Shown piece after piece: positions 1-64,000 of a stretch of 64,000 nucleotides of DNA; within the stretch, counting starts at the first letter, position 1, and the number at the start of each line of letters is the position of its first letter. Made by a program: the position numbers and the translations under genes. This DNA is from Candidatus Omnitrophota bacterium. Lineage in GTDB: Bacteria; Ratteibacteria; UBA8468; B48-G9; DTJG01. The notes below the pieces were generated by a model, which saw nothing but the letters and a program-made list of their open reading frames with translations, was not told the DNA's origin and did no database searches. The stretch spans positions 62,001-126,000 of the forward strand of contig JAMWCD010000006.1 in assembly GCA_023818965.1 (NCBI GenBank), read 5' to 3'.

Positions 1-2
1 TC

Positions 3-944
3 ACAGAAATTGAGGAACTCTGTACCAGTATTATTGACCTTGTTTATAATATTGTGCGACCGGATGTTGCACTTTTGTACATTAAAGACAATGATACCGG
101 AAGATTTTTTTTACGGAGGACTAAGGGAACTGCGAGCGAGTTTAATCCTTCAATAAATCTATCGTTTGATCATAATTCAAATAATGACATTTTCAACAGA
201 ATCAGTGAAAATCTTTTTGAAGTAAAACTTTTCGGGAAGAAAGATATTGTTGGCATATTACGATTTTATTCAAGAGAAAAAATCTACGATGATAGAGATC
301 TTCATTTCCTTTCTGTGTTCGGAACACTGATAGGAATTGCTCTGGAAAATGCAAGTTTGATTCAGCAATTGCAGGAATCGTATATCAGTGCAATAAGGTC
401 GCTTGTTAATTCTCTGGAAGCAAAAGATGTTTACACAAAAAATCATTCTGAACAGGTTGCATATTATGCTGTTGCGATTGGAAAGGCACTTGGTATGGAT
501 AGTGCATCGCTGGAAAGTTTGCGCAATGCTGCCTATTTGCATGATATTGGAAAACTTGGTATTAAGGATGAGATCATTCTGAAAAAATCTTTCCTTACTG
601 AAGAAGAACGCGAGATTATAAAAAAGCATCCACTGATTACAAGGGAAATTCTTAAACCTCTGAGGATAAAAAAAGAAGAAATGGAAGCATGCCTTTATCA
701 TCATGAGAGGTATAATGGTGATGGATATCCTGAGGGACTTGCTGGAGAGAAGATTCCTTTGATGGCAAGAATTCTTGCTGTGGCTGATTCTTTAAGCGCA
801 ATGATATCTGAAAGACCATACAGAAAAAAAATGGAAATCAAAGATGCAATAAAGGAATTGAGAACCAATGCAGGAAAACAATTTGATGAGAAAATCGTCA
901 ATGTGTTAATTGATGTGATTGAGAATTTAAAAGAAGCTGAATAA
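3..944 (+). CDS. GAF domain / HD-GYP phosphodiesterase-like protein, 5' truncated by window start
   Basis: Frame open to window start upstream of the GTG at 54; HD motif '[14 protein letters not shown]' and GYP-like '[14 protein letters not shown]'. Confidence 0.85.
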
Positions 945-966
945 TATTAAGAGACAAGGAGTTTTT

Positions 967-1992
967 ATGATAAGAATTTCAAGAATATTTTCAAATGACC
1001 TCGGGATTGATCTTGGAACAGCCAATACCGCTGTTTATCTAAGGGGAAAAGGTGTTGTGTTGATGGAGCCATCGATTGTGGCAATCAACCGAGACACAAA
1101 AGAAGTTCTTGCGGTTGGAGCAGAAGCAAAAAAGATGCTTGGAAAGACACCTGCAAATATTATTGCGATGAAACCAATGAAGGATGGTGTCATTGCTGAT
1201 TTTGATGCGTGTGAAGCAATGCTGAGGCATTTTATAAATAAAGTAAAGTCCCCGCGACACAAATTTGTTATGCCACCGAGAATGGTGATTGCTGTTCCAT
1301 CAGGAATCACAAGTGTTGAGAGAAGGGCAGTACGTGAAACAGCATTAAAGGCAGGAGCAAGAATTGTTCGTCTGGTTGAAGAACCAATGGCTTCTGCAAT
1401 AGGAGTTGGGCTTCCTGTTGAAGAGCCCTGTGGTAGTTTTATACTTGATATTGGTGGAGGCACCACTGAGATGGCAGTGATTTCACTGGGTGGTCTTGTT
1501 CTTACAAAAAGTTTAAGGGTTGCTGGAAACGAGATGGATGAAGCAATTTCCAATTATTTGAAAAAGAAATATAACCTTCTTGTTGGTGAAAGAACTGCTG
1601 AGGATATTAAAATTAATATTGGTTCTGCCTATCCACTTGAAGAAGAACTGACAATGGAAGTTCATGGAAGAGACCTTGTTGAGGGGCTTCCAAGAATGAT
1701 CAGGGTTCGTTCAGAAGAAATCAGGGAAGCACTTCAGGATACATTGATGGCTATTGTCAGTGCTGTAAGAGATATTCTTGAGGAAACCCCGCCTGAACTT
1801 TCAAGCGACCTTGTTGAACGAGGTCTTGTGATTGCCGGTGGAGGAGCCCTTTTGAGGAATATTGATAAATTAATATCCCAGGAGACAAAACTACCTGTTA
1901 CTGTTGCTGAAAATCCATTACTTGCTGTGGTAACCGGTGCTGGAAAGATGCTTGAAGAAGAAAAATATTTTAAGATGTTTCCTTCCGAATAG
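967..1992 (+). CDS. mreB: Rod shape-determining protein MreB
   Basis: 341 aa; '[30 protein letters not shown]', '[17 protein letters not shown]', '[13 protein letters not shown]'. Confidence 0.97.
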
Positions 1993-2000
1993 GCGGTTAC

Positions 2001-2684
2001 ATGCTGTGGAGATTTCGTCGTGAAATTATCTTTATCATTTTTTTACTGGTCGGCGTCTGGTTTACAAGACATCATTTAACGTTCACATCCAGTTTTTTTA
2101 AAAAAAAAATTCAGGAAAAAGTCATTCAGCCTGATATTGAAAATATCATCAGTGAAAATGAAAGATTCAGGAAATTGTTGAATTTGAAGCAGGAGAAAAT
2201 TTTTTCAAGAGTAATATATGCCAGTGTGAAAACAATTTCGCCCTGGGTTTTTCCTTCAACCATTGTAATTGACAAGGGTTATGCTGATGGTGTCAAAGAA
2301 AATATGGCAATCATCAGTTCAAATAATTCTCTGATAGGAAGAATAGTTTCTGTTGACAGAGATACTGCCACAGGGATTACCCTGTATCATCAGGATAGCA
2401 GGGTTAGTGTGCTTGTTAGTTCCACAGGGGAACTTGCAGTGATTGAAGGGGTGTCCATTTCTTCGTTGTATCCATATCTGAAAATAAAATTTTTACCTCC
2501 TGAGTGCCGTGCAAATGCAGGTGATGTAGTTGAAACAAGTGGTTTTACAAAATTGTTTCCATCTCATATCAGGGTTGGTAAAATAATAAAAATTGATTCT
2601 TCAACAGCAGAACCAGTGAAACACGGAATTGTTTTGCCCTTTTTTATAAATGAAAACTTCACAGCAGTTGCACTTGTTGAGTAA
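2001..2684 (+). CDS. mreC: Rod shape-determining protein MreC
   Basis: N-terminal TM, coiled coil, MreC core ('VIDKGYADGVKENMAIISSNNSLIGRIVSV'), directly after mreB. Confidence 0.9.
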   Translation: MLWRFRREIIFIIFLLVGVWFTRHHLTFTSSFFKKKIQEKVIQPDIENIISENERFRKLLNLKQEKIFSRVIYASVKTISPWVFPSTIVIDKGYADGVKENMAIISSNNSLIGRIVSVDRDTATGITLYHQDSRVSVLVSSTGELAVIEGVSISSLYPYLKIKFLPPECRANAGDVVETSGFTKLFPSHIRVGKIIKIDSSTAEPVKHGIVLPFFINENFTAVALVE

Positions 2685-3132
2685 AAAAGAATTCTGGGTA
2701 CTGTTGCTTTTACCTTCAGTATGTCAGTTTTTTTTACGGAACTGCTGGATTGATTTTTTCCTGCTGGCTCTGTTTTATATTTCCTTTCGTAGTAATACTT
2801 TCCCATTTTTCTTTATGGTGGTTTTATGGAGTATAATATATGGCGCCATTACACTGGATAATTCAGGGAAGGAAATGATGGCACTCGGATTGGTCTGGTA
2901 TTTTCTTTCATCTTTCAAAATTGATACTGATTTGAAAAAATTGATAAGTGCCACAATTGGCTGCTGTCTTTACATTATTATGAAATTTTGTGTTGGTTCA
3001 ATGGGATGTGTCTGGAGTTTGCCAATGACATTGATGTTTGCGACGTATTTCATTCTGATACATGTCTCAATATGTTTTTTGTTGCTAATATTGAGATATC
3101 AGTTTGTAAAAGGGAAATTAATACCCTGGTGA
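2650..3132 (+). CDS. mreD: MreD-like small integral membrane protein
   Basis: 160 aa, multi-TM, overlaps mreC end and precedes PBP2; assigned mainly by synteny. Confidence 0.6.
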   Translation: MKTSQQLHLLSKKEFWVLLLLPSVCQFFLRNCWIDFFLLALFYISFRSNTFPFFFMVVLWSIIYGAITLDNSGKEMMALGLVWYFLSSFKIDTDLKKLISATIGCCLYIIMKFCVGSMGCVWSLPMTLMFATYFILIHVSICFLLLILRYQFVKGKLIPW

Positions 3133-3142
3133 TTTTCAAACA

Positions 3143-4906
3143 ATGGAACAGAGATTAAAAACATTTGTCCAGGTTGTAAAAATTTTGCTCGGAATACTTG
3201 TGATTCAATGCATAAATCTTCAGGTTTTTCATTTTTCATATTACAGACGATTGTCAGAACAGAACTGTATCAGAACAATTGACCTGGGAATCCCGCGTGG
3301 TAAAATTTTTGATAGAAATGGGAGAATTCTTGCTGAAGATAAGACATGTTTTCATCTTGTTTATGTGCCTTATGATTTAAAAGAACCAGAAACAGTCGCT
3401 TCAGTACTATCCAGTATACTGGGTCTGGATCGCCGGGAACTTTTAAAAGAACTTGAAAAAAAATCTACCAATCCTTTTGAAAGAAGAATTTTGAAAAGAG
3501 ATCTCACTCAGTCGGAAATTGCAGCCATTTCTGAATATGCATTTAAACTGCCGGGTGTATTTGTTCAGGCAGGTCTTGACAGGCAATATACGCTTGGAAC
3601 AGGTGCCTGTCATTTACTCGGTTACACCGGTGAAGTGAGTCAGGAAGAACTTGATTTATTGAAAGATGAAGGAATAAAACCCGGTCATTATATTGGAAAA
3701 TATGGTATTGAGAAACAGTATGATCAGTTGTTACGGGGTAAATCAGGTGGATATCAAATAGAGGTTGATGCCAGAGGACATCAAAGAAGAATTTTAAGAG
3801 AAATATCAATGGTACCAGGGAACAATATCATTCTTACCATAGATCAGACAATTCAGGAAGCATGTATTAATGCCCTTGGAAACAGGGAAGGTGCCATTAT
3901 TGCGATGGATCCGAGAAATGGTGAAGTACTTGCTCTTGTGAGTAATCCTTCATTTGAACCATTAAACGTAGCAAAATATCTGGTGTCTCCTTATAATAGA
4001 AACAATCCATTTTTGAATCGCGCAATTGCAGGGCAATATGCCCCTGGTTCAATTTTTAAAATTATTACAGAGATTGCTGCACTTGAGACAGGTGAGATTG
4101 GTGAACATGACAGGATTGAATGCACAGGAAGTATGGAAGTAGGTGATAGGATTTTTCATTGCTGGAAAGAAGAGGGACATGGCTGGATTGATATTAATCA
4201 GGCATTGCCATTTTCCTGCAACATTTTTTTTGGAACAGTTGGAATGAAATTGGGTGTGGACAAAATCCTTGAATATGCGAAACTTTTTGATTTTGGAAAG
4301 CCCACAGGAATTGATTTACCAGGAGAAAGAAGTGGAAATCTTCCATCTTCTGAAGAAGCAGGAGGCGCAATCAATATTGCTATTGGTCAGGGTGCAATTA
4401 GTGTAACTCCAGTTCAACTGTGCACAATGATATCCGCTGTTGCCAATGGTGGGAATTTGTGGAAACCATTTGTTGTAAAAAAAATTGTTGCTCCTGACGG
4501 AAAGATCATCAAGGAATTTCAACCCTCTCTTAAAAAGACAATTTTCATTTCTGATGAAACATTGACAATTTTAAAAAGGGGACTCAGAAATGTTGTAAAA
4601 TTTGGAACTGGTGCTGGTGCTAATATTCCAGGAATTGAAATTGCTGGTAAAACTGGAACAGCCCAGATTGCTCAAAAAGAACTGGGTTTACCGACAAGGG
4701 GTGCCTTTGCCTGTTATGCACCTGCTGACAGTCCCAGTATTGCAATGGTTGTGGTTCTTGATGAAGCAAGTTCAGGTCAGGCTGCAAGAATAGCAGGTTC
4801 TATTATCAAGCGGGTTTTCACTTCTGAAGAGACGGTAAGCGAAACAACAATTTCTGAAACAGAACAAACGCAGACATTACCATCAGGAAGTCAGGGATTT
4901 GAATAA
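3143..4906 (+). CDS. mrdA: Penicillin-binding protein 2
   Basis: 587 aa; 'PGSIFKIITEIAALE' (SxxK), 'SCNIFF', 'AGKTGTAQ' (KTG). Confidence 0.95.
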   Translation: MEQRLKTFVQVVKILLGILVIQCINLQVFHFSYYRRLSEQNCIRTIDLGIPRGKIFDRNGRILAEDKTCFHLVYVPYDLKEPETVASVLSSILGLDRRELLKELEKKSTNPFERRILKRDLTQSEIAAISEYAFKLPGVFVQAGLDRQYTLGTGACHLLGYTGEVSQEELDLLKDEGIKPGHYIGKYGIEKQYDQLLRGKSGGYQIEVDARGHQRRILREISMVPGNNIILTIDQTIQEACINALGNREGAIIAMDPRNGEVLALVSNPSFEPLNVAKYLVSPYNRNNPFLNRAIAGQYAPGSIFKIITEIAALETGEIGEHDRIECTGSMEVGDRIFHCWKEEGHGWIDINQALPFSCNIFFGTVGMKLGVDKILEYAKLFDFGKPTGIDLPGERSGNLPSSEEAGGAINIAIGQGAISVTPVQLCTMISAVANGGNLWKPFVVKKIVAPDGKIIKEFQPSLKKTIFISDETLTILKRGLRNVVKFGTGAGANIPGIEIAGKTGTAQIAQKELGLPTRGAFACYAPADSPSIAMVVVLDEASSGQAARIAGSIIKRVFTSEETVSETTISETEQTQTLPSGSQGFE

Positions 4907-5987
4907 AATGGAAAATCCAAACAATCCGTGCAGAATACTTATGCTTGTCACAGGCGTTCTGACAGCAATTGGGTTATTGTTGCTTTTCAGTGCTTCAAAA
5001 AGCATTGCTTCAGTTTCTGGTTCTCTTCCTGTTTACGTAAAGCAATTGATATGGATTATTATCGGGATTTTGATGTTTTTATGGTTGAAGGATTTTGATT
5101 ACAGACACTGGAATAAACTTGCTCATTTACTGTATTTTGTCATTCTGATATTTCTTTTAATTGTGCTTGCCATAGGAACAGGCAGGGCTGGCAGGTGGAT
5201 AAAAATAGGTTGGTTTAATTTTCAGCCATCAGAATTTGCAAAATTCATTCTTGTGATAGTGCTTGCAAGATATTTTTCAATCAGGGATATTGAAAGGTTT
5301 TCAACCATTTTAGGTGGGGTGATCATTACAGGCATTCCATTTTTGCTTATTCTTTTGCAGCCAAATCTTGGAACTGCACTATTATTCATTATAATATTTT
5401 TCTCAATGGCATATCTTGCTGGAGCAAAGAAGAAACATCTTTTGATCTTAATCATAATCGGGGTTTTGATGAGTCCACTGTTGTGGATGGGATTAAAGGA
5501 TTATCAAAAGCAACGATTGATTATTTTCTTAAATCCATGGAAGGATCCCCTTGGTAAGGGATACAATATCCTTCAGTCAAAGATTACAATTGGTTCTGGT
5601 GGTATTATAGGAAAAGGATTTCTAAAGGGAACTCAAACGAAACTTGCTTTTCTTCCAGAGTTTCATACTGATTTTATTTTCTGTCTTCTTGCTGAAGAAT
5701 TTGGACTTTTTGGTGTTTTTGTCCTTTTATTTTTATATTATGTTTTTCTGTCTCAGATACACAGAATTACTTTGACTACACAGGATCCATTTGGTCGCCT
5801 CGCTGGAACTGGTATAATGGTCATGTTTTTGACCCAGATTTTTGTCAATATTGGCATGGCTTGCGGAATATTACCAGTTGCAGGTATTCCACTTCCATTT
5901 TTGAGTTATGGGGGATCTGCCCTCATTGTTTGTTTCATATGTCTGGCGACAGTTTACAATCTTGGTAAAAATACAGCACTTTTTTAA
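4899..5987 (+). CDS. rodA: Rod shape-determining protein RodA (SEDS family)
   Basis: 362 aa; 'FQPSEFAKFILV', 'QPNLGTALLFI', 'AGIPLPFLSYGGSALI'. Confidence 0.95.
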   Translation: MNKMENPNNPCRILMLVTGVLTAIGLLLLFSASKSIASVSGSLPVYVKQLIWIIIGILMFLWLKDFDYRHWNKLAHLLYFVILIFLLIVLAIGTGRAGRWIKIGWFNFQPSEFAKFILVIVLARYFSIRDIERFSTILGGVIITGIPFLLILLQPNLGTALLFIIIFFSMAYLAGAKKKHLLILIIIGVLMSPLLWMGLKDYQKQRLIIFLNPWKDPLGKGYNILQSKITIGSGGIIGKGFLKGTQTKLAFLPEFHTDFIFCLLAEEFGLFGVFVLLFLYYVFLSQIHRITLTTQDPFGRLAGTGIMVMFLTQIFVNIGMACGILPVAGIPLPFLSYGGSALIVCFICLATVYNLGKNTALF

Positions 5988-5996
5988 CTTCCTGCC

Positions 5997-7706
5997 ATGA
6001 ATGATTTTGATCCAATCATAAATAATTTCGAAAAACCGATTACATATTTGAATAATGAAATAAACTCCTTTCATCCTGATATTTTTAAGGCAAAGGTGAA
6101 AGTGGCCATTGGTTATCCTGATTTGTACGAGGTTGGGATGTCAAATTTGGGAATCAGGATTATCTATGATATCGTTAACAATATGGAATCAGTTGCCTGT
6201 GAAAGATTTTTTGCCCCTGGTAATGATTTTGAGACATATCTCAGAACGCATAATATTCCATTATTTACGCTTGAATCACACACACCTTTGAAAGATTTTG
6301 ATTTTGTTGGTTTCAGTATTTCTTCAGAACTGAATTATACAAATGTTATTAATATGCTGTCTCTTTCAAATATTCCATTGCGTTCGGTCGAAAGAAAAGA
6401 TGGAGACCCGATTATTATCGCTGGTGGAAATTGTTCATTTCATCCTGAATCACTTTCTGATTTCATAGACATATGGGTCATTGGAGAAGCAGAAGAAACA
6501 ATCGTTGAAATGATAAAAATCTACAGGGAATTGAAGGGAATAAAGAGAGAAAAAATCATTAAAGAACTGACGAAAATTAAAGGAGTATATGCGCCATTGT
6601 TTTACAGGGTAAATGATGAAAATTTAGTACCTGCTGAAAATGGAGTTCCTGAAGTAATTGAAAGAAGGTTTGTAAATGATTTTGAAAATGTTCCATTTCC
6701 AACAAGGTGGATTGTACCATTATGTGAAATCATACATGACAGGATTTCACTGGAAATTATGAGGGGATGTCCACAATCATGTTTATTCTGTCAGGGGGGT
6801 TTTTGCTGGAAACCAGTAAGAAAGAAAAGCGCAGAAAAAATTATCAAACTCGGGCTTGACGCATATCACAATACAGGATATGAGGAAATTTCACTTCTTT
6901 CTTTTTCATCAGGTGACCATCCTGAAATTGAGAAAATTGTAATGGGTTTGACAGAAAAACTCGGGAAATATAATGTTGCAATTTCTTTTCCTTCGTTAAG
7001 GATTGATAGTTTTTCTTTTCACCTTGCAAATCAAATCAGTCAGGTAAGAAGAACAGGTTTAACATTTGCTCCTGAAACAGGAGAAACACTCAGGAAATTC
7101 ATTGGAAAACCAATTTCAGATGAAAAACTTTTATCCCTTGCATCAGAAGCCAAGAGAACAAAATGGAGGCAATTGAAACTGTATTTTATGATTGGACTTC
7201 CTGGAGAAAACGAGCAAACAATAAAAGAAATTGAACAGTTGATTAGAAACGTTTCAAAAATTATTTCTGTAAAATGTTCTTTTACAACATTCATTCCAAA
7301 ACCGCATACTCCTTTTCAATGGGAAAAATTTCCTGATTATTTGTATCATGCTGAGATAGAAAAAAGAATAAAAACAAATTTTTCAAAAAACAGATTTGTC
7401 CATATTTCCTTTCATCCCTATGAGATGAGTGCTATTGAATGCTTGCTTTCAAGGGGAAACAGGAAACTCGGGAATGTGGTTGAGATGGTCTGGAAAAATG
7501 GTGGGAAAATGGAAAACTGGTCAGAATTTTTTGATTTTCACAGATGGAATAATGCAATGGAAAAACACTCACTTAATTTTGATGATTTTCTTTCAGAAAA
7601 TAATTCTATTCATCGCAGATGGAATCATATCAAGGCATCCTTCCCGATAGATGCACTTGAAAAAATGAGGAAGAATTTTTACCAGAAATCAGGCATTATT
7701 AGTTAA
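5997..7706 (+). CDS. B12-binding domain radical SAM protein (TIGR03960-like)
   Basis: 569 aa; 'EIMRGCPQSCLFCQGGFCWKPVRKKS' CxxxCxxC cluster, N-terminal B12-binding-like region, located after rodA. Confidence 0.85.
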   Translation: MNDFDPIINNFEKPITYLNNEINSFHPDIFKAKVKVAIGYPDLYEVGMSNLGIRIIYDIVNNMESVACERFFAPGNDFETYLRTHNIPLFTLESHTPLKDFDFVGFSISSELNYTNVINMLSLSNIPLRSVERKDGDPIIIAGGNCSFHPESLSDFIDIWVIGEAEETIVEMIKIYRELKGIKREKIIKELTKIKGVYAPLFYRVNDENLVPAENGVPEVIERRFVNDFENVPFPTRWIVPLCEIIHDRISLEIMRGCPQSCLFCQGGFCWKPVRKKSAEKIIKLGLDAYHNTGYEEISLLSFSSGDHPEIEKIVMGLTEKLGKYNVAISFPSLRIDSFSFHLANQISQVRRTGLTFAPETGETLRKFIGKPISDEKLLSLASEAKRTKWRQLKLYFMIGLPGENEQTIKEIEQLIRNVSKIISVKCSFTTFIPKPHTPFQWEKFPDYLYHAEIEKRIKTNFSKNRFVHISFHPYEMSAIECLLSRGNRKLGNVVEMVWKNGGKMENWSEFFDFHRWNNAMEKHSLNFDDFLSENNSIHRRWNHIKASFPIDALEKMRKNFYQKSGIIS

Positions 7707-7772
7707 ACTTCCTGGATTTCAGGAATTAATTGTTTCCAGATTAAAACATAAGATTAATTCACAAAATTCTTT

Positions 7773-7809
7773 TTGTGATTATTCTGCGGGCAGTGTTATA
7801 ATATAAAAA
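7773..7809 (+). promoter_or_regulatory. Putative sigma70-type promoter immediately upstream of the nucleotidyltransferase start codon
   Basis: TTGTGA (7773-7778), 18-nt spacer, TATAAT (7797-7802), ATG at 7809. Confidence 0.45.
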
Positions 7810-8819
7810 TGGATGAGATTACATGCATTCTTCCAGTTGCAGGAATAGGTAAAAGGTTGCAACCACATACTTTTACGATTCCAAAGGTTCTTCTTCCTGT
7901 TGCAGGAAAGCCGATACTTGGATATCTTGTTGAGTATGTGAAAAATCTTGGTATCAATAGAATTGTTTTTATTACAGGGCATCTTGGAAATAAAATCGTT
8001 GAGTATGTGAAAAACAATCATTCTGATATTGAGGCAATATTCGTGAAACAGGAGGAATTTTTAGGGCTTGGTTACGCAATTTTTCTTGCAAGGGATTTTG
8101 TTAAGGGACCTGTTTTTATCAATCTTGGCGATACTATTGTTGAAGCGGATACAAAGGCATTGATAGACGATAACATTAGCTGGATTGCTGTGAAAGAAGT
8201 TGAGGATCCGAAAAGATTTGGTGTGGCAGTAACAGATGGTTCAGGAATTATTACAAAAGTTGTTGAGAAGCCCTCAGAGATTATATCAAAACAGGCACTG
8301 TGTGGTGTGTATTTTTTTAGCAATAGCAAGCTTCTTTTTGATTGCCTGGCACAGATGATTGCTTCAGGGAGAAAAACAAGAAATGAATTTCAACTTACTG
8401 ATGCCATTGGAATGATGATAGAAAAAGGTGAAAAAATTCTTGGAATTCCAGTAAGGGTCTGGCTTGATTGTGGAAAACTTGAGACACTTCTTGAAACAAA
8501 TAGATTTCTACTTACAAAAAACAATCCACCTGTTCCAGAACTTCCAACGGTTGTTATCAATGAACCTGTTTTTATTGAACCATCTGCACAGTTGAGAAAC
8601 TGCGTTGTTGGTCCTTATGTTTCCATTGGTAAAAATGTCATAATGACAAATGTCATTGTTCAAAATAGCATCATCAATGATAATGCGAACATAAAAAATA
8701 TTGTATTGACTGATTCTGTGATTGGATATTCAGCATTTCTTTCTGGTAATCTCCAGAAAATCAATCTTGGGGATGCTTCTCAGGTTAGTTTAATGGGAGA
8801 AGAGGATACTTTTTTCTAA
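7809..8819 (+). CDS. NDP-sugar nucleotidyltransferase (glucose-1-phosphate thymidylyl/uridylyltransferase-like) with left-handed beta-helix C-terminus
   Basis: 'CILPVAGIGKRLQPHTFTIPKVLLPVAGKPILGYLVE'; C-terminal hexapeptide-like repeats. Confidence 0.85.
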   Translation: MDEITCILPVAGIGKRLQPHTFTIPKVLLPVAGKPILGYLVEYVKNLGINRIVFITGHLGNKIVEYVKNNHSDIEAIFVKQEEFLGLGYAIFLARDFVKGPVFINLGDTIVEADTKALIDDNISWIAVKEVEDPKRFGVAVTDGSGIITKVVEKPSEIISKQALCGVYFFSNSKLLFDCLAQMIASGRKTRNEFQLTDAIGMMIEKGEKILGIPVRVWLDCGKLETLLETNRFLLTKNNPPVPELPTVVINEPVFIEPSAQLRNCVVGPYVSIGKNVIMTNVIVQNSIINDNANIKNIVLTDSVIGYSAFLSGNLQKINLGDASQVSLMGEEDTFF

Positions 8820-10025
8820 TCATTTGATGAATTCCTGATGTACTGTTTTCAATGCCTTCTGACCATCCTTTTTCCTTACAATACAGGAAATTTTTATTTC
8901 AGATGTGCTGATCATTTCGATATTGATACCAGCACGCGCCAGGGCACTGAACATTCTTGCAGCCACACCAGGGTGATTCATCATACCAAGTCCTATGACA
9001 GTAACCTTTGCTATCTCATTATCAGAAGTGACTGATTTACATCCTAATTCCTTTCCAATGTTCTGTGAAATCTCAAATGCCCTTTCAATCTCAGCAATAT
9101 TAACTGTAAATGAGAGGTCAGTATAACCACTGGTACTGACATTCTGAACAATAATATCCACATTGATATTTGCCTCGCCAAGGGCTCCAAAAATTCTTGC
9201 TGCAACACCAGGTCTATCCGGGACATGGAAAAAAGTAATTTTTGCCTGTTTTTCATCAAGTGTGACTGATGAAACAACTGCACCTTCTTTGAAATCAACT
9301 TCTGTTACCATTGTTCCTCCATTTTCGATAAACGTTGATTTGACAACAAAGGGTATGTGATATTTTTGAGCAAATTCAACTGCACGCGATTGCATTACCT
9401 TTGCTCCTGCAGAAGCCATTTCCAGCATTTCTTTGTAAGAAATAACAGGGATAATACGGGCTTCGGGTACAATGTTGGGGTCAGCTGTGAAAACACCCGG
9501 GACATCAGTATAAATTTCACATATTTCTGCTTTCAATGCACCAGCAATGGCAATAGCTGTAAGGTCTGAACCACCCCTTCCAAGGGTTGTGATGTTGTCT
9601 TCAGGGCTGATTCCCTGGAATCCTGCCACAACAACAATTTTATCTTTTTTTAATTCCTCAAGTATTCTTCTTGTATCAATTGTTCTAATTCTTGCTTTTG
9701 TGTGAATATTATCGGTTCTAATACCAGCAAGAAATCCAGGTAATCCTTCTGCTTCAAAACCCAGATTTTCAATAGCCATACACAGCAGTGCCACTGATAC
9801 AATTTCTCCTGTTGAGAGCAAAAGATCCATTTCCCTTGTGGGTGGGTTTTTATGAATTTGTTTTGCAAGATTTATAAGGTTATCTGTTGTTTTGCCCATT
9901 GCAGAAACAACAACCACAACCTTATTACCCTTTTTTTGGGTGTTTGTAACTTTTTCTGCCACATGTTTAATTTTCTCTATGTCTGCAACAGAACTACCAC
10001 CATATTTCTGCACAATAATACCCAT
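8820..10025 (-). CDS. lysC: Aspartate kinase
   Basis: 401 aa; 'VQKYGGSSVADIEKIKHVAEKV', 'TLGRGGSDLTAIAIAGAL', tandem ACT domains. Confidence 0.96.
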   Translation of the reverse strand: MGIIVQKYGGSSVADIEKIKHVAEKVTNTQKKGNKVVVVVSAMGKTTDNLINLAKQIHKNPPTREMDLLLSTGEIVSVALLCMAIENLGFEAEGLPGFLAGIRTDNIHTKARIRTIDTRRILEELKKDKIVVVAGFQGISPEDNITTLGRGGSDLTAIAIAGALKAEICEIYTDVPGVFTADPNIVPEARIIPVISYKEMLEMASAGAKVMQSRAVEFAQKYHIPFVVKSTFIENGGTMVTEVDFKEGAVVSSVTLDEKQAKITFFHVPDRPGVAARIFGALGEANINVDIIVQNVSTSGYTDLSFTVNIAEIERAFEISQNIGKELGCKSVTSDNEIAKVTVIGLGMMNHPGVAARMFSALARAGINIEMISTSEIKISCIVRKKDGQKALKTVHQEFIK

Positions 10026-10192
10026 AATTTTGACTCCTGTGGAAAGACCTCATATATTTTACCTTAAAATTCAGATTTTTTGAAGTCAGGGATGTTATTC
10101 ACAATGACCAGATGGATTGTTTCTTTGCAAATTTCTATCCTTGGTTTCTTTCATATTCAGCATTTTCTTTATAAGCATGATGCTGCGATTTT

Positions 10193-10342
10193 ATACCGAA
10201 TTGATTTCATCCATATAGCATCGTTGGCTGCGTCGTCGGCTTCCTCAACATACATCAGTATGCCTCGTTGCCTTCTCCTTGCCGCCTTGCTCTCTGGCGA
10301 ACTCAATTCGGTATTCCTACAATTTTGACGGCAAATTAGTAT
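10193..10342 (-). repeat. 150-bp dispersed repeat, copy 1; inner 122 bp bounded by 12-bp perfect terminal inverted repeats
   Basis: Reverse complement matches 52463-52612 at about 143/150 positions without gaps; ATACCGAATTGA (10193-10204) / TCAATTCGGTAT (10303-10314). Confidence 0.95.
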
Positions 10343-10410
10343 TAAATCATATTTAACAGGAAAGGGCGTTTGATTTTTTTAACCGGAGTAATGAAAATTA
10401 AGAGGGATTT

Positions 10411-11349
10411 TTATCCGAGATATCCTTGTTTGAGAAGATTAATGTGACCATTGAGATATTCTATTGCGCTTTGTGGTTTTTTCCCCTCCTGTTGAATTTG
10501 TTCTATTTTAAGTATACCGGTTCCACAGGCGACCAGTATTTTTTTATTCAGGTCTACAAATGTTCCTGGTTTACCATAATTACCTTCTTCTTTTTCAATG
10601 CTGGATTTTTTTATTTTAAGAAGGATCTTACGATTTTGCAAATTGAGAAATGTAAATGCTCCTGGCCAGTCAGCAAGCCCGCGAACCCTGTTATGTATTG
10701 ATACTGCAGAGTTTTCCCATTTGATAAGACCGTCACTCTTTTTCAGTTTTGGAGCATAGGAAACATCGCCCTGTTGTTCTTCACCCTGATAACCTGAAAG
10801 AACCTTTTTTATTGCTTCTTTGATTGTTTCTGTCGCAAGTACTGATAATTTTTCTCTCAATGTAAAAATGTCATCGTGTTGTTCAATTTTCAGGATGTTT
10901 TTGCAAATAATTTTTCCAGCATCAATATCTTTATTCATCAAAATCACTGTCACTCCAGTTTCTTTTTCTCCATTGATCAGTACCCATTCCATTGGAGCAG
11001 GTCCACGATATTTCGGTAACAGCGATGGATGGATATTAAGAGAAGCAATGACAGGGATTTTCAAATAATTTTCAGGAATAATTTTTCCGTAGGACAATAC
11101 AATAAAAAAATCAGGTTTCATTGACAAAAGTAAACTTGAAAGTTCAGTGTTATTTTTAAGTTTTTCAGGTTGCAAAACAACAATATTTTCCTTTTGAGCC
11201 CAGATTTTTACCGGTCCTGGAGTAATCTTCAGGTGCCTGCCCTTTGGTTTATCAGGGCTTGTAACAACAGCAACAATTTCACCTATTTCTTTTAATGTTT
11301 CAAGACATCGAATTCCAAAAGCAGAACTACCCCAGTAGACAATTTTCAT
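10411..11349 (-). CDS. fmt: Methionyl-tRNA formyltransferase
   Basis: 312 aa; 'SLNIHPSLLPKYRGPAPMEWVLINGEKETGVTVI'. Confidence 0.96.
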   Translation of the reverse strand: MKIVYWGSSAFGIRCLETLKEIGEIVAVVTSPDKPKGRHLKITPGPVKIWAQKENIVVLQPEKLKNNTELSSLLLSMKPDFFIVLSYGKIIPENYLKIPVIASLNIHPSLLPKYRGPAPMEWVLINGEKETGVTVILMNKDIDAGKIICKNILKIEQHDDIFTLREKLSVLATETIKEAIKKVLSGYQGEEQQGDVSYAPKLKKSDGLIKWENSAVSIHNRVRGLADWPGAFTFLNLQNRKILLKIKKSSIEKEEGNYGKPGTFVDLNKKILVACGTGILKIEQIQQEGKKPQSAIEYLNGHINLLKQGYLG

Positions 11350-11359
11350 TTTTATATTG

Positions 11360-12298
11360 TTACGATTGGAAAATTAATGCAGCACCAGAAATGATACCTG
11401 CATCTATGCCAAGTTCGGCTGGAACAATTTCGACATTTTTCGAAAGAACCTTCATTGCTCTTTCATGTATGGTTTTTCTCACTGTTTCAAAAAGTATTTC
11501 ACCTGCCTGAGCAATTCCACCAGCAAGGATAATTCTGTCAGGATTTAATAGATTGACGATACCTGCAAGGAATGCACCAAGGGCAGTTGCCATCTCAATC
11601 CATGTTTCTTCAGCAAGTTTATCACCTTTTTGATATGCTTCAGAAATCATTTTTGGAGTGATTTTTGATAAATCGTTTTCTGCCATTTCCGTAAGAATTG
11701 TTTTTTTCCCTCTTTTAATTTTTCTTATAACACTTTTCACAATATAATCCCTTCCGACATATGCTTCGATACATCCAATTGAACCACAACCACATTTTCT
11801 TCCCTTATAGTCAATCGGCATATGCCCTATTTCAGCCGCAGAATATATTGCTCCACGAAGTAGTTTTCCATTAATGACAACTCCACCGCCCAGCCCTGTT
11901 CCCAGTGTTAAACAAACAATTGTTCTTGTGCCCTTACCAGCACCAAAAAGAAATTCTCCGTATGCGATACTGTTGGCATCATTTTCCACAACAACTGGTT
12001 TGTTGAATTTTTTCTCAAAGATTTCCTTCAGATTGAAATTATGCCAGTCAGGGAGATTTGGAGCTTCATATACCACTCCATTATTATCAACGACTCCTGG
12101 TGTTCCAATACCAATGCCGTCGATTGTGTCATTCCAGACATCTTTTATCGCCGTTGATATTTGTTCAATAACAATATCGCGGCTGTTGCTTTCTGCTTTT
12201 GTGGGAATCATTCCCTTTTTCAGTATTTTTCCCTGCTGGTCAACAAGTCCATATTTGATATATGTACCACCTAAGTCAATGCCGATGGCTGTTTTCAT
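11360..12298 (-). CDS. ROK family sugar kinase (glucokinase-like)
   Basis: 312 aa; 'IGIDLGGTYIKYGLVD', 'VENDANSIAYGEFLFGAGKGTRTIVCLTLGTGLGGGVVINGKLLRG', 'GRKCGCGSIGCIEAYVG' zinc motif. Confidence 0.92.
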   Translation of the reverse strand: MKTAIGIDLGGTYIKYGLVDQQGKILKKGMIPTKAESNSRDIVIEQISTAIKDVWNDTIDGIGIGTPGVVDNNGVVYEAPNLPDWHNFNLKEIFEKKFNKPVVVENDANSIAYGEFLFGAGKGTRTIVCLTLGTGLGGGVVINGKLLRGAIYSAAEIGHMPIDYKGRKCGCGSIGCIEAYVGRDYIVKSVIRKIKRGKKTILTEMAENDLSKITPKMISEAYQKGDKLAEETWIEMATALGAFLAGIVNLLNPDRIILAGGIAQAGEILFETVRKTIHERAMKVLSKNVEIVPAELGIDAGIISGAALIFQS

Positions 12299-13623
12299 TT
12301 CTTTTTACCTTTTAAGAAACCAAACATTGATTTTTTCTCTGTTTTTTCTTCTTTCTTTTCTTCTTGCTTCGCAGGAGCAGGGCCACTTACTGGTTTTTCT
12401 CTTTTACCAAAGATGCTTTTTTTCTTTTCTTCAGGTGGCTTTTCTACCTGTTGTGCAGGTTCCTTCTTTTTTCCAAATCCAAATCTTTTCTTTTTCTGTT
12501 CAACGACTTTTTCTTCCATTACTTCAATTTTTTCTGGCTCCGCAGTTTCAGTAATTTCGGGATGTTCGTATACTCCATATTTTTTTACAAGTTCCATTAC
12601 ATAGCAATAGTCACTGAAACTAACAATATTTGGAATTGAATGGTCAGAGTGATAAATATATCCACCATTTTTCTTTGCAACTTCAAACTTTGTTTTTATC
12701 TCATTTTCAATTTTTGTTTTATCAGGGTCACTCATCAATCTTGTATCAATGCCACCCATGAATGATAGTTTATCTCCATATTTTCCCTTTAATTCAATCA
12801 AATCCATTCCTGCTTTCACTTCAAGTGGCTGAAGGCAATCAAGGCCTGCATCAATGAGCATGGGAATTAATTCTTTTACATTTCCACATGAGTGAAGTAA
12901 CACCTTCATACCCTTCGAATGGCAAAAACCATATACCATTTTGTCTGCCTGATAATGAGTTTTAAGATATGTGTCAGGAGAAAACAACGGTCCATTGCGA
13001 TATCCCATATCATTGTAGAAAAATGCACCATCAAAGGTAAAACCATTTTTCATCATAAATTCCATCATGATCAGATTCAATTCAGCAAGTGTCATAATCA
13101 TTTCTTTTACCCATTCAGGGTCTTCAATCATTGTAATCAAAAGTTGTTCTGTTTTCATATACCCCTGAAGAATATCATAACCGTATCCACCACCATAACA
13201 TATAAATTTTCCTTCATCCTGTGCCTTATGGTATCCTGCGAGTGCACTAACCCAGTCAACCCTTGTGAAATCAGGGTTTAATCTTTTTTTGATTTCTTTC
13301 CAATCGTCCTTTGTTTTTATTGGATAATCAATAATTTCAGGTGTTGTTGTATAATCAAGGAAATTTTTTCTAACTCCACCCTGTGGAGTTGTCTGAACAA
13401 TGAATTTTTCATTTTTTTCAATTGTTTTTACTGGAAATCTTGGAGTGCAATCAGCTCCAAAAAAAGCAAATTCAAATCCAAAGTATTCGCTTACATCTGC
13501 ATCTTCTGGCAAACCTTCTTTTCTCCATCTTTTTATTGTTGCAGACCACGGGCTATCCTGTATTGGGATTCTATCTGGCTCTTTATGATTCAATGCAAGC
13601 AATACCCTTTCTTTTCCAGTCAT
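12295..13623 (-). CDS. Uroporphyrinogen decarboxylase-family protein (methyltransferase-like) with Lys/Glu/FG-rich C-terminal tail
   Basis: 'LALNHKEPDRIPI', 'LHSCGNVKELIPMLIDAGLDCLQPLEVKAGMD'; tail with three K-rich FG motifs. Confidence 0.85.
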   Translation of the reverse strand: MTGKERVLLALNHKEPDRIPIQDSPWSATIKRWRKEGLPEDADVSEYFGFEFAFFGADCTPRFPVKTIEKNEKFIVQTTPQGGVRKNFLDYTTTPEIIDYPIKTKDDWKEIKKRLNPDFTRVDWVSALAGYHKAQDEGKFICYGGGYGYDILQGYMKTEQLLITMIEDPEWVKEMIMTLAELNLIMMEFMMKNGFTFDGAFFYNDMGYRNGPLFSPDTYLKTHYQADKMVYGFCHSKGMKVLLHSCGNVKELIPMLIDAGLDCLQPLEVKAGMDLIELKGKYGDKLSFMGGIDTRLMSDPDKTKIENEIKTKFEVAKKNGGYIYHSDHSIPNIVSFSDYCYVMELVKKYGVYEHPEITETAEPEKIEVMEEKVVEQKKKRFGFGKKKEPAQQVEKPPEEKKKSIFGKREKPVSGPAPAKQEEKKEEKTEKKSMFGFLKGKKK

Positions 13624-13751
13624 AATTCCTCCTTTTGGATAATTTCTTCAGATACAATTTTACTAACAAATGCATAATCAGTCAATCGTCATTTTGCGAA
13701 ACAGTAATTTGTGCATTAAAATGAATAAATAAAGGATGAAAGGATTATTTT

Positions 13752-14462
13752 ATGGACACTGTTATTTTAACAGGCAATACTAACACAAAAATTGCCTTTG
13801 TTACAAAGGCATCAATCAAGAAAGTACATACTTTCAGAACTGATAATATTTACAGGGAAATGAAGAAAATTCAAACGACTGGCAATATTTATCTTGCTTC
13901 TGTTGTTCCTGAAGCAACGAAGGTAATCAAAAAATTTTTTCCTTCTGTTAAGGAAATCACTTACAGAAATTTCCCGTTTCCCATCAAGGTGAAACATCCT
14001 GAAAAACTTGGGATTGACCGACTTTTGAATGCAGCAGGTGCCAGAGTTCTTTTTAATTCAGATTGTCTTGTGATTGATGCTGGTTCTGCCATTACCATTG
14101 ATCTTGTAGAAAAAGATGGTTCTTTTCAGGGTGGAGTGATATTTCCTGGTTATCATCTTTTATTTATGTCCTTGAAAAATCTGGCACTGCTGAAAAATGT
14201 AAAAGTCAAGAAACCGCCTGGTGTAATAGGGAAGGATACATCTGAAGCAGTTGGTTCAGGTTTGACATGGGGACTTTCATTTTTAATCACCGGTTATATA
14301 AATCATTTGAAATCTGACTATCCTGACTTAAAAATTGTTTTCACTGGTGGATATGGCAGGGCTTTGAAAAATCTTGTTAATTCAGGATTATACCAGAAGA
14401 ATCTGACAATTACTGGAATAAAGGTAGTAATTTATGGAGAAAAAGAAAATTGGTCATTATGA
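13752..14462 (+). CDS. coaX: Type III pantothenate kinase
   Basis: 236 aa; 'LGIDRLLNAAGARVLF', 'LVIDAGSAITIDLVEKDGSFQGGVIFPG'. Confidence 0.9.
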   Translation: MDTVILTGNTNTKIAFVTKASIKKVHTFRTDNIYREMKKIQTTGNIYLASVVPEATKVIKKFFPSVKEITYRNFPFPIKVKHPEKLGIDRLLNAAGARVLFNSDCLVIDAGSAITIDLVEKDGSFQGGVIFPGYHLLFMSLKNLALLKNVKVKKPPGVIGKDTSEAVGSGLTWGLSFLITGYINHLKSDYPDLKIVFTGGYGRALKNLVNSGLYQKNLTITGIKVVIYGEKENWSL

Positions 14463-15003
14463 TGTTTTTTTCTTTGATGAATTGACAAGTACAATGGATG
14501 TTGCAAGAGAAATGATTGATTATGGTTGTGAATATGCTGTTGTTGCGAAGGTTCAAACAGATGGTCGAGGACGACATGGCCGAAAATGGATTTCAAATGA
14601 AGGCGGGCTCTGGATTTCAATTGTCTGGAAACATGTTGACAAAAATCTTTTGAAATATATGTTCCTTGTTGTGGCAAAATCAATTGTTGAGACACTGAAA
14701 AATTTTGGTATTTCTTCAAGGATTAAACTTCCCAATGATATTTATGCTGAAAATCGCAAGATATCTGGAATTTTAATTGAAAATCTTCGTGCATGTGTTA
14801 TAATAGGTATAGGAATAAATGTCAACAATGACCTTGATGAAGAAATGGGTGATGCAACAAGCTGTAGAAACATTATCGGACGTACTCTAAACCTTGACTC
14901 GGTTTTGAATCTCACCATTGAAAATCTTGATAAATCAAGGTCTTGTTTTGTTTCTGATAATGATGAATTTTTCAATGAAATTAAAGGACTTCTGATCAAA
15001 TGA
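14434..15003 (+). CDS. birA: Biotin--[acetyl-CoA-carboxylase] ligase
   Basis: 189 aa; 'AKVQTDGRGRHGRKWISNEGGLWISIVW', 'KLPNDIYAENRKISGILIE'. No DNA-binding domain. Confidence 0.92.
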   Translation: MEKKKIGHYDVFFFDELTSTMDVAREMIDYGCEYAVVAKVQTDGRGRHGRKWISNEGGLWISIVWKHVDKNLLKYMFLVVAKSIVETLKNFGISSRIKLPNDIYAENRKISGILIENLRACVIIGIGINVNNDLDEEMGDATSCRNIIGRTLNLDSVLNLTIENLDKSRSCFVSDNDEFFNEIKGLLIK

Positions 15004-16265
15004 ATTCTGTTCTTCTTTTTTTTCAATTGATTTTACTTTTTATTCTTGTTGGACTTGCGGCATTTTTTTCTGCCTCAGAAACAGCATTTGTTTCTCTCGG
15101 AACATATCATTTAAGAAAACTTGAAGAAGATGATCCGAGAAGGAAAAGATTGCAGTTCTGGTTTAAGTATCCTCACAGGGTTCTTGCCAGTACTCTTGTT
15201 GGTAATACCATTGTTGAATCACTTGCTTCAATTCTCGCTGCTTCCATTGCCTACCGCAGTTCAGGAAGAATTGGTCTTGGAATTATGGCATTTTTTGTGA
15301 TGTTTCTGGTTCTTGTTTTTGGAGAAATTATTCCAAAAAGTTTGGGAAAAAAATATGCAGAAAAATTTGTTTTTTTTGCTATTGTGCCGATGAAGATTTT
15401 TACACTTGTTCTTGAACCCATTAACAGATTTCTTCTCGGTTTTGCTGAGGTTTTTTTGAATCTTTTCAAAATCAGTATTGATTCTATTCTTCCTGTGTTA
15501 ACAGAGGATGATATCAAGGCAATGCTTTCAGCAGGACAGGAGGAGGGTTTGATTGAAGAAGAAGAAAGGCAGATGATTCACAGTATTTTTGAACTTGGAG
15601 ACAGGATGGTTTCAGAAGTGATGATTCCAAGGGTTAATATTGTTGCCGTTGATGTCAATGCAACAATAAAGGAAATTTTGAATCTTGTGGCAAAGGAAGG
15701 ATATTCACGATATCCTGTGTACAGAGGTAATTTTGATACCATAGAAGGAATTGTATATTTGAAAGATATCATTGCAAGAGGGCTTGATAGAAATGACCTT
15801 GTTGCAAAAGATATTATGCGCAAGGCATATTTTGTTCCAGAAACAAAGAAAATCAATGAGTTAATGAAGGAACTTCAAACCCAGCAGATTCAAATGGCAA
15901 TTGTTGTTGATGAATACGGCGGTACTGCTGGTATTGTTACCATGGAAGACCTTGTTGAAGAGATTGTTGGAGAGATTTCAGACGAGTATAAACAGGATAC
16001 AGGGGATTATCAACAACTCAGTGATGGTAGTTATCTTGTGAAGGGTTCAATGGAAATTGAAAAAGCAAATGAATATCTTGAACTTGATATACCAAAGGGA
16101 GAATTTGAAACCATAGCAGGTTTTATTATGGAATATTTAGGGAAATTGCCGAGAAAGGGTGAAAAATTTATTTATAAAGGAAACGTTTTTATTATTCATG
16201 ACTCGCATGAGAAAACAATAAAGTGGGTAAGAATTCGAAAAATTGCTGAGGAGAAAAAATCATGA
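15000..16265 (+). CDS. Hemolysin/CorC-type CNNM (DUF21-CBS) transporter
   Basis: 421 aa; DUF21 TM domain, CBS pair, 'VVDEYGGTAGIVTMEDLVEEIVGEI'. Confidence 0.93.
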   Translation: MNSVLLFFQLILLFILVGLAAFFSASETAFVSLGTYHLRKLEEDDPRRKRLQFWFKYPHRVLASTLVGNTIVESLASILAASIAYRSSGRIGLGIMAFFVMFLVLVFGEIIPKSLGKKYAEKFVFFAIVPMKIFTLVLEPINRFLLGFAEVFLNLFKISIDSILPVLTEDDIKAMLSAGQEEGLIEEEERQMIHSIFELGDRMVSEVMIPRVNIVAVDVNATIKEILNLVAKEGYSRYPVYRGNFDTIEGIVYLKDIIARGLDRNDLVAKDIMRKAYFVPETKKINELMKELQTQQIQMAIVVDEYGGTAGIVTMEDLVEEIVGEISDEYKQDTGDYQQLSDGSYLVKGSMEIEKANEYLELDIPKGEFETIAGFIMEYLGKLPRKGEKFIYKGNVFIIHDSHEKTIKWVRIRKIAEEKKS

Positions 16266-17686
16266 GCGAAGATATATTAAAGAATGAAAAACTTGCAAAA
16301 TTAGAGTGGTGGAAATCTCAGGGAATTGAACCCTATGGAAGAAAATTTAAAAGGGAATTGATTGCCTCACTGACTCCTGAAAGAAAAGATCCTGTATCAA
16401 TTGCTGGTAGAATCATGACAATTCGCAGGCATGGAAAAGCAGCATTCTGCGATATTATGGACCAGTCAGGGAAAATTCAGGTTTATTTCAAAAAGGACAT
16501 TATCGGAGATGTCTTATTTGAAAGGTTTAAAAATCTTGATGTTGGTGATATTATTGGGTTGAAGGGAGAACTATTTGTCACCCACACAGGACAATTAACA
16601 GTTCTGGTAAAGGACTTTACAATTCTTTCAAAGATTATTGGAACTCTTCCTGAAAAATGGCATGGATTGAAAGATGTGGAGATAAAATACAGAAAAAGGT
16701 ATCTTGATCTGATTGTAAACCCACAAACACAAAATGTTTTTGCAACGCGAACAAAGATTATCAATCTTATGAGGAATTTTTTAGGACAGCTTGGATTTGT
16801 TGAAGTTGAAACACCAATGATGCATCCGATTCCAGGCGGAGCAGAAGCCAAACCATTCATTACACATCACAATGCTCTTGATATGGATCTTTACCTGAGG
16901 ATTGCTCCAGAATTATACCTGAAGAAACTTCTTGTTGGTGGAATGGAGAAGGTTTATGAAATTAACAGATCCTTTAGAAACGAAGGAATATCGACACTTC
17001 ATAATCCTGAGTTCACAATGCTTGAATTGTATTCAGCATACGGCGATTATCAGGAGATGATGGAATTAACTGAGAAATTGATTCTGCATATTGTGAAGAA
17101 TCTTTTTGATACACTGGAAATTGATTATGGCGAAACAAAAATTAATTTTCAGCCACCATGGAAGAAAATTTACTGGGAAGATTGCTGGAAAAATCTTGGC
17201 ATTGAGAACTGGAGAGATATAACACAGGTAAAACAAAAATTTGCTGACTTGCGTCTTGATACAGAAGGGAAAGAAGACCTTTTTGCTCTGCTTGATTTAT
17301 TGTTCAAAAGAACAATAGAACCAGAATTGATTGATCCCACATTTATCATAAAATTTCCGGTTGAAACATCTCCACTTGCAAAAACATGCCCTGATGATCC
17401 CACGATGGTAGAAAGATTTGAACTTTATATTGCAGGGCTTGAAATTGCAAATGCCTACTCTGAATTGAACGACCCTGTTGAACAAAAAAAACGTTTTATT
17501 GAAGAAATCCAGAGACCGACTGAAAGGCCCAAGGTAATTGATGAGGACTATATTGAGGCGCTTGAATATGGAATGCCGCCAGCAGGTGGACTTGGTATTG
17601 GTATTGATAGACTTGTGATGATTTTGACCAACAGCAGTTCAATTCGGGATGTTATTTTGTTCCCGCTTCTTCGTCCCAAACAATGA
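16262..17686 (+). CDS. lysS: Lysyl-tRNA synthetase, class II
   Basis: 474 aa; 'YRKRYLDLIVNPQT', 'FRNEGISTLHNPEFTMLELYSAYGDYQEMM', 'GLGIGIDRLVMILTN'. Confidence 0.97.
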   Translation: MSEDILKNEKLAKLEWWKSQGIEPYGRKFKRELIASLTPERKDPVSIAGRIMTIRRHGKAAFCDIMDQSGKIQVYFKKDIIGDVLFERFKNLDVGDIIGLKGELFVTHTGQLTVLVKDFTILSKIIGTLPEKWHGLKDVEIKYRKRYLDLIVNPQTQNVFATRTKIINLMRNFLGQLGFVEVETPMMHPIPGGAEAKPFITHHNALDMDLYLRIAPELYLKKLLVGGMEKVYEINRSFRNEGISTLHNPEFTMLELYSAYGDYQEMMELTEKLILHIVKNLFDTLEIDYGETKINFQPPWKKIYWEDCWKNLGIENWRDITQVKQKFADLRLDTEGKEDLFALLDLLFKRTIEPELIDPTFIIKFPVETSPLAKTCPDDPTMVERFELYIAGLEIANAYSELNDPVEQKKRFIEEIQRPTERPKVIDEDYIEALEYGMPPAGGLGIGIDRLVMILTNSSSIRDVILFPLLRPKQ

Positions 17687-19218
17687 GTTTCCAAAAAATC
17701 AGGAATTCTTTTATCGGGCTTTCTTTTGCAACAATTGTGTGTCGTATTGCTGGACTTGTAAGGGAAATTGTGAGTGCGAAATTTTTTGGGACCACAGGTA
17801 TTTATGATGCATTCTTGATTGCCTTTATGATTCCAAATTTTTTTCGGGGACTGCTTGCTGAAGGGGCTTTGAGTACGGCTTTCATTCCTGTTCTTTCTGA
17901 ACTTATTGCAAAAAATGAAAAAAGGGAAGAGATTTTAAAAATCACAGGCGCAGTGTTTACATTTCTTTTGCTGGCAACAACATCCTTATACATTTTTATA
18001 CTGATTGTTAGTTTCGTTTTGCTGAAATTTTTTCCTATTCCACCGAAAATTGCAGAAATTGTTTTTTTATTAAGGTTTACATTTCCATATCTGATTTTTG
18101 TTTCTCTCGCAGCATGGGCAATGGGAGTTCTCAATGCAAGGCACAGGTTTGTGATTCCAGGATTGAACCCAATGATTCTTGATTTCTGGTGGATTTTCAG
18201 TTTATTTTTCTTTACAAGTTTTTTCGGTAGTTCCCTTGAACAAAAAATCTTTGGACTTCTGATAGGGATTCTTATCGGTGGCTTGAGCCAGTTTGTTTTT
18301 CAATTACCGCTGGTATTTGCTGTTCATGGACCGATTGTTTTCAATACTGACTGGAAACATCCTGCGATTATAAAAATGTTGAAGCTTTTTGTTCCTGTAA
18401 TTATTGGAGTATCAGTTGGTCCAATTAATCTTCTTGTTGATTATTCTTTTGCTCGTTCGCTTGCAGCTGGGACTGTTTCTGCGCTATGGTATGCAACAAG
18501 AATATATCAACTACCACTTGGCGTTTTCAGTATTTCGCTTGCGACGGTGCTTCTACCACATCTATCCGGTGATGTTGCAACAAAAAAATTTCAGGAAGTG
18601 AAGGAGAATATTCATAAAGGATTTGAACAAACAATGTTTCTCCTTATTCCATCATCCATCGGAATGATTGTATTCAGACGAGAAATTATAGAATTACTGT
18701 TTAAAAGGGGCTTATTTACATCTCATTCTGTTGAGATTACTGCCTATCCTTTGATGCTTTATTGTATTGGTCTTGTTTTTTACGGGCTTGCAATAATTGT
18801 CACGCGGGGATTTTATGCTCATCATGATACTGCTACCCCTGTTAAAATTGGCATTATCAGTATTGCCACAAATGCTCTATTTGACTTTATTCTGATGAAA
18901 TTTATGGGTCATGGTGGGATTGCTCTTTCAACATCACTGGTGGGACTACAGAACTTTGTTCTGCTTTATCTGATGTTTAGAAAAAAATTTCGTTTGCTTG
19001 AAACAAAGCGTCTCGTAAAGAGGTTTGCTGAGATTTTACTGGTAGGCATTTCGTGGGGTATAATGATTGAAGCAATAAGAAGGATTTTGATACCTTATGG
19101 AATCGTTTCAACAGTTGTTTTTGGAATTATTTTGAGTACTGTGTTTTATATTGTATTTGCAGTGATTTTCAGATTTCCTGAAATTTATGGTATAAGGATT
19201 TTCAAATGGAAAACATAA
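17683..19218 (+). CDS. murJ: Lipid II flippase MurJ
   Basis: 511 aa multi-TM; 'GLVREIVSAKFFGTTGIYDAFLIAFMIPNFFRGLLAEGALSTAFIPV'. Confidence 0.95.
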   Translation: MSFQKIRNSFIGLSFATIVCRIAGLVREIVSAKFFGTTGIYDAFLIAFMIPNFFRGLLAEGALSTAFIPVLSELIAKNEKREEILKITGAVFTFLLLATTSLYIFILIVSFVLLKFFPIPPKIAEIVFLLRFTFPYLIFVSLAAWAMGVLNARHRFVIPGLNPMILDFWWIFSLFFFTSFFGSSLEQKIFGLLIGILIGGLSQFVFQLPLVFAVHGPIVFNTDWKHPAIIKMLKLFVPVIIGVSVGPINLLVDYSFARSLAAGTVSALWYATRIYQLPLGVFSISLATVLLPHLSGDVATKKFQEVKENIHKGFEQTMFLLIPSSIGMIVFRREIIELLFKRGLFTSHSVEITAYPLMLYCIGLVFYGLAIIVTRGFYAHHDTATPVKIGIISIATNALFDFILMKFMGHGGIALSTSLVGLQNFVLLYLMFRKKFRLLETKRLVKRFAEILLVGISWGIMIEAIRRILIPYGIVSTVVFGIILSTVFYIVFAVIFRFPEIYGIRIFKWKT

Positions 19219-19811
19219 TTCTTTTTTTCTTTTTAATTTTTTCTGTTGTCATTCACGAATACTCACACGGTTTGGCGGCTTATTATAATGGGGATGATAC
19301 AGCATATTTGATGGGAAGATTAACCTTAAATCCCATTGCCCATCTTGACCCGATTGGTAGTATTCTTTTGCCTTTTCTGCTTGCTGTAACTGTTGGAGTG
19401 CCATTTGGATATGCAAAACCCGTTCCTATCAATCCATTGAGGTTCAGGGATTTTGAAAAAGGTATGATTACTGTTGGTATTGCTGGATGTGCTGCGAATT
19501 TTGTTGCTGGAACTGTTTTTTCTTTAATCAGCGGTTTGACAAAGGGATTTACTTCTGAAATCTTTCAACTGGCAGGTTTTATTAACTTTGTTCTTTGTTT
19601 TTTCAATCTTATTCCCATTCCTCCGCTTGATGGTTCAAGGGTTGTGGCAGTTTTACTTCCATCAAGGGTTGGTACTTTTTTTGATAGAATTGAGAGATAC
19701 GGAATATTTATTGTCTATGCAATTGTGTTTGCTGGCGGTTTCAGATTTCTTGTTCCATTTTGTTCATCCCTTGTGAACCATATTTCTTCTTTTGTGCATC
19801 TTAAATTTTAG
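19206..19811 (+). CDS. Site-2 protease family protein (peptidase M50)
   Basis: 201 aa; 'HEYSHGLAAYYNGDDTA' and 'NLIPIPPLDGSRV'. Confidence 0.93.
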   Translation: MENIILFFFLIFSVVIHEYSHGLAAYYNGDDTAYLMGRLTLNPIAHLDPIGSILLPFLLAVTVGVPFGYAKPVPINPLRFRDFEKGMITVGIAGCAANFVAGTVFSLISGLTKGFTSEIFQLAGFINFVLCFFNLIPIPPLDGSRVVAVLLPSRVGTFFDRIERYGIFIVYAIVFAGGFRFLVPFCSSLVNHISSFVHLKF

Positions 19812-19884
19812 AAACTTTCAGAATTACTTTAGAAAAATAGAGACAGCGAATTTTTATCTCCTTAACAATGTAAAGGAGGAAAAA

Positions 19885-20220
19885 ATGGAGAAGACAGATT
19901 TTATTGAATTGCTTCACTTTCTTCATATTTTGTGCTGGCAGGCACTGGGCAAAGTTGCAAATCCTGTCAGTGGTAGACCAGAAAGAAATCTTCAGTTTGC
20001 AAAGAGATTGATTGATATTCTTGAAACATTACAGGTCAAAACAAGGGGAAATCTTGAAGAGGATGAAAAAAGGATGCTTGAGGATATTCTTGCTGACTTA
20101 AGATTGAACTATGTTGATGAGTTAAACAAACAGGAAAAAAGAGAAACAGAAGGAAAATCTCAGACGGCAGATACTGGCGATGGACAAAAAACTCAAGGAG
20201 AAAATAAAGAAGGTTCCTGA
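19885..20220 (+). CDS. DUF1844 domain protein
   Basis: AAAGGAGG RBS before ATG 19885; 'NLQFAKRLIDILETLQVKTRGNLEEDEKRMLEDILADLRLNYVDE'. Confidence 0.8.
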   Translation: MEKTDFIELLHFLHILCWQALGKVANPVSGRPERNLQFAKRLIDILETLQVKTRGNLEEDEKRMLEDILADLRLNYVDELNKQEKRETEGKSQTADTGDGQKTQGENKEGS

Positions 20221-21439
20221 TTCTCCAGGTGTCTATATCTTCAGGGATAAAAATGGTAAAGTAATCTATGTGGGAAAGTCCTCACATCTTCGAAGCAGAA
20301 TCAATTCTTATTTTGTAACTCCCCCTGCGTTTGGAAAATTTTCACTTGTTGAGGAAATTTCAGACATAGAAGTGATTCCTGTGGCTTCTGAAGGCGAGGC
20401 ACTTGTTTTAGAATGTTCTCTGATAAAAAAACACCAGCCAAAATATAATGTTGATCTTAAGGATGGTAAAACATATCCATGGTTAAAAATCACCAGCGAA
20501 ACATTTCCCTCAGTTCAGATTGTTCGTGAACAGAAAAATCTGGAAGAGATGTATTTTGGTCCATTTACAGATGTTCGTGGTTTAAAACAGGTTTTAAGAT
20601 TTATCAGGACATATTACCCTTTTAGAACATGCAGGAAAAAAATAGTAGAAGGAAAAATTACAAAGCCATGCGGGTTTTTTTATGCAAAACGATGCTGTGG
20701 TGTTTGTGCAGGAAATATTACTCAGGATGAGTACAGGAAAATTGTTGACGGAGTTATTGCATTTTTTTCAGGAAAATATAAAAACTACTGCAGGATACTG
20801 AAAAAACAGATGGAACAGGCAATTAAAAACTGGGATTTTGAGCAGGCAAAGTTGATTGCCGAAAGGATTAAACTGCTTGAAAAAATGAGCGAACGACTTC
20901 CTTGGCGAAGTGAAGATGAACTTCTTTTATACAGAAAAGAAAATGTGTTACCATCCCTTGCAGAAAAACTTGGTCTGAATAAAATTCCTGCAATTATAGA
21001 AGGTTATGATATATCACATTTTGGTGGCAGTAACGCCACTGGAAGCAGGGTTGTTTTTAAGGGTGGAATTCCTGATAGAGACAGTTATAGAAGATTTAAA
21101 ATTAAGGAAGTTTCTAAAATTGACGATTATAAAATGTTAAGGGAAGTAATAGTCAGAAGATTTTCTGATGCAAAACTTGGCGAAAAACCTGATTTGATTC
21201 TCATTGATGGTGGGAAAGGACAATTGAATGAGGTTGTTGCTGGACTGAAAGAATTAAAGATAGAAATCCCTGTGATAGGTCTGGCAAAGAAGGAAGAGAT
21301 TGTGTACTCAAGTTTGAGTCAGAAACCCATCATTTTACCAAAGGACTCAAGGGAACTTCATCTTCTCCAGGACATAAGAAACGAAGCACATCGTTTTGCA
21401 AGGTCATATCATCTGAAACTGCGTTCAATAAAAAAGTGA
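20180..21439 (+). CDS. uvrC: Short UvrC-like excinuclease subunit (GIY-YIG, UVR and RNase H-like regions; no C-terminal HhH)
   Basis: 419 aa; 'SPGVYIFRDKNGKVIYVGKSSHLRSRINSYF', UVR region, 'YDISHFGG', 'LILIDGGKGQLN', 'EAHRFA'. Confidence 0.88.
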   Translation: MDKKLKEKIKKVPDSPGVYIFRDKNGKVIYVGKSSHLRSRINSYFVTPPAFGKFSLVEEISDIEVIPVASEGEALVLECSLIKKHQPKYNVDLKDGKTYPWLKITSETFPSVQIVREQKNLEEMYFGPFTDVRGLKQVLRFIRTYYPFRTCRKKIVEGKITKPCGFFYAKRCCGVCAGNITQDEYRKIVDGVIAFFSGKYKNYCRILKKQMEQAIKNWDFEQAKLIAERIKLLEKMSERLPWRSEDELLLYRKENVLPSLAEKLGLNKIPAIIEGYDISHFGGSNATGSRVVFKGGIPDRDSYRRFKIKEVSKIDDYKMLREVIVRRFSDAKLGEKPDLILIDGGKGQLNEVVAGLKELKIEIPVIGLAKKEEIVYSSLSQKPIILPKDSRELHLLQDIRNEAHRFARSYHLKLRSIKK

Positions 21440-24400
21440 TCAAATAATTTGATACCTGACAATTTCAGGTTCTTTCATCAATCCACAGGGAACTATCTGA
21501 TAGTCATCACAAAATTCCTGTCCTTCTGCAATGAACTGGTATGGACCTGTCCAGGCAGGCCATTTTTGATAAAAATGAAGTGGTCCATGTGAATTTCTTC
21601 TGTGTCCAAGTAATTCAATGCTCAGTAAATGTGGCTGACCATCTTTTACAAATTCAGTAATATCCAGTTCATTTGGTTGCCAGGCAATAATTCCTGCCTG
21701 TTTTCCATCAACAAGAATTCTCACTGCAACTGCCCTGTAGTCAGGAATTCTAATAAAAAGTTTTTGTTTTTCATCAACATTAGCCTGGATTTGGTGAACA
21801 TAACTTACGTTGCCTGAATAAAATAAAAGTCCCTGTGCTGTCCAGTCACCAATCTTCAGTTTTTCAACCTTTTCAATGATATGAAGTTTTTCATTCACTC
21901 CAAAATCTCCCAGGATATAAACAATTTCAAAGCCAGGATGCTGCTGGTTGTATGTGGTTTCCAGAATTAATTCATTTTCCCCTGTTTTCAGAATTGATGG
22001 ACTGAATTTAATGGTTTTCAATGATTTATCAACCCACCATCCTGAAACCATGTCTGATGAAAGTTGATTACCATTGATGTAAATACTGTAAAGTTCAGGT
22101 TTTTCAATACCAATAGCAACATCTCCTGATGGGATTTTTTCAACATTGAATACATATTTTAACGTAACAAGTGTAGATGGTCCTTTTTCATTCTTTTTCA
22201 TTGCCCATGGTTGAAGCATTGCACCACCTCTGGGTTTAATTCCGAGTGTTTTTCTTACTTCTCTATCAATTTTTAGTATTTCTTTCTGCTGTTGCCATGT
22301 ACCACCTGTGATTTTGTAGAAAGGTTTATCAAGAACAAACACATTATGTTCAGAAAGTAGAATATCCCATAAGTCCTTTTCTATTTTTGTTCTTTCAATT
22401 TCCTGCAATTTCATTCTTTTCTCGGTTTTGATGGATATTTCATTTTTGGGTATGATATACAATTTGCTACCAAGTGCAGGAAAATTTGTCTTTATAGCAT
22501 AGCCATTTTCTTTTTGAATTGTTTCTGCTGAATAAATTTTTCCTGTTTCAGGGTCGATTTCAATTGCTGGATATTTCCAGTCAGGTACTCCTGAAATCAT
22601 AACATTTTCAAAAGAAATATTTCTTTCTCTTGCATAGGTATGTCTTTCAAGGATTGGTTTCCATTCCATAGATGTATTGCATAAAAACAGGTAATATGCC
22701 TGTTGGTCTTCTCTCAGAAGATAAAGAATCTGGTTTATTTCTTTTCCTGATTGGTCTACGATTGATATTCTCCTTGTGTCTTTTTCAATTTTTTCAATGG
22801 CAGATTCAATATTTTGCGAAAGTTCAAAAATTTCGGAGAAATTTAATTCTGCTGGTTTTCCATCAATGAATTGAGGGAATTTTTCAACAAATATTACCTT
22901 TCCTCCTGCTTCCTTGAATTTTTTTAGCAATGTGAGTGTTGAACTTCTTATTGTGTAAAGTGGTGGAACAAGAATTGCTTTATATTGTGCCTTATTGACT
23001 TTGAATATTGCCTGATTCCCTTGTTTTTTTACCTTTGCCCATTCTGAAAGTATTTCTTCATCTCCATAATCAAAATCAATATGAGATGCACAAAGAGTAT
23101 CACAGAATTTTTCAAACATACGATCGTATTCAATGATATCTTTTTGTCTTACAAATTTTTTCTCTTTTTCATCCCATTCAGGCATTCTATAGATACACCA
23201 CATACTTTCAATGGGATGGATCACAAGTAAATCCCTTACTTCCTGTCCCTCTGTCATTACAGCATAGATTCTTGCGTAATAATCTTCAACCTTGTTATAA
23301 ATATTCCACCATGGTGATTGATAGAAAATACTTGCAGGATAATCTCGTTTTGCTTCTCCGAGCATTGTATACCATGAAAGATGCTGACATCTTAAGTTAA
23401 TTCCAAGTGCTGTCTGCCAGTCACCGAGTGCCTTATGTCCTGAGAATGGGAAATCCCAGCCCGTGCAACCATATGTTTCAGTTAGACGCCATTTTCTTCC
23501 AAACTGCCGTGCCACTGAACTCACCTGTTTCGCAGTATTAAACAGTCGCCAGTGCTCTGTTAATAAATCCATTCCTGGCGCCTGCATGTACTGGTAAAAT
23601 CTCATGCAATTTCCAACAACATTTGTTTGAGACGAGAGTGTATCTTCAGAAAGGACGTGACCAGTGAATAATAATTTATTTTTTTCGCACCACTGGCCAA
23701 TTTGTTTTGCAAAGGCATCAACAAAAAGATGGGTAATGCAATCGTGGTAGTGATATCGTGCCTGTGAAATTGTTTTTCCAGCAATATCATAATAAATTTC
23801 AGGAAGATACTCGACCAGGTCATAACCATATCTTTTTTTGAAAATGGCAGGCAGTTTTTCAGTCCAGGAGACAGCAATTCGATTTGGTGGTTGCCAGTCA
23901 TAGTCAAAAAACTGAGAGCCATAATTTGGTTCATCAGTAAATATCCCGGGAATAACAGAACCAAAATATTTTCCGCAATATTTTCTGTATTGCTCATGTG
24001 TGATTTTAATAAATTGTTTGACTGCTTCTGAGTTCATTGTGTCAAGATATGTGTAGCCATTATACCAGTCACTGAATTTGGAAGTTTCAATAGAGAAAAT
24101 CAGGATTTTCTCACTTTCTTTTAAGTCCATTATTTTTTCCTGTGGTTTGATTTTCCTGTAATTTATTATCACGTTTCCATCAAATTCAGCCAAAAATGCC
24201 GCAAGAAAATTTTTTGTTTTCTTTATATCTGCGATATTTTTTGTTTCCTGCATACAAAGATGTTTCATTCTATATTTGGGATTTTTTGTGACAAGACCAC
24301 CTGCTGCTCCTGATGGCCATCTGTCTTCATCATAAAGGTATGCAAGCATTTTTAGTTTTTTCGCTTCATCAGCGCAGGCATTAATGCATTCAAACCATTC

Positions 24401-24595
24401 TTCTGACAGATATTCTGTATCAAGTCCTACCCTTGAATGCATGAAAAATCCACCAAGACCCATTTCCTTCATGATTCTGATTTGCCATCTCAATTCCTCA
24501 GGATCCAGTTTTCCATTCCATGCCCAGAATGGTGCCCCTCTGTAAATACTGGACGGCGATTTAATTTCATCAAGCAATTTTTCCATTTTATTCAT
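21440..24595 (-). CDS. Large glycosyl hydrolase, alpha-L-rhamnosidase (GH106)-like
   Basis: 1051 aa; 'APFWAWNGKLDPEELRWQIRIMKEMGLGGFFMHSRVGLDTEYLSEEWFECI', 'YDEDRWPSGAAGG', 'TDEPNYG'. Confidence 0.8.
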   Translation of the reverse strand: MNKMEKLLDEIKSPSSIYRGAPFWAWNGKLDPEELRWQIRIMKEMGLGGFFMHSRVGLDTEYLSEEWFECINACADEAKKLKMLAYLYDEDRWPSGAAGGLVTKNPKYRMKHLCMQETKNIADIKKTKNFLAAFLAEFDGNVIINYRKIKPQEKIMDLKESEKILIFSIETSKFSDWYNGYTYLDTMNSEAVKQFIKITHEQYRKYCGKYFGSVIPGIFTDEPNYGSQFFDYDWQPPNRIAVSWTEKLPAIFKKRYGYDLVEYLPEIYYDIAGKTISQARYHYHDCITHLFVDAFAKQIGQWCEKNKLLFTGHVLSEDTLSSQTNVVGNCMRFYQYMQAPGMDLLTEHWRLFNTAKQVSSVARQFGRKWRLTETYGCTGWDFPFSGHKALGDWQTALGINLRCQHLSWYTMLGEAKRDYPASIFYQSPWWNIYNKVEDYYARIYAVMTEGQEVRDLLVIHPIESMWCIYRMPEWDEKEKKFVRQKDIIEYDRMFEKFCDTLCASHIDFDYGDEEILSEWAKVKKQGNQAIFKVNKAQYKAILVPPLYTIRSSTLTLLKKFKEAGGKVIFVEKFPQFIDGKPAELNFSEIFELSQNIESAIEKIEKDTRRISIVDQSGKEINQILYLLREDQQAYYLFLCNTSMEWKPILERHTYARERNISFENVMISGVPDWKYPAIEIDPETGKIYSAETIQKENGYAIKTNFPALGSKLYIIPKNEISIKTEKRMKLQEIERTKIEKDLWDILLSEHNVFVLDKPFYKITGGTWQQQKEILKIDREVRKTLGIKPRGGAMLQPWAMKKNEKGPSTLVTLKYVFNVEKIPSGDVAIGIEKPELYSIYINGNQLSSDMVSGWWVDKSLKTIKFSPSILKTGENELILETTYNQQHPGFEIVYILGDFGVNEKLHIIEKVEKLKIGDWTAQGLLFYSGNVSYVHQIQANVDEKQKLFIRIPDYRAVAVRILVDGKQAGIIAWQPNELDITEFVKDGQPHLLSIELLGHRRNSHGPLHFYQKWPAWTGPYQFIAEGQEFCDDYQIVPCGLMKEPEIVRYQII

Positions 24596-24841
24596 ATGTT
24601 TCTCCCTGTTATCATCTCATATGAGTCAAAAATGTTCACTTCAAATTTCCATAGATTTGATTATATTGTACAATAATTTTTAAGCATTTCAATAAAGAAT
24701 CGGAAGTGGTGTAAATGGAGAAACTTCTGGATAACTTATTTTTATTCAGGATACACGTTAATATGGTCCTAAAAAATTTATCGGACCTGAACTAATAAAG
24801 TGATAAAATCATTTTTGTATGACATATGAAAGGAGGAAAAA

Positions 24842-26233
24842 ATGCGTATAGGTACAGGAATGGTTGAGATTACGCCTGAAGAAGGGATTCAACTTGGAGG
24901 AAACGTAGGTTGTTACAGACCGGCAAAAATAGTAAGTGACCCATTGTATGCCCGGACACTTGTGGTGGAAAGTAATGGAAAGAAACTCTGTCTTATCACA
25001 CTTGACCTTGTAGCAATTGAACGTATTTATTGTGACAGAATAAGAAGGATGGTTGCCGAAAAGTGGGGTTTTGAATATGATGCCATAATGATTCATCCGC
25101 TTCAAATCCATTCAGCACCTTCACTCGGGAATTTTATGCTCACAGAAGACATCAAGAACATTCCATCAGAATTTGACTGGTTGCGCGGGGGTGACGAACG
25201 TTATAACAGTTTTGCTGTAGATAGAATTATTGAATCAGTAAAGATTGCCAGTGAATCATTGCAGGATGTTAAAATTGGCGTTGGAACTGGTATTGAGGGG
25301 AGGCTCGCGTTCAACAGGCGTGCTGTTATGCGTGATGGTAAAGTGAGTATGCCAGGAGTATGGATTCCACAGAATTTGCCCCTGGGCAATACAAGGATTT
25401 GCTACATTGAGGGACCCATGGATCCTGAAGTGGGTGTATTGTGCTTTAGAAAAGATTCCCTGAATATACCAGTAATGCTTGTTAGTTATACCTGCCATCC
25501 TGTGTGTGTTTTTGCTAAAAACCCCTGTGGTTGCATTGTTTCTGCTGATTGGCCAGGCGCACTGGCAGATGAACTTAGAAAACGTTATGGTGGTAATGTC
25601 CTTGTTCTTAATGGTGCCTGTGGGAATATCAATCCGTGGAATCCATTCGACCCGGATTACATGAAAATAGACCATCGATTCATAGGCAGAACACTTGCGG
25701 AAATGGTAGAGAAAGTTATAGAAACAATGGATTTTAAAGAAGAAACAGTTATTGACTGGAAGGTGAAACATATAAAAATTCCAGTAAGAAAAGTTGAACC
25801 CAAGCTGCTTGATGAGGCGAGAGAAATTTTGAAACAGAATCCTGATCCGGTCTGGATAAATGAAGAAAAGACAAGGGTTGATTTCAAATGGTTCAGGGCA
25901 CTATCAATTATGAATGTTTATTTACTTCAACAGAGAGAACCTGAGTTTGATTATGAAATCCAGGTTTTCAGAATTGGCAATGTAGCACTTGTTGGTTTAC
26001 CAGGAGAAATGTTTGTTGAAGGAGGGTTGAAGATAAAACTTTTGTCTCCTGCTTTCAAAACTTACATTGTGCACATGGTTAACCATTACGTTGGTTATAT
26101 TCCAACAATGGATGCCTTTCAAAGGGGAGGGCATGAGGTTGATACGACATTATGGTCAAAACTTGTTCCTGAAGCACTTGATATGATTGTGGATACTTCG
26201 ATCAAATTGCTTAAGGAAATGTTTGGGAAATAA
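24842..26233 (+). CDS. Neutral/alkaline non-lysosomal ceramidase N-terminal domain-like protein
   Basis: 463 aa; 'VEITPEEGIQLGG', 'YTCHPVCVFAKNPCGCIVSADWPGALADEL', 'LNGACGNINPWNP', GGAGG RBS. Confidence 0.75.
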   Translation: MRIGTGMVEITPEEGIQLGGNVGCYRPAKIVSDPLYARTLVVESNGKKLCLITLDLVAIERIYCDRIRRMVAEKWGFEYDAIMIHPLQIHSAPSLGNFMLTEDIKNIPSEFDWLRGGDERYNSFAVDRIIESVKIASESLQDVKIGVGTGIEGRLAFNRRAVMRDGKVSMPGVWIPQNLPLGNTRICYIEGPMDPEVGVLCFRKDSLNIPVMLVSYTCHPVCVFAKNPCGCIVSADWPGALADELRKRYGGNVLVLNGACGNINPWNPFDPDYMKIDHRFIGRTLAEMVEKVIETMDFKEETVIDWKVKHIKIPVRKVEPKLLDEAREILKQNPDPVWINEEKTRVDFKWFRALSIMNVYLLQQREPEFDYEIQVFRIGNVALVGLPGEMFVEGGLKIKLLSPAFKTYIVHMVNHYVGYIPTMDAFQRGGHEVDTTLWSKLVPEALDMIVDTSIKLLKEMFGK

Positions 26234-26303
26234 AGGATTGAAAAATAATATATCAATGATGTAAAATATAAAAAATCATGACATTTTTTGAAAGGGAGGA
26301 CTA

Positions 26304-26504
26304 ATGGAGTGCAAAAATAGAGAAAGAAACATTAAAGATTGTTCCTGCACGTACATATCCTGCAACAAAAGGGGTATGTGCTGTGAATGTGTGATGTATC
26401 ACAGAGCAAATGGCGAAATTCCAGGTTGCTTTTTCCCGAAGGAAGCAGAGAAAACCTATGACAGATCAATAAAATATTTTATCAGTGTGTGGAGCAAAAA
26501 ATAG
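26304..26504 (+). CDS. Small Cys-rich protein (DUF6485-like)
   Basis: 66 aa; 'MECKNRERNIKDCSCTYISCNKRGMCCECVMYHRANGEIPGCFFPKEAEKTYDRS', AGGGAGG RBS. Confidence 0.75.
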   Translation: MECKNRERNIKDCSCTYISCNKRGMCCECVMYHRANGEIPGCFFPKEAEKTYDRSIKYFISVWSKK

Positions 26505-26507
26505 TTT

Positions 26508-27437
26508 TTAGTACCAAATCCAGAGGTATCTGAATCTTCTTACATACAAATTGACCGATTCAGGTTGTTTTAATACAATGAATGTTTCAACATTTTTTCT
26601 TGCTGATTCTGAGTAATTGAATGAACCAGTAAGCACTGTAGCATCATCAATAATCATTGTTTTATCATGGATGTTTTCAACAAAACAATCCTTTTTGATA
26701 TTGAAGAACTTAAATCTTTTCAGGAAACTGTATTCATTTGAAAAAGGATTTTGTGAACCTTCAAAAATTCCATAAATGTTAATTCCTTTCATTCCTGCCC
26801 TGCATATTTCTTCAGATATGATATCGGATGTAAAAGAAAAAATTGTAAATTTGATAGTTTTTTTTGCGTTTTTAATTTCATTAGCAATCAATGAAATGCA
26901 GTCAGTTGAAGGAGAGAAATATATACTGATATCGGACGCACTGTAACTTGTGAGGTTTGTTCTGCCTGACCAGAGAGAAAAAAAATTGTTTTCAAAGAAT
27001 TCTGCTATTTTTTTATCCCTGATAAATAGGATATTGTTTGAATCCCAGATAAGTGACGATTGGCTGAAATTTGCTGAACCAACAATAACATTTTCTGTAT
27101 CAATGACAATAAATTTGGCATGCATCGCACAGGAAGATTTTGTCCATTTTTTAACATCAATATTTTTTGATTTATTGAAAAAATACTCAGGTGGAAACTG
27201 TAGAAGAATTTTTATTTTCACACCTCTGTCAGCAAGCAAATTTAATATCTTATTTGCCTGTTCCCAGTTGAATGTATAACTTACGATATAAATGGATTTT
27301 TTTGCCTCCTTGAGTTTTTCCAGGATCCGCTGATCAAGTTTATCCTGCGGAGAGAAATACGGTGTTATTTCAGAGCCATAAACAACTACTGTTATGATAA
27401 ACAGGAGAAAAATCACAATTTTTTTCATTTTTTCCAT
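26508..27437 (-). CDS. Secreted/anchored phospholipase D-like protein
   Basis: 309 aa; N-terminal signal-like segment; HKD motifs 'HAKFIVIDTENVIVGSANFS' and 'HDKTMIIDDATVLTGSFNYS'. Confidence 0.9.
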   Translation of the reverse strand: MEKMKKIVIFLLFIITVVVYGSEITPYFSPQDKLDQRILEKLKEAKKSIYIVSYTFNWEQANKILNLLADRGVKIKILLQFPPEYFFNKSKNIDVKKWTKSSCAMHAKFIVIDTENVIVGSANFSQSSLIWDSNNILFIRDKKIAEFFENNFFSLWSGRTNLTSYSASDISIYFSPSTDCISLIANEIKNAKKTIKFTIFSFTSDIISEEICRAGMKGINIYGIFEGSQNPFSNEYSFLKRFKFFNIKKDCFVENIHDKTMIIDDATVLTGSFNYSESARKNVETFIVLKQPESVNLYVRRFRYLWIWY

Positions 27438-27571
27438 ATACTAATTTTAGTGTCAGATGAATTTTTTTCAAAATTTACTGACTGCAGCGGGATTTAGAGT
27501 TAAAAACATTTCCAAAAATGTATAAACTGAAGTAAAATAATAGAAAAACATTTTCTTAAAAGGAGGAGACC

Positions 27572-28621
27572 TTGAAAGCAGCCATCTTCTATGGACCTGA
27601 AAAAATCAGTATCCAGCAGTGGGATAAACCAGTTTGCAGGGATGATGAGATTCTGATAAAGGTTTATTATTGTGCAATCTGTGGCACTGATGTAAGAACG
27701 TTTTTTCACGGACACAAGAAAGTAATTCCACCTGCAATCATAGGGCATGAAATTACAGGGGAAGTGGTTGAAATTGGGAAAAATGTGAAAACTGAATTGA
27801 AAAAGGGAGATAAAATCACACCTGTAACATCCATTGGATGTGGTAGATGCAAGTTATGCCATAAGGGACTTTATAATTTATGTCCTGATACAAAGGCACT
27901 CGGATATTATTTTCAAGGTGGTTTTGCTGAATATATGGTGATTCCAGAATCCGCAGTAAAGCAGAATGCGTGGGTGATATTGCCTGACAATGTTTCTTTG
28001 CTTGAAGGATCTCTCATTGAACCACTTTCGTGCGTGATTAATGCACAAAATTACCTCAACATTCAACAGGGTGATACAGTTGTAATATATGGTGGGGGAC
28101 CAATTGGATTTATGCATGCAGTTCTTGCTGGTGCTTCTGGAGCCAGAAATGTTATTATGATTGATCCTGCATTTGATCGATTGAAAAAGTTCGCCAGCAA
28201 ATTTTCATCTTTGATATTGATAGACCCGAATTCAGAAAATACCGTACAAAAGGTAAAAGAGATAACTGATGGTTATGGTGCGGATGTAATTATTACTGCG
28301 TGCCCTGCAAAACAGGCACAGGTTGAGGCATTTTCTATTGCTTCTGCACATAGCAGGATCAGTTTTTTTGGAGGATTGCCAAAAGATGATTCTCTTGTAA
28401 CAATTGATACCAATCTCATTCATTATAATGAAATTTCTGTTTTTGGTGCATTTGCTTCAAATAAGCCTGATTATCAAAAAGCATCGGATTTAATTTCGAG
28501 TAGAAAGATTGATCCGTCGAAATTTATTACTGAGGTAATTCCACTGGATGACATTGAGAAAGGAATTCGAATGGTAAAGGAAGGAAGTGTTTTGAAGGTT
28601 GTTGTGAAAATACAGGAGTAG
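27572..28621 (+). CDS. Zinc-dependent alcohol/polyol dehydrogenase (MDR family)
   Basis: 349 aa; TTG start after AGGAGG; 'CAICGTDVRTFFHG', 'GHEITGEVVEIG', 'GCGRCKLCHKGLYNLC'. Confidence 0.93.
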   Translation: MKAAIFYGPEKISIQQWDKPVCRDDEILIKVYYCAICGTDVRTFFHGHKKVIPPAIIGHEITGEVVEIGKNVKTELKKGDKITPVTSIGCGRCKLCHKGLYNLCPDTKALGYYFQGGFAEYMVIPESAVKQNAWVILPDNVSLLEGSLIEPLSCVINAQNYLNIQQGDTVVIYGGGPIGFMHAVLAGASGARNVIMIDPAFDRLKKFASKFSSLILIDPNSENTVQKVKEITDGYGADVIITACPAKQAQVEAFSIASAHSRISFFGGLPKDDSLVTIDTNLIHYNEISVFGAFASNKPDYQKASDLISSRKIDPSKFITEVIPLDDIEKGIRMVKEGSVLKVVVKIQE

Positions 28622-28624
28622 ACA

Positions 28625-29416
28625 ATGGAACAGAATGTTTTGAAAGATAAAATTACAATCATTACTGGCGCGGGCAGGGGCCTTGGCGAAGCATTATGCC
28701 ATGGTTTTGCTGATGAAGGTGCCATAATATGCCCGTGGGACATTGATGAACAGAATCTTAATAATGTTGCTGAATCTCTTAAGAAAAGAAATTCCCTTGG
28801 AAGAAAAGCAAAACTTGATATTACTGATGAGAAACAGGTTGAAAACGAAGTCAATGAAATAGAGCAGGAATTTGGAAGGATTGATATACTTATAGCGAAT
28901 GCAGGGATACTTCATTCCTATGAAATTACTGATTTTCCAGAACAATTATGGAGAAAAGTGATTGAGGTCAATCTTGTTGGATACTTTATTTGTGCCAAGT
29001 ATGTTGCAAAAGTTATGAAGAAACACAAAAAGGGTGTGATATTACAGATAAATTCTAAATCAGGAAAAAAGGGCAGTTACTGGAATTCAGCTTACGCAGC
29101 AAGTAAATTCGGAGGGATTGGACTAACACAGAGTATTGCTCTTGACCTTGCTCCTTTTGGTATCAGGGTTAATGCAATATGTCCTGGAAATATTCTTGAA
29201 AGTCCACTGTGGCAAACAAGTTTATTTCAGCAATATGCAAAAAAATGGGGAATTTCAGTTGATGAGGTTAGAAGAAAATACATTGAACAGGTTCCGCTTG
29301 GTAGACCCTGTACTTACAGGGATGTCATCAATGTTGCGGTATTTCTTGCAAGTGATTATGCCAGCTATATGACTGGTCAGGCAATCAATGTTACTGGTGG
29401 TCAGGAAATGAGATGA
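28625..29416 (+). CDS. Short-chain dehydrogenase/reductase, sugar-phosphate dehydrogenase-like
   Basis: 263 aa; 'ITGAGRGLGEALC', 'NAGILHS', 'YAASKFGGIGLTQ', 'VTGGQEM'. Confidence 0.93.
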   Translation: MEQNVLKDKITIITGAGRGLGEALCHGFADEGAIICPWDIDEQNLNNVAESLKKRNSLGRKAKLDITDEKQVENEVNEIEQEFGRIDILIANAGILHSYEITDFPEQLWRKVIEVNLVGYFICAKYVAKVMKKHKKGVILQINSKSGKKGSYWNSAYAASKFGGIGLTQSIALDLAPFGIRVNAICPGNILESPLWQTSLFQQYAKKWGISVDEVRRKYIEQVPLGRPCTYRDVINVAVFLASDYASYMTGQAINVTGGQEMR

Positions 29417-30531
29417 ATCAATCAAGGGATGAATTCTATTTAAAAAAATGTTTTGAACTTGCAGTAAAGGGTAAGGGACTTGTCAGTCCAAATCCCATGG
29501 TAGGATCTGTTGTTGTGAAGGGTAATCGTGTTGTTGGTTATGGATGGCATCGTGCATTCGGTCTTGCACATGCAGAGGTTGAGGCATTGAAAATGGCAGG
29601 GACAAAAGCAAAAAATGCAACATTATACGTCAATCTTGAACCATGCTGTCATTATGGAAAAACGCCACCATGCACAGATGCAATAATACAAGCAGGAATA
29701 AAAAAGGTTGTATTTTCCACCATAGACCCGAATCCTGCAGTAAACGGAAAGAGTATAGAAATTTTAAAACAAAATGGTATTGAGGTAAGGTATGGACTTT
29801 GTGAAAAAGAATCACACCAGTTGAATGAATCATATTTCACATTTGTAAAAAAGAAAAGGCCATTTATTTCTTTGAAATGGGCAATGAGTATTGATGGGAA
29901 AATTGCAGATGCCTGCGGGAGGTCCAGGTGGATTACTTCTGACGATGCAAGACAATTTGCAAGACAGTTGAGATTTGAATACGATGCAATAATTGTCGGT
30001 TCAAATACAATTGTTTATGACAATCCTTATCTTGATTTTTGTGCTCCTTGCGGAATAAGGAAATCTCTTGTTGAAAGAAAAAAATTTTACAAAATTATTC
30101 TTGATACAAATCTCAAAGTTGTGCCTGAGTCAAATGTATTTTTGAACAAAGCATCAAATGTGATTATTTTTACAGGTCGTGATACATCAATTAATACAAA
30201 ATTCCATGAGAATGTTGAAATAATCATCGTTGATAAGGATCAGGAAGGTTTGCTTGATCTTTCCCAGATATTAAATTGTCTTTATGAAAAGGGTATCGCA
30301 AAATTATTTGTTGAAGGAGGGACAAAAATTTTAACATCCTTTTATCATCATAAAATTTTTGACCTGATTTATGTTTTTATAGGATGTAAAATTATTGGCG
30401 GTTCTGCTGATTATCCACCGTTGAAGGGTAACATCATTTCGCCTGATACTCAATCTGATATAATCTTAAAGGATGTGATCAGATTTTCAAATGATGTTTT
30501 GCTGATCATAAAAAAATGTTCTCAGGAATAA
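29413..30531 (+). CDS. ribD: Bifunctional diaminohydroxyphosphoribosylaminopyrimidine deaminase / reductase
   Basis: 372 aa; 'HAEVEALKMAG', 'LEPCCHYGKTPPCTDAIIQAGIKKVVFSTIDPNP', 'LKWAMSIDGKIA'. Confidence 0.96.
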   Translation: MNQSRDEFYLKKCFELAVKGKGLVSPNPMVGSVVVKGNRVVGYGWHRAFGLAHAEVEALKMAGTKAKNATLYVNLEPCCHYGKTPPCTDAIIQAGIKKVVFSTIDPNPAVNGKSIEILKQNGIEVRYGLCEKESHQLNESYFTFVKKKRPFISLKWAMSIDGKIADACGRSRWITSDDARQFARQLRFEYDAIIVGSNTIVYDNPYLDFCAPCGIRKSLVERKKFYKIILDTNLKVVPESNVFLNKASNVIIFTGRDTSINTKFHENVEIIIVDKDQEGLLDLSQILNCLYEKGIAKLFVEGGTKILTSFYHHKIFDLIYVFIGCKIIGGSADYPPLKGNIISPDTQSDIILKDVIRFSNDVLLIIKKCSQE

Positions 30532-31145
30532 TTGAAGAAAAAGGAATGATTGTGGGAAAGAAAATCAGTGGACAGGTGGCTACTATTTCCATCAGGGGAG
30601 AAAAAATTTTTGAGGATCTATCTCCTGGAGATAGCATCAGTGTTGATGGTGTATGTTTGACAGTTGAAAAAATTCATTTTCCAGTTTTTTCTGTTACTGT
30701 TTCCAGTGAAACAATGAGATTGACCACACTTGGTTCAATTTTACCCGGTACCCAGGTAAATCTTGAACGAGCATTAAAATATGGAGACAGAGTAGGTGGG
30801 CATCTTCTTTCAGGGCACATTGACTTTAAAACTAAGATCTCAGGAAAAACAGATGCTGGCAAAAGCACTGTTTTAAAAATAAAAATTCCACCTGATTACA
30901 GGAAATTTTTTGTTCCAAAGTGCTCAGTTGGTATTGATGGTATTTCTCTTACTGTTGCTGATATTAAAGGCGATGAAATTCTTATATGGTTGATACCTTA
31001 TACGATTGAAAATACCACAATGAGCAATAAAAAAACAGGTGACTATGTAAATGTTGAAATAGATATTGTTGTTAAATCGATTATTGAACGAAATGTTGTT
31101 TCAGGGGAAAGACATGACAAAATCAACAAAGAAGCAATTTTTTAA
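30516..31145 (+). CDS. ribE: Riboflavin synthase, alpha subunit
   Basis: 209 aa; 'MFSGIIEEKG', 'GDSISVDGVCLTV', 'GGHLLSGHID', 'SVGIDGISLTV'. Confidence 0.96.
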   Translation: MFSGIIEEKGMIVGKKISGQVATISIRGEKIFEDLSPGDSISVDGVCLTVEKIHFPVFSVTVSSETMRLTTLGSILPGTQVNLERALKYGDRVGGHLLSGHIDFKTKISGKTDAGKSTVLKIKIPPDYRKFFVPKCSVGIDGISLTVADIKGDEILIWLIPYTIENTTMSNKKTGDYVNVEIDIVVKSIIERNVVSGERHDKINKEAIF

Positions 31146-32367
31146 AGTTGATACTATTGAAAGTGCAATTGAGGATATAAAAAAAGGTAAATTTGTGATT
31201 ATTGTTGATGACGCAAAAAGAGAAAACGAAGGAGACCTTGTTGTTTCTGCTCAGAAGGTAACACCACGACACATCAATTTTATGGCAAAGTTCGCAAGGG
31301 GTTTAATATGTGTTGCTCTCACAGGAGAAAGAATCAATCAATTAAAATTATCACCAATGGTGGAAGACAATACTGCTTTACACCATACAAATTTTACTGT
31401 TTCGGTTGATGCGAAAAAAGGCGTTACAACAGGGATTTCTGCATTTGATAGGGCAAAAACAATAAAAGTTCTTATCAGTCCTGATACAAAGCCAGATGAT
31501 CTTGCAAAGCCAGGTCATGTTTTTCCAATAAAGGCAAAGGATGGAGGTGTTCTGGTTCGTGCAGGGCATACTGAAGCAGCGGTTGACCTTGCAAAACTTG
31601 CCGGACATTACCCTGCTGGTGTGATATGCGAAATCATGGCAGAAGATGGTTCAATGGCAAGGATGCCTGAATTAATCAAACTTGCGAAAAAACACAAATT
31701 GAAGATCATTACGATTGCAGATTTGATAAAGTACAGAAGGATGAGAGAAAAACTGGTTGAACGAATTCTATCCGTGGAATTACCAACAAAATTTGGGACA
31801 TTTGAACTATTCCTTTACAGGGATAAAATTGAAGGAAATAATCATCTTGCTCTTGTGAAAAAACTTGATACAGACAAAGTACCTCTTGTAAGGGTCCATT
31901 CTCAGTGCATTACGGGAGACATTTTTCATTCTTTCAGGTGTGATTGTGGAGAACAGTTGCACAGAGCGCTTTCAATGATTGCGCAGGAAGGTGGAGCACT
32001 GGTATATTTACCACAGGAAGGAAGAGGGATAGGGCTTGAAGACAAATTGAGGGCATATAAATTACAATCAGAAAAAAATCTTGATACAGTGGAAGCAAAT
32101 CTATATCTTGGCTATCCTGATGACATGAGAGATTATGGTATTGGTGCACAGATTCTTCTTGACCTTGGCTTTACAGATATTCGTTTGCTTACCAATAATC
32201 CAAGGAAGATTGTTGGGCTGGAGGGATATGGAATTAATATTGTTGAAAGACTTCCGATAGAAGTTCCACCAACACCTTATTCTGAGAAGTACCTGAGAAC
32301 AAAAAAGTTGAAAATGAAACATCTAATCAGTAATGTTTCAGTTCAAAAGGTAGTGTCAAATAAGTGA
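31114..32367 (+). CDS. ribBA: 3,4-dihydroxy-2-butanone-4-phosphate synthase / GTP cyclohydrolase II
   Basis: Start chosen at ATG 31114; '[16 protein letters not shown]', '[23 protein letters not shown]', '[20 protein letters not shown]'. Confidence 0.96.
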
Positions 32368-32404
32368 TGAAAGATTTCACAGGGAAGAATAAGAAAAATA
32401 AGAA

Positions 32405-32446
32405 GTTTCCTCCCCATTGAGGGGGGAGGGAAAGGGTGGGGGTGAA
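32405..32446. repeat. Left GC-rich inverted-repeat arm flanking the DUF559 ORF
   Basis: TTTCCTCCCCATTGAGGGGGGAGGGAAAGGGTGGGGGTGAAA; imperfect inverted match to 32779-32825. Confidence 0.8.
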
Positions 32447-32834
32447 AAAATATAAAGCAGGACTAAAGCATAAAGCGCGAAGATTAAGGAAGGAACTAAC
32501 AGAGACGGAGAAATACTTATGGAAGTATTTAAGGGACAAACAAATAGGAGGATTTAAATTTCGGCGTCAACAGCCAGTAGGCAGATACATAGTTGACTTT
32601 ATAAATTTTGAGAAGAAACTAGTTATAGAAGTAGACGGAGGGCAGCATTCAATTTATAAAAAGAGGGACATCATAAGGGATAAATATCTTAAAAAAGAGG
32701 GATACAGGGTCTTAAGGTTCTGGGACAATGAAGTTTTAAATAATATAGAGGGTGTTTTAGAGGTGATAATGCAAAATCTTTCACCCTCACCCCAACCCTC
32801 TCCCCTCAAGGGAGAGGGTGAAAGGAATAATTAG
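32436..32834 (+). CDS. DUF559 / very-short-patch-repair-like endonuclease domain protein
   Basis: 132 aa; 'LRDKQIGGFKFRRQQPVGRYIVDFINFEKKLVIEVDGGQH', 'EGYRVLRFWDNEVLNNIEGVLEVI'. GTG start (32436 or 32442). Confidence 0.88.
   Translation: MGVKKYKAGLKHKARRLRKELTETEKYLWKYLRDKQIGGFKFRRQQPVGRYIVDFINFEKKLVIEVDGGQHSIYKKRDIIRDKYLKKEGYRVLRFWDNEVLNNIEGVLEVIMQNLSPSPQPSPLKGEGERNN
32779..32825. repeat. Right GC-rich inverted-repeat arm, with internal perfect hairpin
   Basis: CTTTCACCCTCACCCCAACCCTCTCCCCTCAAGGGAGAGGGTGAAAG; CCCTCTCCC (32796-32804)/GGGAGAGGG (32810-32818), 5-nt loop. Confidence 0.85.
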
Positions 32835-32874
32835 CCAAAATTGGCAGAACAGTTCAAAAAACAAAGGGGGAAAA

Positions 32875-33339
32875 ATGAAAATCTTTGAAGGAAATTTATC
32901 TGCTGAAGGAAAACGTTTTGGGATTGTTGTGAGCAGATTTAATGAATTTTTAACAAAGAATCTTCTTGAGGGTGCACTTGATTGTCTCAAAAGGCATGGT
33001 GCAGTAGAAGAAAATATTGATGTTGTCTGGGTTCCAGGTTCTTTTGAGATTGGTTTTGCTGCAAGAAAAATGGCATCTTTGAAAAGATACAATGCCATCA
33101 TATGTCTTGGTGTTATTGTGAGGGGGGCAACTGCCCACTTTGAATATGTGGCAGGGCAGGTGACAAGAATACTCGGGCAGATTAATGGGGAGGGTGTTGT
33201 TCCTGTGACCTATGGAATTATTATTGCTGATAGCCTTGAGCAGGCAACTGAAAGGGTTGGGACGAAAATGGGAAACAAGGGATGGAATGCGGCGCTATCT
33301 GCAATTGAAATGGCAAATGTCAGTGAACAGTTGAAATGA
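32875..33339 (+). CDS. ribH: 6,7-dimethyl-8-ribityllumazine synthase
   Basis: Start at ATG 32875; 'GIVVSRFNEFLTKNLLEGAL', 'WVPGSFEIGFAARKMA', 'CLGVIVRGATAHFEYVAGQV'. Confidence 0.96.
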   Translation: MKIFEGNLSAEGKRFGIVVSRFNEFLTKNLLEGALDCLKRHGAVEENIDVVWVPGSFEIGFAARKMASLKRYNAIICLGVIVRGATAHFEYVAGQVTRILGQINGEGVVPVTYGIIIADSLEQATERVGTKMGNKGWNAALSAIEMANVSEQLK

Positions 33340-33758
33340 AAAAAATTTTTCGCAGGGCAAGAATTTTAGCCCTTGAAGTGTGTTATCAACTTGACATACA
33401 GAACCTGATGTGCTTAAAAAATGCAGATCAGGTGTTTGAGGATATGCAGGTAAATGACAGCAGTGTACTATCTCGTGCAAAAAAAATTGTTACTGGGGTA
33501 ATTACAAACCTCTCATTGATTGATGAATTGATTAAAAAACACAGTAAAAACTGGGATATATCAAGAATGGTCTATATAGACCGAAATATTTTAAGGATTG
33601 CGGTCTATGAAATGTTGTTTATGCCTGATGTCCCTGATATAGTCGCAATCAACGAGGCAATCGAGATTTCAAAAATTTATAGTTCATCTGAATCAGGCAA
33701 GTTTATCAATGGACTGCTTGATAGTATAAGAAAGGAAATTGTTTCTCAACAAAAATAA
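33336..33758 (+). CDS. nusB: Transcription antitermination factor NusB
   Basis: 140 aa; 'RRARILALEVCYQLDI', 'IDRNILRIAVYEMLF', 'AINEAIEISKIYSSSESGKFINGLLDSI'. Confidence 0.95.
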   Translation: MKKIFRRARILALEVCYQLDIQNLMCLKNADQVFEDMQVNDSSVLSRAKKIVTGVITNLSLIDELIKKHSKNWDISRMVYIDRNILRIAVYEMLFMPDVPDIVAINEAIEISKIYSSSESGKFINGLLDSIRKEIVSQQK

Positions 33759-33779
33759 ATCTTATTCGAGAGCAACGGG

Positions 33780-34715
33780 ATGAAACGATTTTTAAGTATT
33801 TTCCTCAAGACGGTTATCAGTGTCATTTTTATTTTTCTTGTGATAAGAAAGGTTGATATTTCTGCAATGGCAACAATTTTAAAACATGTCAATATTTATT
33901 CATTATTATGGGTTCTTTTTCTTAACTACACCATCACTTTTTTTATGGCATTGAGGTGGTACTATATTCTTTATGAATTCAGGGAAAAATTATCATTTTT
34001 AAATGTCTGGAAACTATCGCTGGTCGGGCTTTTTTTTAATGTATTGCTACCAACAGGAGCAGGTGGGGATGCAGTAAAAATTCTTTATATTACAAAGGGT
34101 GAAAATGAAAAATTAAAACTTGGCACATCTGTGATTTTTGACCGTTTTATTGGTTCATCAACCATTGTTCTTATGGCTATAATTAGTTTGCTTACATACC
34201 AGCGGAATCTACCGGAAAAATTAAAAATTACCCTTGTGTTTCTTCTTATTCTTGTGCTTTTTATATGGCTGCTAATTCTATCAGACAAACTTGCTGTTTT
34301 TACAGGGAAGATTTTTCCAGGAAAAATCAGGCAAAAACTAAAAATTTTCTATACTCATTTAAGAAACTATGGCATCAATGGTAAAATTCTTACAGGTTCA
34401 ATTTTCACCAGCATTTTTGTTCAACTTCTTTCAATATATGTTCAGTATCTTTGTTCAATTCTTGTTTCTCAATCAAGTTTTTCTCCTGTGCCATTTCATT
34501 TGTTTTTTGTCTTTATCCCGATGATATGGCTTTCTTCTATGATTCCATCACTTGGTGGACTTGGAATAAGAGAATATGGTTATCTATTCTTTTTTCATTC
34601 CTATCTTGGGAAAGATGCCGCAGTAGCATTATCAATTATCAATTTGCTTTTAATTTTTTCTCAGGCATTTCTGGGAGGATTGATATTTTTGTTTTTTCGT
34701 CCATCTCGCCAATAG
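33780..34715 (+). CDS. Lysylphosphatidylglycerol synthase TM region / UPF0104 flippase-like membrane protein
   Basis: 311 aa multi-TM; 'LLPTGAGGDAVKILYI', 'SLGGLGIREYGYLFFF'. Confidence 0.85.
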   Translation: MKRFLSIFLKTVISVIFIFLVIRKVDISAMATILKHVNIYSLLWVLFLNYTITFFMALRWYYILYEFREKLSFLNVWKLSLVGLFFNVLLPTGAGGDAVKILYITKGENEKLKLGTSVIFDRFIGSSTIVLMAIISLLTYQRNLPEKLKITLVFLLILVLFIWLLILSDKLAVFTGKIFPGKIRQKLKIFYTHLRNYGINGKILTGSIFTSIFVQLLSIYVQYLCSILVSQSSFSPVPFHLFFVFIPMIWLSSMIPSLGGLGIREYGYLFFFHSYLGKDAAVALSIINLLLIFSQAFLGGLIFLFFRPSRQ

Positions 34716-35657
34716 ATTTTATGGAGACCTTATTCAATATTTTTTCAATTTCCTCAGGTTCTGGAATTTCTGTTCCTGGTTTGATGGATTTTGCAGTTCC
34801 CGCAGCAGTCGCAAATAAAAGGGATTTTCGGAAATCACCTGAACGGGAAATTTCCATTGCAAAGGCACCAAGAAAAATATCTCCACAACCAACAGTATTT
34901 CCCTTTTTAATGGCGACGGATTTTGTATAATATGATTCGTTTTTTGAAAATCCAATGGCTCCTTTTTCCCCGAGTGTTATAATGAGAAAAGAGATGCCAC
35001 TACTGACAAATTTTTCAGCAGCATTTTTTAAAATTTCAAAGGATGTTATTTTTTTTGAAATCAGACGGGAAAATTCCCATATGTTTGGTTTTACAATATA
35101 TGGATGTGCTTGAATTCCATATTTTAATGGCTGATTGTCTGCATCAAGACATACCCTGATGGACGGGAAATTTTTTTTAAGATTATCAATGCACTTTTTA
35201 TAAAAATCTGCTGGTACACCAGGAGGCAGACTTCCTGAGAAAATGATGATACTACTGTTGTCAAACTTTCTTTTTGTAATGAAATCAAAGATTTTTTTTA
35301 TCCGGGATTCTGGAATGGGAAAACCCTGTTCATTAAATCTTAAGACACTACCATCCTGAAAAAAAAATTATAACTTTCTCTTGTTTCTCCTGACAGTTCC
35401 AGCAGGTCTATATTTTTTATTCCACAGGACAACAGTAAATTTTTTAATCTGATGCCATTATAGCCAGCAATAAGACCCAGAGGAATTACCTTTTGTTTAT
35501 ATTTATGAAGAAACCTTGCTACATTAAAGCCCTTACCGCCAGCATTAACCAGTTTTTGCCTGATTCTAATAATGTCATCAAATTTTACTGAATCCACAAA
35601 ACAATTGACATCAAGGCAGGGATTCAAGCATACTGTATAAAATTCTAATGTTTTCAT
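34639..35657 (-). pseudogene. PfkB-family sugar kinase (1-phosphofructokinase/tagatose-6-P kinase-like) split by a -1 shift at a T9 tract
   Basis: 5' part 35340-35657 'MKTLEFYTVCLNPCLDVNCF...NAGGKGFNVARFL...ESYNFFF'; one extra T restores an open frame to 34639, 'QDGSVLRFNEQGFPIPE...IIFSGSLPPGVP...GNTVGCGDIFLGAF'. Confidence 0.85.
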
Positions 35658-35658
35658 T

Positions 35659-35826
35659 TTATGTTGCTTGAGGTCTGTATTTCTTTATTTTTTTTCTTCT
35701 TCTCAACTGGCTTGGTTTTTCATAAAATTCACGTTTTTTTATTTCTCTGATAATTCCTTCTTTTTCAACCTCTCGTTTAAATTGTCGGAAGATTTTCTCA
35801 AAATTCTCGTGATGTTGTTTTTCCAC
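35659..35826 (-). CDS. rpsU: Small ribosomal subunit protein bS21 (start uncertain)
   Basis: 55 aa, absent from ORF track: '(V)[54 protein letters not shown]'; S21 motifs 'FKRxxxKxGIxREIKKRExxEKPS'. Confidence 0.82.
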
Positions 35827-35847
35827 TGAGGAATAGTCACCCCCCTC

Positions 35848-36027
35848 CTAATATCTGTCTATGGCAAATAATTTTGAACCGCAATGTCTGCATGTTTTAT
35901 CGTTGCTCTTATAGCCATCAACAATGAAACATGTTCTGCAGCGAATATTGATTTTTTCAACAACCTGTGCTTGCACCTTTGTTGTTTCAGGTTGCGAGTC
36001 CTTTGCCTGTAATTTCTTTTCCTTCAT
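35848..36027 (-). CDS. Small zinc-ribbon-like protein
   Basis: 59 aa, absent from ORF track: 'MKEKKLQAKDSQPETTKVQAQVVEKINIRCRTCFIVDGYKSNDKTCRHCGSKLFAIDRY'; CxxC...CxxC. Confidence 0.75.
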   Translation of the reverse strand: MKEKKLQAKDSQPETTKVQAQVVEKINIRCRTCFIVDGYKSNDKTCRHCGSKLFAIDRY

Positions 36028-36045
36028 AATCTACCCCTTCCACTT

Positions 36046-36864
36046 TTAAAGTTCAATGATAACATTTTTCACAAGTTCTGTCAATAAGGGCTCTGCTTTT
36101 GAAGCATTGGCAAGGATTTCTTCAAATGTTGTAACCTTGAGGGCATCAGGTAGACACATATCAGTAATGACAGACATCCCAAAAACTTTCAAACCAGCGT
36201 GAACTGCTGCAATTACCTCAATAACTGTTGACATACACACCATATCAGCACCAATACCCCTGAGAAATCTATATTCTGCCTTTGTTTCAAGATTTGGTCC
36301 TGTTAAACCTACCAGAATCCCTTTTTTAACAGGAATTCCCTTTTTTAAAGCAATTTTCTCTGCCAGTTCAATAATTTCCAGATCATATGGTTGAGACATG
36401 TCAGGAAATCTTACACCAATTTCTTCATAATTCTGTCCAATCAGTGGATTATGTCCTGTAAGATTAATGTGGTCACAGATGATTACAATATCACCTGGTT
36501 TAAACATAGGATTTAATCCGCCTGCTGCATTTGATTCGAGGAGAATTTTCGCACCAAGAAATTTTAATACTCTGATAGGGAGAGCAATTTCTTTTGCAGA
36601 ATACCCCTCATATAAATGAAACCTCCCCTGAAAAGCAACCACCTTTTTATTTTTGATTCTTCCAAAAATAAGATTTCCCTGGTGGCCCTCCACAGTTGAA
36701 ACAGGAAAATTTGGAATTGCACTGTATGGAATACTTTTTTCAATATCAATACTTTCTGCAAATTTTCCAAGACCTGTGCCGAGGATGATGCCGATTTCAG
36801 GAATCATATCAACCTCATTTTTCAAAAATTTTGCTGACTGATTAATTTTTTCAAGTTCATTCAT
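36046..36864 (-). CDS. Purine-nucleoside phosphorylase
   Basis: 272 aa; 'GIILGTGLGKFAESI', 'VEGHQGNLIFG', 'FQGRFHLYEGY', 'LESNAAGGLNPMFKPGDIVIICDHINLTGHNPL'. Confidence 0.95.
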   Translation of the reverse strand: MNELEKINQSAKFLKNEVDMIPEIGIILGTGLGKFAESIDIEKSIPYSAIPNFPVSTVEGHQGNLIFGRIKNKKVVAFQGRFHLYEGYSAKEIALPIRVLKFLGAKILLESNAAGGLNPMFKPGDIVIICDHINLTGHNPLIGQNYEEIGVRFPDMSQPYDLEIIELAEKIALKKGIPVKKGILVGLTGPNLETKAEYRFLRGIGADMVCMSTVIEVIAAVHAGLKVFGMSVITDMCLPDALKVTTFEEILANASKAEPLLTELVKNVIIEL

Positions 36865-37699
36865 GTTCCCTCCGTGTATTATTTATGTTTTGACCGGACA
36901 ATTCTATTGCTCTTTTTTCTGCTGATTCAAAGGCGGATTGGAGAATTTTTGAAATGTTGCCTTCAATGAGTTTTGAAATGCCTGCAATGGTTGTTCCACC
37001 AGGAGAGCATACCCTTTCTTTTAAATCGGCTGGTGATTTTCCGGATTTTTGAAGCATCGTCCCTGAACCTTCAAATAATCCTGACACAATACGTGTTGAA
37101 ATATTTTTAGAAAAACCCCTGTTTCTCAAAAATTCCTCAATGATTTCCGCAAGATAAAAAATAAAGCCCGGACCACTTCCAGCAACTGCTGTTACAAGAA
37201 ACATATCTTTTTCTTTGACCTTAAAACAGAACGCTGTTTTTGAGAATATTGAAATAACATGTTTCAAAACAGGCGTTTTTACCTTTTTTGAACAATAACC
37301 AATTAATCCTTTTCCATATTCAATTGTAAGATTTGGCATCATCCTGATGATGGGTATGTTCCTTCTCAGAAAGGAATGCAGAGAATCAATTGTGATTCCT
37401 GCTGCAACACTTATTATTGTGGACGAATTTTTTATGTACGGTGCAATATCACCACATAGAGAAGGAATGTCTTTTGGTTTTACTGCCAGCAAAATAAAAC
37501 GTGATGATTCAACAAGGTGTCTGTGATTACAAATTTTTACATTGAACCGCTTTCTGAAATTTTCTGTTTTTTTCTTATCAATGTCACTGGCACAAATTTG
37601 TGCAGGTGAAACTTTGCTAAATTGAATAAGACCATTGACTATTGCCTGAGCGATATTGCCACAACCGATAATGCCAAATGTAAATTTTTCTTCTGTCAA
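36857..37699 (-). CDS. proC: Pyrroline-5-carboxylate reductase
   Basis: 280 aa; 'FGIIGCGNIAQAIVNGLI', 'LAVKPKDI', 'AVAGSGPGFIFYLAE', 'VCSPGGTTIAGI'. Confidence 0.94.
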   Translation of the reverse strand: MTEEKFTFGIIGCGNIAQAIVNGLIQFSKVSPAQICASDIDKKKTENFRKRFNVKICNHRHLVESSRFILLAVKPKDIPSLCGDIAPYIKNSSTIISVAAGITIDSLHSFLRRNIPIIRMMPNLTIEYGKGLIGYCSKKVKTPVLKHVISIFSKTAFCFKVKEKDMFLVTAVAGSGPGFIFYLAEIIEEFLRNRGFSKNISTRIVSGLFEGSGTMLQKSGKSPADLKERVCSPGGTTIAGISKLIEGNISKILQSAFESAEKRAIELSGQNINNTRREHE

Positions 37700-38442
37700 C
37701 CTGCTTCCTCTCCTTCCACTTCACCAACCTTGATCTGAAGGTTTTCCCTGTCTTCTATCCTCTCAATCATTCCGTCTCTGATCCATATGACCCTGTCAGA
37801 TACATCAAGCATTTTTAAATCGTGTGTTGCTGTGATAATGCTGACTTCTTTATTTCTATTCATCTCCTTAAGCAGGTGAATGATTTCTTTTCCTGTTTTT
37901 AAATCAAGATTTCCTGTTGGTTCATCTGCAAGAATAATCGCAGGGTCATTCGCAAGCGCCCTCGCAATTGCAACACGTTGTTGCTGTCCGCCTGAAAGTT
38001 CAAAAGGTTTATGATGTAATCTTGCACCCAGACCAACTGTTTCAAGTAATTCTTTTGCTTTATTCATTGCTTCATCCATTTCCATTCCACCAAAAATCAT
38101 TGGAAGCATAACATTTTCAAGTGCTGTCATAACAGGAATAAGATTAAATGTCTGGAAAATATAACCAATTTTTCTACATCTCAACCATGCAAGTTCATAT
38201 GCATCAAGTTGTGCAATATCCACTTCGTCAATATACACTTTCCCCTCTGTCGGTTTATCAAGTCCTCCTATCATATTGAACAGTGTTGTTTTTCCACTTC
38301 CTGAAGGACCCATAATTGATATGTACTCACCCCTATAAATTTCAAGGTCAATGCCCTTCAACACATTAAGTGGAATTTTACCAAGAAGAAATGTTTTCTT
38401 TAAACCAATTGTCCTTACAATTGCTTCTCTCGGCATAATCAT
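37696..38442 (-). CDS. ABC transporter ATP-binding protein (LolD/MacB-like)
   Basis: 248 aa; '[23 protein letters not shown]', '[32 protein letters not shown]'. Confidence 0.93.
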
Positions 38443-38450
38443 CTCCTTGT

Positions 38451-39104
38451 TTAGACCTCCCTGCGAATTGCTTCAGCCGGTTCAAGTTTTGCTGAAACAT
38501 ATGCAGGGTAAATTGCACCGATAACTGATATCAGTACTCCAAGTAAAATACTGAAAAGTGAATATTTTAAAAGCAGTCCTGCAGGGAAAATGTGCCATAT
38601 GAGCCCTTTATATCTTAAAACATAAACAAAAAATGTTGCCAGTGTCCCGAAAATAACACCGATGATGGAACCAACAAAACCCTGCATTGATGATTCAATA
38701 ATAAAAAGTTCAACAATGAACTTATCAAGGGCACCAAGACATTTCATCGTTCCGATTTCGCGAGAACGTTCTGTAACAGCCATAAGCATCGCATTAACAA
38801 TTCCTACGACACACACAATCAAAGACAGTGAAACAAGCCATAACTGACGAATTCTTATTTCCTCAAGATTTTGCTGAATTGTGATTTTAATGTTTTCAGG
38901 ACCTTTTTCAAGTATACCTGCTGTAAATGCGTTACTGCTTAATATGGACATTAAAAATGCAATGCCCAGAACAATGGACATTGTTACAATGATTGACCTT
39001 CCAAACCTTATTTTTATGCTTCGCATACTCATGTTGAAGGCATGACTCAACGGTAGTGTCAACTGCTTTCCAATTTTCTTTTTTTCTGGTACCCTGGTTG
39101 CCAT
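38451..39104 (-). CDS. Compact FtsX-like ABC permease
   Basis: 217 aa; C-terminal FtsX signature 'NAMLMAVTERSREIGTMKCLGALDKFIVELFIIES' and 'PAYVSAKLEPAEAIRRE'; lacks a large extracytoplasmic domain. Confidence 0.85.
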   Translation of the reverse strand: MATRVPEKKKIGKQLTLPLSHAFNMSMRSIKIRFGRSIIVTMSIVLGIAFLMSILSSNAFTAGILEKGPENIKITIQQNLEEIRIRQLWLVSLSLIVCVVGIVNAMLMAVTERSREIGTMKCLGALDKFIVELFIIESSMQGFVGSIIGVIFGTLATFFVYVLRYKGLIWHIFPAGLLLKYSLFSILLGVLISVIGAIYPAYVSAKLEPAEAIRREV

Positions 39105-39146
39105 TTTTACTCCTTGTTTGACAGATAAATTTTAAACCATTTTATT

Positions 39147-40055
39147 TTATTCGTAAAGAAAGCATGCTACAAGATGTTCTTTTTCCTTTTCCTTTAGTTG
39201 AGGTTTTACTTCAAAACATATTTTTTTTGCAAACGAACATCTATAAGCAAACGGGCATCCCTGTGATGTTTTATCAACAGTTTCTATTGTCTTAATTGAT
39301 ACCGGATTATAGAGTAAACAGGTATATGGGTGAAGTGGTGATTTTAGCACCTGACTTATTAAACCCTGTTCCACAATATTGCCCCTGTAAATTACGATAA
39401 TCTTCTCGCACATTTTTTCCACGATTTTCAGGTTATGTGAAATGAATACATAGGTCAGTCCAAAAATTTTTTTCAACCTGTCAAGGAGGTTCAGAATATA
39501 AACTTCTGTTGTTGCATCAAGATTTCCTGTTGGTTCATCTGCAATGATACATTCAGGATTTCCTGCAATAGCCCTTGCGATTGCTACCCTCTGTCTCTCT
39601 CCGCCACTCATCTGGTGAGGATATCTATCTTTGTAGTTCTGTGGAAGTCCAACAGCATCGAGGACATCTGCGATTTTTTTGGTTTTTCTTTCGTCTTCTG
39701 GCATAGCTTCTTTTATTATTCTTTCAACATTTGCTCTTGGATTTAATGATTTGAATGGATTTTGAAAAATTATTCTGACATTTTTTCTGAAAAATCTGAG
39801 TTCTGTTTCAGAAAATTTTGTTATATTTGTTCCTTTATAATACACTGAACCATCATCTGGTCTTACCAGCAATAGTAATATTTTTGCGAGAGTGGTTTTT
39901 CCTGAACCTGATTCACCGACAATACCAGTATTGACACCTTTATTGATGGTCATTGAAACATTGTCAATGGCTAATACCACTCTTTTGTTAATTCCCAGAA
40001 AATCCCTTACAGTGAAAGTTTTTTTAACTTTTTCACATCTGATGATTTCTTCCAT
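39147..40055 (-). CDS. Peptide ABC transporter ATP-binding protein (OppF/DppF-like)
   Basis: 302 aa; Walker A '[15 protein letters not shown]', '[32 protein letters not shown]', C-terminal Cys motif. Confidence 0.92.
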   Translation of the reverse strand: MEEIIRCEKVKKTFTVRDFLGINKRVVLAIDNVSMTINKGVNTGIVGESGSGKTTLAKILLLLVRPDDGSVYYKGTNITKFSETELRFFRKNVRIIFQNPFKSLNPRANVERIIKEAMPEDERKTKKIADVLDAVGLPQNYKDRYPHQMSGGERQRVAIARAIAGNPECIIADEPTGNLDATTEVYILNLLDRLKKIFGLTYVFISHNLKIVEKMCEKIIVIYRGNIVEQGLISQVLKSPLHPYTCLLYNPVSIKTIETVDKTSQGCPFAYRCSFAKKICFEVKPQLKEKEKEHLVACFLYE

Positions 40056-40965
40056 GTTTGATGCACCTGATTCCTGTTAATGAATCACGCCATATAAAGG
40101 GAATTTTTTTCTGACACTTTTGTTCTCTTTCAGGGCATTTTTCAAAAAATGGACACCAATCATTGATATCAGTTTGAGATGATACTGGAATTTTTTCATT
40201 GAAATATTTTTTATCAATGTTTCCAAGTAAAATACCTGAGTATGGATGCAGTGGTTTTTCTCTGTCAGGCCTGAAAATTTCTACAATGTGTCCCTTATAC
40301 ATAATTCCGATACGAATACCAATACTCATTGCAAGTTCAAGGTCATGTGTGATGAAAAATATGGCAGGATGATATTTTTCTCTGATTTTGGATAAAAGAT
40401 TAATAATCTGCCGGGTTGTGAGAACATCAAGGGCAGTGGTTGGTTCATCTGCGATAATGATAGATGGATTATTAATCAATGCCATGGCTATCATAACTCT
40501 CTGTTGTTGTCCACCACTTATTTGATGCGGATAGACAAGTTGTATCTCTGGTTCAAGACCAACATCTTTTAATGTTTTTGTTATCAACTGATTTTTGTCT
40601 TCTGTTGTTCCATGAAGTGCTTCCTGAAGATGAACCCCCACAGTGAAAAGCGGGTCAAGGTAAGCACCGGGGTCCTGAAAAATAATACTGATGTCTTTGC
40701 CCCTGATACTTCTTATTGATTGTTCGTTCACATTCAATATATTTTGACCGTTGAGTAGAATTTCTCCTGATGTAACCACAAAACTTTTCGGCAACAGTCG
40801 CATTATTGAAAGCGCAAGTGTTGTTTTTCCTGAACCTGACTCACCAACAAGGCAGAACAGTTCACCTTTCTCAACAAAAAAATTGATATCATTAAGAACA
40901 GGAATCAGTTGTGTTCTTTCTCTTCTTGAAACCGCCAGATTTACAATTTTAAGCACATATTCCAT
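40033..40965 (-). CDS. Peptide ABC transporter ATP-binding protein (OppD/DppD-like)
   Basis: 310 aa; '[19 protein letters not shown]', '[33 protein letters not shown]', 'CPFFEKCPEREQKC'. Confidence 0.92.
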   Translation of the reverse strand: MEYVLKIVNLAVSRRERTQLIPVLNDINFFVEKGELFCLVGESGSGKTTLALSIMRLLPKSFVVTSGEILLNGQNILNVNEQSIRSIRGKDISIIFQDPGAYLDPLFTVGVHLQEALHGTTEDKNQLITKTLKDVGLEPEIQLVYPHQISGGQQQRVMIAMALINNPSIIIADEPTTALDVLTTRQIINLLSKIREKYHPAIFFITHDLELAMSIGIRIGIMYKGHIVEIFRPDREKPLHPYSGILLGNIDKKYFNEKIPVSSQTDINDWCPFFEKCPEREQKCQKKIPFIWRDSLTGIRCIKHGRNHQM

Positions 40966-40967
40966 TT

Positions 40968-42026
40968 TTACCAGTTTTTCGGGTCAAGAACATTTCTCAG
41001 GGCATCACCAAGGAGATTAAAGTTTATCAGCACCACGAATATAAAAAAGCCCGCAAGTAATAACCATGGGGCATCACCCAGTACCCTGAGGTTTCCGATT
41101 GTTGATGAAAGAATATTTCCCCAGCTTGGATAAGGTTCCTGGATACCAAGTCCGAGTAAACTGAGTGCAGCTTCTCCAATAATGTAACCAGGAACACTGA
41201 TCGTAAGGGCAGTAATTGTGTAAGAAAATGTGTTGGGTAGTATATGAAAAATTAAAATTCTCCAGTGAGAAAGCCCCAGTGATTTTGCTGCTAGAACATA
41301 ATCTTCTTCTTTGATGGAAAGTACCATACCCCTGATAATTCTCGCCAGTCCTGCCCATCCGATCAAACTGAGAATCAGGACAATGAGTAGATAGACCTGA
41401 ATGCTTGATAAGTTAAGAGGAAACATTGCCCTGAGGGAAAGCATCAGGTAAAATGATGGAAACACCATGAGAATTTCTACAAGTCGCATCAGAATCTGGT
41501 CAATTATCCCACCAAAATAGCCAGCAATTCCACCAGTAATCATTCCCAGGGTAAATGAAATTATTACGCCTGCGATACTGATCGAGAGGGAAATTCTTCC
41601 ACCGTATAATAATCTTGAAAAGATATCCCTTCCGTATGTATCAGTACCAAAAAGAAAAATTCCTGCAGGTTTGTCAACACCAAAAAGATATTTTTTTGTT
41701 TTAAAAAAGAAAAGAATCTTTCTTTCGGGTCCATCAACAAAAAATTTGATCGGGTAAATTTTTGATGTATCTTCTCGGTAAGACCTGAACACAGGGTCAT
41801 CGACCACTGTATTATAAACAAAGGGTCTGATATGAAAGTTCCCCTGTGTGTCAAAGAAATGAATCTTTGTTGGTGGATGATATGGTTTGTCTCTGAATTG
41901 ATAATCAAAATGGTAGGGTGCAAGAATATCAGCAAGAAAAGAAACAATGTAAAAAATGACAAGGAACCAGAAACTGAAAAATGCAAGTTTACTGTGGTTT
42001 TTCAATCTCTGGAAAAAATTTTTCAT
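40968..42026 (-). CDS. Peptide ABC transporter permease (OppC/DppC-like)
   Basis: 352 aa; 'FLFGTDTYGRDIFSRLLYGGRISLSI', 'EAALSLLGLGIQEPYPSWGNIL'. Confidence 0.92.
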   Translation of the reverse strand: MKNFFQRLKNHSKLAFFSFWFLVIFYIVSFLADILAPYHFDYQFRDKPYHPPTKIHFFDTQGNFHIRPFVYNTVVDDPVFRSYREDTSKIYPIKFFVDGPERKILFFFKTKKYLFGVDKPAGIFLFGTDTYGRDIFSRLLYGGRISLSISIAGVIISFTLGMITGGIAGYFGGIIDQILMRLVEILMVFPSFYLMLSLRAMFPLNLSSIQVYLLIVLILSLIGWAGLARIIRGMVLSIKEEDYVLAAKSLGLSHWRILIFHILPNTFSYTITALTISVPGYIIGEAALSLLGLGIQEPYPSWGNILSSTIGNLRVLGDAPWLLLAGFFIFVVLINFNLLGDALRNVLDPKNW

Positions 42027-42988
42027 GTTATTCGTATCCTCGGATCAAAAAATGCAATCAGAATATCACCGATAAGATTTCCAATAATCAAAAGAAAACT
42101 GCTGATCACAAGAGAACCCATTACGAGGTACAGGTCATGAGAAAGAACTGCCTCAAGTATTAAACTACCCATGCCAGGCCAGCCACAAATGATTTCTGTA
42201 AGTGCTGCACCATTTAAGATTGTACCTATTTCCATACCAAGGATTGTAAACATGGGATTCATTGCATTTCTTAATGTGTGTTTGAAAATAACAGAACGTG
42301 CTGGTAATCCGCGTGCCCATGCAGCAAGAATATATGGATTGTTAAATGTTTCAACAAAATTATTTCTCATCAATCTGAAAATCCATCCTGTATTAACAAA
42401 ACACAAAACAATCCCGGGGACAAGAAGATGTTTCATATAATCCGCAAAAATCACAAAAGTGCCTGCATTGATATCAAAAATACTTCTTGTGCCACCGAGC
42501 GGCAAAACAGCCGTTTTACTGATGAAGTAGACAAAAAGTAATGCAACAAAAAAGGAAGGTAATGATATGGAAATATATGCAAGCATGGAAAGGAATCTAT
42601 CAGTAAAAGAATTTTCCTTGTATCCGGCAAGTACTGCCAGTGGAATTGCTATCAGCCAGCTGAGGAAAAGTGAAAAAATGGCAAGGCACAATGTATTTTT
42701 CAGCCTGAACTTGATTAACGTGCGAACTGGAATATGATAGGCAAAAGAGACCCCGAAATCAAACCTGACGAGATTTTTTAACCAGTAAAAATACTGTACA
42801 ATCACTGGTTTATCGAGACCAAAACTTGTTCTCATCTGTTGAATTGTTTCTGGGGATATTTCAGGGTTCATTTTCATCTGTGCAAAATAATCCCCGGGAG
42901 ATGATTGAATAATGATAAATGAAACAAAACTCATTCCAATTAACATTGGAATCAGATGTAATAAACGTTTCAGTATAAGTTTTTTCAT
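42023..42988 (-). CDS. Peptide ABC transporter permease (OppB/DppB-like)
   Basis: 321 aa; 'LLHLIPMLIGMSFVSFIIIQSSPGDY', 'AARGLPARSVIFKHTLRNAMNPM'-like EAA loop, 'TEIICGWPGMGSLILEAV'. Confidence 0.92.
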   Translation of the reverse strand: MKKLILKRLLHLIPMLIGMSFVSFIIIQSSPGDYFAQMKMNPEISPETIQQMRTSFGLDKPVIVQYFYWLKNLVRFDFGVSFAYHIPVRTLIKFRLKNTLCLAIFSLFLSWLIAIPLAVLAGYKENSFTDRFLSMLAYISISLPSFFVALLFVYFISKTAVLPLGGTRSIFDINAGTFVIFADYMKHLLVPGIVLCFVNTGWIFRLMRNNFVETFNNPYILAAWARGLPARSVIFKHTLRNAMNPMFTILGMEIGTILNGAALTEIICGWPGMGSLILEAVLSHDLYLVMGSLVISSFLLIIGNLIGDILIAFFDPRIRIT

Positions 42989-43467
42989 TTTTCAGGCAAA
43001 ATTATTTTGATCTTCCTTTTTTTCAGACCAATGAAATCTATCAGAACCTTCATGGATCTGTCAGGAATTTTTTCAATCGCAACCTCTGGCCATTCAACCA
43101 GAACCAGTCCTTTTTCTGTGTATTCCCTGAACCCAAAACTTTCAAGTTCAAAAAAATGTTTGATTCTGTAAAAGTCGAAGTGGTAAATATAACTTTTCCC
43201 GTATTTATATTCATGAACAATAGTAAACGAGGGGCTGGAAACATCGTTTTTCCCGGTAAGTGATTTAACAATTCCCCTGATCAATGTTGTTTTCCCTGAA
43301 CCAAAAGGTCCAATGAAAATTACGCATTGAATGCAGTATTTTTTTATCCATCCTGCAATCCTGGTACCAATGCTTTCTGTTTCACGTTCAGAAGATGATT
43401 GAAAACAAAAAGATTTTTTATGTGAAATGTTTGAATTCCTCTTCGGATATTTTGCTTTTGTGACCAT
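42985..43467 (-). CDS. tsaE: tRNA threonylcarbamoyladenosine biosynthesis protein TsaE
   Basis: 160 aa (start uncertain); 'CVIFIGPFGSGKTTLIRGIVKSLTG', 'VSSPSFTIVHEYKYGKSYIYHFDFYRI'. Confidence 0.92.
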   Translation of the reverse strand: MVTKAKYPKRNSNISHKKSFCFQSSSERETESIGTRIAGWIKKYCIQCVIFIGPFGSGKTTLIRGIVKSLTGKNDVSSPSFTIVHEYKYGKSYIYHFDFYRIKHFFELESFGFREYTEKGLVLVEWPEVAIEKIPDRSMKVLIDFIGLKKRKIKIILPEK

Positions 43468-44314
43468 TTTGATACCTTAGCAAAAACTGTTTTTTTTCTG
43501 TTAATCTTCCAATTTTTGTAATTGAAACATTATTGATGCTGTCAGGGATTAATGACTCATATTCAGGTGAAACTGCAAACAAAAGTTCATAATCTTCGCC
43601 ATCGTAGAGAGCAGAAAAGATTTTATTTTTTCTGGATGCATCAGCAGATACAGGGATTCTTTCTGCTTCTATTTCAAATCCACAGTTTGATGCTTCAGCA
43701 AGTTTTTTTGCATCAGAAGCAAGTCCGTCAGAAAGGTCTATCATTGCTGAGGGTTTAACAATCTCAATGATTTTTTTTGCTTCATGTATTCGTGGAATAA
43801 AACTGAATTGTTTCCTTTTCTGTGCACCTCCAAGGGTACCTGTGACAAAAAGAATATCGTTGGGTTTGCCTGTACTGCGAAGTACAAGATCTTCTTTTTT
43901 TACAATTCCAGCAAGAAATATATTGATAAAAAGAACTTCTGACCTTGATAGGTTGCCGCCAACAATATCAATATTAAACTGTTTTGCCAGGTCAAGAATT
44001 CCTTTATAAATTTTTTTGCATATGTCTGATTTGTTTTTTTCCATTCCCACAGAAACCAGTGCCCACAATGGAATACCTCCCATTGCAGCAATATCACTGA
44101 TATTTACTCCGAGTGCCTTCCATCCAATACCATAGGGTGAAACCCTGCCTGAAATAAAGTGTACACGGTCGACGACAACGTCTGTGGTGAGAAGAAGGTA
44201 GGTATCGTTAGAATAATCAATCACAGCGGTATCGTCTCCAATGCCAAGAATAACTTCATCCCTGATAGGTTTACAATGTTTTTTCAGCCATTTAATAATT
44301 TGTTGCTCGTCCAT
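43418..44314 (-). CDS. thiL: Thiamine-phosphate kinase
   Basis: Start chosen at MDEQQIIKWL; 'LGIGDDTAVIDY', 'LLLTTDVVVDRVHF', 'VNISDIAAMGG', 'MIDLSDGLASDAKKLAEAS'. Confidence 0.94.
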   Translation of the reverse strand: MDEQQIIKWLKKHCKPIRDEVILGIGDDTAVIDYSNDTYLLLTTDVVVDRVHFISGRVSPYGIGWKALGVNISDIAAMGGIPLWALVSVGMEKNKSDICKKIYKGILDLAKQFNIDIVGGNLSRSEVLFINIFLAGIVKKEDLVLRSTGKPNDILFVTGTLGGAQKRKQFSFIPRIHEAKKIIEIVKPSAMIDLSDGLASDAKKLAEASNCGFEIEAERIPVSADASRKNKIFSALYDGEDYELLFAVSPEYESLIPDSINNVSITKIGRLTEKKQFLLRYQNGHKSKISEEEFKHFT

Positions 44315-44315
44315 A

Positions 44316-45521
44316 TCATTGTTTTCTGAATTTTCTATTTCTCTGTCCTTCAAGGATCAGAGGTAATCCATAAAGATCAATAAATCCCTTTGATGCCCTG
44401 TGGTCAAAGATATCTTTTTCTGTGTAGGTTGAAAGTTTTTCTTCATAAAGAGAGTAAGGTGATTTTCTCCCAACCACGACACATTGTCCTTTGAAAAGTT
44501 TTACCCTGACAGTCCCTGTCACATATTTTTGTGTTTCATTGATAAATGCTTCAAGGCATTTTCTAAAATCACTGAACCAGTATCCATAATAAATGAGTTC
44601 AGAAAATTTCTGACTGATGATGGTTTTAAAATGCATCAGTTCCCTTTCAAGGACAAGTTTTTCAAGTTCACTGTGGGCTGAATGTAAAATGACTGCTGCT
44701 GGTGCCTCATAAATTTCTCTTGATTTAATACCAACAAGGCGATTCTCTACCATGTCGATTCTACCGACTCCATGTTTGCCACCGATTTTATTAAGTAATG
44801 AAATAAGTTCTAAACCCTTCATTGTTTTTCCATTAATTTTCACAGGGATACCCTGATAAAATTCAATCTCAAGATATTCTGGTGTTGCTGGCGCTTTTTC
44901 TGCACTTTGCGTAATCTGGTAAGCATCTTCAGGCGGCTGTTGCCACGGGTCTTCAAGTGGACCACATTCAATTGAAATACCCCATAAATTCCAGTCAATA
45001 CTGTAAGGTTTCTTTTTTGTTACATCAACCGGAATACCATGTTTTTTTGCATATTCGATTTCCTGTTCTCTTGATTTGAACTCCCATTCTCTCACAGGAG
45101 CAATGATTTTCAATTCAGGCGCAAGATTTTTAAAGGCAAGTTCAAACCTCACCTGGTCATTACCTTTACCTGTGCATCCATGCGCCACAGCATCAGCATT
45201 TTCTTTTTTTGCTACCTCAACCATATTTTTTGCGATCAATGGTCTTGAGAGAGATGTAGCAAGGGGATATTTACCCTCATAAAGGGCAGAACCTTTTAGT
45301 GCCGGGAAGATGTACTCATTGATAAATTCCTCTTTTAAATCCATGAAATAAAATTTCTTTGCCCCTGTCTGAATTGCTTTTTTTTCAAGAGCAGAGGGAT
45401 TTTCTTTCTGTCCAATATCAGCAGTAAAAGCGATAATTTCTGCATCATATTTTGTCTGTAACCATTTAATGATCACAGATGTGTCAAGTCCACCTGAGTA
45501 AGCAACGACAATCTTTTTCAT
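44316..45521 (-). CDS. argG: Argininosuccinate synthase
   Basis: 401 aa; '[34 protein letters not shown]', '[16 protein letters not shown]'. Confidence 0.97.
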
Positions 45522-45536
45522 TTTTTACCCCCATTG

Positions 45537-46628
45537 TTAAATAAGATTTTCTTTTCTCAGTTTTAAAAACATTCTTATCCTTCCAATCACCAGTCCACCA
45601 AAGCCGAAAATGATAAAAATTACCTGAATAAAATAACTGATTTTTGGTATTGTTGTCAAAAGCACAAAAATTCCAGTTCCCAGAAATATTGAAAGAATGA
45701 TTTTTATTTTTCCTTCCTTTAATTTTTTGAAAAACATTTTTCCCAAAACAATACAGGTGAATCCGCGACAGAGATACAACAGTGATAAATACATAATGAA
45801 AAATATTAATCCCAGTGGAGCTCCCACCACAGTAATCATCACCAGAATCAGTATTACTGGAGTAAGAATTAGAAGTAATAGCCCGGAGAAAAATATCCAT
45901 GCAGGGTTTTTTTCAATAATTTCTATTGTTTCATTGAGAACTCGTGGTGTTAATAAAATCATTAACAGAAATGGAAAACAAAGGCTCAAAAATGAATAAA
46001 GTTTTCTGAATTTTGAAGAAAGAAAAAACTGTGATTTTTGAGGTAACTGTGGTTGATAAACAAAATGACAGTGTTTCAGTACGTTCAAGGGAATTGCTGG
46101 TTTTTCTTTACTCTGCACAAACAAGGAATCCTGAATGTCAATGTTTTTTGAAAAGATAATGTTTTTTGTTTTTATATGCAAAATTCGATAATGACCTCCT
46201 ATTTGAGCATTTCTTGACCAGATTTTTGATACATTATCACATTGAACACTATCAGACATCACAATTTCAGGGGATACGATATTAACACTGCCGTTTACCC
46301 GCAATTTGTCAATAGTAAGGTTTCTTGCCAGAACCCTGAGATTACCTTTTATATTACCAGAAATTTTCACTGTATCTCCGGCAATATAGACATCCTTGTT
46401 TGAAGAACCATTGAAATTAATATTAATACCGAACATCGCAATATCTTCATACGAAGAACCTGAGAAATCCAGTTTGCTACCGATCACAATAAGATTATTC
46501 AAAAAATTTCTTTGCATTTTTATGTTTTTACCTGACAGAAAATCTTCTGAGCCAAAATCAACCTGGGCTCTGATGTTGCCACAAAAGGTAAAACAAATGA
46601 AAACAATAAGGAAAATAATTTTTTTCAT
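45537..46628 (-). CDS. Signal-peptide protein with bactofilin-like repeat region and C-terminal TM helices
   Basis: 363 aa; 'GININFNGSSNKDVYIAGDTVKISGNIKGNLRVLARNLTIDKLRVNGSVNIVS' repeats; several hydrophobic segments. Confidence 0.65.
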   Translation of the reverse strand: MKKIIFLIVFICFTFCGNIRAQVDFGSEDFLSGKNIKMQRNFLNNLIVIGSKLDFSGSSYEDIAMFGININFNGSSNKDVYIAGDTVKISGNIKGNLRVLARNLTIDKLRVNGSVNIVSPEIVMSDSVQCDNVSKIWSRNAQIGGHYRILHIKTKNIIFSKNIDIQDSLFVQSKEKPAIPLNVLKHCHFVYQPQLPQKSQFFLSSKFRKLYSFLSLCFPFLLMILLTPRVLNETIEIIEKNPAWIFFSGLLLLILTPVILILVMITVVGAPLGLIFFIMYLSLLYLCRGFTCIVLGKMFFKKLKEGKIKIILSIFLGTGIFVLLTTIPKISYFIQVIFIIFGFGGLVIGRIRMFLKLRKENLI

Positions 46629-47086
46629 AGTTTTTTTATCAAAGGAATTTCATCACATCTCGGGAATTTTGGACAATTGATACAGTCAAACCATATTTTA
46701 TGGGGAAGCTTTGTTTTTTCTGTTCTGATGAAACCAAATTTTTCAAAAAATTCAGGGACATATGTTAATACAAAAACCCTTTTAATGCCTATTTTTTTTG
46801 CTTCTTCAAGTAATTTTTCAACCAGTTGTGTACCGAGTCCCTTTTTTTGTTTTGAATTTTTTATCGCCACAGACCTGATTTCTCCGAGGTCTTTCCAGAT
46901 TATTTTTAAAGCTCCACAACCAAGAATTTTTCCCTTATCATCGGTGAGAACAAAAAAATTTCTCAGGTTTTCAAATACCTGGTTTATGGAAACAGGCAGC
47001 ATTTTACCTTTGCGTGCGTGTTCGTTAATCAGATTTTTTATTTGATATGCGTCATCCATTACTGCTGGTCTGATATTAATTTTCAT
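46625..47086 (-). CDS. GNAT N-acetyltransferase (N-acetylglutamate synthase-like)
   Basis: 153 aa; 'GEIRSVAIKNSKQKKGLGTQLVEKLLEEAKKIGIKRVFVLTYVPEFFEKFGF'. Confidence 0.87.
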   Translation of the reverse strand: MKINIRPAVMDDAYQIKNLINEHARKGKMLPVSINQVFENLRNFFVLTDDKGKILGCGALKIIWKDLGEIRSVAIKNSKQKKGLGTQLVEKLLEEAKKIGIKRVFVLTYVPEFFEKFGFIRTEKTKLPHKIWFDCINCPKFPRCDEIPLIKKL

Positions 47087-47690
47087 TTATGATGACCCTC
47101 CTTCCTTTTATAAAAATTTTGTTTTCACTAATTAATTTTATTGCCAGTGGATAGATGATATGTTCTTTTTCCTGTATTCTCTGGTGTAAGGATTTAGGAG
47201 TATCATCATCAAGCACAGGTACAACTGCCTGAAGGATGATGGGACCTGTATCAATCTCTTCTTCAACAAAATGAACCGTGCAGCCAGTGAACCTTACTCC
47301 ATAATCAAGTGCTTGTTTCCAAGCTTGTAGTCCCCGAAAAGATGGAAGAAGGGATGGATGGATGTTAATAATTTTACCCCTGTAAGCATTAAAAAATTCT
47401 TTTTTGATGACCCTCATAAACCCTGCAAGACAAACAAGTTCAACTCCATGTTTTTTTAAACATTCAACATACTTTTTTTCCTGATTTTTCTCCAGAAATG
47501 TTTTATACTTGCCTGGTTCAATATACTCTGATGGAATATGCCAATCACGAGCAATTTTCAGTGCATAAGCATCAGGATTGTCACTTATTACAACGCCAAT
47601 CTTTACATTGAGAAAACCTGAATTAATGTGATTAATAATTGCTTGAAGATTACTGCCTTTGCCCGACGCAAGTACTCCTATGATAAACAT
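47076..47690 (-). CDS. purN: Phosphoribosylglycinamide formyltransferase
   Basis: 204 aa; 'VLASGKGSNLQAIINHI', 'LAGFMRVIKKEFFNAYRGKIINIHPSLLPSFRG', 'GCTVHFVEEEIDTGPIILQ'. Confidence 0.96.
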   Translation of the reverse strand: MFIIGVLASGKGSNLQAIINHINSGFLNVKIGVVISDNPDAYALKIARDWHIPSEYIEPGKYKTFLEKNQEKKYVECLKKHGVELVCLAGFMRVIKKEFFNAYRGKIINIHPSLLPSFRGLQAWKQALDYGVRFTGCTVHFVEEEIDTGPIILQAVVPVLDDDTPKSLHQRIQEKEHIIYPLAIKLISENKIFIKGRRVIINEN

Positions 47691-48004
47691 TTTTCAATCT
47701 CCTTTAATCTTTTCAAAATCTTTTTCAAAAAATCTGAGTAATACTGCTGCTGAACTTTTTCTTTTTTATAGACATCGCGAAATTTTATTTTCACTCCCTT
47801 GATTTTGTAACCATCACTATAAAGAAGTTTCTGAATGTGTTTGATTTTTTCAATGTCCTTTTCACAATAAATGCGTCTACCGTGCATATCTCGCTGAATT
47901 TTGAGAAAAGGAAACTGGGTTTCCCAGTAACGAAGAATATGCTCTGCAATGCCTGTCATTTGAGATACTTCACTGATACTGTAAAAACGACCATGTTCAT
48001 TCAT
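47678..48004 (-). CDS. MerR-family transcriptional regulator
   Basis: 108 aa; 'YSISEVSQMTGIAEHILRYWETQFPFLKIQRDMHGRRIYCEKDIEKIKHIQKLLY'. Confidence 0.9.
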   Translation of the reverse strand: MNEHGRFYSISEVSQMTGIAEHILRYWETQFPFLKIQRDMHGRRIYCEKDIEKIKHIQKLLYSDGYKIKGVKIKFRDVYKKEKVQQQYYSDFLKKILKRLKEIEKCLS

Positions 48005-48980
48005 CTTTTAATCGCCTTGTCATTAAATTTATAATTTCATCACAAACACGAGAATTTTGATGAATGATCCTGTATACCGCAGAAGCAATAGGAAGTTCAA
48101 TATTATATTTTCTTGAAATATTCATAATTGCCTTTGATGCATAAATTCCCTCAACAACCATTTTTGTACTGGCAAGAAACTCCTGTTTTTTCCCCATTGC
48201 CACTGCCTGTCCAAACCGATGATTTCTACTTGCAGGACTGAACGATGTTGTGATGAGGTCCCCGATGCCAGCCAGTCCCCAGAATGTTTCTTCTTTTGCT
48301 CCGAATAGTGTACCAAAATTTTTCATTTCCTTGATACTTCTTGTAAGATATGATGCTTTTGCATTGTTTCCGAGTTCAAGAACATCAATAATTCCTGCAC
48401 CTATTGCAAGAATATTTTTATATCCGCCACAAATTTCAACACCGCACACGTCAGTGCTTGTATAAAGTCGCATGGTTTTCGATGAGAACATATGTTGAAA
48501 TTTCTGTGCAAGTATTTTATCATTTGATGCTACAACGGCTGCTGTTGGCTTTCCTGCTGCAACCTCTGAAGCAATCGTTGGACCCGAAATGACAGCAAAC
48601 CGGCATTGCCCGAATTCATTGATGAGAATTTCTGACATTCTCATTCCTGTCTCTGTTTCCAGTCCTTTTGTTCCTATCAAAAACAGATGTTTGTCTTTAT
48701 TGTAAAACGGTTTCATTCTTTTTAAAATACTTCTGAAATATTGTGAAGGTACTGTGATGATCAGAATATCATTTGTACAAACATATGAAATTTCATCTGT
48801 TATCATTACACTTTCTGGTATTTTGAAGTCAGGAAGAAATTCAGGGTTTTCCCTTTTTTCTCTGAGTATTTTCGCATAATCAGGAAAATTTTCCCACAGT
48901 GTTACCTGAAATTTTTCTGAAAACAAAATTGACAGGGCTGTACCCCATCCACCTGCTCCAATAATACCTATTTTTTCCAT
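47997..48980 (-). CDS. gpsA: NAD(P)-dependent glycerol-3-phosphate dehydrogenase
   Basis: 327 aa; 'IGIIGAGGWGTALSILFSEK', 'ISGPTIASEVAAGKPTAAVVAS', 'GLAGIGDLITTSFSPASRNHRFG'. Confidence 0.97.
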   Translation of the reverse strand: MEKIGIIGAGGWGTALSILFSEKFQVTLWENFPDYAKILREKRENPEFLPDFKIPESVMITDEISYVCTNDILIITVPSQYFRSILKRMKPFYNKDKHLFLIGTKGLETETGMRMSEILINEFGQCRFAVISGPTIASEVAAGKPTAAVVASNDKILAQKFQHMFSSKTMRLYTSTDVCGVEICGGYKNILAIGAGIIDVLELGNNAKASYLTRSIKEMKNFGTLFGAKEETFWGLAGIGDLITTSFSPASRNHRFGQAVAMGKKQEFLASTKMVVEGIYASKAIMNISRKYNIELPIASAVYRIIHQNSRVCDEIINLMTRRLKDE

Positions 48981-49579
48981 AACATAAACCTGTTTTCCTT
49001 TCCAGAAACAAGTCGTTTGATATTTTCTTTATGGGCAACAATTATGACAGTTGAAATCACAGTTGTTGCAACAGTGAAAATTAAATTTTTTTGCAGAAAA
49101 TAAGTGAGAAATGGTAATGCAGTTGCTGCTGTCATTGATGCCAGTGATACATAACCTGTGGAAAGAAAAATAAAAAGCCAGATAAAAAATGAAATGATTG
49201 CCTCCTTTGGTAAGATACCAAGAATCACTCCAAAACTGCAGTTTACTGCTTTTCCTCCTTTGCCCCTGAGGAAAATAGAGAATTTACTCCCGAGTATGGT
49301 GGCAATACCAGTAGAAATTAACAGATATTCTTCAGTATTTGTACCATATGCCATTTTCAGTAAAATGATGGGCAATGCACCCTTAAATACATCAAGTATG
49401 AAAGTAAAAATTCCGGGTACTGGACCCAGCACCCGGAATACATTTGTTGCTCCAATATTACCACTTCCCTTTGTTCTGATATCTATGCCATAAAAATATT
49501 TACTGATCCAGTAGCCCCATACCAGGCTACCTGAGAGATAACCGGCTATACCCCAGCATAAAATCAGAAAAAATGGCAC
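48968..49579 (-). CDS. plsY: Glycerol-3-phosphate acyltransferase PlsY
   Basis: 203 aa; 'YLSGSLVWGYWISK', 'GSGNIGATNVFRVLGPVPGIFTFILDVFKGALPI', 'FLRGKGGKAVNCSFG'. Confidence 0.96.
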   Translation of the reverse strand: MPFFLILCWGIAGYLSGSLVWGYWISKYFYGIDIRTKGSGNIGATNVFRVLGPVPGIFTFILDVFKGALPIILLKMAYGTNTEEYLLISTGIATILGSKFSIFLRGKGGKAVNCSFGVILGILPKEAIISFFIWLFIFLSTGYVSLASMTAATALPFLTYFLQKNLIFTVATTVISTVIIVAHKENIKRLVSGKENRFMLWKK

Positions 49580-49600
49580 GGCTCATATGCCTGCAAATGG

Positions 49601-50230
49601 TTATTGAAGACCGAGCAATTCCTTTGCCTTGTCAACCGCACTACCAGCATCAGGAGCATATCCATCAGCACCAATTTCATCGGCATATGCTTGAGTTACA
49701 GGTGCTCCACCGATAATCACCTTTACTTTATCCCTGATGCCTTCAGCCTTTAGTTTCTCAATGACATCCTTCATTGCAGGCATAGTGGTTGTTAGAAGAG
49801 CAGAAAGTCCGATTAACTGAGCACCGTTCTTTGCAGCCTCAACAAATTTCTCTTCAGGAACATCAATACCAAGATCCATAACTTCAAAGCCTGCGCCCTT
49901 CCACATCATAGAAACAAGGTTTTTTCCGATATCATGAAGGTCGCCCTTCACGGTACCGATAGCAACCTTTGCCAGAGATTTTATACCTGCTTTTATAATT
50001 TCTGGCTGAAGAATTGCCATTGCCTGATTCATTGCCCTTGCTGCAATCAAAACCTCAGGTACATAAAACTCATTATTTTTAAATTTCACTCCTACAACAT
50101 TCATTCCTGCAATCAACCCTTCATTCAATATTTTATCAACAGCAATGTTTTCAGCCAGAGCTTTTGTAACCAGCTCAGTAGCTTTTTTTGCATCTCCTCT
50201 TATAATTGCCTGCTTAATTTCTTCCAGCAT
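49601..50230 (-). CDS. Corrinoid (B12-binding) methyltransferase-associated protein
   Basis: 209 aa; N-terminal helical B12-cap domain, 'GTVKGDLHDIGKNLVSMMWKGAGFEVMDLGIDVP' (DxHxxG), 'VKVIIGGAPV'. Confidence 0.93.
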   Translation of the reverse strand: MLEEIKQAIIRGDAKKATELVTKALAENIAVDKILNEGLIAGMNVVGVKFKNNEFYVPEVLIAARAMNQAMAILQPEIIKAGIKSLAKVAIGTVKGDLHDIGKNLVSMMWKGAGFEVMDLGIDVPEEKFVEAAKNGAQLIGLSALLTTTMPAMKDVIEKLKAEGIRDKVKVIIGGAPVTQAYADEIGADGYAPDAGSAVDKAKELLGLQ

Positions 50231-50271
50231 TCACTCCTCCTTGGTTAGGTAAAAAATTTTTATTACTGAAT

Positions 50272-50300
50272 TTTATACAGCAGATTGAAAAGTTTGTCAA
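50272..50300 (-). promoter_or_regulatory. Putative sigma70-type promoter for the corrinoid-protein operon
   Basis: On minus strand TTGACA (50300-50295), 17-nt spacer, TATAAA (50277-50272). Confidence 0.65.
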
Positions 50301-50312
50301 GTTTTCTATAAT
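50285..50312 (+). promoter_or_regulatory. Putative sigma70-type promoter for tRNA-Val
   Basis: TTGAAA (50285-50290), 16-nt spacer, TATAAT (50307-50312), upstream of the tRNA at 50338. Confidence 0.6.
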
Positions 50313-50337
50313 GTGTAAAATATTACATACCAGCAAA

Positions 50338-50411
50338 AGGCGGTTAGCTCAGTCGGCAAGAGCGCTTCCCTTACAAGGAAGAGGTCGTGGGTTCGATTCC
50401 CTCACCGCCTA
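50338..50411 (+). tRNA. tRNA-Val (anticodon UAC)
   Basis: Acceptor AGGCGGT/ACCGCCT, D-arm GCTC/GAGC, anticodon loop CTTACAA, T-loop TTCGATT; CCA not encoded; one T-stem mismatch by eye. Confidence 0.95.
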
Positions 50412-50537
50412 CCCATTCACATTCTTATGGCTTATTCAATAAGTGGTTTCTTGTTTCATGATGACTGAAACCAGAGACAAAAAACAGGCATCTAAAAGAC
50501 AAGAAAAACAAAAAAGTTTTTATAAAAGGAGAAAAAA

Positions 50538-52409
50538 ATGGAAAAAATTATTGGCATTGACCTTGGAACAAGTAACTCTGCAGCAGCCATCATGGAAGGC
50601 GGGAAAATTGTTGTAATACCGAGTGCAGAGGGCACTACCATTGTTGGTGGTAAAGCATTTCCATCATATGTTGCATTTACCAAAGATGGCCAGGTTCTTG
50701 TTGGAGAACCAGCAAGGCGACAGGCAGCAGTAAATCCTGAACGAACAATTTTTGCAGCAAAAAGGAAAATGGGAACAGATTTTAAGTATTACATTGATGG
50801 TAAGGCATACACACCACAGCAGATTTCTGCCTTCATCCTTCAAAAAATAAAAAAGGATGCTGAAAGTTTTCTCGGCTATCCCATCACCAAGGCTGTGATC
50901 ACTGTGCCTGCATATTTCAATGATAACCAGAGGCAGGCAACCAAAGATGCAGGGACAATTGCTGGTCTTGAGGTTGTGAGATTGATTAATGAACCAACCG
51001 CTGCTGCCTTTGCATATGGTCTTGATAAACTTAACCAGGAACTGAAGATTATGGTTTTTGACCTTGGTGCTGGAACTCTTGATGTCACAATTATGGAAAT
51101 GATGGGTGGAGGTGTTTTTAAGGTTATTGCAACCAGTGGTGATACCCAGCTTGGTGGAACTGATATGGATCAGGATCTGATTGATTACATTGTCAAAGAA
51201 TTTAAGATGCAAACAGGCATTGACCTTACAAATGACAAAATGGCAATGCAGAGAATTAGAGAAGCAGCAGAAAAAGCAAAAATAGAACTTTCTTCAACCC
51301 TTGAAACAGAAATCAATTTACCCTTTATTACTGCCACTGATAAAGGGCCACAGCATCTTTCAATGAAAATCAGAAGGGCTCAACTGGAAGAACTTGTCAG
51401 GGCAAGGGTTGAAAAATGCCGTGGTCCGATGGAACAGGCACTCGCAGATGCAAAACTTTCACCATCACAGATTGATAAAATCATTCTCGTCGGTGGTCCG
51501 ACAAGGATGCCGATTGTTCAAAAATTCATTGAGGACTTCATGGGTAAAAAACCTGAAAGAGGGATTGACCCGATGGAATGTGTTGCCATGGGTGCTGCGA
51601 TACAGGGTGCAATCCTTGCAGGAGAACTAAAGGATAAGGATATCCTTTTGCTTGATGTAACACCACTTTCTCTCGGTGTTGAAACACTTGGTGGAGTATT
51701 TACAAAAATTATTGAAAGAAATACGACAATTCCCACAAAAAAAAGTCAAATATTTACAACAGCAGCAGATAATCAAACATCTGTTGAAATCCATGTGTTA
51801 CAGGGCGAACGACCTTTGGCTGCGCATAACACAAGTTTGGGAAGATTTCATCTTGATGGTATTCCACCAGCACCAAGAGGTGTCCCTCAAATTGAGGTGA
51901 CATTTGATATTGATTCAAATGGAATTCTTTCTGTTACAGCAAAAGACCTTGCAACGAAAAAAGAACAGTCAATTCGTATCACTGCTTCAAAGAAATTGAC
52001 CAAAGAAGAGATTGACAGAATGATTAAGGAGGCAGAACAGTTTGCAGAACAGGACAGAAAACAGAAAGAACTTGTAGAACTATGTAATCAGGCAGATGCT
52101 CTTGCTTATAGTGTGGAGAAAACCTTGAAAGAACATGGAGACAAGATTTCTGAAAGCGAAAAGAATGCTGCGAATGAAAAAATTTCTGCATTGAGAAAAG
52201 CAATTGAGTCAAGGAATGAAACAGAGATCCGTTCACTAATGCAGGAAGTTGAACAACTTTCTCATAAGATCGCAGAAATTCTTTATAAACAATCAGCACA
52301 ATCACAGACAAATACGCAATCAACTTCTTCTCAGTCAGAGCCACAGACAGAGCAAAAAGAAAAGAAGGTTGTTGATGCTGATTATCGGGAAGTAGACGAA
52401 AATAAGTGA
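50538..52409 (+). CDS. dnaK: Molecular chaperone DnaK (Hsp70)
   Basis: 623 aa; '[20 protein letters not shown]', '[21 protein letters not shown]', '[14 protein letters not shown]', '[13 protein letters not shown]'. Confidence 0.96.
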
Positions 52410-52425
52410 TTTTTGGAGGTTTTTG

Positions 52426-52462
52426 AAAAGCAGGTGCAGTTGTTTTGTTGCACCTGCTTTTT
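52426..52462 (+). terminator. Intrinsic terminator after dnaK
   Basis: AAAAGCAGGTGCA - GTTGTTTTGT - TGCACCTGCTTTTT: long stem and T-tract. Confidence 0.9.
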
Positions 52463-52612
52463 ATACTAATTTGCCGTCAAAATTGTAGGAATACCGAATT
52501 GAGTTTGTCAGAGAGCAAGGCGGCAAGGAGAAGGCAACGAGGCATACTGATGTATGTTGAAAAATCCGACGACGCAGCCAACGATGCTATATGGGTGAAA
52601 TCAAGTCGGTAT
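52463..52612 (+). repeat. 150-bp dispersed repeat, copy 2
   Basis: About 143/150 identical to reverse complement of 10193-10342; inner TIRs ATACCGAATTGA (52491-52502) / TCAAGTCGGTAT (52601-52612, one mismatch). Confidence 0.95.
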
Positions 52613-52668
52613 TATTTTTTTATGGTTTTGATGCTATAATAAAATCAAAACATGACCAGAAGGAGAAT

Positions 52669-53709
52669 ATGGTTACTTATAAAAAAGCAGGCGTAAATGA
52701 TCAGAAGGCAAATGAATTTGTCAGTATCATCAGACAGCAAATAAAAAATACACATTTTTATAAAAAGTTTTCTGTTGATGTTGGATTTTTTGGAGCTTTT
52801 GTACCTTTGCAAAAGTTGCGTAAAAAAAGTTATATTGTTGCATCCTGTGATGGTGTTGGTACAAAAATTCTTATTGCAAAAGCACTTGAAAAATATGATA
52901 CGATTGGCATTGACCTGGTGGCAATGAACTGTAATGATGTTGCGGTATGTGGTGCAAAGCCATTGTTTTTTCTTGATTATCTTGCGGTCGGGAAATTAAA
53001 TCTTGAAAGAGAAAGAAAACTTGTTGAGGGTATTATTAAAGGTTGTGAAATTGCAGGATGTCCTCTTGTTGGCGGTGAGACAGCCCAGATGCCTGATGTA
53101 TATCGTGAAGATGATTTTGATCTTGCAGGTTTTTGTGCCGGAATTGTGGAAAAGGATAACATCCTCGGTCCATCAAAAATTAGGAAAGATGATGTTATTA
53201 TTGGAATTGCTTCAAATGGGTTGCATTCAAATGGTTTTTCACTTGTGAGGAAAACTTTGCTTTCAGGAAGAGGCGTTAAGAGAATTTTAAGCAGTTATCA
53301 TGTTTCGCTTGGTCGTTCTCTTGGAGAAGAATTGCTAAGACCTACATACATTTATTCTCCTGTGGTTTCAAAACTTGCAGAAAAAAAGTTGATTCATGCA
53401 GCCGCACATATTACAGGTGGTGGAATTCCTGGGAATCTTGGCAGGGTTCTGCCTGAAAATATGGATGCAGAAATTTATCTTAATTCATGGCAGGTTCCTG
53501 TAATATTTGAGATGATACAGAAATGTGGCAATATCGAAACAAAAGAAATGTTCAATGTGTTTAATATGGGATTAGGAATGATGCTTGTTGTTTCTGAAAA
53601 AAATGTAGAAATCGTAAAAACCATTGTTCAAAAAGAAGGTTTTAGACCTTTTTTAGTTGGCGCACTAAAGAATGGTAAGGGCAGGGTCTTATTAAAAAAG
53701 TCAAACTAA
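52669..53709 (+). CDS. purM: Phosphoribosylformylglycinamidine cyclo-ligase
   Basis: AAGGAG before ATG 52669; 'YIVASCDGVGTKILIAKAL', 'DLVAMNCNDVAVCGAKPLFFLDYLA', 'GGETAQMPDVY', 'HITGGGIPGNLGRVLP'. Confidence 0.96.
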   Translation: MVTYKKAGVNDQKANEFVSIIRQQIKNTHFYKKFSVDVGFFGAFVPLQKLRKKSYIVASCDGVGTKILIAKALEKYDTIGIDLVAMNCNDVAVCGAKPLFFLDYLAVGKLNLERERKLVEGIIKGCEIAGCPLVGGETAQMPDVYREDDFDLAGFCAGIVEKDNILGPSKIRKDDVIIGIASNGLHSNGFSLVRKTLLSGRGVKRILSSYHVSLGRSLGEELLRPTYIYSPVVSKLAEKKLIHAAAHITGGGIPGNLGRVLPENMDAEIYLNSWQVPVIFEMIQKCGNIETKEMFNVFNMGLGMMLVVSEKNVEIVKTIVQKEGFRPFLVGALKNGKGRVLLKKSN

Positions 53710-53734
53710 CCGATCTTATCAAAGAGGAGGAAAG

Positions 53735-54022
53735 ATGACCGAGAAAAAAAATCCTATTTACAAAGTACTTGCTCTTGGTATTGCCTCTCTGTCTCTTGCA
53801 GGAAAAAAAGGAAAGGAAATTCTGGATAGCCTTGAGAAGGAAATAAAAGAAAAGAATCTGGAAGAAAAGATAGAAAAAAGATTTACAGACGTCATTGAAA
53901 AAATGGCAGAGATAAAAAATGTGAAAAAGGAAAAAATTGCAGAGTTTTTTGGAGTTGCCACAAAAGAAGAGATAGAGAAACTAAAAAAAGAAATTGAGAA
54001 TTTCAAGCATGATAAACAATGA
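53735..54022 (+). CDS. Small charged coiled-coil protein (phasin-family-like)
   Basis: 95 aa; GGAGG RBS; K/E-rich helix, immediately upstream of the ABC1/UbiB kinase. Confidence 0.55.
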   Translation: MTEKKNPIYKVLALGIASLSLAGKKGKEILDSLEKEIKEKNLEEKIEKRFTDVIEKMAEIKNVKKEKIAEFFGVATKEEIEKLKKEIENFKHDKQ

Positions 54023-55656
54023 GTATATTAAGTGTCAGGAAAAAATACCGTCTGGTCAATCGGGTAAGGGCTGTTGTTCGCATTATCATCAAGCACGGGC
54101 TCGGGTACTTTATAGACAGGATTTTCAGGGAGCCATATCTAAAAATACTTCGTCTACATCACCTTTCATCTCGTGATCGTAAACAAATACCTCCAGCTCA
54201 ACGACTTCGCTTAATGATAGAAGAACTTGGACCAACCTACATAAAAATCGGTCAATTTTTCAGTACCAGGGCTGACATTTTACCTGAAAATTTTTTGAAA
54301 GAACTTGAAAAACTTCAAGACAGTGTTTCGCCATTTTCTTTTGATGAGGTGAAAAAGACGATTTATGAAGATTTTGGAAAAAACCTTGATGAAATTTTTC
54401 TTGAATTTTCCGAAAAACCATTGTTTGCTGCTTCAATCGGACAGGTACATGTTGCAAAACTTGTTTCGGGCGAAAGTTGTGTGGTCAAGGTTCGCAGACC
54501 ATTGATTGAAGATATAGTGCAAAGTGACATAGAGGTTCTCACTGAAATATTCAGGATTGCTTCCAAGCATATTCCTGAATTAAAACAATGGAATATTCCG
54601 GCACTCCTGGAGGAAATTGGAGAGTATTTAAAAAGACAGATGGATTTTGTATATGAAGCAGGGATGATGGAGAAACTGGGTAAATTTTATGGGAAGTCAG
54701 ATATTGTAGTGCCTGCTGTAGTGTGGCAGTATACATCAAAAAGGGTTCTTACCATGCAAAAATTGAATGGGAAAAAAATACTTGATGTTTCCAATAGTAT
54801 CCCTGACATTCCGGAAAAACTTGTCAAGGGACTTTTTCATACACTTTTTGAAACAGGATATTTCCACGGAGATTTGCATCCTGGAAATATAATGCTGATG
54901 GAAGACGGAAGAATTGCTCTTGTTGACTTTGGGCTTGTTGGATATCTTTCTTTTGAAAAAAGAAAATTACTCGCAGGGATTATTTCCGGTATTCTCGGTG
55001 GAAAAATATCTGATACAATTCCGCACCTTAAGAAATTTTTCGGGCTTTCACACAATGTGCCAGAAAATTTTGAAAAAGATGTTGGATTTATTGTCGACAG
55101 ATACGGTTCTCTTCCCCTTGGAAAAATTCATCTGGCAGATATCATTTATGATGTGATGAAAATTGCAAGAAAAATGAGCATAACACTTGATCCTGACATT
55201 GGGCTTCTTGCAAAAAATTTAATGAGTCTTGAAGGAATATGTGCTTCAATAAATCCTTCTGAAAGTCTTTTACAACTCAGTAAGAGTTACTGGGAATCAC
55301 TTTTGAGCAGGGGACTTTTTCAACATCTGTGGATCGAAGAATTTAAAAATGTTTTTCTTTCATACAGGAACCTTGTATTTCAACTTCCTGAAAATATAGA
55401 TGAATTTGTAAGAATTAACAAAGAAAGGATTGAAACAGAGCAAGAAATTGTCAGACGGCTTGACAGATACACCAGAAGTCTGGAGAATGCAGGGACAAAA
55501 ATCAGTTTTTCCATTATCATACTGCCTGCTGTTAGTGTTTTAATATTATTCGGTTTACGAAATCTTTCTCTGTGGCTTTTCCTCGTTTTGCTTGCAGGAT
55601 TGTTTGTTTTTGTGGCCGTTTTGTTCAGGTTGCTGACAGGGAGAGACAATGCCTGA
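54019..55656 (+). CDS. AarF/ABC1/UbiB-family kinase-like protein
   Basis: 545 aa; 'LGPTYIKIGQFFSTRADILPENFLKELEKLQDSVSPF', 'ASIGQVHVAKLVSGESCVVKVRRP', 'GYFHGDLHPGNIML', C-terminal TMs. Confidence 0.95.
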   Translation: MSILSVRKKYRLVNRVRAVVRIIIKHGLGYFIDRIFREPYLKILRLHHLSSRDRKQIPPAQRLRLMIEELGPTYIKIGQFFSTRADILPENFLKELEKLQDSVSPFSFDEVKKTIYEDFGKNLDEIFLEFSEKPLFAASIGQVHVAKLVSGESCVVKVRRPLIEDIVQSDIEVLTEIFRIASKHIPELKQWNIPALLEEIGEYLKRQMDFVYEAGMMEKLGKFYGKSDIVVPAVVWQYTSKRVLTMQKLNGKKILDVSNSIPDIPEKLVKGLFHTLFETGYFHGDLHPGNIMLMEDGRIALVDFGLVGYLSFEKRKLLAGIISGILGGKISDTIPHLKKFFGLSHNVPENFEKDVGFIVDRYGSLPLGKIHLADIIYDVMKIARKMSITLDPDIGLLAKNLMSLEGICASINPSESLLQLSKSYWESLLSRGLFQHLWIEEFKNVFLSYRNLVFQLPENIDEFVRINKERIETEQEIVRRLDRYTRSLENAGTKISFSIIILPAVSVLILFGLRNLSLWLFLVLLAGLFVFVAVLFRLLTGRDNA

Positions 55657-56644
55657 TTTTGTTGATGAAGTAAAAATATGGGTGAAGGCAGGAGATGGTG
55701 GACCAGGTTGTGTAGCATTCAGAAGGGAGAAATTTGTTCCAAAGGGTGGACCTTCAGGAGGAGATGGCGGAACAGGTGGTTCAATCTATTTTAAGGCATC
55801 CAGGAATGTAAAAAGTTTGCGTGAATACTATTATCACAGGCATTTCAAGGCAGAAAGTGGAAAACCTGGTGAAGGGAATAATCGTACTGGGGCTAATGGC
55901 AATGATCTTGTTCTTCTTGTGCCACCTGGTACTGTAATAAAAGAGATCAGGGAAGGAGAAAAGGAAGTTATACTGGCAGATCTTGATACTGAAGGAATGG
56001 AGGTTCTTGTAGCAAAAGGCGGTAGTGGCGGACGAGGTAATGCAAGTTTCAAAACTTCTACCAATCAGGCACCAAGGATAGCAACTCCAGGACAGAAGGG
56101 TGAGGAAAAATTTATTAAACTTGAATTAAAATTAATTGCAGAAGTTGGTATTATTGGTTGTCCTAATGCAGGAAAATCAACACTGTTATCAAAAATATCA
56201 CAGGCAAGGCCGAAAATAGCGGATTATCCGTTCACCACATTAAATCCAAATCTTGGTGTTGTTGACCTCGGAGACAATAGACAGTTTGTCGCTGCTGATA
56301 TACCTGGTCTTATTGAAGGTGCTTCTTCCGGGGCAGGACTTGGAATTAAATTTTTGAAGCATATTGAAAGAACAAAGGTGCTTTTACACTTGCTTGACCT
56401 TTCTTTACCTGATGTTGCTAAAAGATATTATAATATTCGTGATGAACTCGGTCGTTATGATGAAAAACTTCTTGAAAAGCCAGAGATTGTCGTTGGCACA
56501 AAACTTGATTTACCTGAAAGCAAAAAGCATATCAGAGAACTGACAAAAATCACTGAGAAGTATTTTCTTATTTCATGTGTTACCGGTGAAGGGATTAAAC
56601 CATTGCTTGAGGAAATCTGGAAGATTCTCTCGGCATTAAAATAG
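55649..56644 (+). CDS. obg: GTPase Obg/CgtA
   Basis: 331 aa; glycine-rich Obg fold 'KAGDGGPGCVAFRREKFVPKGGPSGGDGG', 'GCPNAGKSTLLSKI'. Confidence 0.97.
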   Translation: MPDFVDEVKIWVKAGDGGPGCVAFRREKFVPKGGPSGGDGGTGGSIYFKASRNVKSLREYYYHRHFKAESGKPGEGNNRTGANGNDLVLLVPPGTVIKEIREGEKEVILADLDTEGMEVLVAKGGSGGRGNASFKTSTNQAPRIATPGQKGEEKFIKLELKLIAEVGIIGCPNAGKSTLLSKISQARPKIADYPFTTLNPNLGVVDLGDNRQFVAADIPGLIEGASSGAGLGIKFLKHIERTKVLLHLLDLSLPDVAKRYYNIRDELGRYDEKLLEKPEIVVGTKLDLPESKKHIRELTKITEKYFLISCVTGEGIKPLLEEIWKILSALK

Positions 56645-56656
56645 GGGACTGTTATT

Positions 56657-57766
56657 ATGGAACAGGCATTAAAAGAAAAAAGTGAACAATTGAAGACAAT
56701 TTTTGAGGACATAAAAAAAAGAATTTCCTGGGATCAACAGGAAAAGAAACTTGCTGAACTGGAAAAGCAAAAGAATCAGAAAGGTTACTGGGATCCAAAA
56801 ACTGATGCTGAAAAAATTGAACAGTGGAATTGTCTCATTGAGAGACGTGAGAAAATCAGTTCAATAGAAAAAGCATTTGAAAATTTTTTTGCAATCATTG
56901 AACTCATTGAAGAACATCCTGATCCTGATCTTGAAAAAGAATCCGCGTCCATTATTGAACGAATTTCAAATGACATTGAAAAATTTAAATTTGAACTTTA
57001 TTTTTCTGACCCAGCCGACCGTAATAATGCTATTGTTACACTTCACGCAGGGGCTGGTGGTACAGAAGCATGTGACTGGGTAAGCATGCTTTTCAGAATG
57101 TACTCAAAATGGGCAGCAAAAAAGAATTTCAAAGTTGATGTTGTTGATTTTTTACCTGGAGAAGAAGCAGGATTGAAAAGAATTACAGCAGTGTTTTCTG
57201 GGGACTATGCATACGGATATTTGAAAGGGGAAACAGGGGTTCATCGACTCGTGAGGATATCACCTTTTGATGCTAATAAACGCAGACATACCAGTTTTGC
57301 TGCCGTGAATGTGATCCCTGAAATTGAGAAGGATATCAAGGTGGAAATCAGGGAAGAAGATATTGAAATTGAAACATTTCGTTCTGGTGGCAAGGGTGGA
57401 CAGAATGTGAACAAGGTTGAAACAGCCGTGAGAATAAAACACATTCCCACAGGCATTGTTGTTCAGTGTCAGAACGAAAGGAGTCAATTTAAAAATAGAG
57501 AGATGGCAATGAAAATTTTACGAAGCCGGCTGTATCAATTACAACTGGAACAGGAGAAGAAAAAGGAATTTGAAAAATGGGATTCACAGAAGGAAATTGC
57601 GTGGGGAAGTCAAATCAGGTCATATGTTTTTTGTCCCTATACAATGGTGAAGGACCACAGAACACAGGTTGAGACATCAAATGTTGATGCTGTAATGGAT
57701 GGTGAAATTGACTTGTTTATTCAGGCAGAAATAGAATTTCTGACAACAGGGAAAAACAATCAATGA
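56657..57766 (+). CDS. prfB: Peptide chain release factor 2
   Basis: 369 aa; RF2 'SPF' ('[17 protein letters not shown]'), GGQ ('[26 protein letters not shown]'). Confidence 0.96.
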
Positions 57767-58401
57767 ACATTTTAATTACTGCGGGTCCAACGAGAGAATT
57801 TATTGACCCTGTCCGTTTTATTAGTAATCCTGCAACAGGACGACTGGGTTATTTGATCGCCAGAAAAGCAAAGAAAAAAGGGCACAATGTTTTTTTTGTT
57901 GTTGGACCGTGTCATTTACCTCCTTTGAAAGGGGTTAAAACAATTGAAGTTGTTTCAGCTGTTGAAATGAAAAGAGAGGTTGAAAAACTTTTTCCTTCAA
58001 TGGATGTACTTGTGATGACCGCCGCTGTTTCTGATTGGAGGCCAGCAAAAAAATCCAGTAAAAAGATTAAAATAAAAAAACGTTGGACACTGAAACTGGT
58101 TCCAAATCCTGACATTCTGAAGTTCGTTTCAGGAAAAAAGAGGAAAAACCAACTGGTTATTGGTTTTGCACTTGAAAGTACCAGTATTTTAAAAAACGCA
58201 AGAGAAAAATTGAGGAAAAAGAAACTTGATATCATCATAGCAAATACTGTGAAAAATTTTGGTACTTCTCAGAATACTGGTAAGATTTTCATGCTTTATT
58301 CTGATGGAAAAATGATTAATTTGTCAGGATACAGCAAGGAAAAAATTTCAACATTGCTCATCAAGGAGATTGAAAAATGGAAGGAAAAAGTTATGTGCTA
58401 A
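57763..58401 (+). CDS. coaB: Phosphopantothenate-cysteine ligase (CoaB domain only)
   Basis: 212 aa; '[39 protein letters not shown]', '[10 protein letters not shown]'. No CoaC domain in the ORF. Confidence 0.9.
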
Positions 58402-59132
58402 ATATATGGCTGTTTTTAATTTTTTTCCCTGTATGGGCATTCTGTCAGGGTATTCAGGATGAAAAAACTATGCCTGAGATTTTATGCAGATCAACAACAG
58501 GTGAAATCAAAATTGATGGAAATCTTGATGAGAGTGATTGGAAAAATGCTGAAAGTGTTGAATTTGTGAAAATTATCTCTCTGGAAAAACCAGTATCCCG
58601 TACAATTGCTTATTGTCTTTATGATCGGAAGTATCTTTATGTTGCTTTCAAATGTTATGACAGGGATATATGGGCGACATATCAAAAAAGGGACCAACCA
58701 CTTTATCAGGAGGATGTTGTAGAAATATTTTTCAAGCCTGATTTTTCAAAGGACTCATATTATGAATTTGAGTTTTCTCCGAAAAATATTATTCTGGATG
58801 CCTTTGTTGGTAAAAGGGCACTTGCAGGAAATATGTTTTTCAGGTTTGCACAATGGAATTGTATTGGTTTAAAATCATCTGTAAAAATTAAGGGAACATT
58901 AAACGATTGGTCAGACATTGATGATTACTGGACAATTGAAATTGCAATTCCTTTTCAATCTTTGCCATCGATCAAAAAAATACCTGAAAAGGGAGATATC
59001 TGGTTATTTAACCTGGCACGGTATGATTACTCAATATATGTTGAAGATGGTATGGAACTTGTAACAGCAGGCAGGATAACAAAATTTGATTTACACAGGT
59101 ACCAGGAGTGGTGTTTTCTGAAATTTCAATAA
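58377..59132 (+). CDS. Secreted CBM9-like domain protein
   Basis: 251 aa; signal-like N-terminus; 'GEIKIDGNLDESDWKNAESVEF...YCLYDRKYLYVAFKCYDRDIWA'. Confidence 0.8.
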   Translation: MEGKSYVLNIWLFLIFFPVWAFCQGIQDEKTMPEILCRSTTGEIKIDGNLDESDWKNAESVEFVKIISLEKPVSRTIAYCLYDRKYLYVAFKCYDRDIWATYQKRDQPLYQEDVVEIFFKPDFSKDSYYEFEFSPKNIILDAFVGKRALAGNMFFRFAQWNCIGLKSSVKIKGTLNDWSDIDDYWTIEIAIPFQSLPSIKKIPEKGDIWLFNLARYDYSIYVEDGMELVTAGRITKFDLHRYQEWCFLKFQ

Positions 59133-59143
59133 CAGGAAAGAAT

Positions 59144-61483
59144 ATGAGAATATATGATTACTCTTCAACTGTTGAAAATGTTGTTCTGAAACAATCAAAC
59201 TTACAACCGCAGTATATGCCTGAAGAAAAAATCAGGGTCATTGAAGTACCCGATTTCCCCTGTCTTGGTAAAACTGCTGCATTGAGGTTTATTGAATGGT
59301 GCCAGAAAAATCCTGAAGGGGTAGTTTCCCTTCCTACAGGGAAAACACCCGAGCACTTTATTTACTGGTCATCATATATTCTGGAAAACTGGAACAAAAA
59401 AGAAGTAAAAAGGATGCTTGAGTCATATGGAATAAATTCATCATCAAAGCCGGATATGAGGTCATTTATTTTTGTTCAGATCGATGAATTTTTCCCGATG
59501 AATCCTCAGCATTCCAATAGTTTTGTATGGTATATTAAAAATTTCTATGTGAAGAAATTTGGTTTTGATGAGAAAAAAGCATTACTAATCAATGCATGGA
59601 CACTATCCTGTCAGCCAGGAGAAAATCTGGGAGAATTATTTCCTGATGGTAAAATGGATTTGTCTTTAAGATACAGGCAACCGGTTAATAAACTTGAACA
59701 GTTGCAGCAAAAAGCAATACTTGCTGCAGACCGGTATGCAATGGAATATGAACAAAAAATCAGGGAATATGGTGGTATTGGTTTTTTCCTTGGTGGTATT
59801 GGACCTGATGGACATATTGGTTTCAATATAAGAGGTTCAGACCACTTCAGCACAACACGACTCACCCCGATCAATTATGAAACTGCAGCAGCGGCTGCTG
59901 GTGATCTTGGAGGTATTGAAATTTCAAGGGGAAAGATTGTTTTTACCATCGGGTTGGCAACAATTAGTTTTAATCCCACGACAACTGCAATTATTATAGC
60001 AGCAGGAGAAAGTAAAGCATCAGTTGTCAGAGATGCAATAGTGAATGAACCGGATATTCTGTATCCTGCCACTGTGCTTCAGAAATTGAAAGGTGCCTGT
60101 TTTTATCTTACATCAGGTGCAGTTAAATTGTTGAAGCAAAGGTCAATTGAGAAACTTAAGAAACTGAATACTGTTAATCAATTTGAAATCAATCGCATTA
60201 TTATTGATACAGCAGTTAAAAAAGGAAAGACACTGGAATCATTGAGCGAGAATGATTTTAAAGATATTTCAGGTAAATTTCTCATAGAACAAGGTATTGA
60301 TGTGACAAAAGCAGCAAAGGATATTTCGTCCGTTTTAAAGAAAAAAATTGAAAAAGGCACAAAGACCATTGAAAATACTGTTTTTCTACACACTGGTCCT
60401 CATCACGATGACATTATGCTTGGATATATGCCATATATTATTCATCTTGTAAGGACCCCCTTGAACAATCATTACTTTGCTACATTGACAAGTGGATTTA
60501 CTTCTGTGACAAATTCCTATGTGATATTTCAATTGAAAAATCTTGAGAATTTCCTCAACAAAAAAGATTTCGAAAAATTGTTGCAGCAGGATTATTTTGA
60601 CCCTTCCAGTAACATTGCAAGAATGAGGGATGTTTACCATTATCTCGATGGCGTTGCGGCAAATAGTGTGGATATTAAAAACGAAGCCCAGGCACGAAGG
60701 ATGATGAGAAATATCATTGCTATTACAGATTCAGAGAATATCACCGTGGTCAGAAAAAAAATATCGTGGTATTTTGGTTACTTTGAAAATGCTTATCCAG
60801 GGAAAAAAGACATTCAGGATGTTCAACTTCTTAAGGGTATGATTCGCGAATGGGAAGAAGAATTATTATGGGCGCATCTTGGTTTTAACTGTGACCATAT
60901 TTTTCATATGCGGCTTCCATTTTACACAGGAGATATTTTTACAAAGCAACCACAGTTGAAAGAAGATATAATCCCGATTCTTAATCTCATTGAAAAAATA
61001 AATCCTGACATTATTACGGTTGCAATGGATCCTGAAGCAAGTGGTCCTGATACTCATTACAAAGTTTTTCAGGCAATTGCCCGAGCAGTAGAACTCTATT
61101 TAAAGAAAAATCCAAAAAATCTTCGAATATGGGGATATAGAAATGTATGGTATAGATTTCATCCTGCAGAGGCAGATATTATTGTACCGGTGTCAATGAA
61201 CTCATTTGCAATAATGAAGAATGCTTTTAATATTTGTTTTGGCTCTCAGACAAGTGCATCATTTCCAAGTTATGAATATGATGGACCATTCTGTGATCTT
61301 GCTCAGAAAATTATGGTTGAGCAATATTCATTGTTAAAGGTATGTCTTGGCAGGGATTTTTTCTATACAAACAGTATTCCACGTTTGAGGGCAACGCGTG
61401 GTCTGGTATTTTTGAAGGATATGAATCCTGACGAATTTTTTGCTCAGGCAAGATATCTTAAACAATTAACCGAAAGTATTTAA
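59144..61483 (+). CDS. Fusion: glucosamine-6-phosphate deaminase/isomerase-like + PIG-L/LmbE deacetylase-like
   Basis: Start at ATG 59144; N-part 'SLPTGKTPEHFIYW', 'QIDEFFPMNPQHSNSF', 'GGIGPDGHIGFN'; C-part 'HTGPHHDDIMLGYMPYIIHL', 'DPEASGPDTHYKVFQAIARAVE'. Confidence 0.88.
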   Translation: MRIYDYSSTVENVVLKQSNLQPQYMPEEKIRVIEVPDFPCLGKTAALRFIEWCQKNPEGVVSLPTGKTPEHFIYWSSYILENWNKKEVKRMLESYGINSSSKPDMRSFIFVQIDEFFPMNPQHSNSFVWYIKNFYVKKFGFDEKKALLINAWTLSCQPGENLGELFPDGKMDLSLRYRQPVNKLEQLQQKAILAADRYAMEYEQKIREYGGIGFFLGGIGPDGHIGFNIRGSDHFSTTRLTPINYETAAAAAGDLGGIEISRGKIVFTIGLATISFNPTTTAIIIAAGESKASVVRDAIVNEPDILYPATVLQKLKGACFYLTSGAVKLLKQRSIEKLKKLNTVNQFEINRIIIDTAVKKGKTLESLSENDFKDISGKFLIEQGIDVTKAAKDISSVLKKKIEKGTKTIENTVFLHTGPHHDDIMLGYMPYIIHLVRTPLNNHYFATLTSGFTSVTNSYVIFQLKNLENFLNKKDFEKLLQQDYFDPSSNIARMRDVYHYLDGVAANSVDIKNEAQARRMMRNIIAITDSENITVVRKKISWYFGYFENAYPGKKDIQDVQLLKGMIREWEEELLWAHLGFNCDHIFHMRLPFYTGDIFTKQPQLKEDIIPILNLIEKINPDIITVAMDPEASGPDTHYKVFQAIARAVELYLKKNPKNLRIWGYRNVWYRFHPAEADIIVPVSMNSFAIMKNAFNICFGSQTSASFPSYEYDGPFCDLAQKIMVEQYSLLKVCLGRDFFYTNSIPRLRATRGLVFLKDMNPDEFFAQARYLKQLTESI

Positions 61484-61496
61484 AAAAGGATACATA

Positions 61497-62888
61497 ATGA
61501 GAAAACCATTAATTGGTGTCATGGGGCTTACAGCAGAACTTTATAAAAAGAAGTTTCCTGATTTTGTTGAAAGACTTGATAAACATTTGTTAGATTTTTT
61601 ACAGCATCTTTCTCAATTTTTTGAAGTGGTTCCATCTCCTGTATTGTATAACCGAAATCTTGTGAAAAATGCCTATGACAGAATGATTGAATCAGACGTG
61701 GATGGCATTATTATCATTTTTCTCTCATACAGCCCGAGTATGATCATAGAGCCCGTGATAAAAAATAGTAAGGTGCCAATTCTTATATGGAATACCCAGC
61801 AGATTTTTGAAATTACAGAGAATTTTTCTACATTTGACACGATGGATAATCATGGAATGCACGGCGTTCAGGATCTTGCAAGTGTTCTTTTAAGGGAAAA
61901 TGTGAAATTTTCAATAGTTACAGGGCACAAAACTCAAAAAGATACAATGTCAAATATCGAAAGCTGGGGTAAATGTGCAGCAATAAACCATGACCTGAAA
62001 AAATTGAGAGTTGGTAGAATTGGAGGAATCTTTAAGGATATGGGAGATTTTTCTATACCTGATGAGAAAATAAAAAAAATTCTTGGACCGAGTATTATTG
62101 ATATTGATATGAAAACCCTGTGCGCCGAAAATCGTGCAATTTCAGATAGGGAGATTGAATCTGTAATGAAGGACGAAGAAAACAGGTTTATCCTCAGTGA
62201 AGATCTTGATGATGATACAAGAAAAAAAACAATTCGTTTTGAACTTGGTTTGAGAAATTTGATAAAGAAATTTTCTCTTGAAGCAATTGCAATAAATTTT
62301 ATTACATTTAAAGGTCAAAAATTTTGTGAGGCAATTCCTTTTTCTGCGATTTCAAAGTTTATTTCTGAAGGTATGGGATATGCAGGGGAAGGTGACTGTC
62401 TCTGTGCAATAAGTGTATGGATGTTTCAAAAGCTTGCTGGAATTGCTACATTCACAGAAATGTTTACCACTGACTATAAAAACAATAGGATTTTTATGTC
62501 ACATATGGGTGAGAGTAATATTTTAATGGTGAAACATTCGGAAAAAATAAAACTTGTAAAAAAAGATATGAGTATTTCAGCAAAAAATACTGCGACATGC
62601 ATGTTTCTCTTTCAGATGAAGCCAGGACAGGTAACATTATTAAATCTTGCACCATGTAATGGTAATATTCGTTTGATTACAACTGTAGCAACAATTGAAG
62701 ACCAGCAAATTTTTTCTTCAATCAATGCACCACATTTTCTATTAAAGATTGATGGGGACGTGAGGGATTTTTTGACCTGTTACAGTATGCTTGGCGGGAC
62801 TCATCATCTTGCCATGGCTTATGGTGATATTACGGAACAATTGAGATTATTTGCCAGTATTGCTGGTATTGAATTTGCAAAAATTTAA
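61497..62888 (+). CDS. L-fucose/L-arabinose isomerase-family protein
   Basis: 463 aa; 'DGIIIIFLSYSPSMIIEPVIKNSKVPILIWNTQ', 'EGDCLCAISVWMFQKLAG', 'GGTHHLAMAYGD'. Confidence 0.8.
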   Translation: MRKPLIGVMGLTAELYKKKFPDFVERLDKHLLDFLQHLSQFFEVVPSPVLYNRNLVKNAYDRMIESDVDGIIIIFLSYSPSMIIEPVIKNSKVPILIWNTQQIFEITENFSTFDTMDNHGMHGVQDLASVLLRENVKFSIVTGHKTQKDTMSNIESWGKCAAINHDLKKLRVGRIGGIFKDMGDFSIPDEKIKKILGPSIIDIDMKTLCAENRAISDREIESVMKDEENRFILSEDLDDDTRKKTIRFELGLRNLIKKFSLEAIAINFITFKGQKFCEAIPFSAISKFISEGMGYAGEGDCLCAISVWMFQKLAGIATFTEMFTTDYKNNRIFMSHMGESNILMVKHSEKIKLVKKDMSISAKNTATCMFLFQMKPGQVTLLNLAPCNGNIRLITTVATIEDQQIFSSINAPHFLLKIDGDVRDFLTCYSMLGGTHHLAMAYGDITEQLRLFASIAGIEFAKI

Positions 62889-62891
62889 AAA

Positions 62892-64000
62892 TGGAAAAGA
62901 TTATTTCTTTTGATAGTGGAACAACAAATACAAAGGTTTTTCTGTTTTCAATAAACGGGAAACTGCTGAAAAATTTTTCAACACCCACAGGTATTTCATT
63001 TCCTCAACCACTTTTTGCCGAGCAAAATTGTAATGACTGGATTGGCACAATTATCAGAGGAATAAGAAACGTTGGAGATAGCAGTGTAAGGGGGATTTCA
63101 GGAAGTTTCCAGGGTGGTACCTTTGTTTTACTCGATAAACATTTAAAACCACTGGTGCCAGCAATTACCTGGCTTGATAACAGAAGCAGGGACATTGCTT
63201 CAGATTTTGTTAAAAAATATGGTGAAGATTTTTTTTATAGGAAAACTGGTTATGTGCCACGTGGGTGGTCATGCCTGTTTAATCTTCTCTGGATAAAAAA
63301 ATTCAAACCTGAAGTTTTTAGAAAAATTGCTCGCATTTCATTTGTTGCTGATTATGTGAATTATTTTTTCACAGGTAATTTTGCTCTTGACCATACAAGT
63401 GCCGCAATAACAACCCTGTACAATTTAGAAAAAAAGCAGTGGGATGAGGAATTACTGGAGATTGCAGGAATAAAAAAGCAGATGCTTGGTGAGATTGTTC
63501 AGGCATCAGATGTAATAGGAAGATTAAAAAAAGACACTGCAAAAACCATCGGTCTTGAAGCAGGAATTCCAGTTTTTGCGGGCGGACATGACCAGTATTG
63601 TGCAAGTTTTGGTGCAGGTGCAGCAAAAACAAATAGAATTCTTGTTTCCTGTGGAACTGCATGGGTTTTACTTGCTACTACCAGTAAAATGGTTTTTGAT
63701 CCGCAAAGACAATTCTGTCCAGGACCGCATGTTAAAAAGAATCTTTATGGTCTTATGTATGCCATCAGCAATGGCGGTATTATTTATGATTGGGGAAGAA
63801 AGATTTTTTCATGTGAATTTGATTCTTTTAAGGGACCTTCAGGAATTATTATTGCACCAGAGTTTAACACAGGAAATGGTGCAATACTGAATCTTAATCT
63901 TTCAACGAACTCGCACCAGATTTTGCAGGCAATTGTGGAATGTCTTTGTTTTCAGGTTCGTAAATGCCTTGAAAGGGTAGAAGAGATTTTACCATCAGGT
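62892..64000 (+). CDS. FGGY-family carbohydrate kinase, 3' truncated by window end
   Basis: Open from ATG 62892 to window end: 'MEKIISFDSGTTNTKVFLFS', 'GSFQGGTFVLLDKHLKPLVPAITWLDNRSRDIA', 'VFAGGHDQYCASFGAGA'. Confidence 0.9.

Follow-up and report, generated by a model that had tools for sequence, protein, structure and literature searches.

The riboflavin operon in the window (the whole stretch of DNA analysed, 64,000 nucleotides long) carries a DUF559 nuclease gene between ribBA and ribH, which raises the question of how this gene came to be there and whether the GC-rich repeats around it are the ends of a mobile element. The preliminary description had read the run as ribD-ribE-ribBA-DUF559-ribH-nusB, with DUF559 as the inserted gene, and Pfam agrees, returning an E-value of 3e-41 for DUF559. 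The genes concerned are as follows.

31066 to 32367, + strand: ribBA (frame), its 3' end interrupted by the element
32436 to 32834, + strand: DUF559 gene, 132 aa, predicted Vsr/EDxHD-like PD-(D/E)XK nuclease
32875 to 33339, + strand: ribH, directly behind ribBA in congeners

The window protein scores 140 bits against PF04480 over residues 10-115, where the gathering cut-off is 20.6. Residues E25, D54, E65, D67 and H71 are invariant in 26 aligned sequences and are probably the catalytic residues of the PD-(D/E)XK/Vsr core. Profile comparison matched the protein to 3hrl, an endonuclease-like protein (1e-37), and more weakly to 3r3p, a 'mobile intron protein' (3e-5), which we take to be the catalytic domain of the EDxHD homing endonuclease I-Bth0305I. 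From these profile matches to solved structures, DUF559 is predicted to have a Vsr-like nuclease fold of the EDxHD type. The family has also been filed under EDxHD (PMC9403480), and a YcjD profile detects Vsr (PMC1189080). DUF559 proteins consist of the catalytic domain only, with no extra DNA-binding domain, and DUF559 is the only protein that the unit encodes.

The imperfect inverted-repeat arms reported around the ORF are present. Each is composed of a hairpin and a tail.

32406 to 32433, + strand: left arm hairpin TTTCCTCCCC..GGGGAGGGAAA, from sequence and fold
32434 to 32447, + strand: left arm tail GGGTGGGGGTGAAA, putative third strand of a triplex-type motif
32779 to 32793, - strand: right arm tail TTTCACCCTCACCCC, from sequence
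32796 to 32818, - strand: right arm hairpin CCCTCTCCC-CTCAA-GGGAGAGGG, from sequence and fold

This tail-plus-stem pattern occurs at two sites in the 64-kb window, both beside DUF559, far above the chance expectation of 0.02. In the whole assembly it was found only beside the two DUF559 copies, bar one weak match with three mismatches. In both arms the tail faces the gene and the hairpin faces away. The right arm, CCCTCACCC-CAA-CCCTCTCCC(CTCAA)GGGAGAGGG, is an exact match to the anatomy of the BoxC/PIT/TM motif, in which a mirror-symmetric tail, a short spacer and a short-loop hairpin form three C/G-rich blocks; the left arm matches this motif with two mismatches. Judged by sequence, the arms are putative BoxC/PIT/TM intrastrand-triplex motifs; a triplex in solution has been shown for the E. 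coli motif (PMC4666352), and the window arms are a sequence match. The gene runs into both arms. Translation of the right arm reads SPSPQPSPLKGEGE and supplies the DUF559 C-terminus, LSPSPQPSPLKGEGERNN, as had been described. The start and stop codons had both been placed inside the arms; this is correct for the start, the left tail holding the GTG start codons including that at 32436, and incorrect for the stop codon (32832-32834), which lies 14 bp past the right hairpin.

The arms had further been taken as the ends of the element that jumped, giving it an extent of 32405-32825. The unit that moved into the rib operon is larger, and its boundaries lie outside the arms.

32340 to 32348, no strand: left target-site duplication AGTTCAAAA, identical to 32851-32859 and not duplicated in congeners
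32349 to 32363, + strand: left IS-like terminal inverted repeat GGTAGTGTCAAATAA, from the two-copy boundary and other family members
32349 to 32850, + strand: whole mobile unit, 502 bp, from the second copy and an 86% identical relative copy
32841 to 32850, + strand: right IS-like terminal inverted repeat TTGGCAGAAC, from the two-copy boundary and other family members
32851 to 32859, no strand: right target-site duplication AGTTCAAAA, identical to the left copy

The IS-like inverted ends (GGTAGTGTCA/TGGCAGAAC) and the 9-bp target-site duplication (TSD) lie 31-57 bp outside the arms. DUF559 occurs once more in the genome, between pfkA and ilvD (G000:C8:29360-29861); this copy differs from the rib copy by one base over 502 bp, and the identity of the two breaks off sharply at GGTAGTGTCAAATAA... 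and ...TTGGCAGAAC. Each copy lies between direct repeats of 9 bp, AGTTCAAAA at the rib site and (G/C)TGAATATT at the C8 site, where the pair has one mismatch. In a class relative, a Ca. Ratteibacteria record (G028), there is a copy of 86% identity, which has a TSD of its own, GCTTTTTAA. The last codons of ribBA and its stop are supplied by the element (..VQKVVSNK*). The comparison with relatives proposed in the preliminary description found no DUF559 between ribBA and ribH in congeners, where the two genes are joined directly; the rib insertion is therefore recent. Four congeners (G001, G003, G004 and G005; loci L057 and L060-L062) have DUF559 genes of a different clade (..YQFYRQRPIG..) at other sites, and this clade adjoins another repeat class (CCCCCTTTATAAAAGGGGG / CCTCCTTTTGAAAAGGAGG).

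With terminal inverted repeats, a TSD, no transposase gene and multiple family members, the 502-bp unit has the make-up of a MITE or mobile insertion cassette. Members of the family that lack DUF559 resemble the unit at their ends, vary in their hairpin-rich interiors and have TSDs of 8-10 bp, in two members with a mismatch. In one such member (L075 in G013, 117 bp), a lone hairpin takes the place of the window's hairpin-tail-gene-tail-hairpin. A MITE-like family with the ends GGT[AT][GC]TGTCAAA.../...TTTGACAGAACC occurs widely in the class and order to which the window belongs (L098, L101, L094 and L075; G000:C10:55640-55906, L013; G000:C3:3064, L014); its interiors are assorted hairpins, its target duplications are 8-9 bp, and no autonomous element was identified for it. 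An IS256 transposase (PF00872) was considered as the mover of the 502-bp unit and has no match in this genome. Since the IS-like ends and the target duplication lie outside the arms, the last jump into the rib operon fits a trans-acting transposase, a simpler explanation than movement by DUF559 itself.

To describe the arms beyond this genome, 80 DUF559 loci were taken from genomes that represent 17 or more named phyla. The motif finder required a tail with mirror symmetry, then a short spacer and then a C/G hairpin, the tail lying toward the gene. The motif was present on the left in 63/80 loci, on the right in 69/80 and on both sides in 58/80, while just 2.7% of control windows contained it on one strand or the other. 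A both-sided motif flanked 1 of 465 neighbour ORFs of the same loci compared with 58 of the 80 DUF559 genes (Fisher p=1.6e-58). Of 75 testable loci, 61 had a flank-to-flank inverted-repeat score above that of all their sliding control windows; the median was 37, against about 16 in controls. The arms thus belong to the DUF559 gene in at least 17 phyla. Conserved arms had been predicted beside DUF559 in other genomes, and these results bear the prediction out; the contrary outcome that the preliminary description had named, arms equally common next to unrelated genes, is not what the neighbour ORFs show.

Stems vary between loci (CCCTCTCCC, CCTCCCCC, CCCCTCCC, CCTTCCCC) and are usually matched within one locus. 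Mapped on the nuclease tree, right-arm stem type changes 13 times, compared with 26.8 times when shuffled and 21.8 times when shuffled within phyla (minimum 14 in 200 shuffles); arm type follows the nuclease tree. When units of different species are compared, DNA homology breaks off close to the outer hairpin edge, in a range of -5 to +12 bp, for 93% of pairs on the left and 88% on the right; this agreement is partly helped by the arms themselves, which are low-complexity and alike. The unit boundaries are at the outer hairpin edges. Target duplications, which had been suggested as a check on the arms, were not above control at the hairpin edges of DUF559 units across phyla. The idea of a compact mobile cassette therefore stands in general, in that the arms are tied to the gene and the unit ends at the hairpins, and falls for the local boundary.

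At the level of genomes, DUF559 is present in 15/26 TM-rich genomes versus 10/71 others (p=4e-5); 11 TM-rich genomes are without DUF559, some DUF559 genomes are not TM-rich, and many are incomplete MAGs. Genome-wide motif counts in GC-rich genomes are nearly matched in frequency by a reversed-pattern control. Two further observations concern single genomes or small groups. Among three Desulfobacterota-type MAGs, L163 has its left flank in common with L138 and its right flank with L136, all around one DUF559 unit; this points to a rearrangement at the site of the unit, or to a join made in assembly. In G011 a 300-bp element that starts GGTAGTGTCAAAAAA recurs in near-copies at about 53 places (e.g. 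L076 position 1501), many of them at contig ends; its interior is structured and conserved (CTCCGGCACAGACAAGGACTACGCCGAAATCGGT...), and no transposase was seen inside it.

Allelic states of the unit were compared at one intergenic site in 18 Alcanivorax genomes. The site is filled in G097, G118 and G105, and in G111 and G119 the gene is inverted between the same outer hairpins. G112 has exactly one hairpin with the same flanks. Because G112 groups with G097 and G111, and is thus nested among filled alleles, its single hairpin is best read as a loss by deletion between the two palindromes. The filled allele keeps both hairpins intact, and no clean acquisition onto a pre-existing hairpin was caught among the Alcanivorax alleles. 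Solo motifs are scattered through the same genomes, as are inverted pairs without the gene, ~110-125 bp long, whose tails point outward, the reverse of the gene unit. The search for empty sites and solo arms that had been proposed thus yielded a one-hairpin site, inverted copies and solo arms. In Alcanivorax the intergenic sequence is too divergent to give clean junctions for TMs, whether solo or paired. In two further Alcanivorax loci (L296 in G104 and L297 in G106) DUF559 has a complete inverted TM pair on each side in place of a single TM.

In E. coli, the C-terminus of the DUF559 protein YcjD (..RRSPSP*) is encoded within a decayed motif, and a complete one stands ~150 bp downstream. The ycjD region of the sapF-fabI interval is fully matched in 3367/5426 complete E. 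coli genomes. It was rejected as a clean empty-site case: the examined strains without ycjD carry an efflux operon (eef) in its place, so that no clean ycjD junction is available. Azospirillum plasmids were also set aside as a source of empty sites, all related plasmids carrying the gene.

Taken together, we consider it probable that two elements are nested at this locus, a selfish, homing-like, palindrome-bounded nuclease unit riding here in a MITE-like element. The general layer would be a selfish unit of ~430 bp, hairpin-tail-nuclease-tail-hairpin. DUF559, with its predicted Vsr/EDxHD fold, would recognise and cut the palindrome in gene-less TM copies, homology repair would copy the unit between hairpins in a homing-like manner, and palindrome-palindrome recombination would invert the gene or delete it to leave a solo hairpin. 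In the local layer this unit would sit inside the MITE-like element, with its IS-type ends and 8-9 bp target duplications, and a trans-acting transposase may have moved the larger element into the rib operon and the second locus. We prefer break-and-copy to strand-transfer transposition because the sole protein is hydrolytic, the ends are palindromic and there is no target duplication; palindrome cutting, repair-driven copying and a role in spreading the gene-less repeats are what we infer. The proposal that Caulobacter VsrA, a DUF559 protein, is a mismatch-repair enzyme (PMC12907096) counts against the selfish reading, as do the 11 TM-rich genomes without DUF559, the DUF559 genomes that are not TM-rich, the survival of both hairpins in the filled Alcanivorax allele and the lack of an extra DNA-binding domain in DUF559 proteins. 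More tentatively, and with somewhat less than even credence, DUF559 proteins may be the mobility enzymes of BoxC/PIT/TM repeats throughout bacteria, a class separate from RAYTs, recognising the structured palindrome (hairpin or triplex) and copying the gene-plus-palindrome unit and its gene-less derivatives by break-and-repair.

The hairpin-defined ends without target duplication, the co-variation of arm type with the nuclease, and the solo and paired gene-less TMs in the same genomes, as with REPs/REPINs, would also suit a RAYT-like process. In that case, much as the preliminary description suggests, DUF559 would make a nick at the foot of the hairpin, perhaps on the lagging strand, and units from hairpin to hairpin, as well as TM pairs without the gene, would move either as single strands or as excised DNA. 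We judge this unlikely: the PD-(D/E)XK/Vsr fold hydrolyses DNA without a covalent intermediate, which leaves nothing for joining ends, and the paired TMs have their tails outward, opposite to the gene unit.

It is improbable, to a degree that we would call quite marked, that DUF559 is a pure passenger, cargo of MITE-like elements moved by unrelated transposases, with the hairpins as structural filler or terminators. This genome on its own could be read in that way, as the unit lies between IS-type ends and 9-bp TSDs and the MITEs also occur without the gene; across phyla, however, the unit edges have no TSD, homology stops at the hairpins, and many arm types all follow DUF559. Finally, while Caulobacter VsrA has been linked to cytosine methylation (PMC12907096) and BoxC adjoins genes of all classes (PMC4666352), the view that the arms are ordinary terminators or REP-like repeats such as stand beside any short mobile gene, the nuclease being a host Vsr-type repair enzyme, is very improbable and largely refuted by the single both-sided motif among 465 neighbour ORFs against 58 of 80 for DUF559, by the fixed orientation with tails toward the gene and by the matching of arms within each locus.

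No earlier report of a link between DUF559 and BoxC/PIT was found among the open-access papers searched. The repeats are tied, in many phyla and with sequences that co-vary, to a nuclease family whose role is unknown, and this tie makes both the role of the nuclease and the mobility of the repeats directly testable in laboratory E. coli (ycjD) and Alcanivorax. DUF559 is the first candidate for the spreader of BoxC/triplex repeats, whose mobility has so far been unexplained. If the nested, homing-like reading is true, the repeat-associated enzymes known from REP/RAYT would be joined by a class of hydrolytic nucleases, and the repetitive 'SPSPQPSPLKGEGE'-type peptide tails on the DUF559 proteins described here would have an explanation.

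The unit resembles several known systems in part. Mobile insertion cassettes and MITEs have IS-type inverted ends and a TSD around a passenger gene, without a transposase gene. The window unit is alike in its IS-type ends, 8-9 bp TSD, passenger and lack of a transposase gene, but its passenger is itself palindrome-bounded and spreads elsewhere without these IS ends. Vsr, the very-short-patch repair endonuclease, belongs to the same fold family, whereas the cassette has no linked cytosine methyltransferase and a palindrome-bounded mobile context. BoxC/PIT/TM motifs (Holder et al. 2015, PMC4666352) have the same anatomy as the arms and nearly the same sequence in many loci (CCCTCACCC-NNN-CCCTCTCCC-loop-GGGAGAGGG), and E. 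coli ycjD has such motifs directly downstream, one of which the YcjD C-terminus enters. For E. coli K-12 that study counted 23 motif copies, found neither a mobile-element association nor a mobility gene nearby, and reports that it found no activity beside them that would confer mobility (PMC4666352), whereas here a nuclease is tied to the motif across phyla.

Free-standing EDxHD homing endonucleases (I-Bth0305I; 3r3p) share catalytic-domain homology (E 3e-5) and the habit of a selfish lone nuclease gene. DUF559 differs in being catalytic-domain-only and in bringing its own palindromic ends, with no interrupted conserved coding site; a classical homing site is destroyed by insertion, whereas the filled DUF559 allele keeps both hairpins. 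REP/RAYT systems and REPINs (PMC2817692, PMC3116915) likewise place a single nuclease gene between inverted palindromic repeats, disperse the same repeats without the gene as singlets and pairs, and have a repeat type that tracks the enzyme. Dispersal of the flanking repeats is seen across DUF559 loci; the genome of the window has its arms at the two DUF559 copies only. RAYTs belong to the HUH tyrosine transposases, whereas the unit encodes DUF559 alone, a predicted PD-(D/E)XK/Vsr-type hydrolase; its arms are of the triplex type, with a mirror-symmetric tail and a hairpin, and the gene-less pairs are oriented the opposite way. We liken the DUF559 unit to both REP/RAYT and homing genes, as a palindrome-bounded selfish nuclease that is a member of neither.
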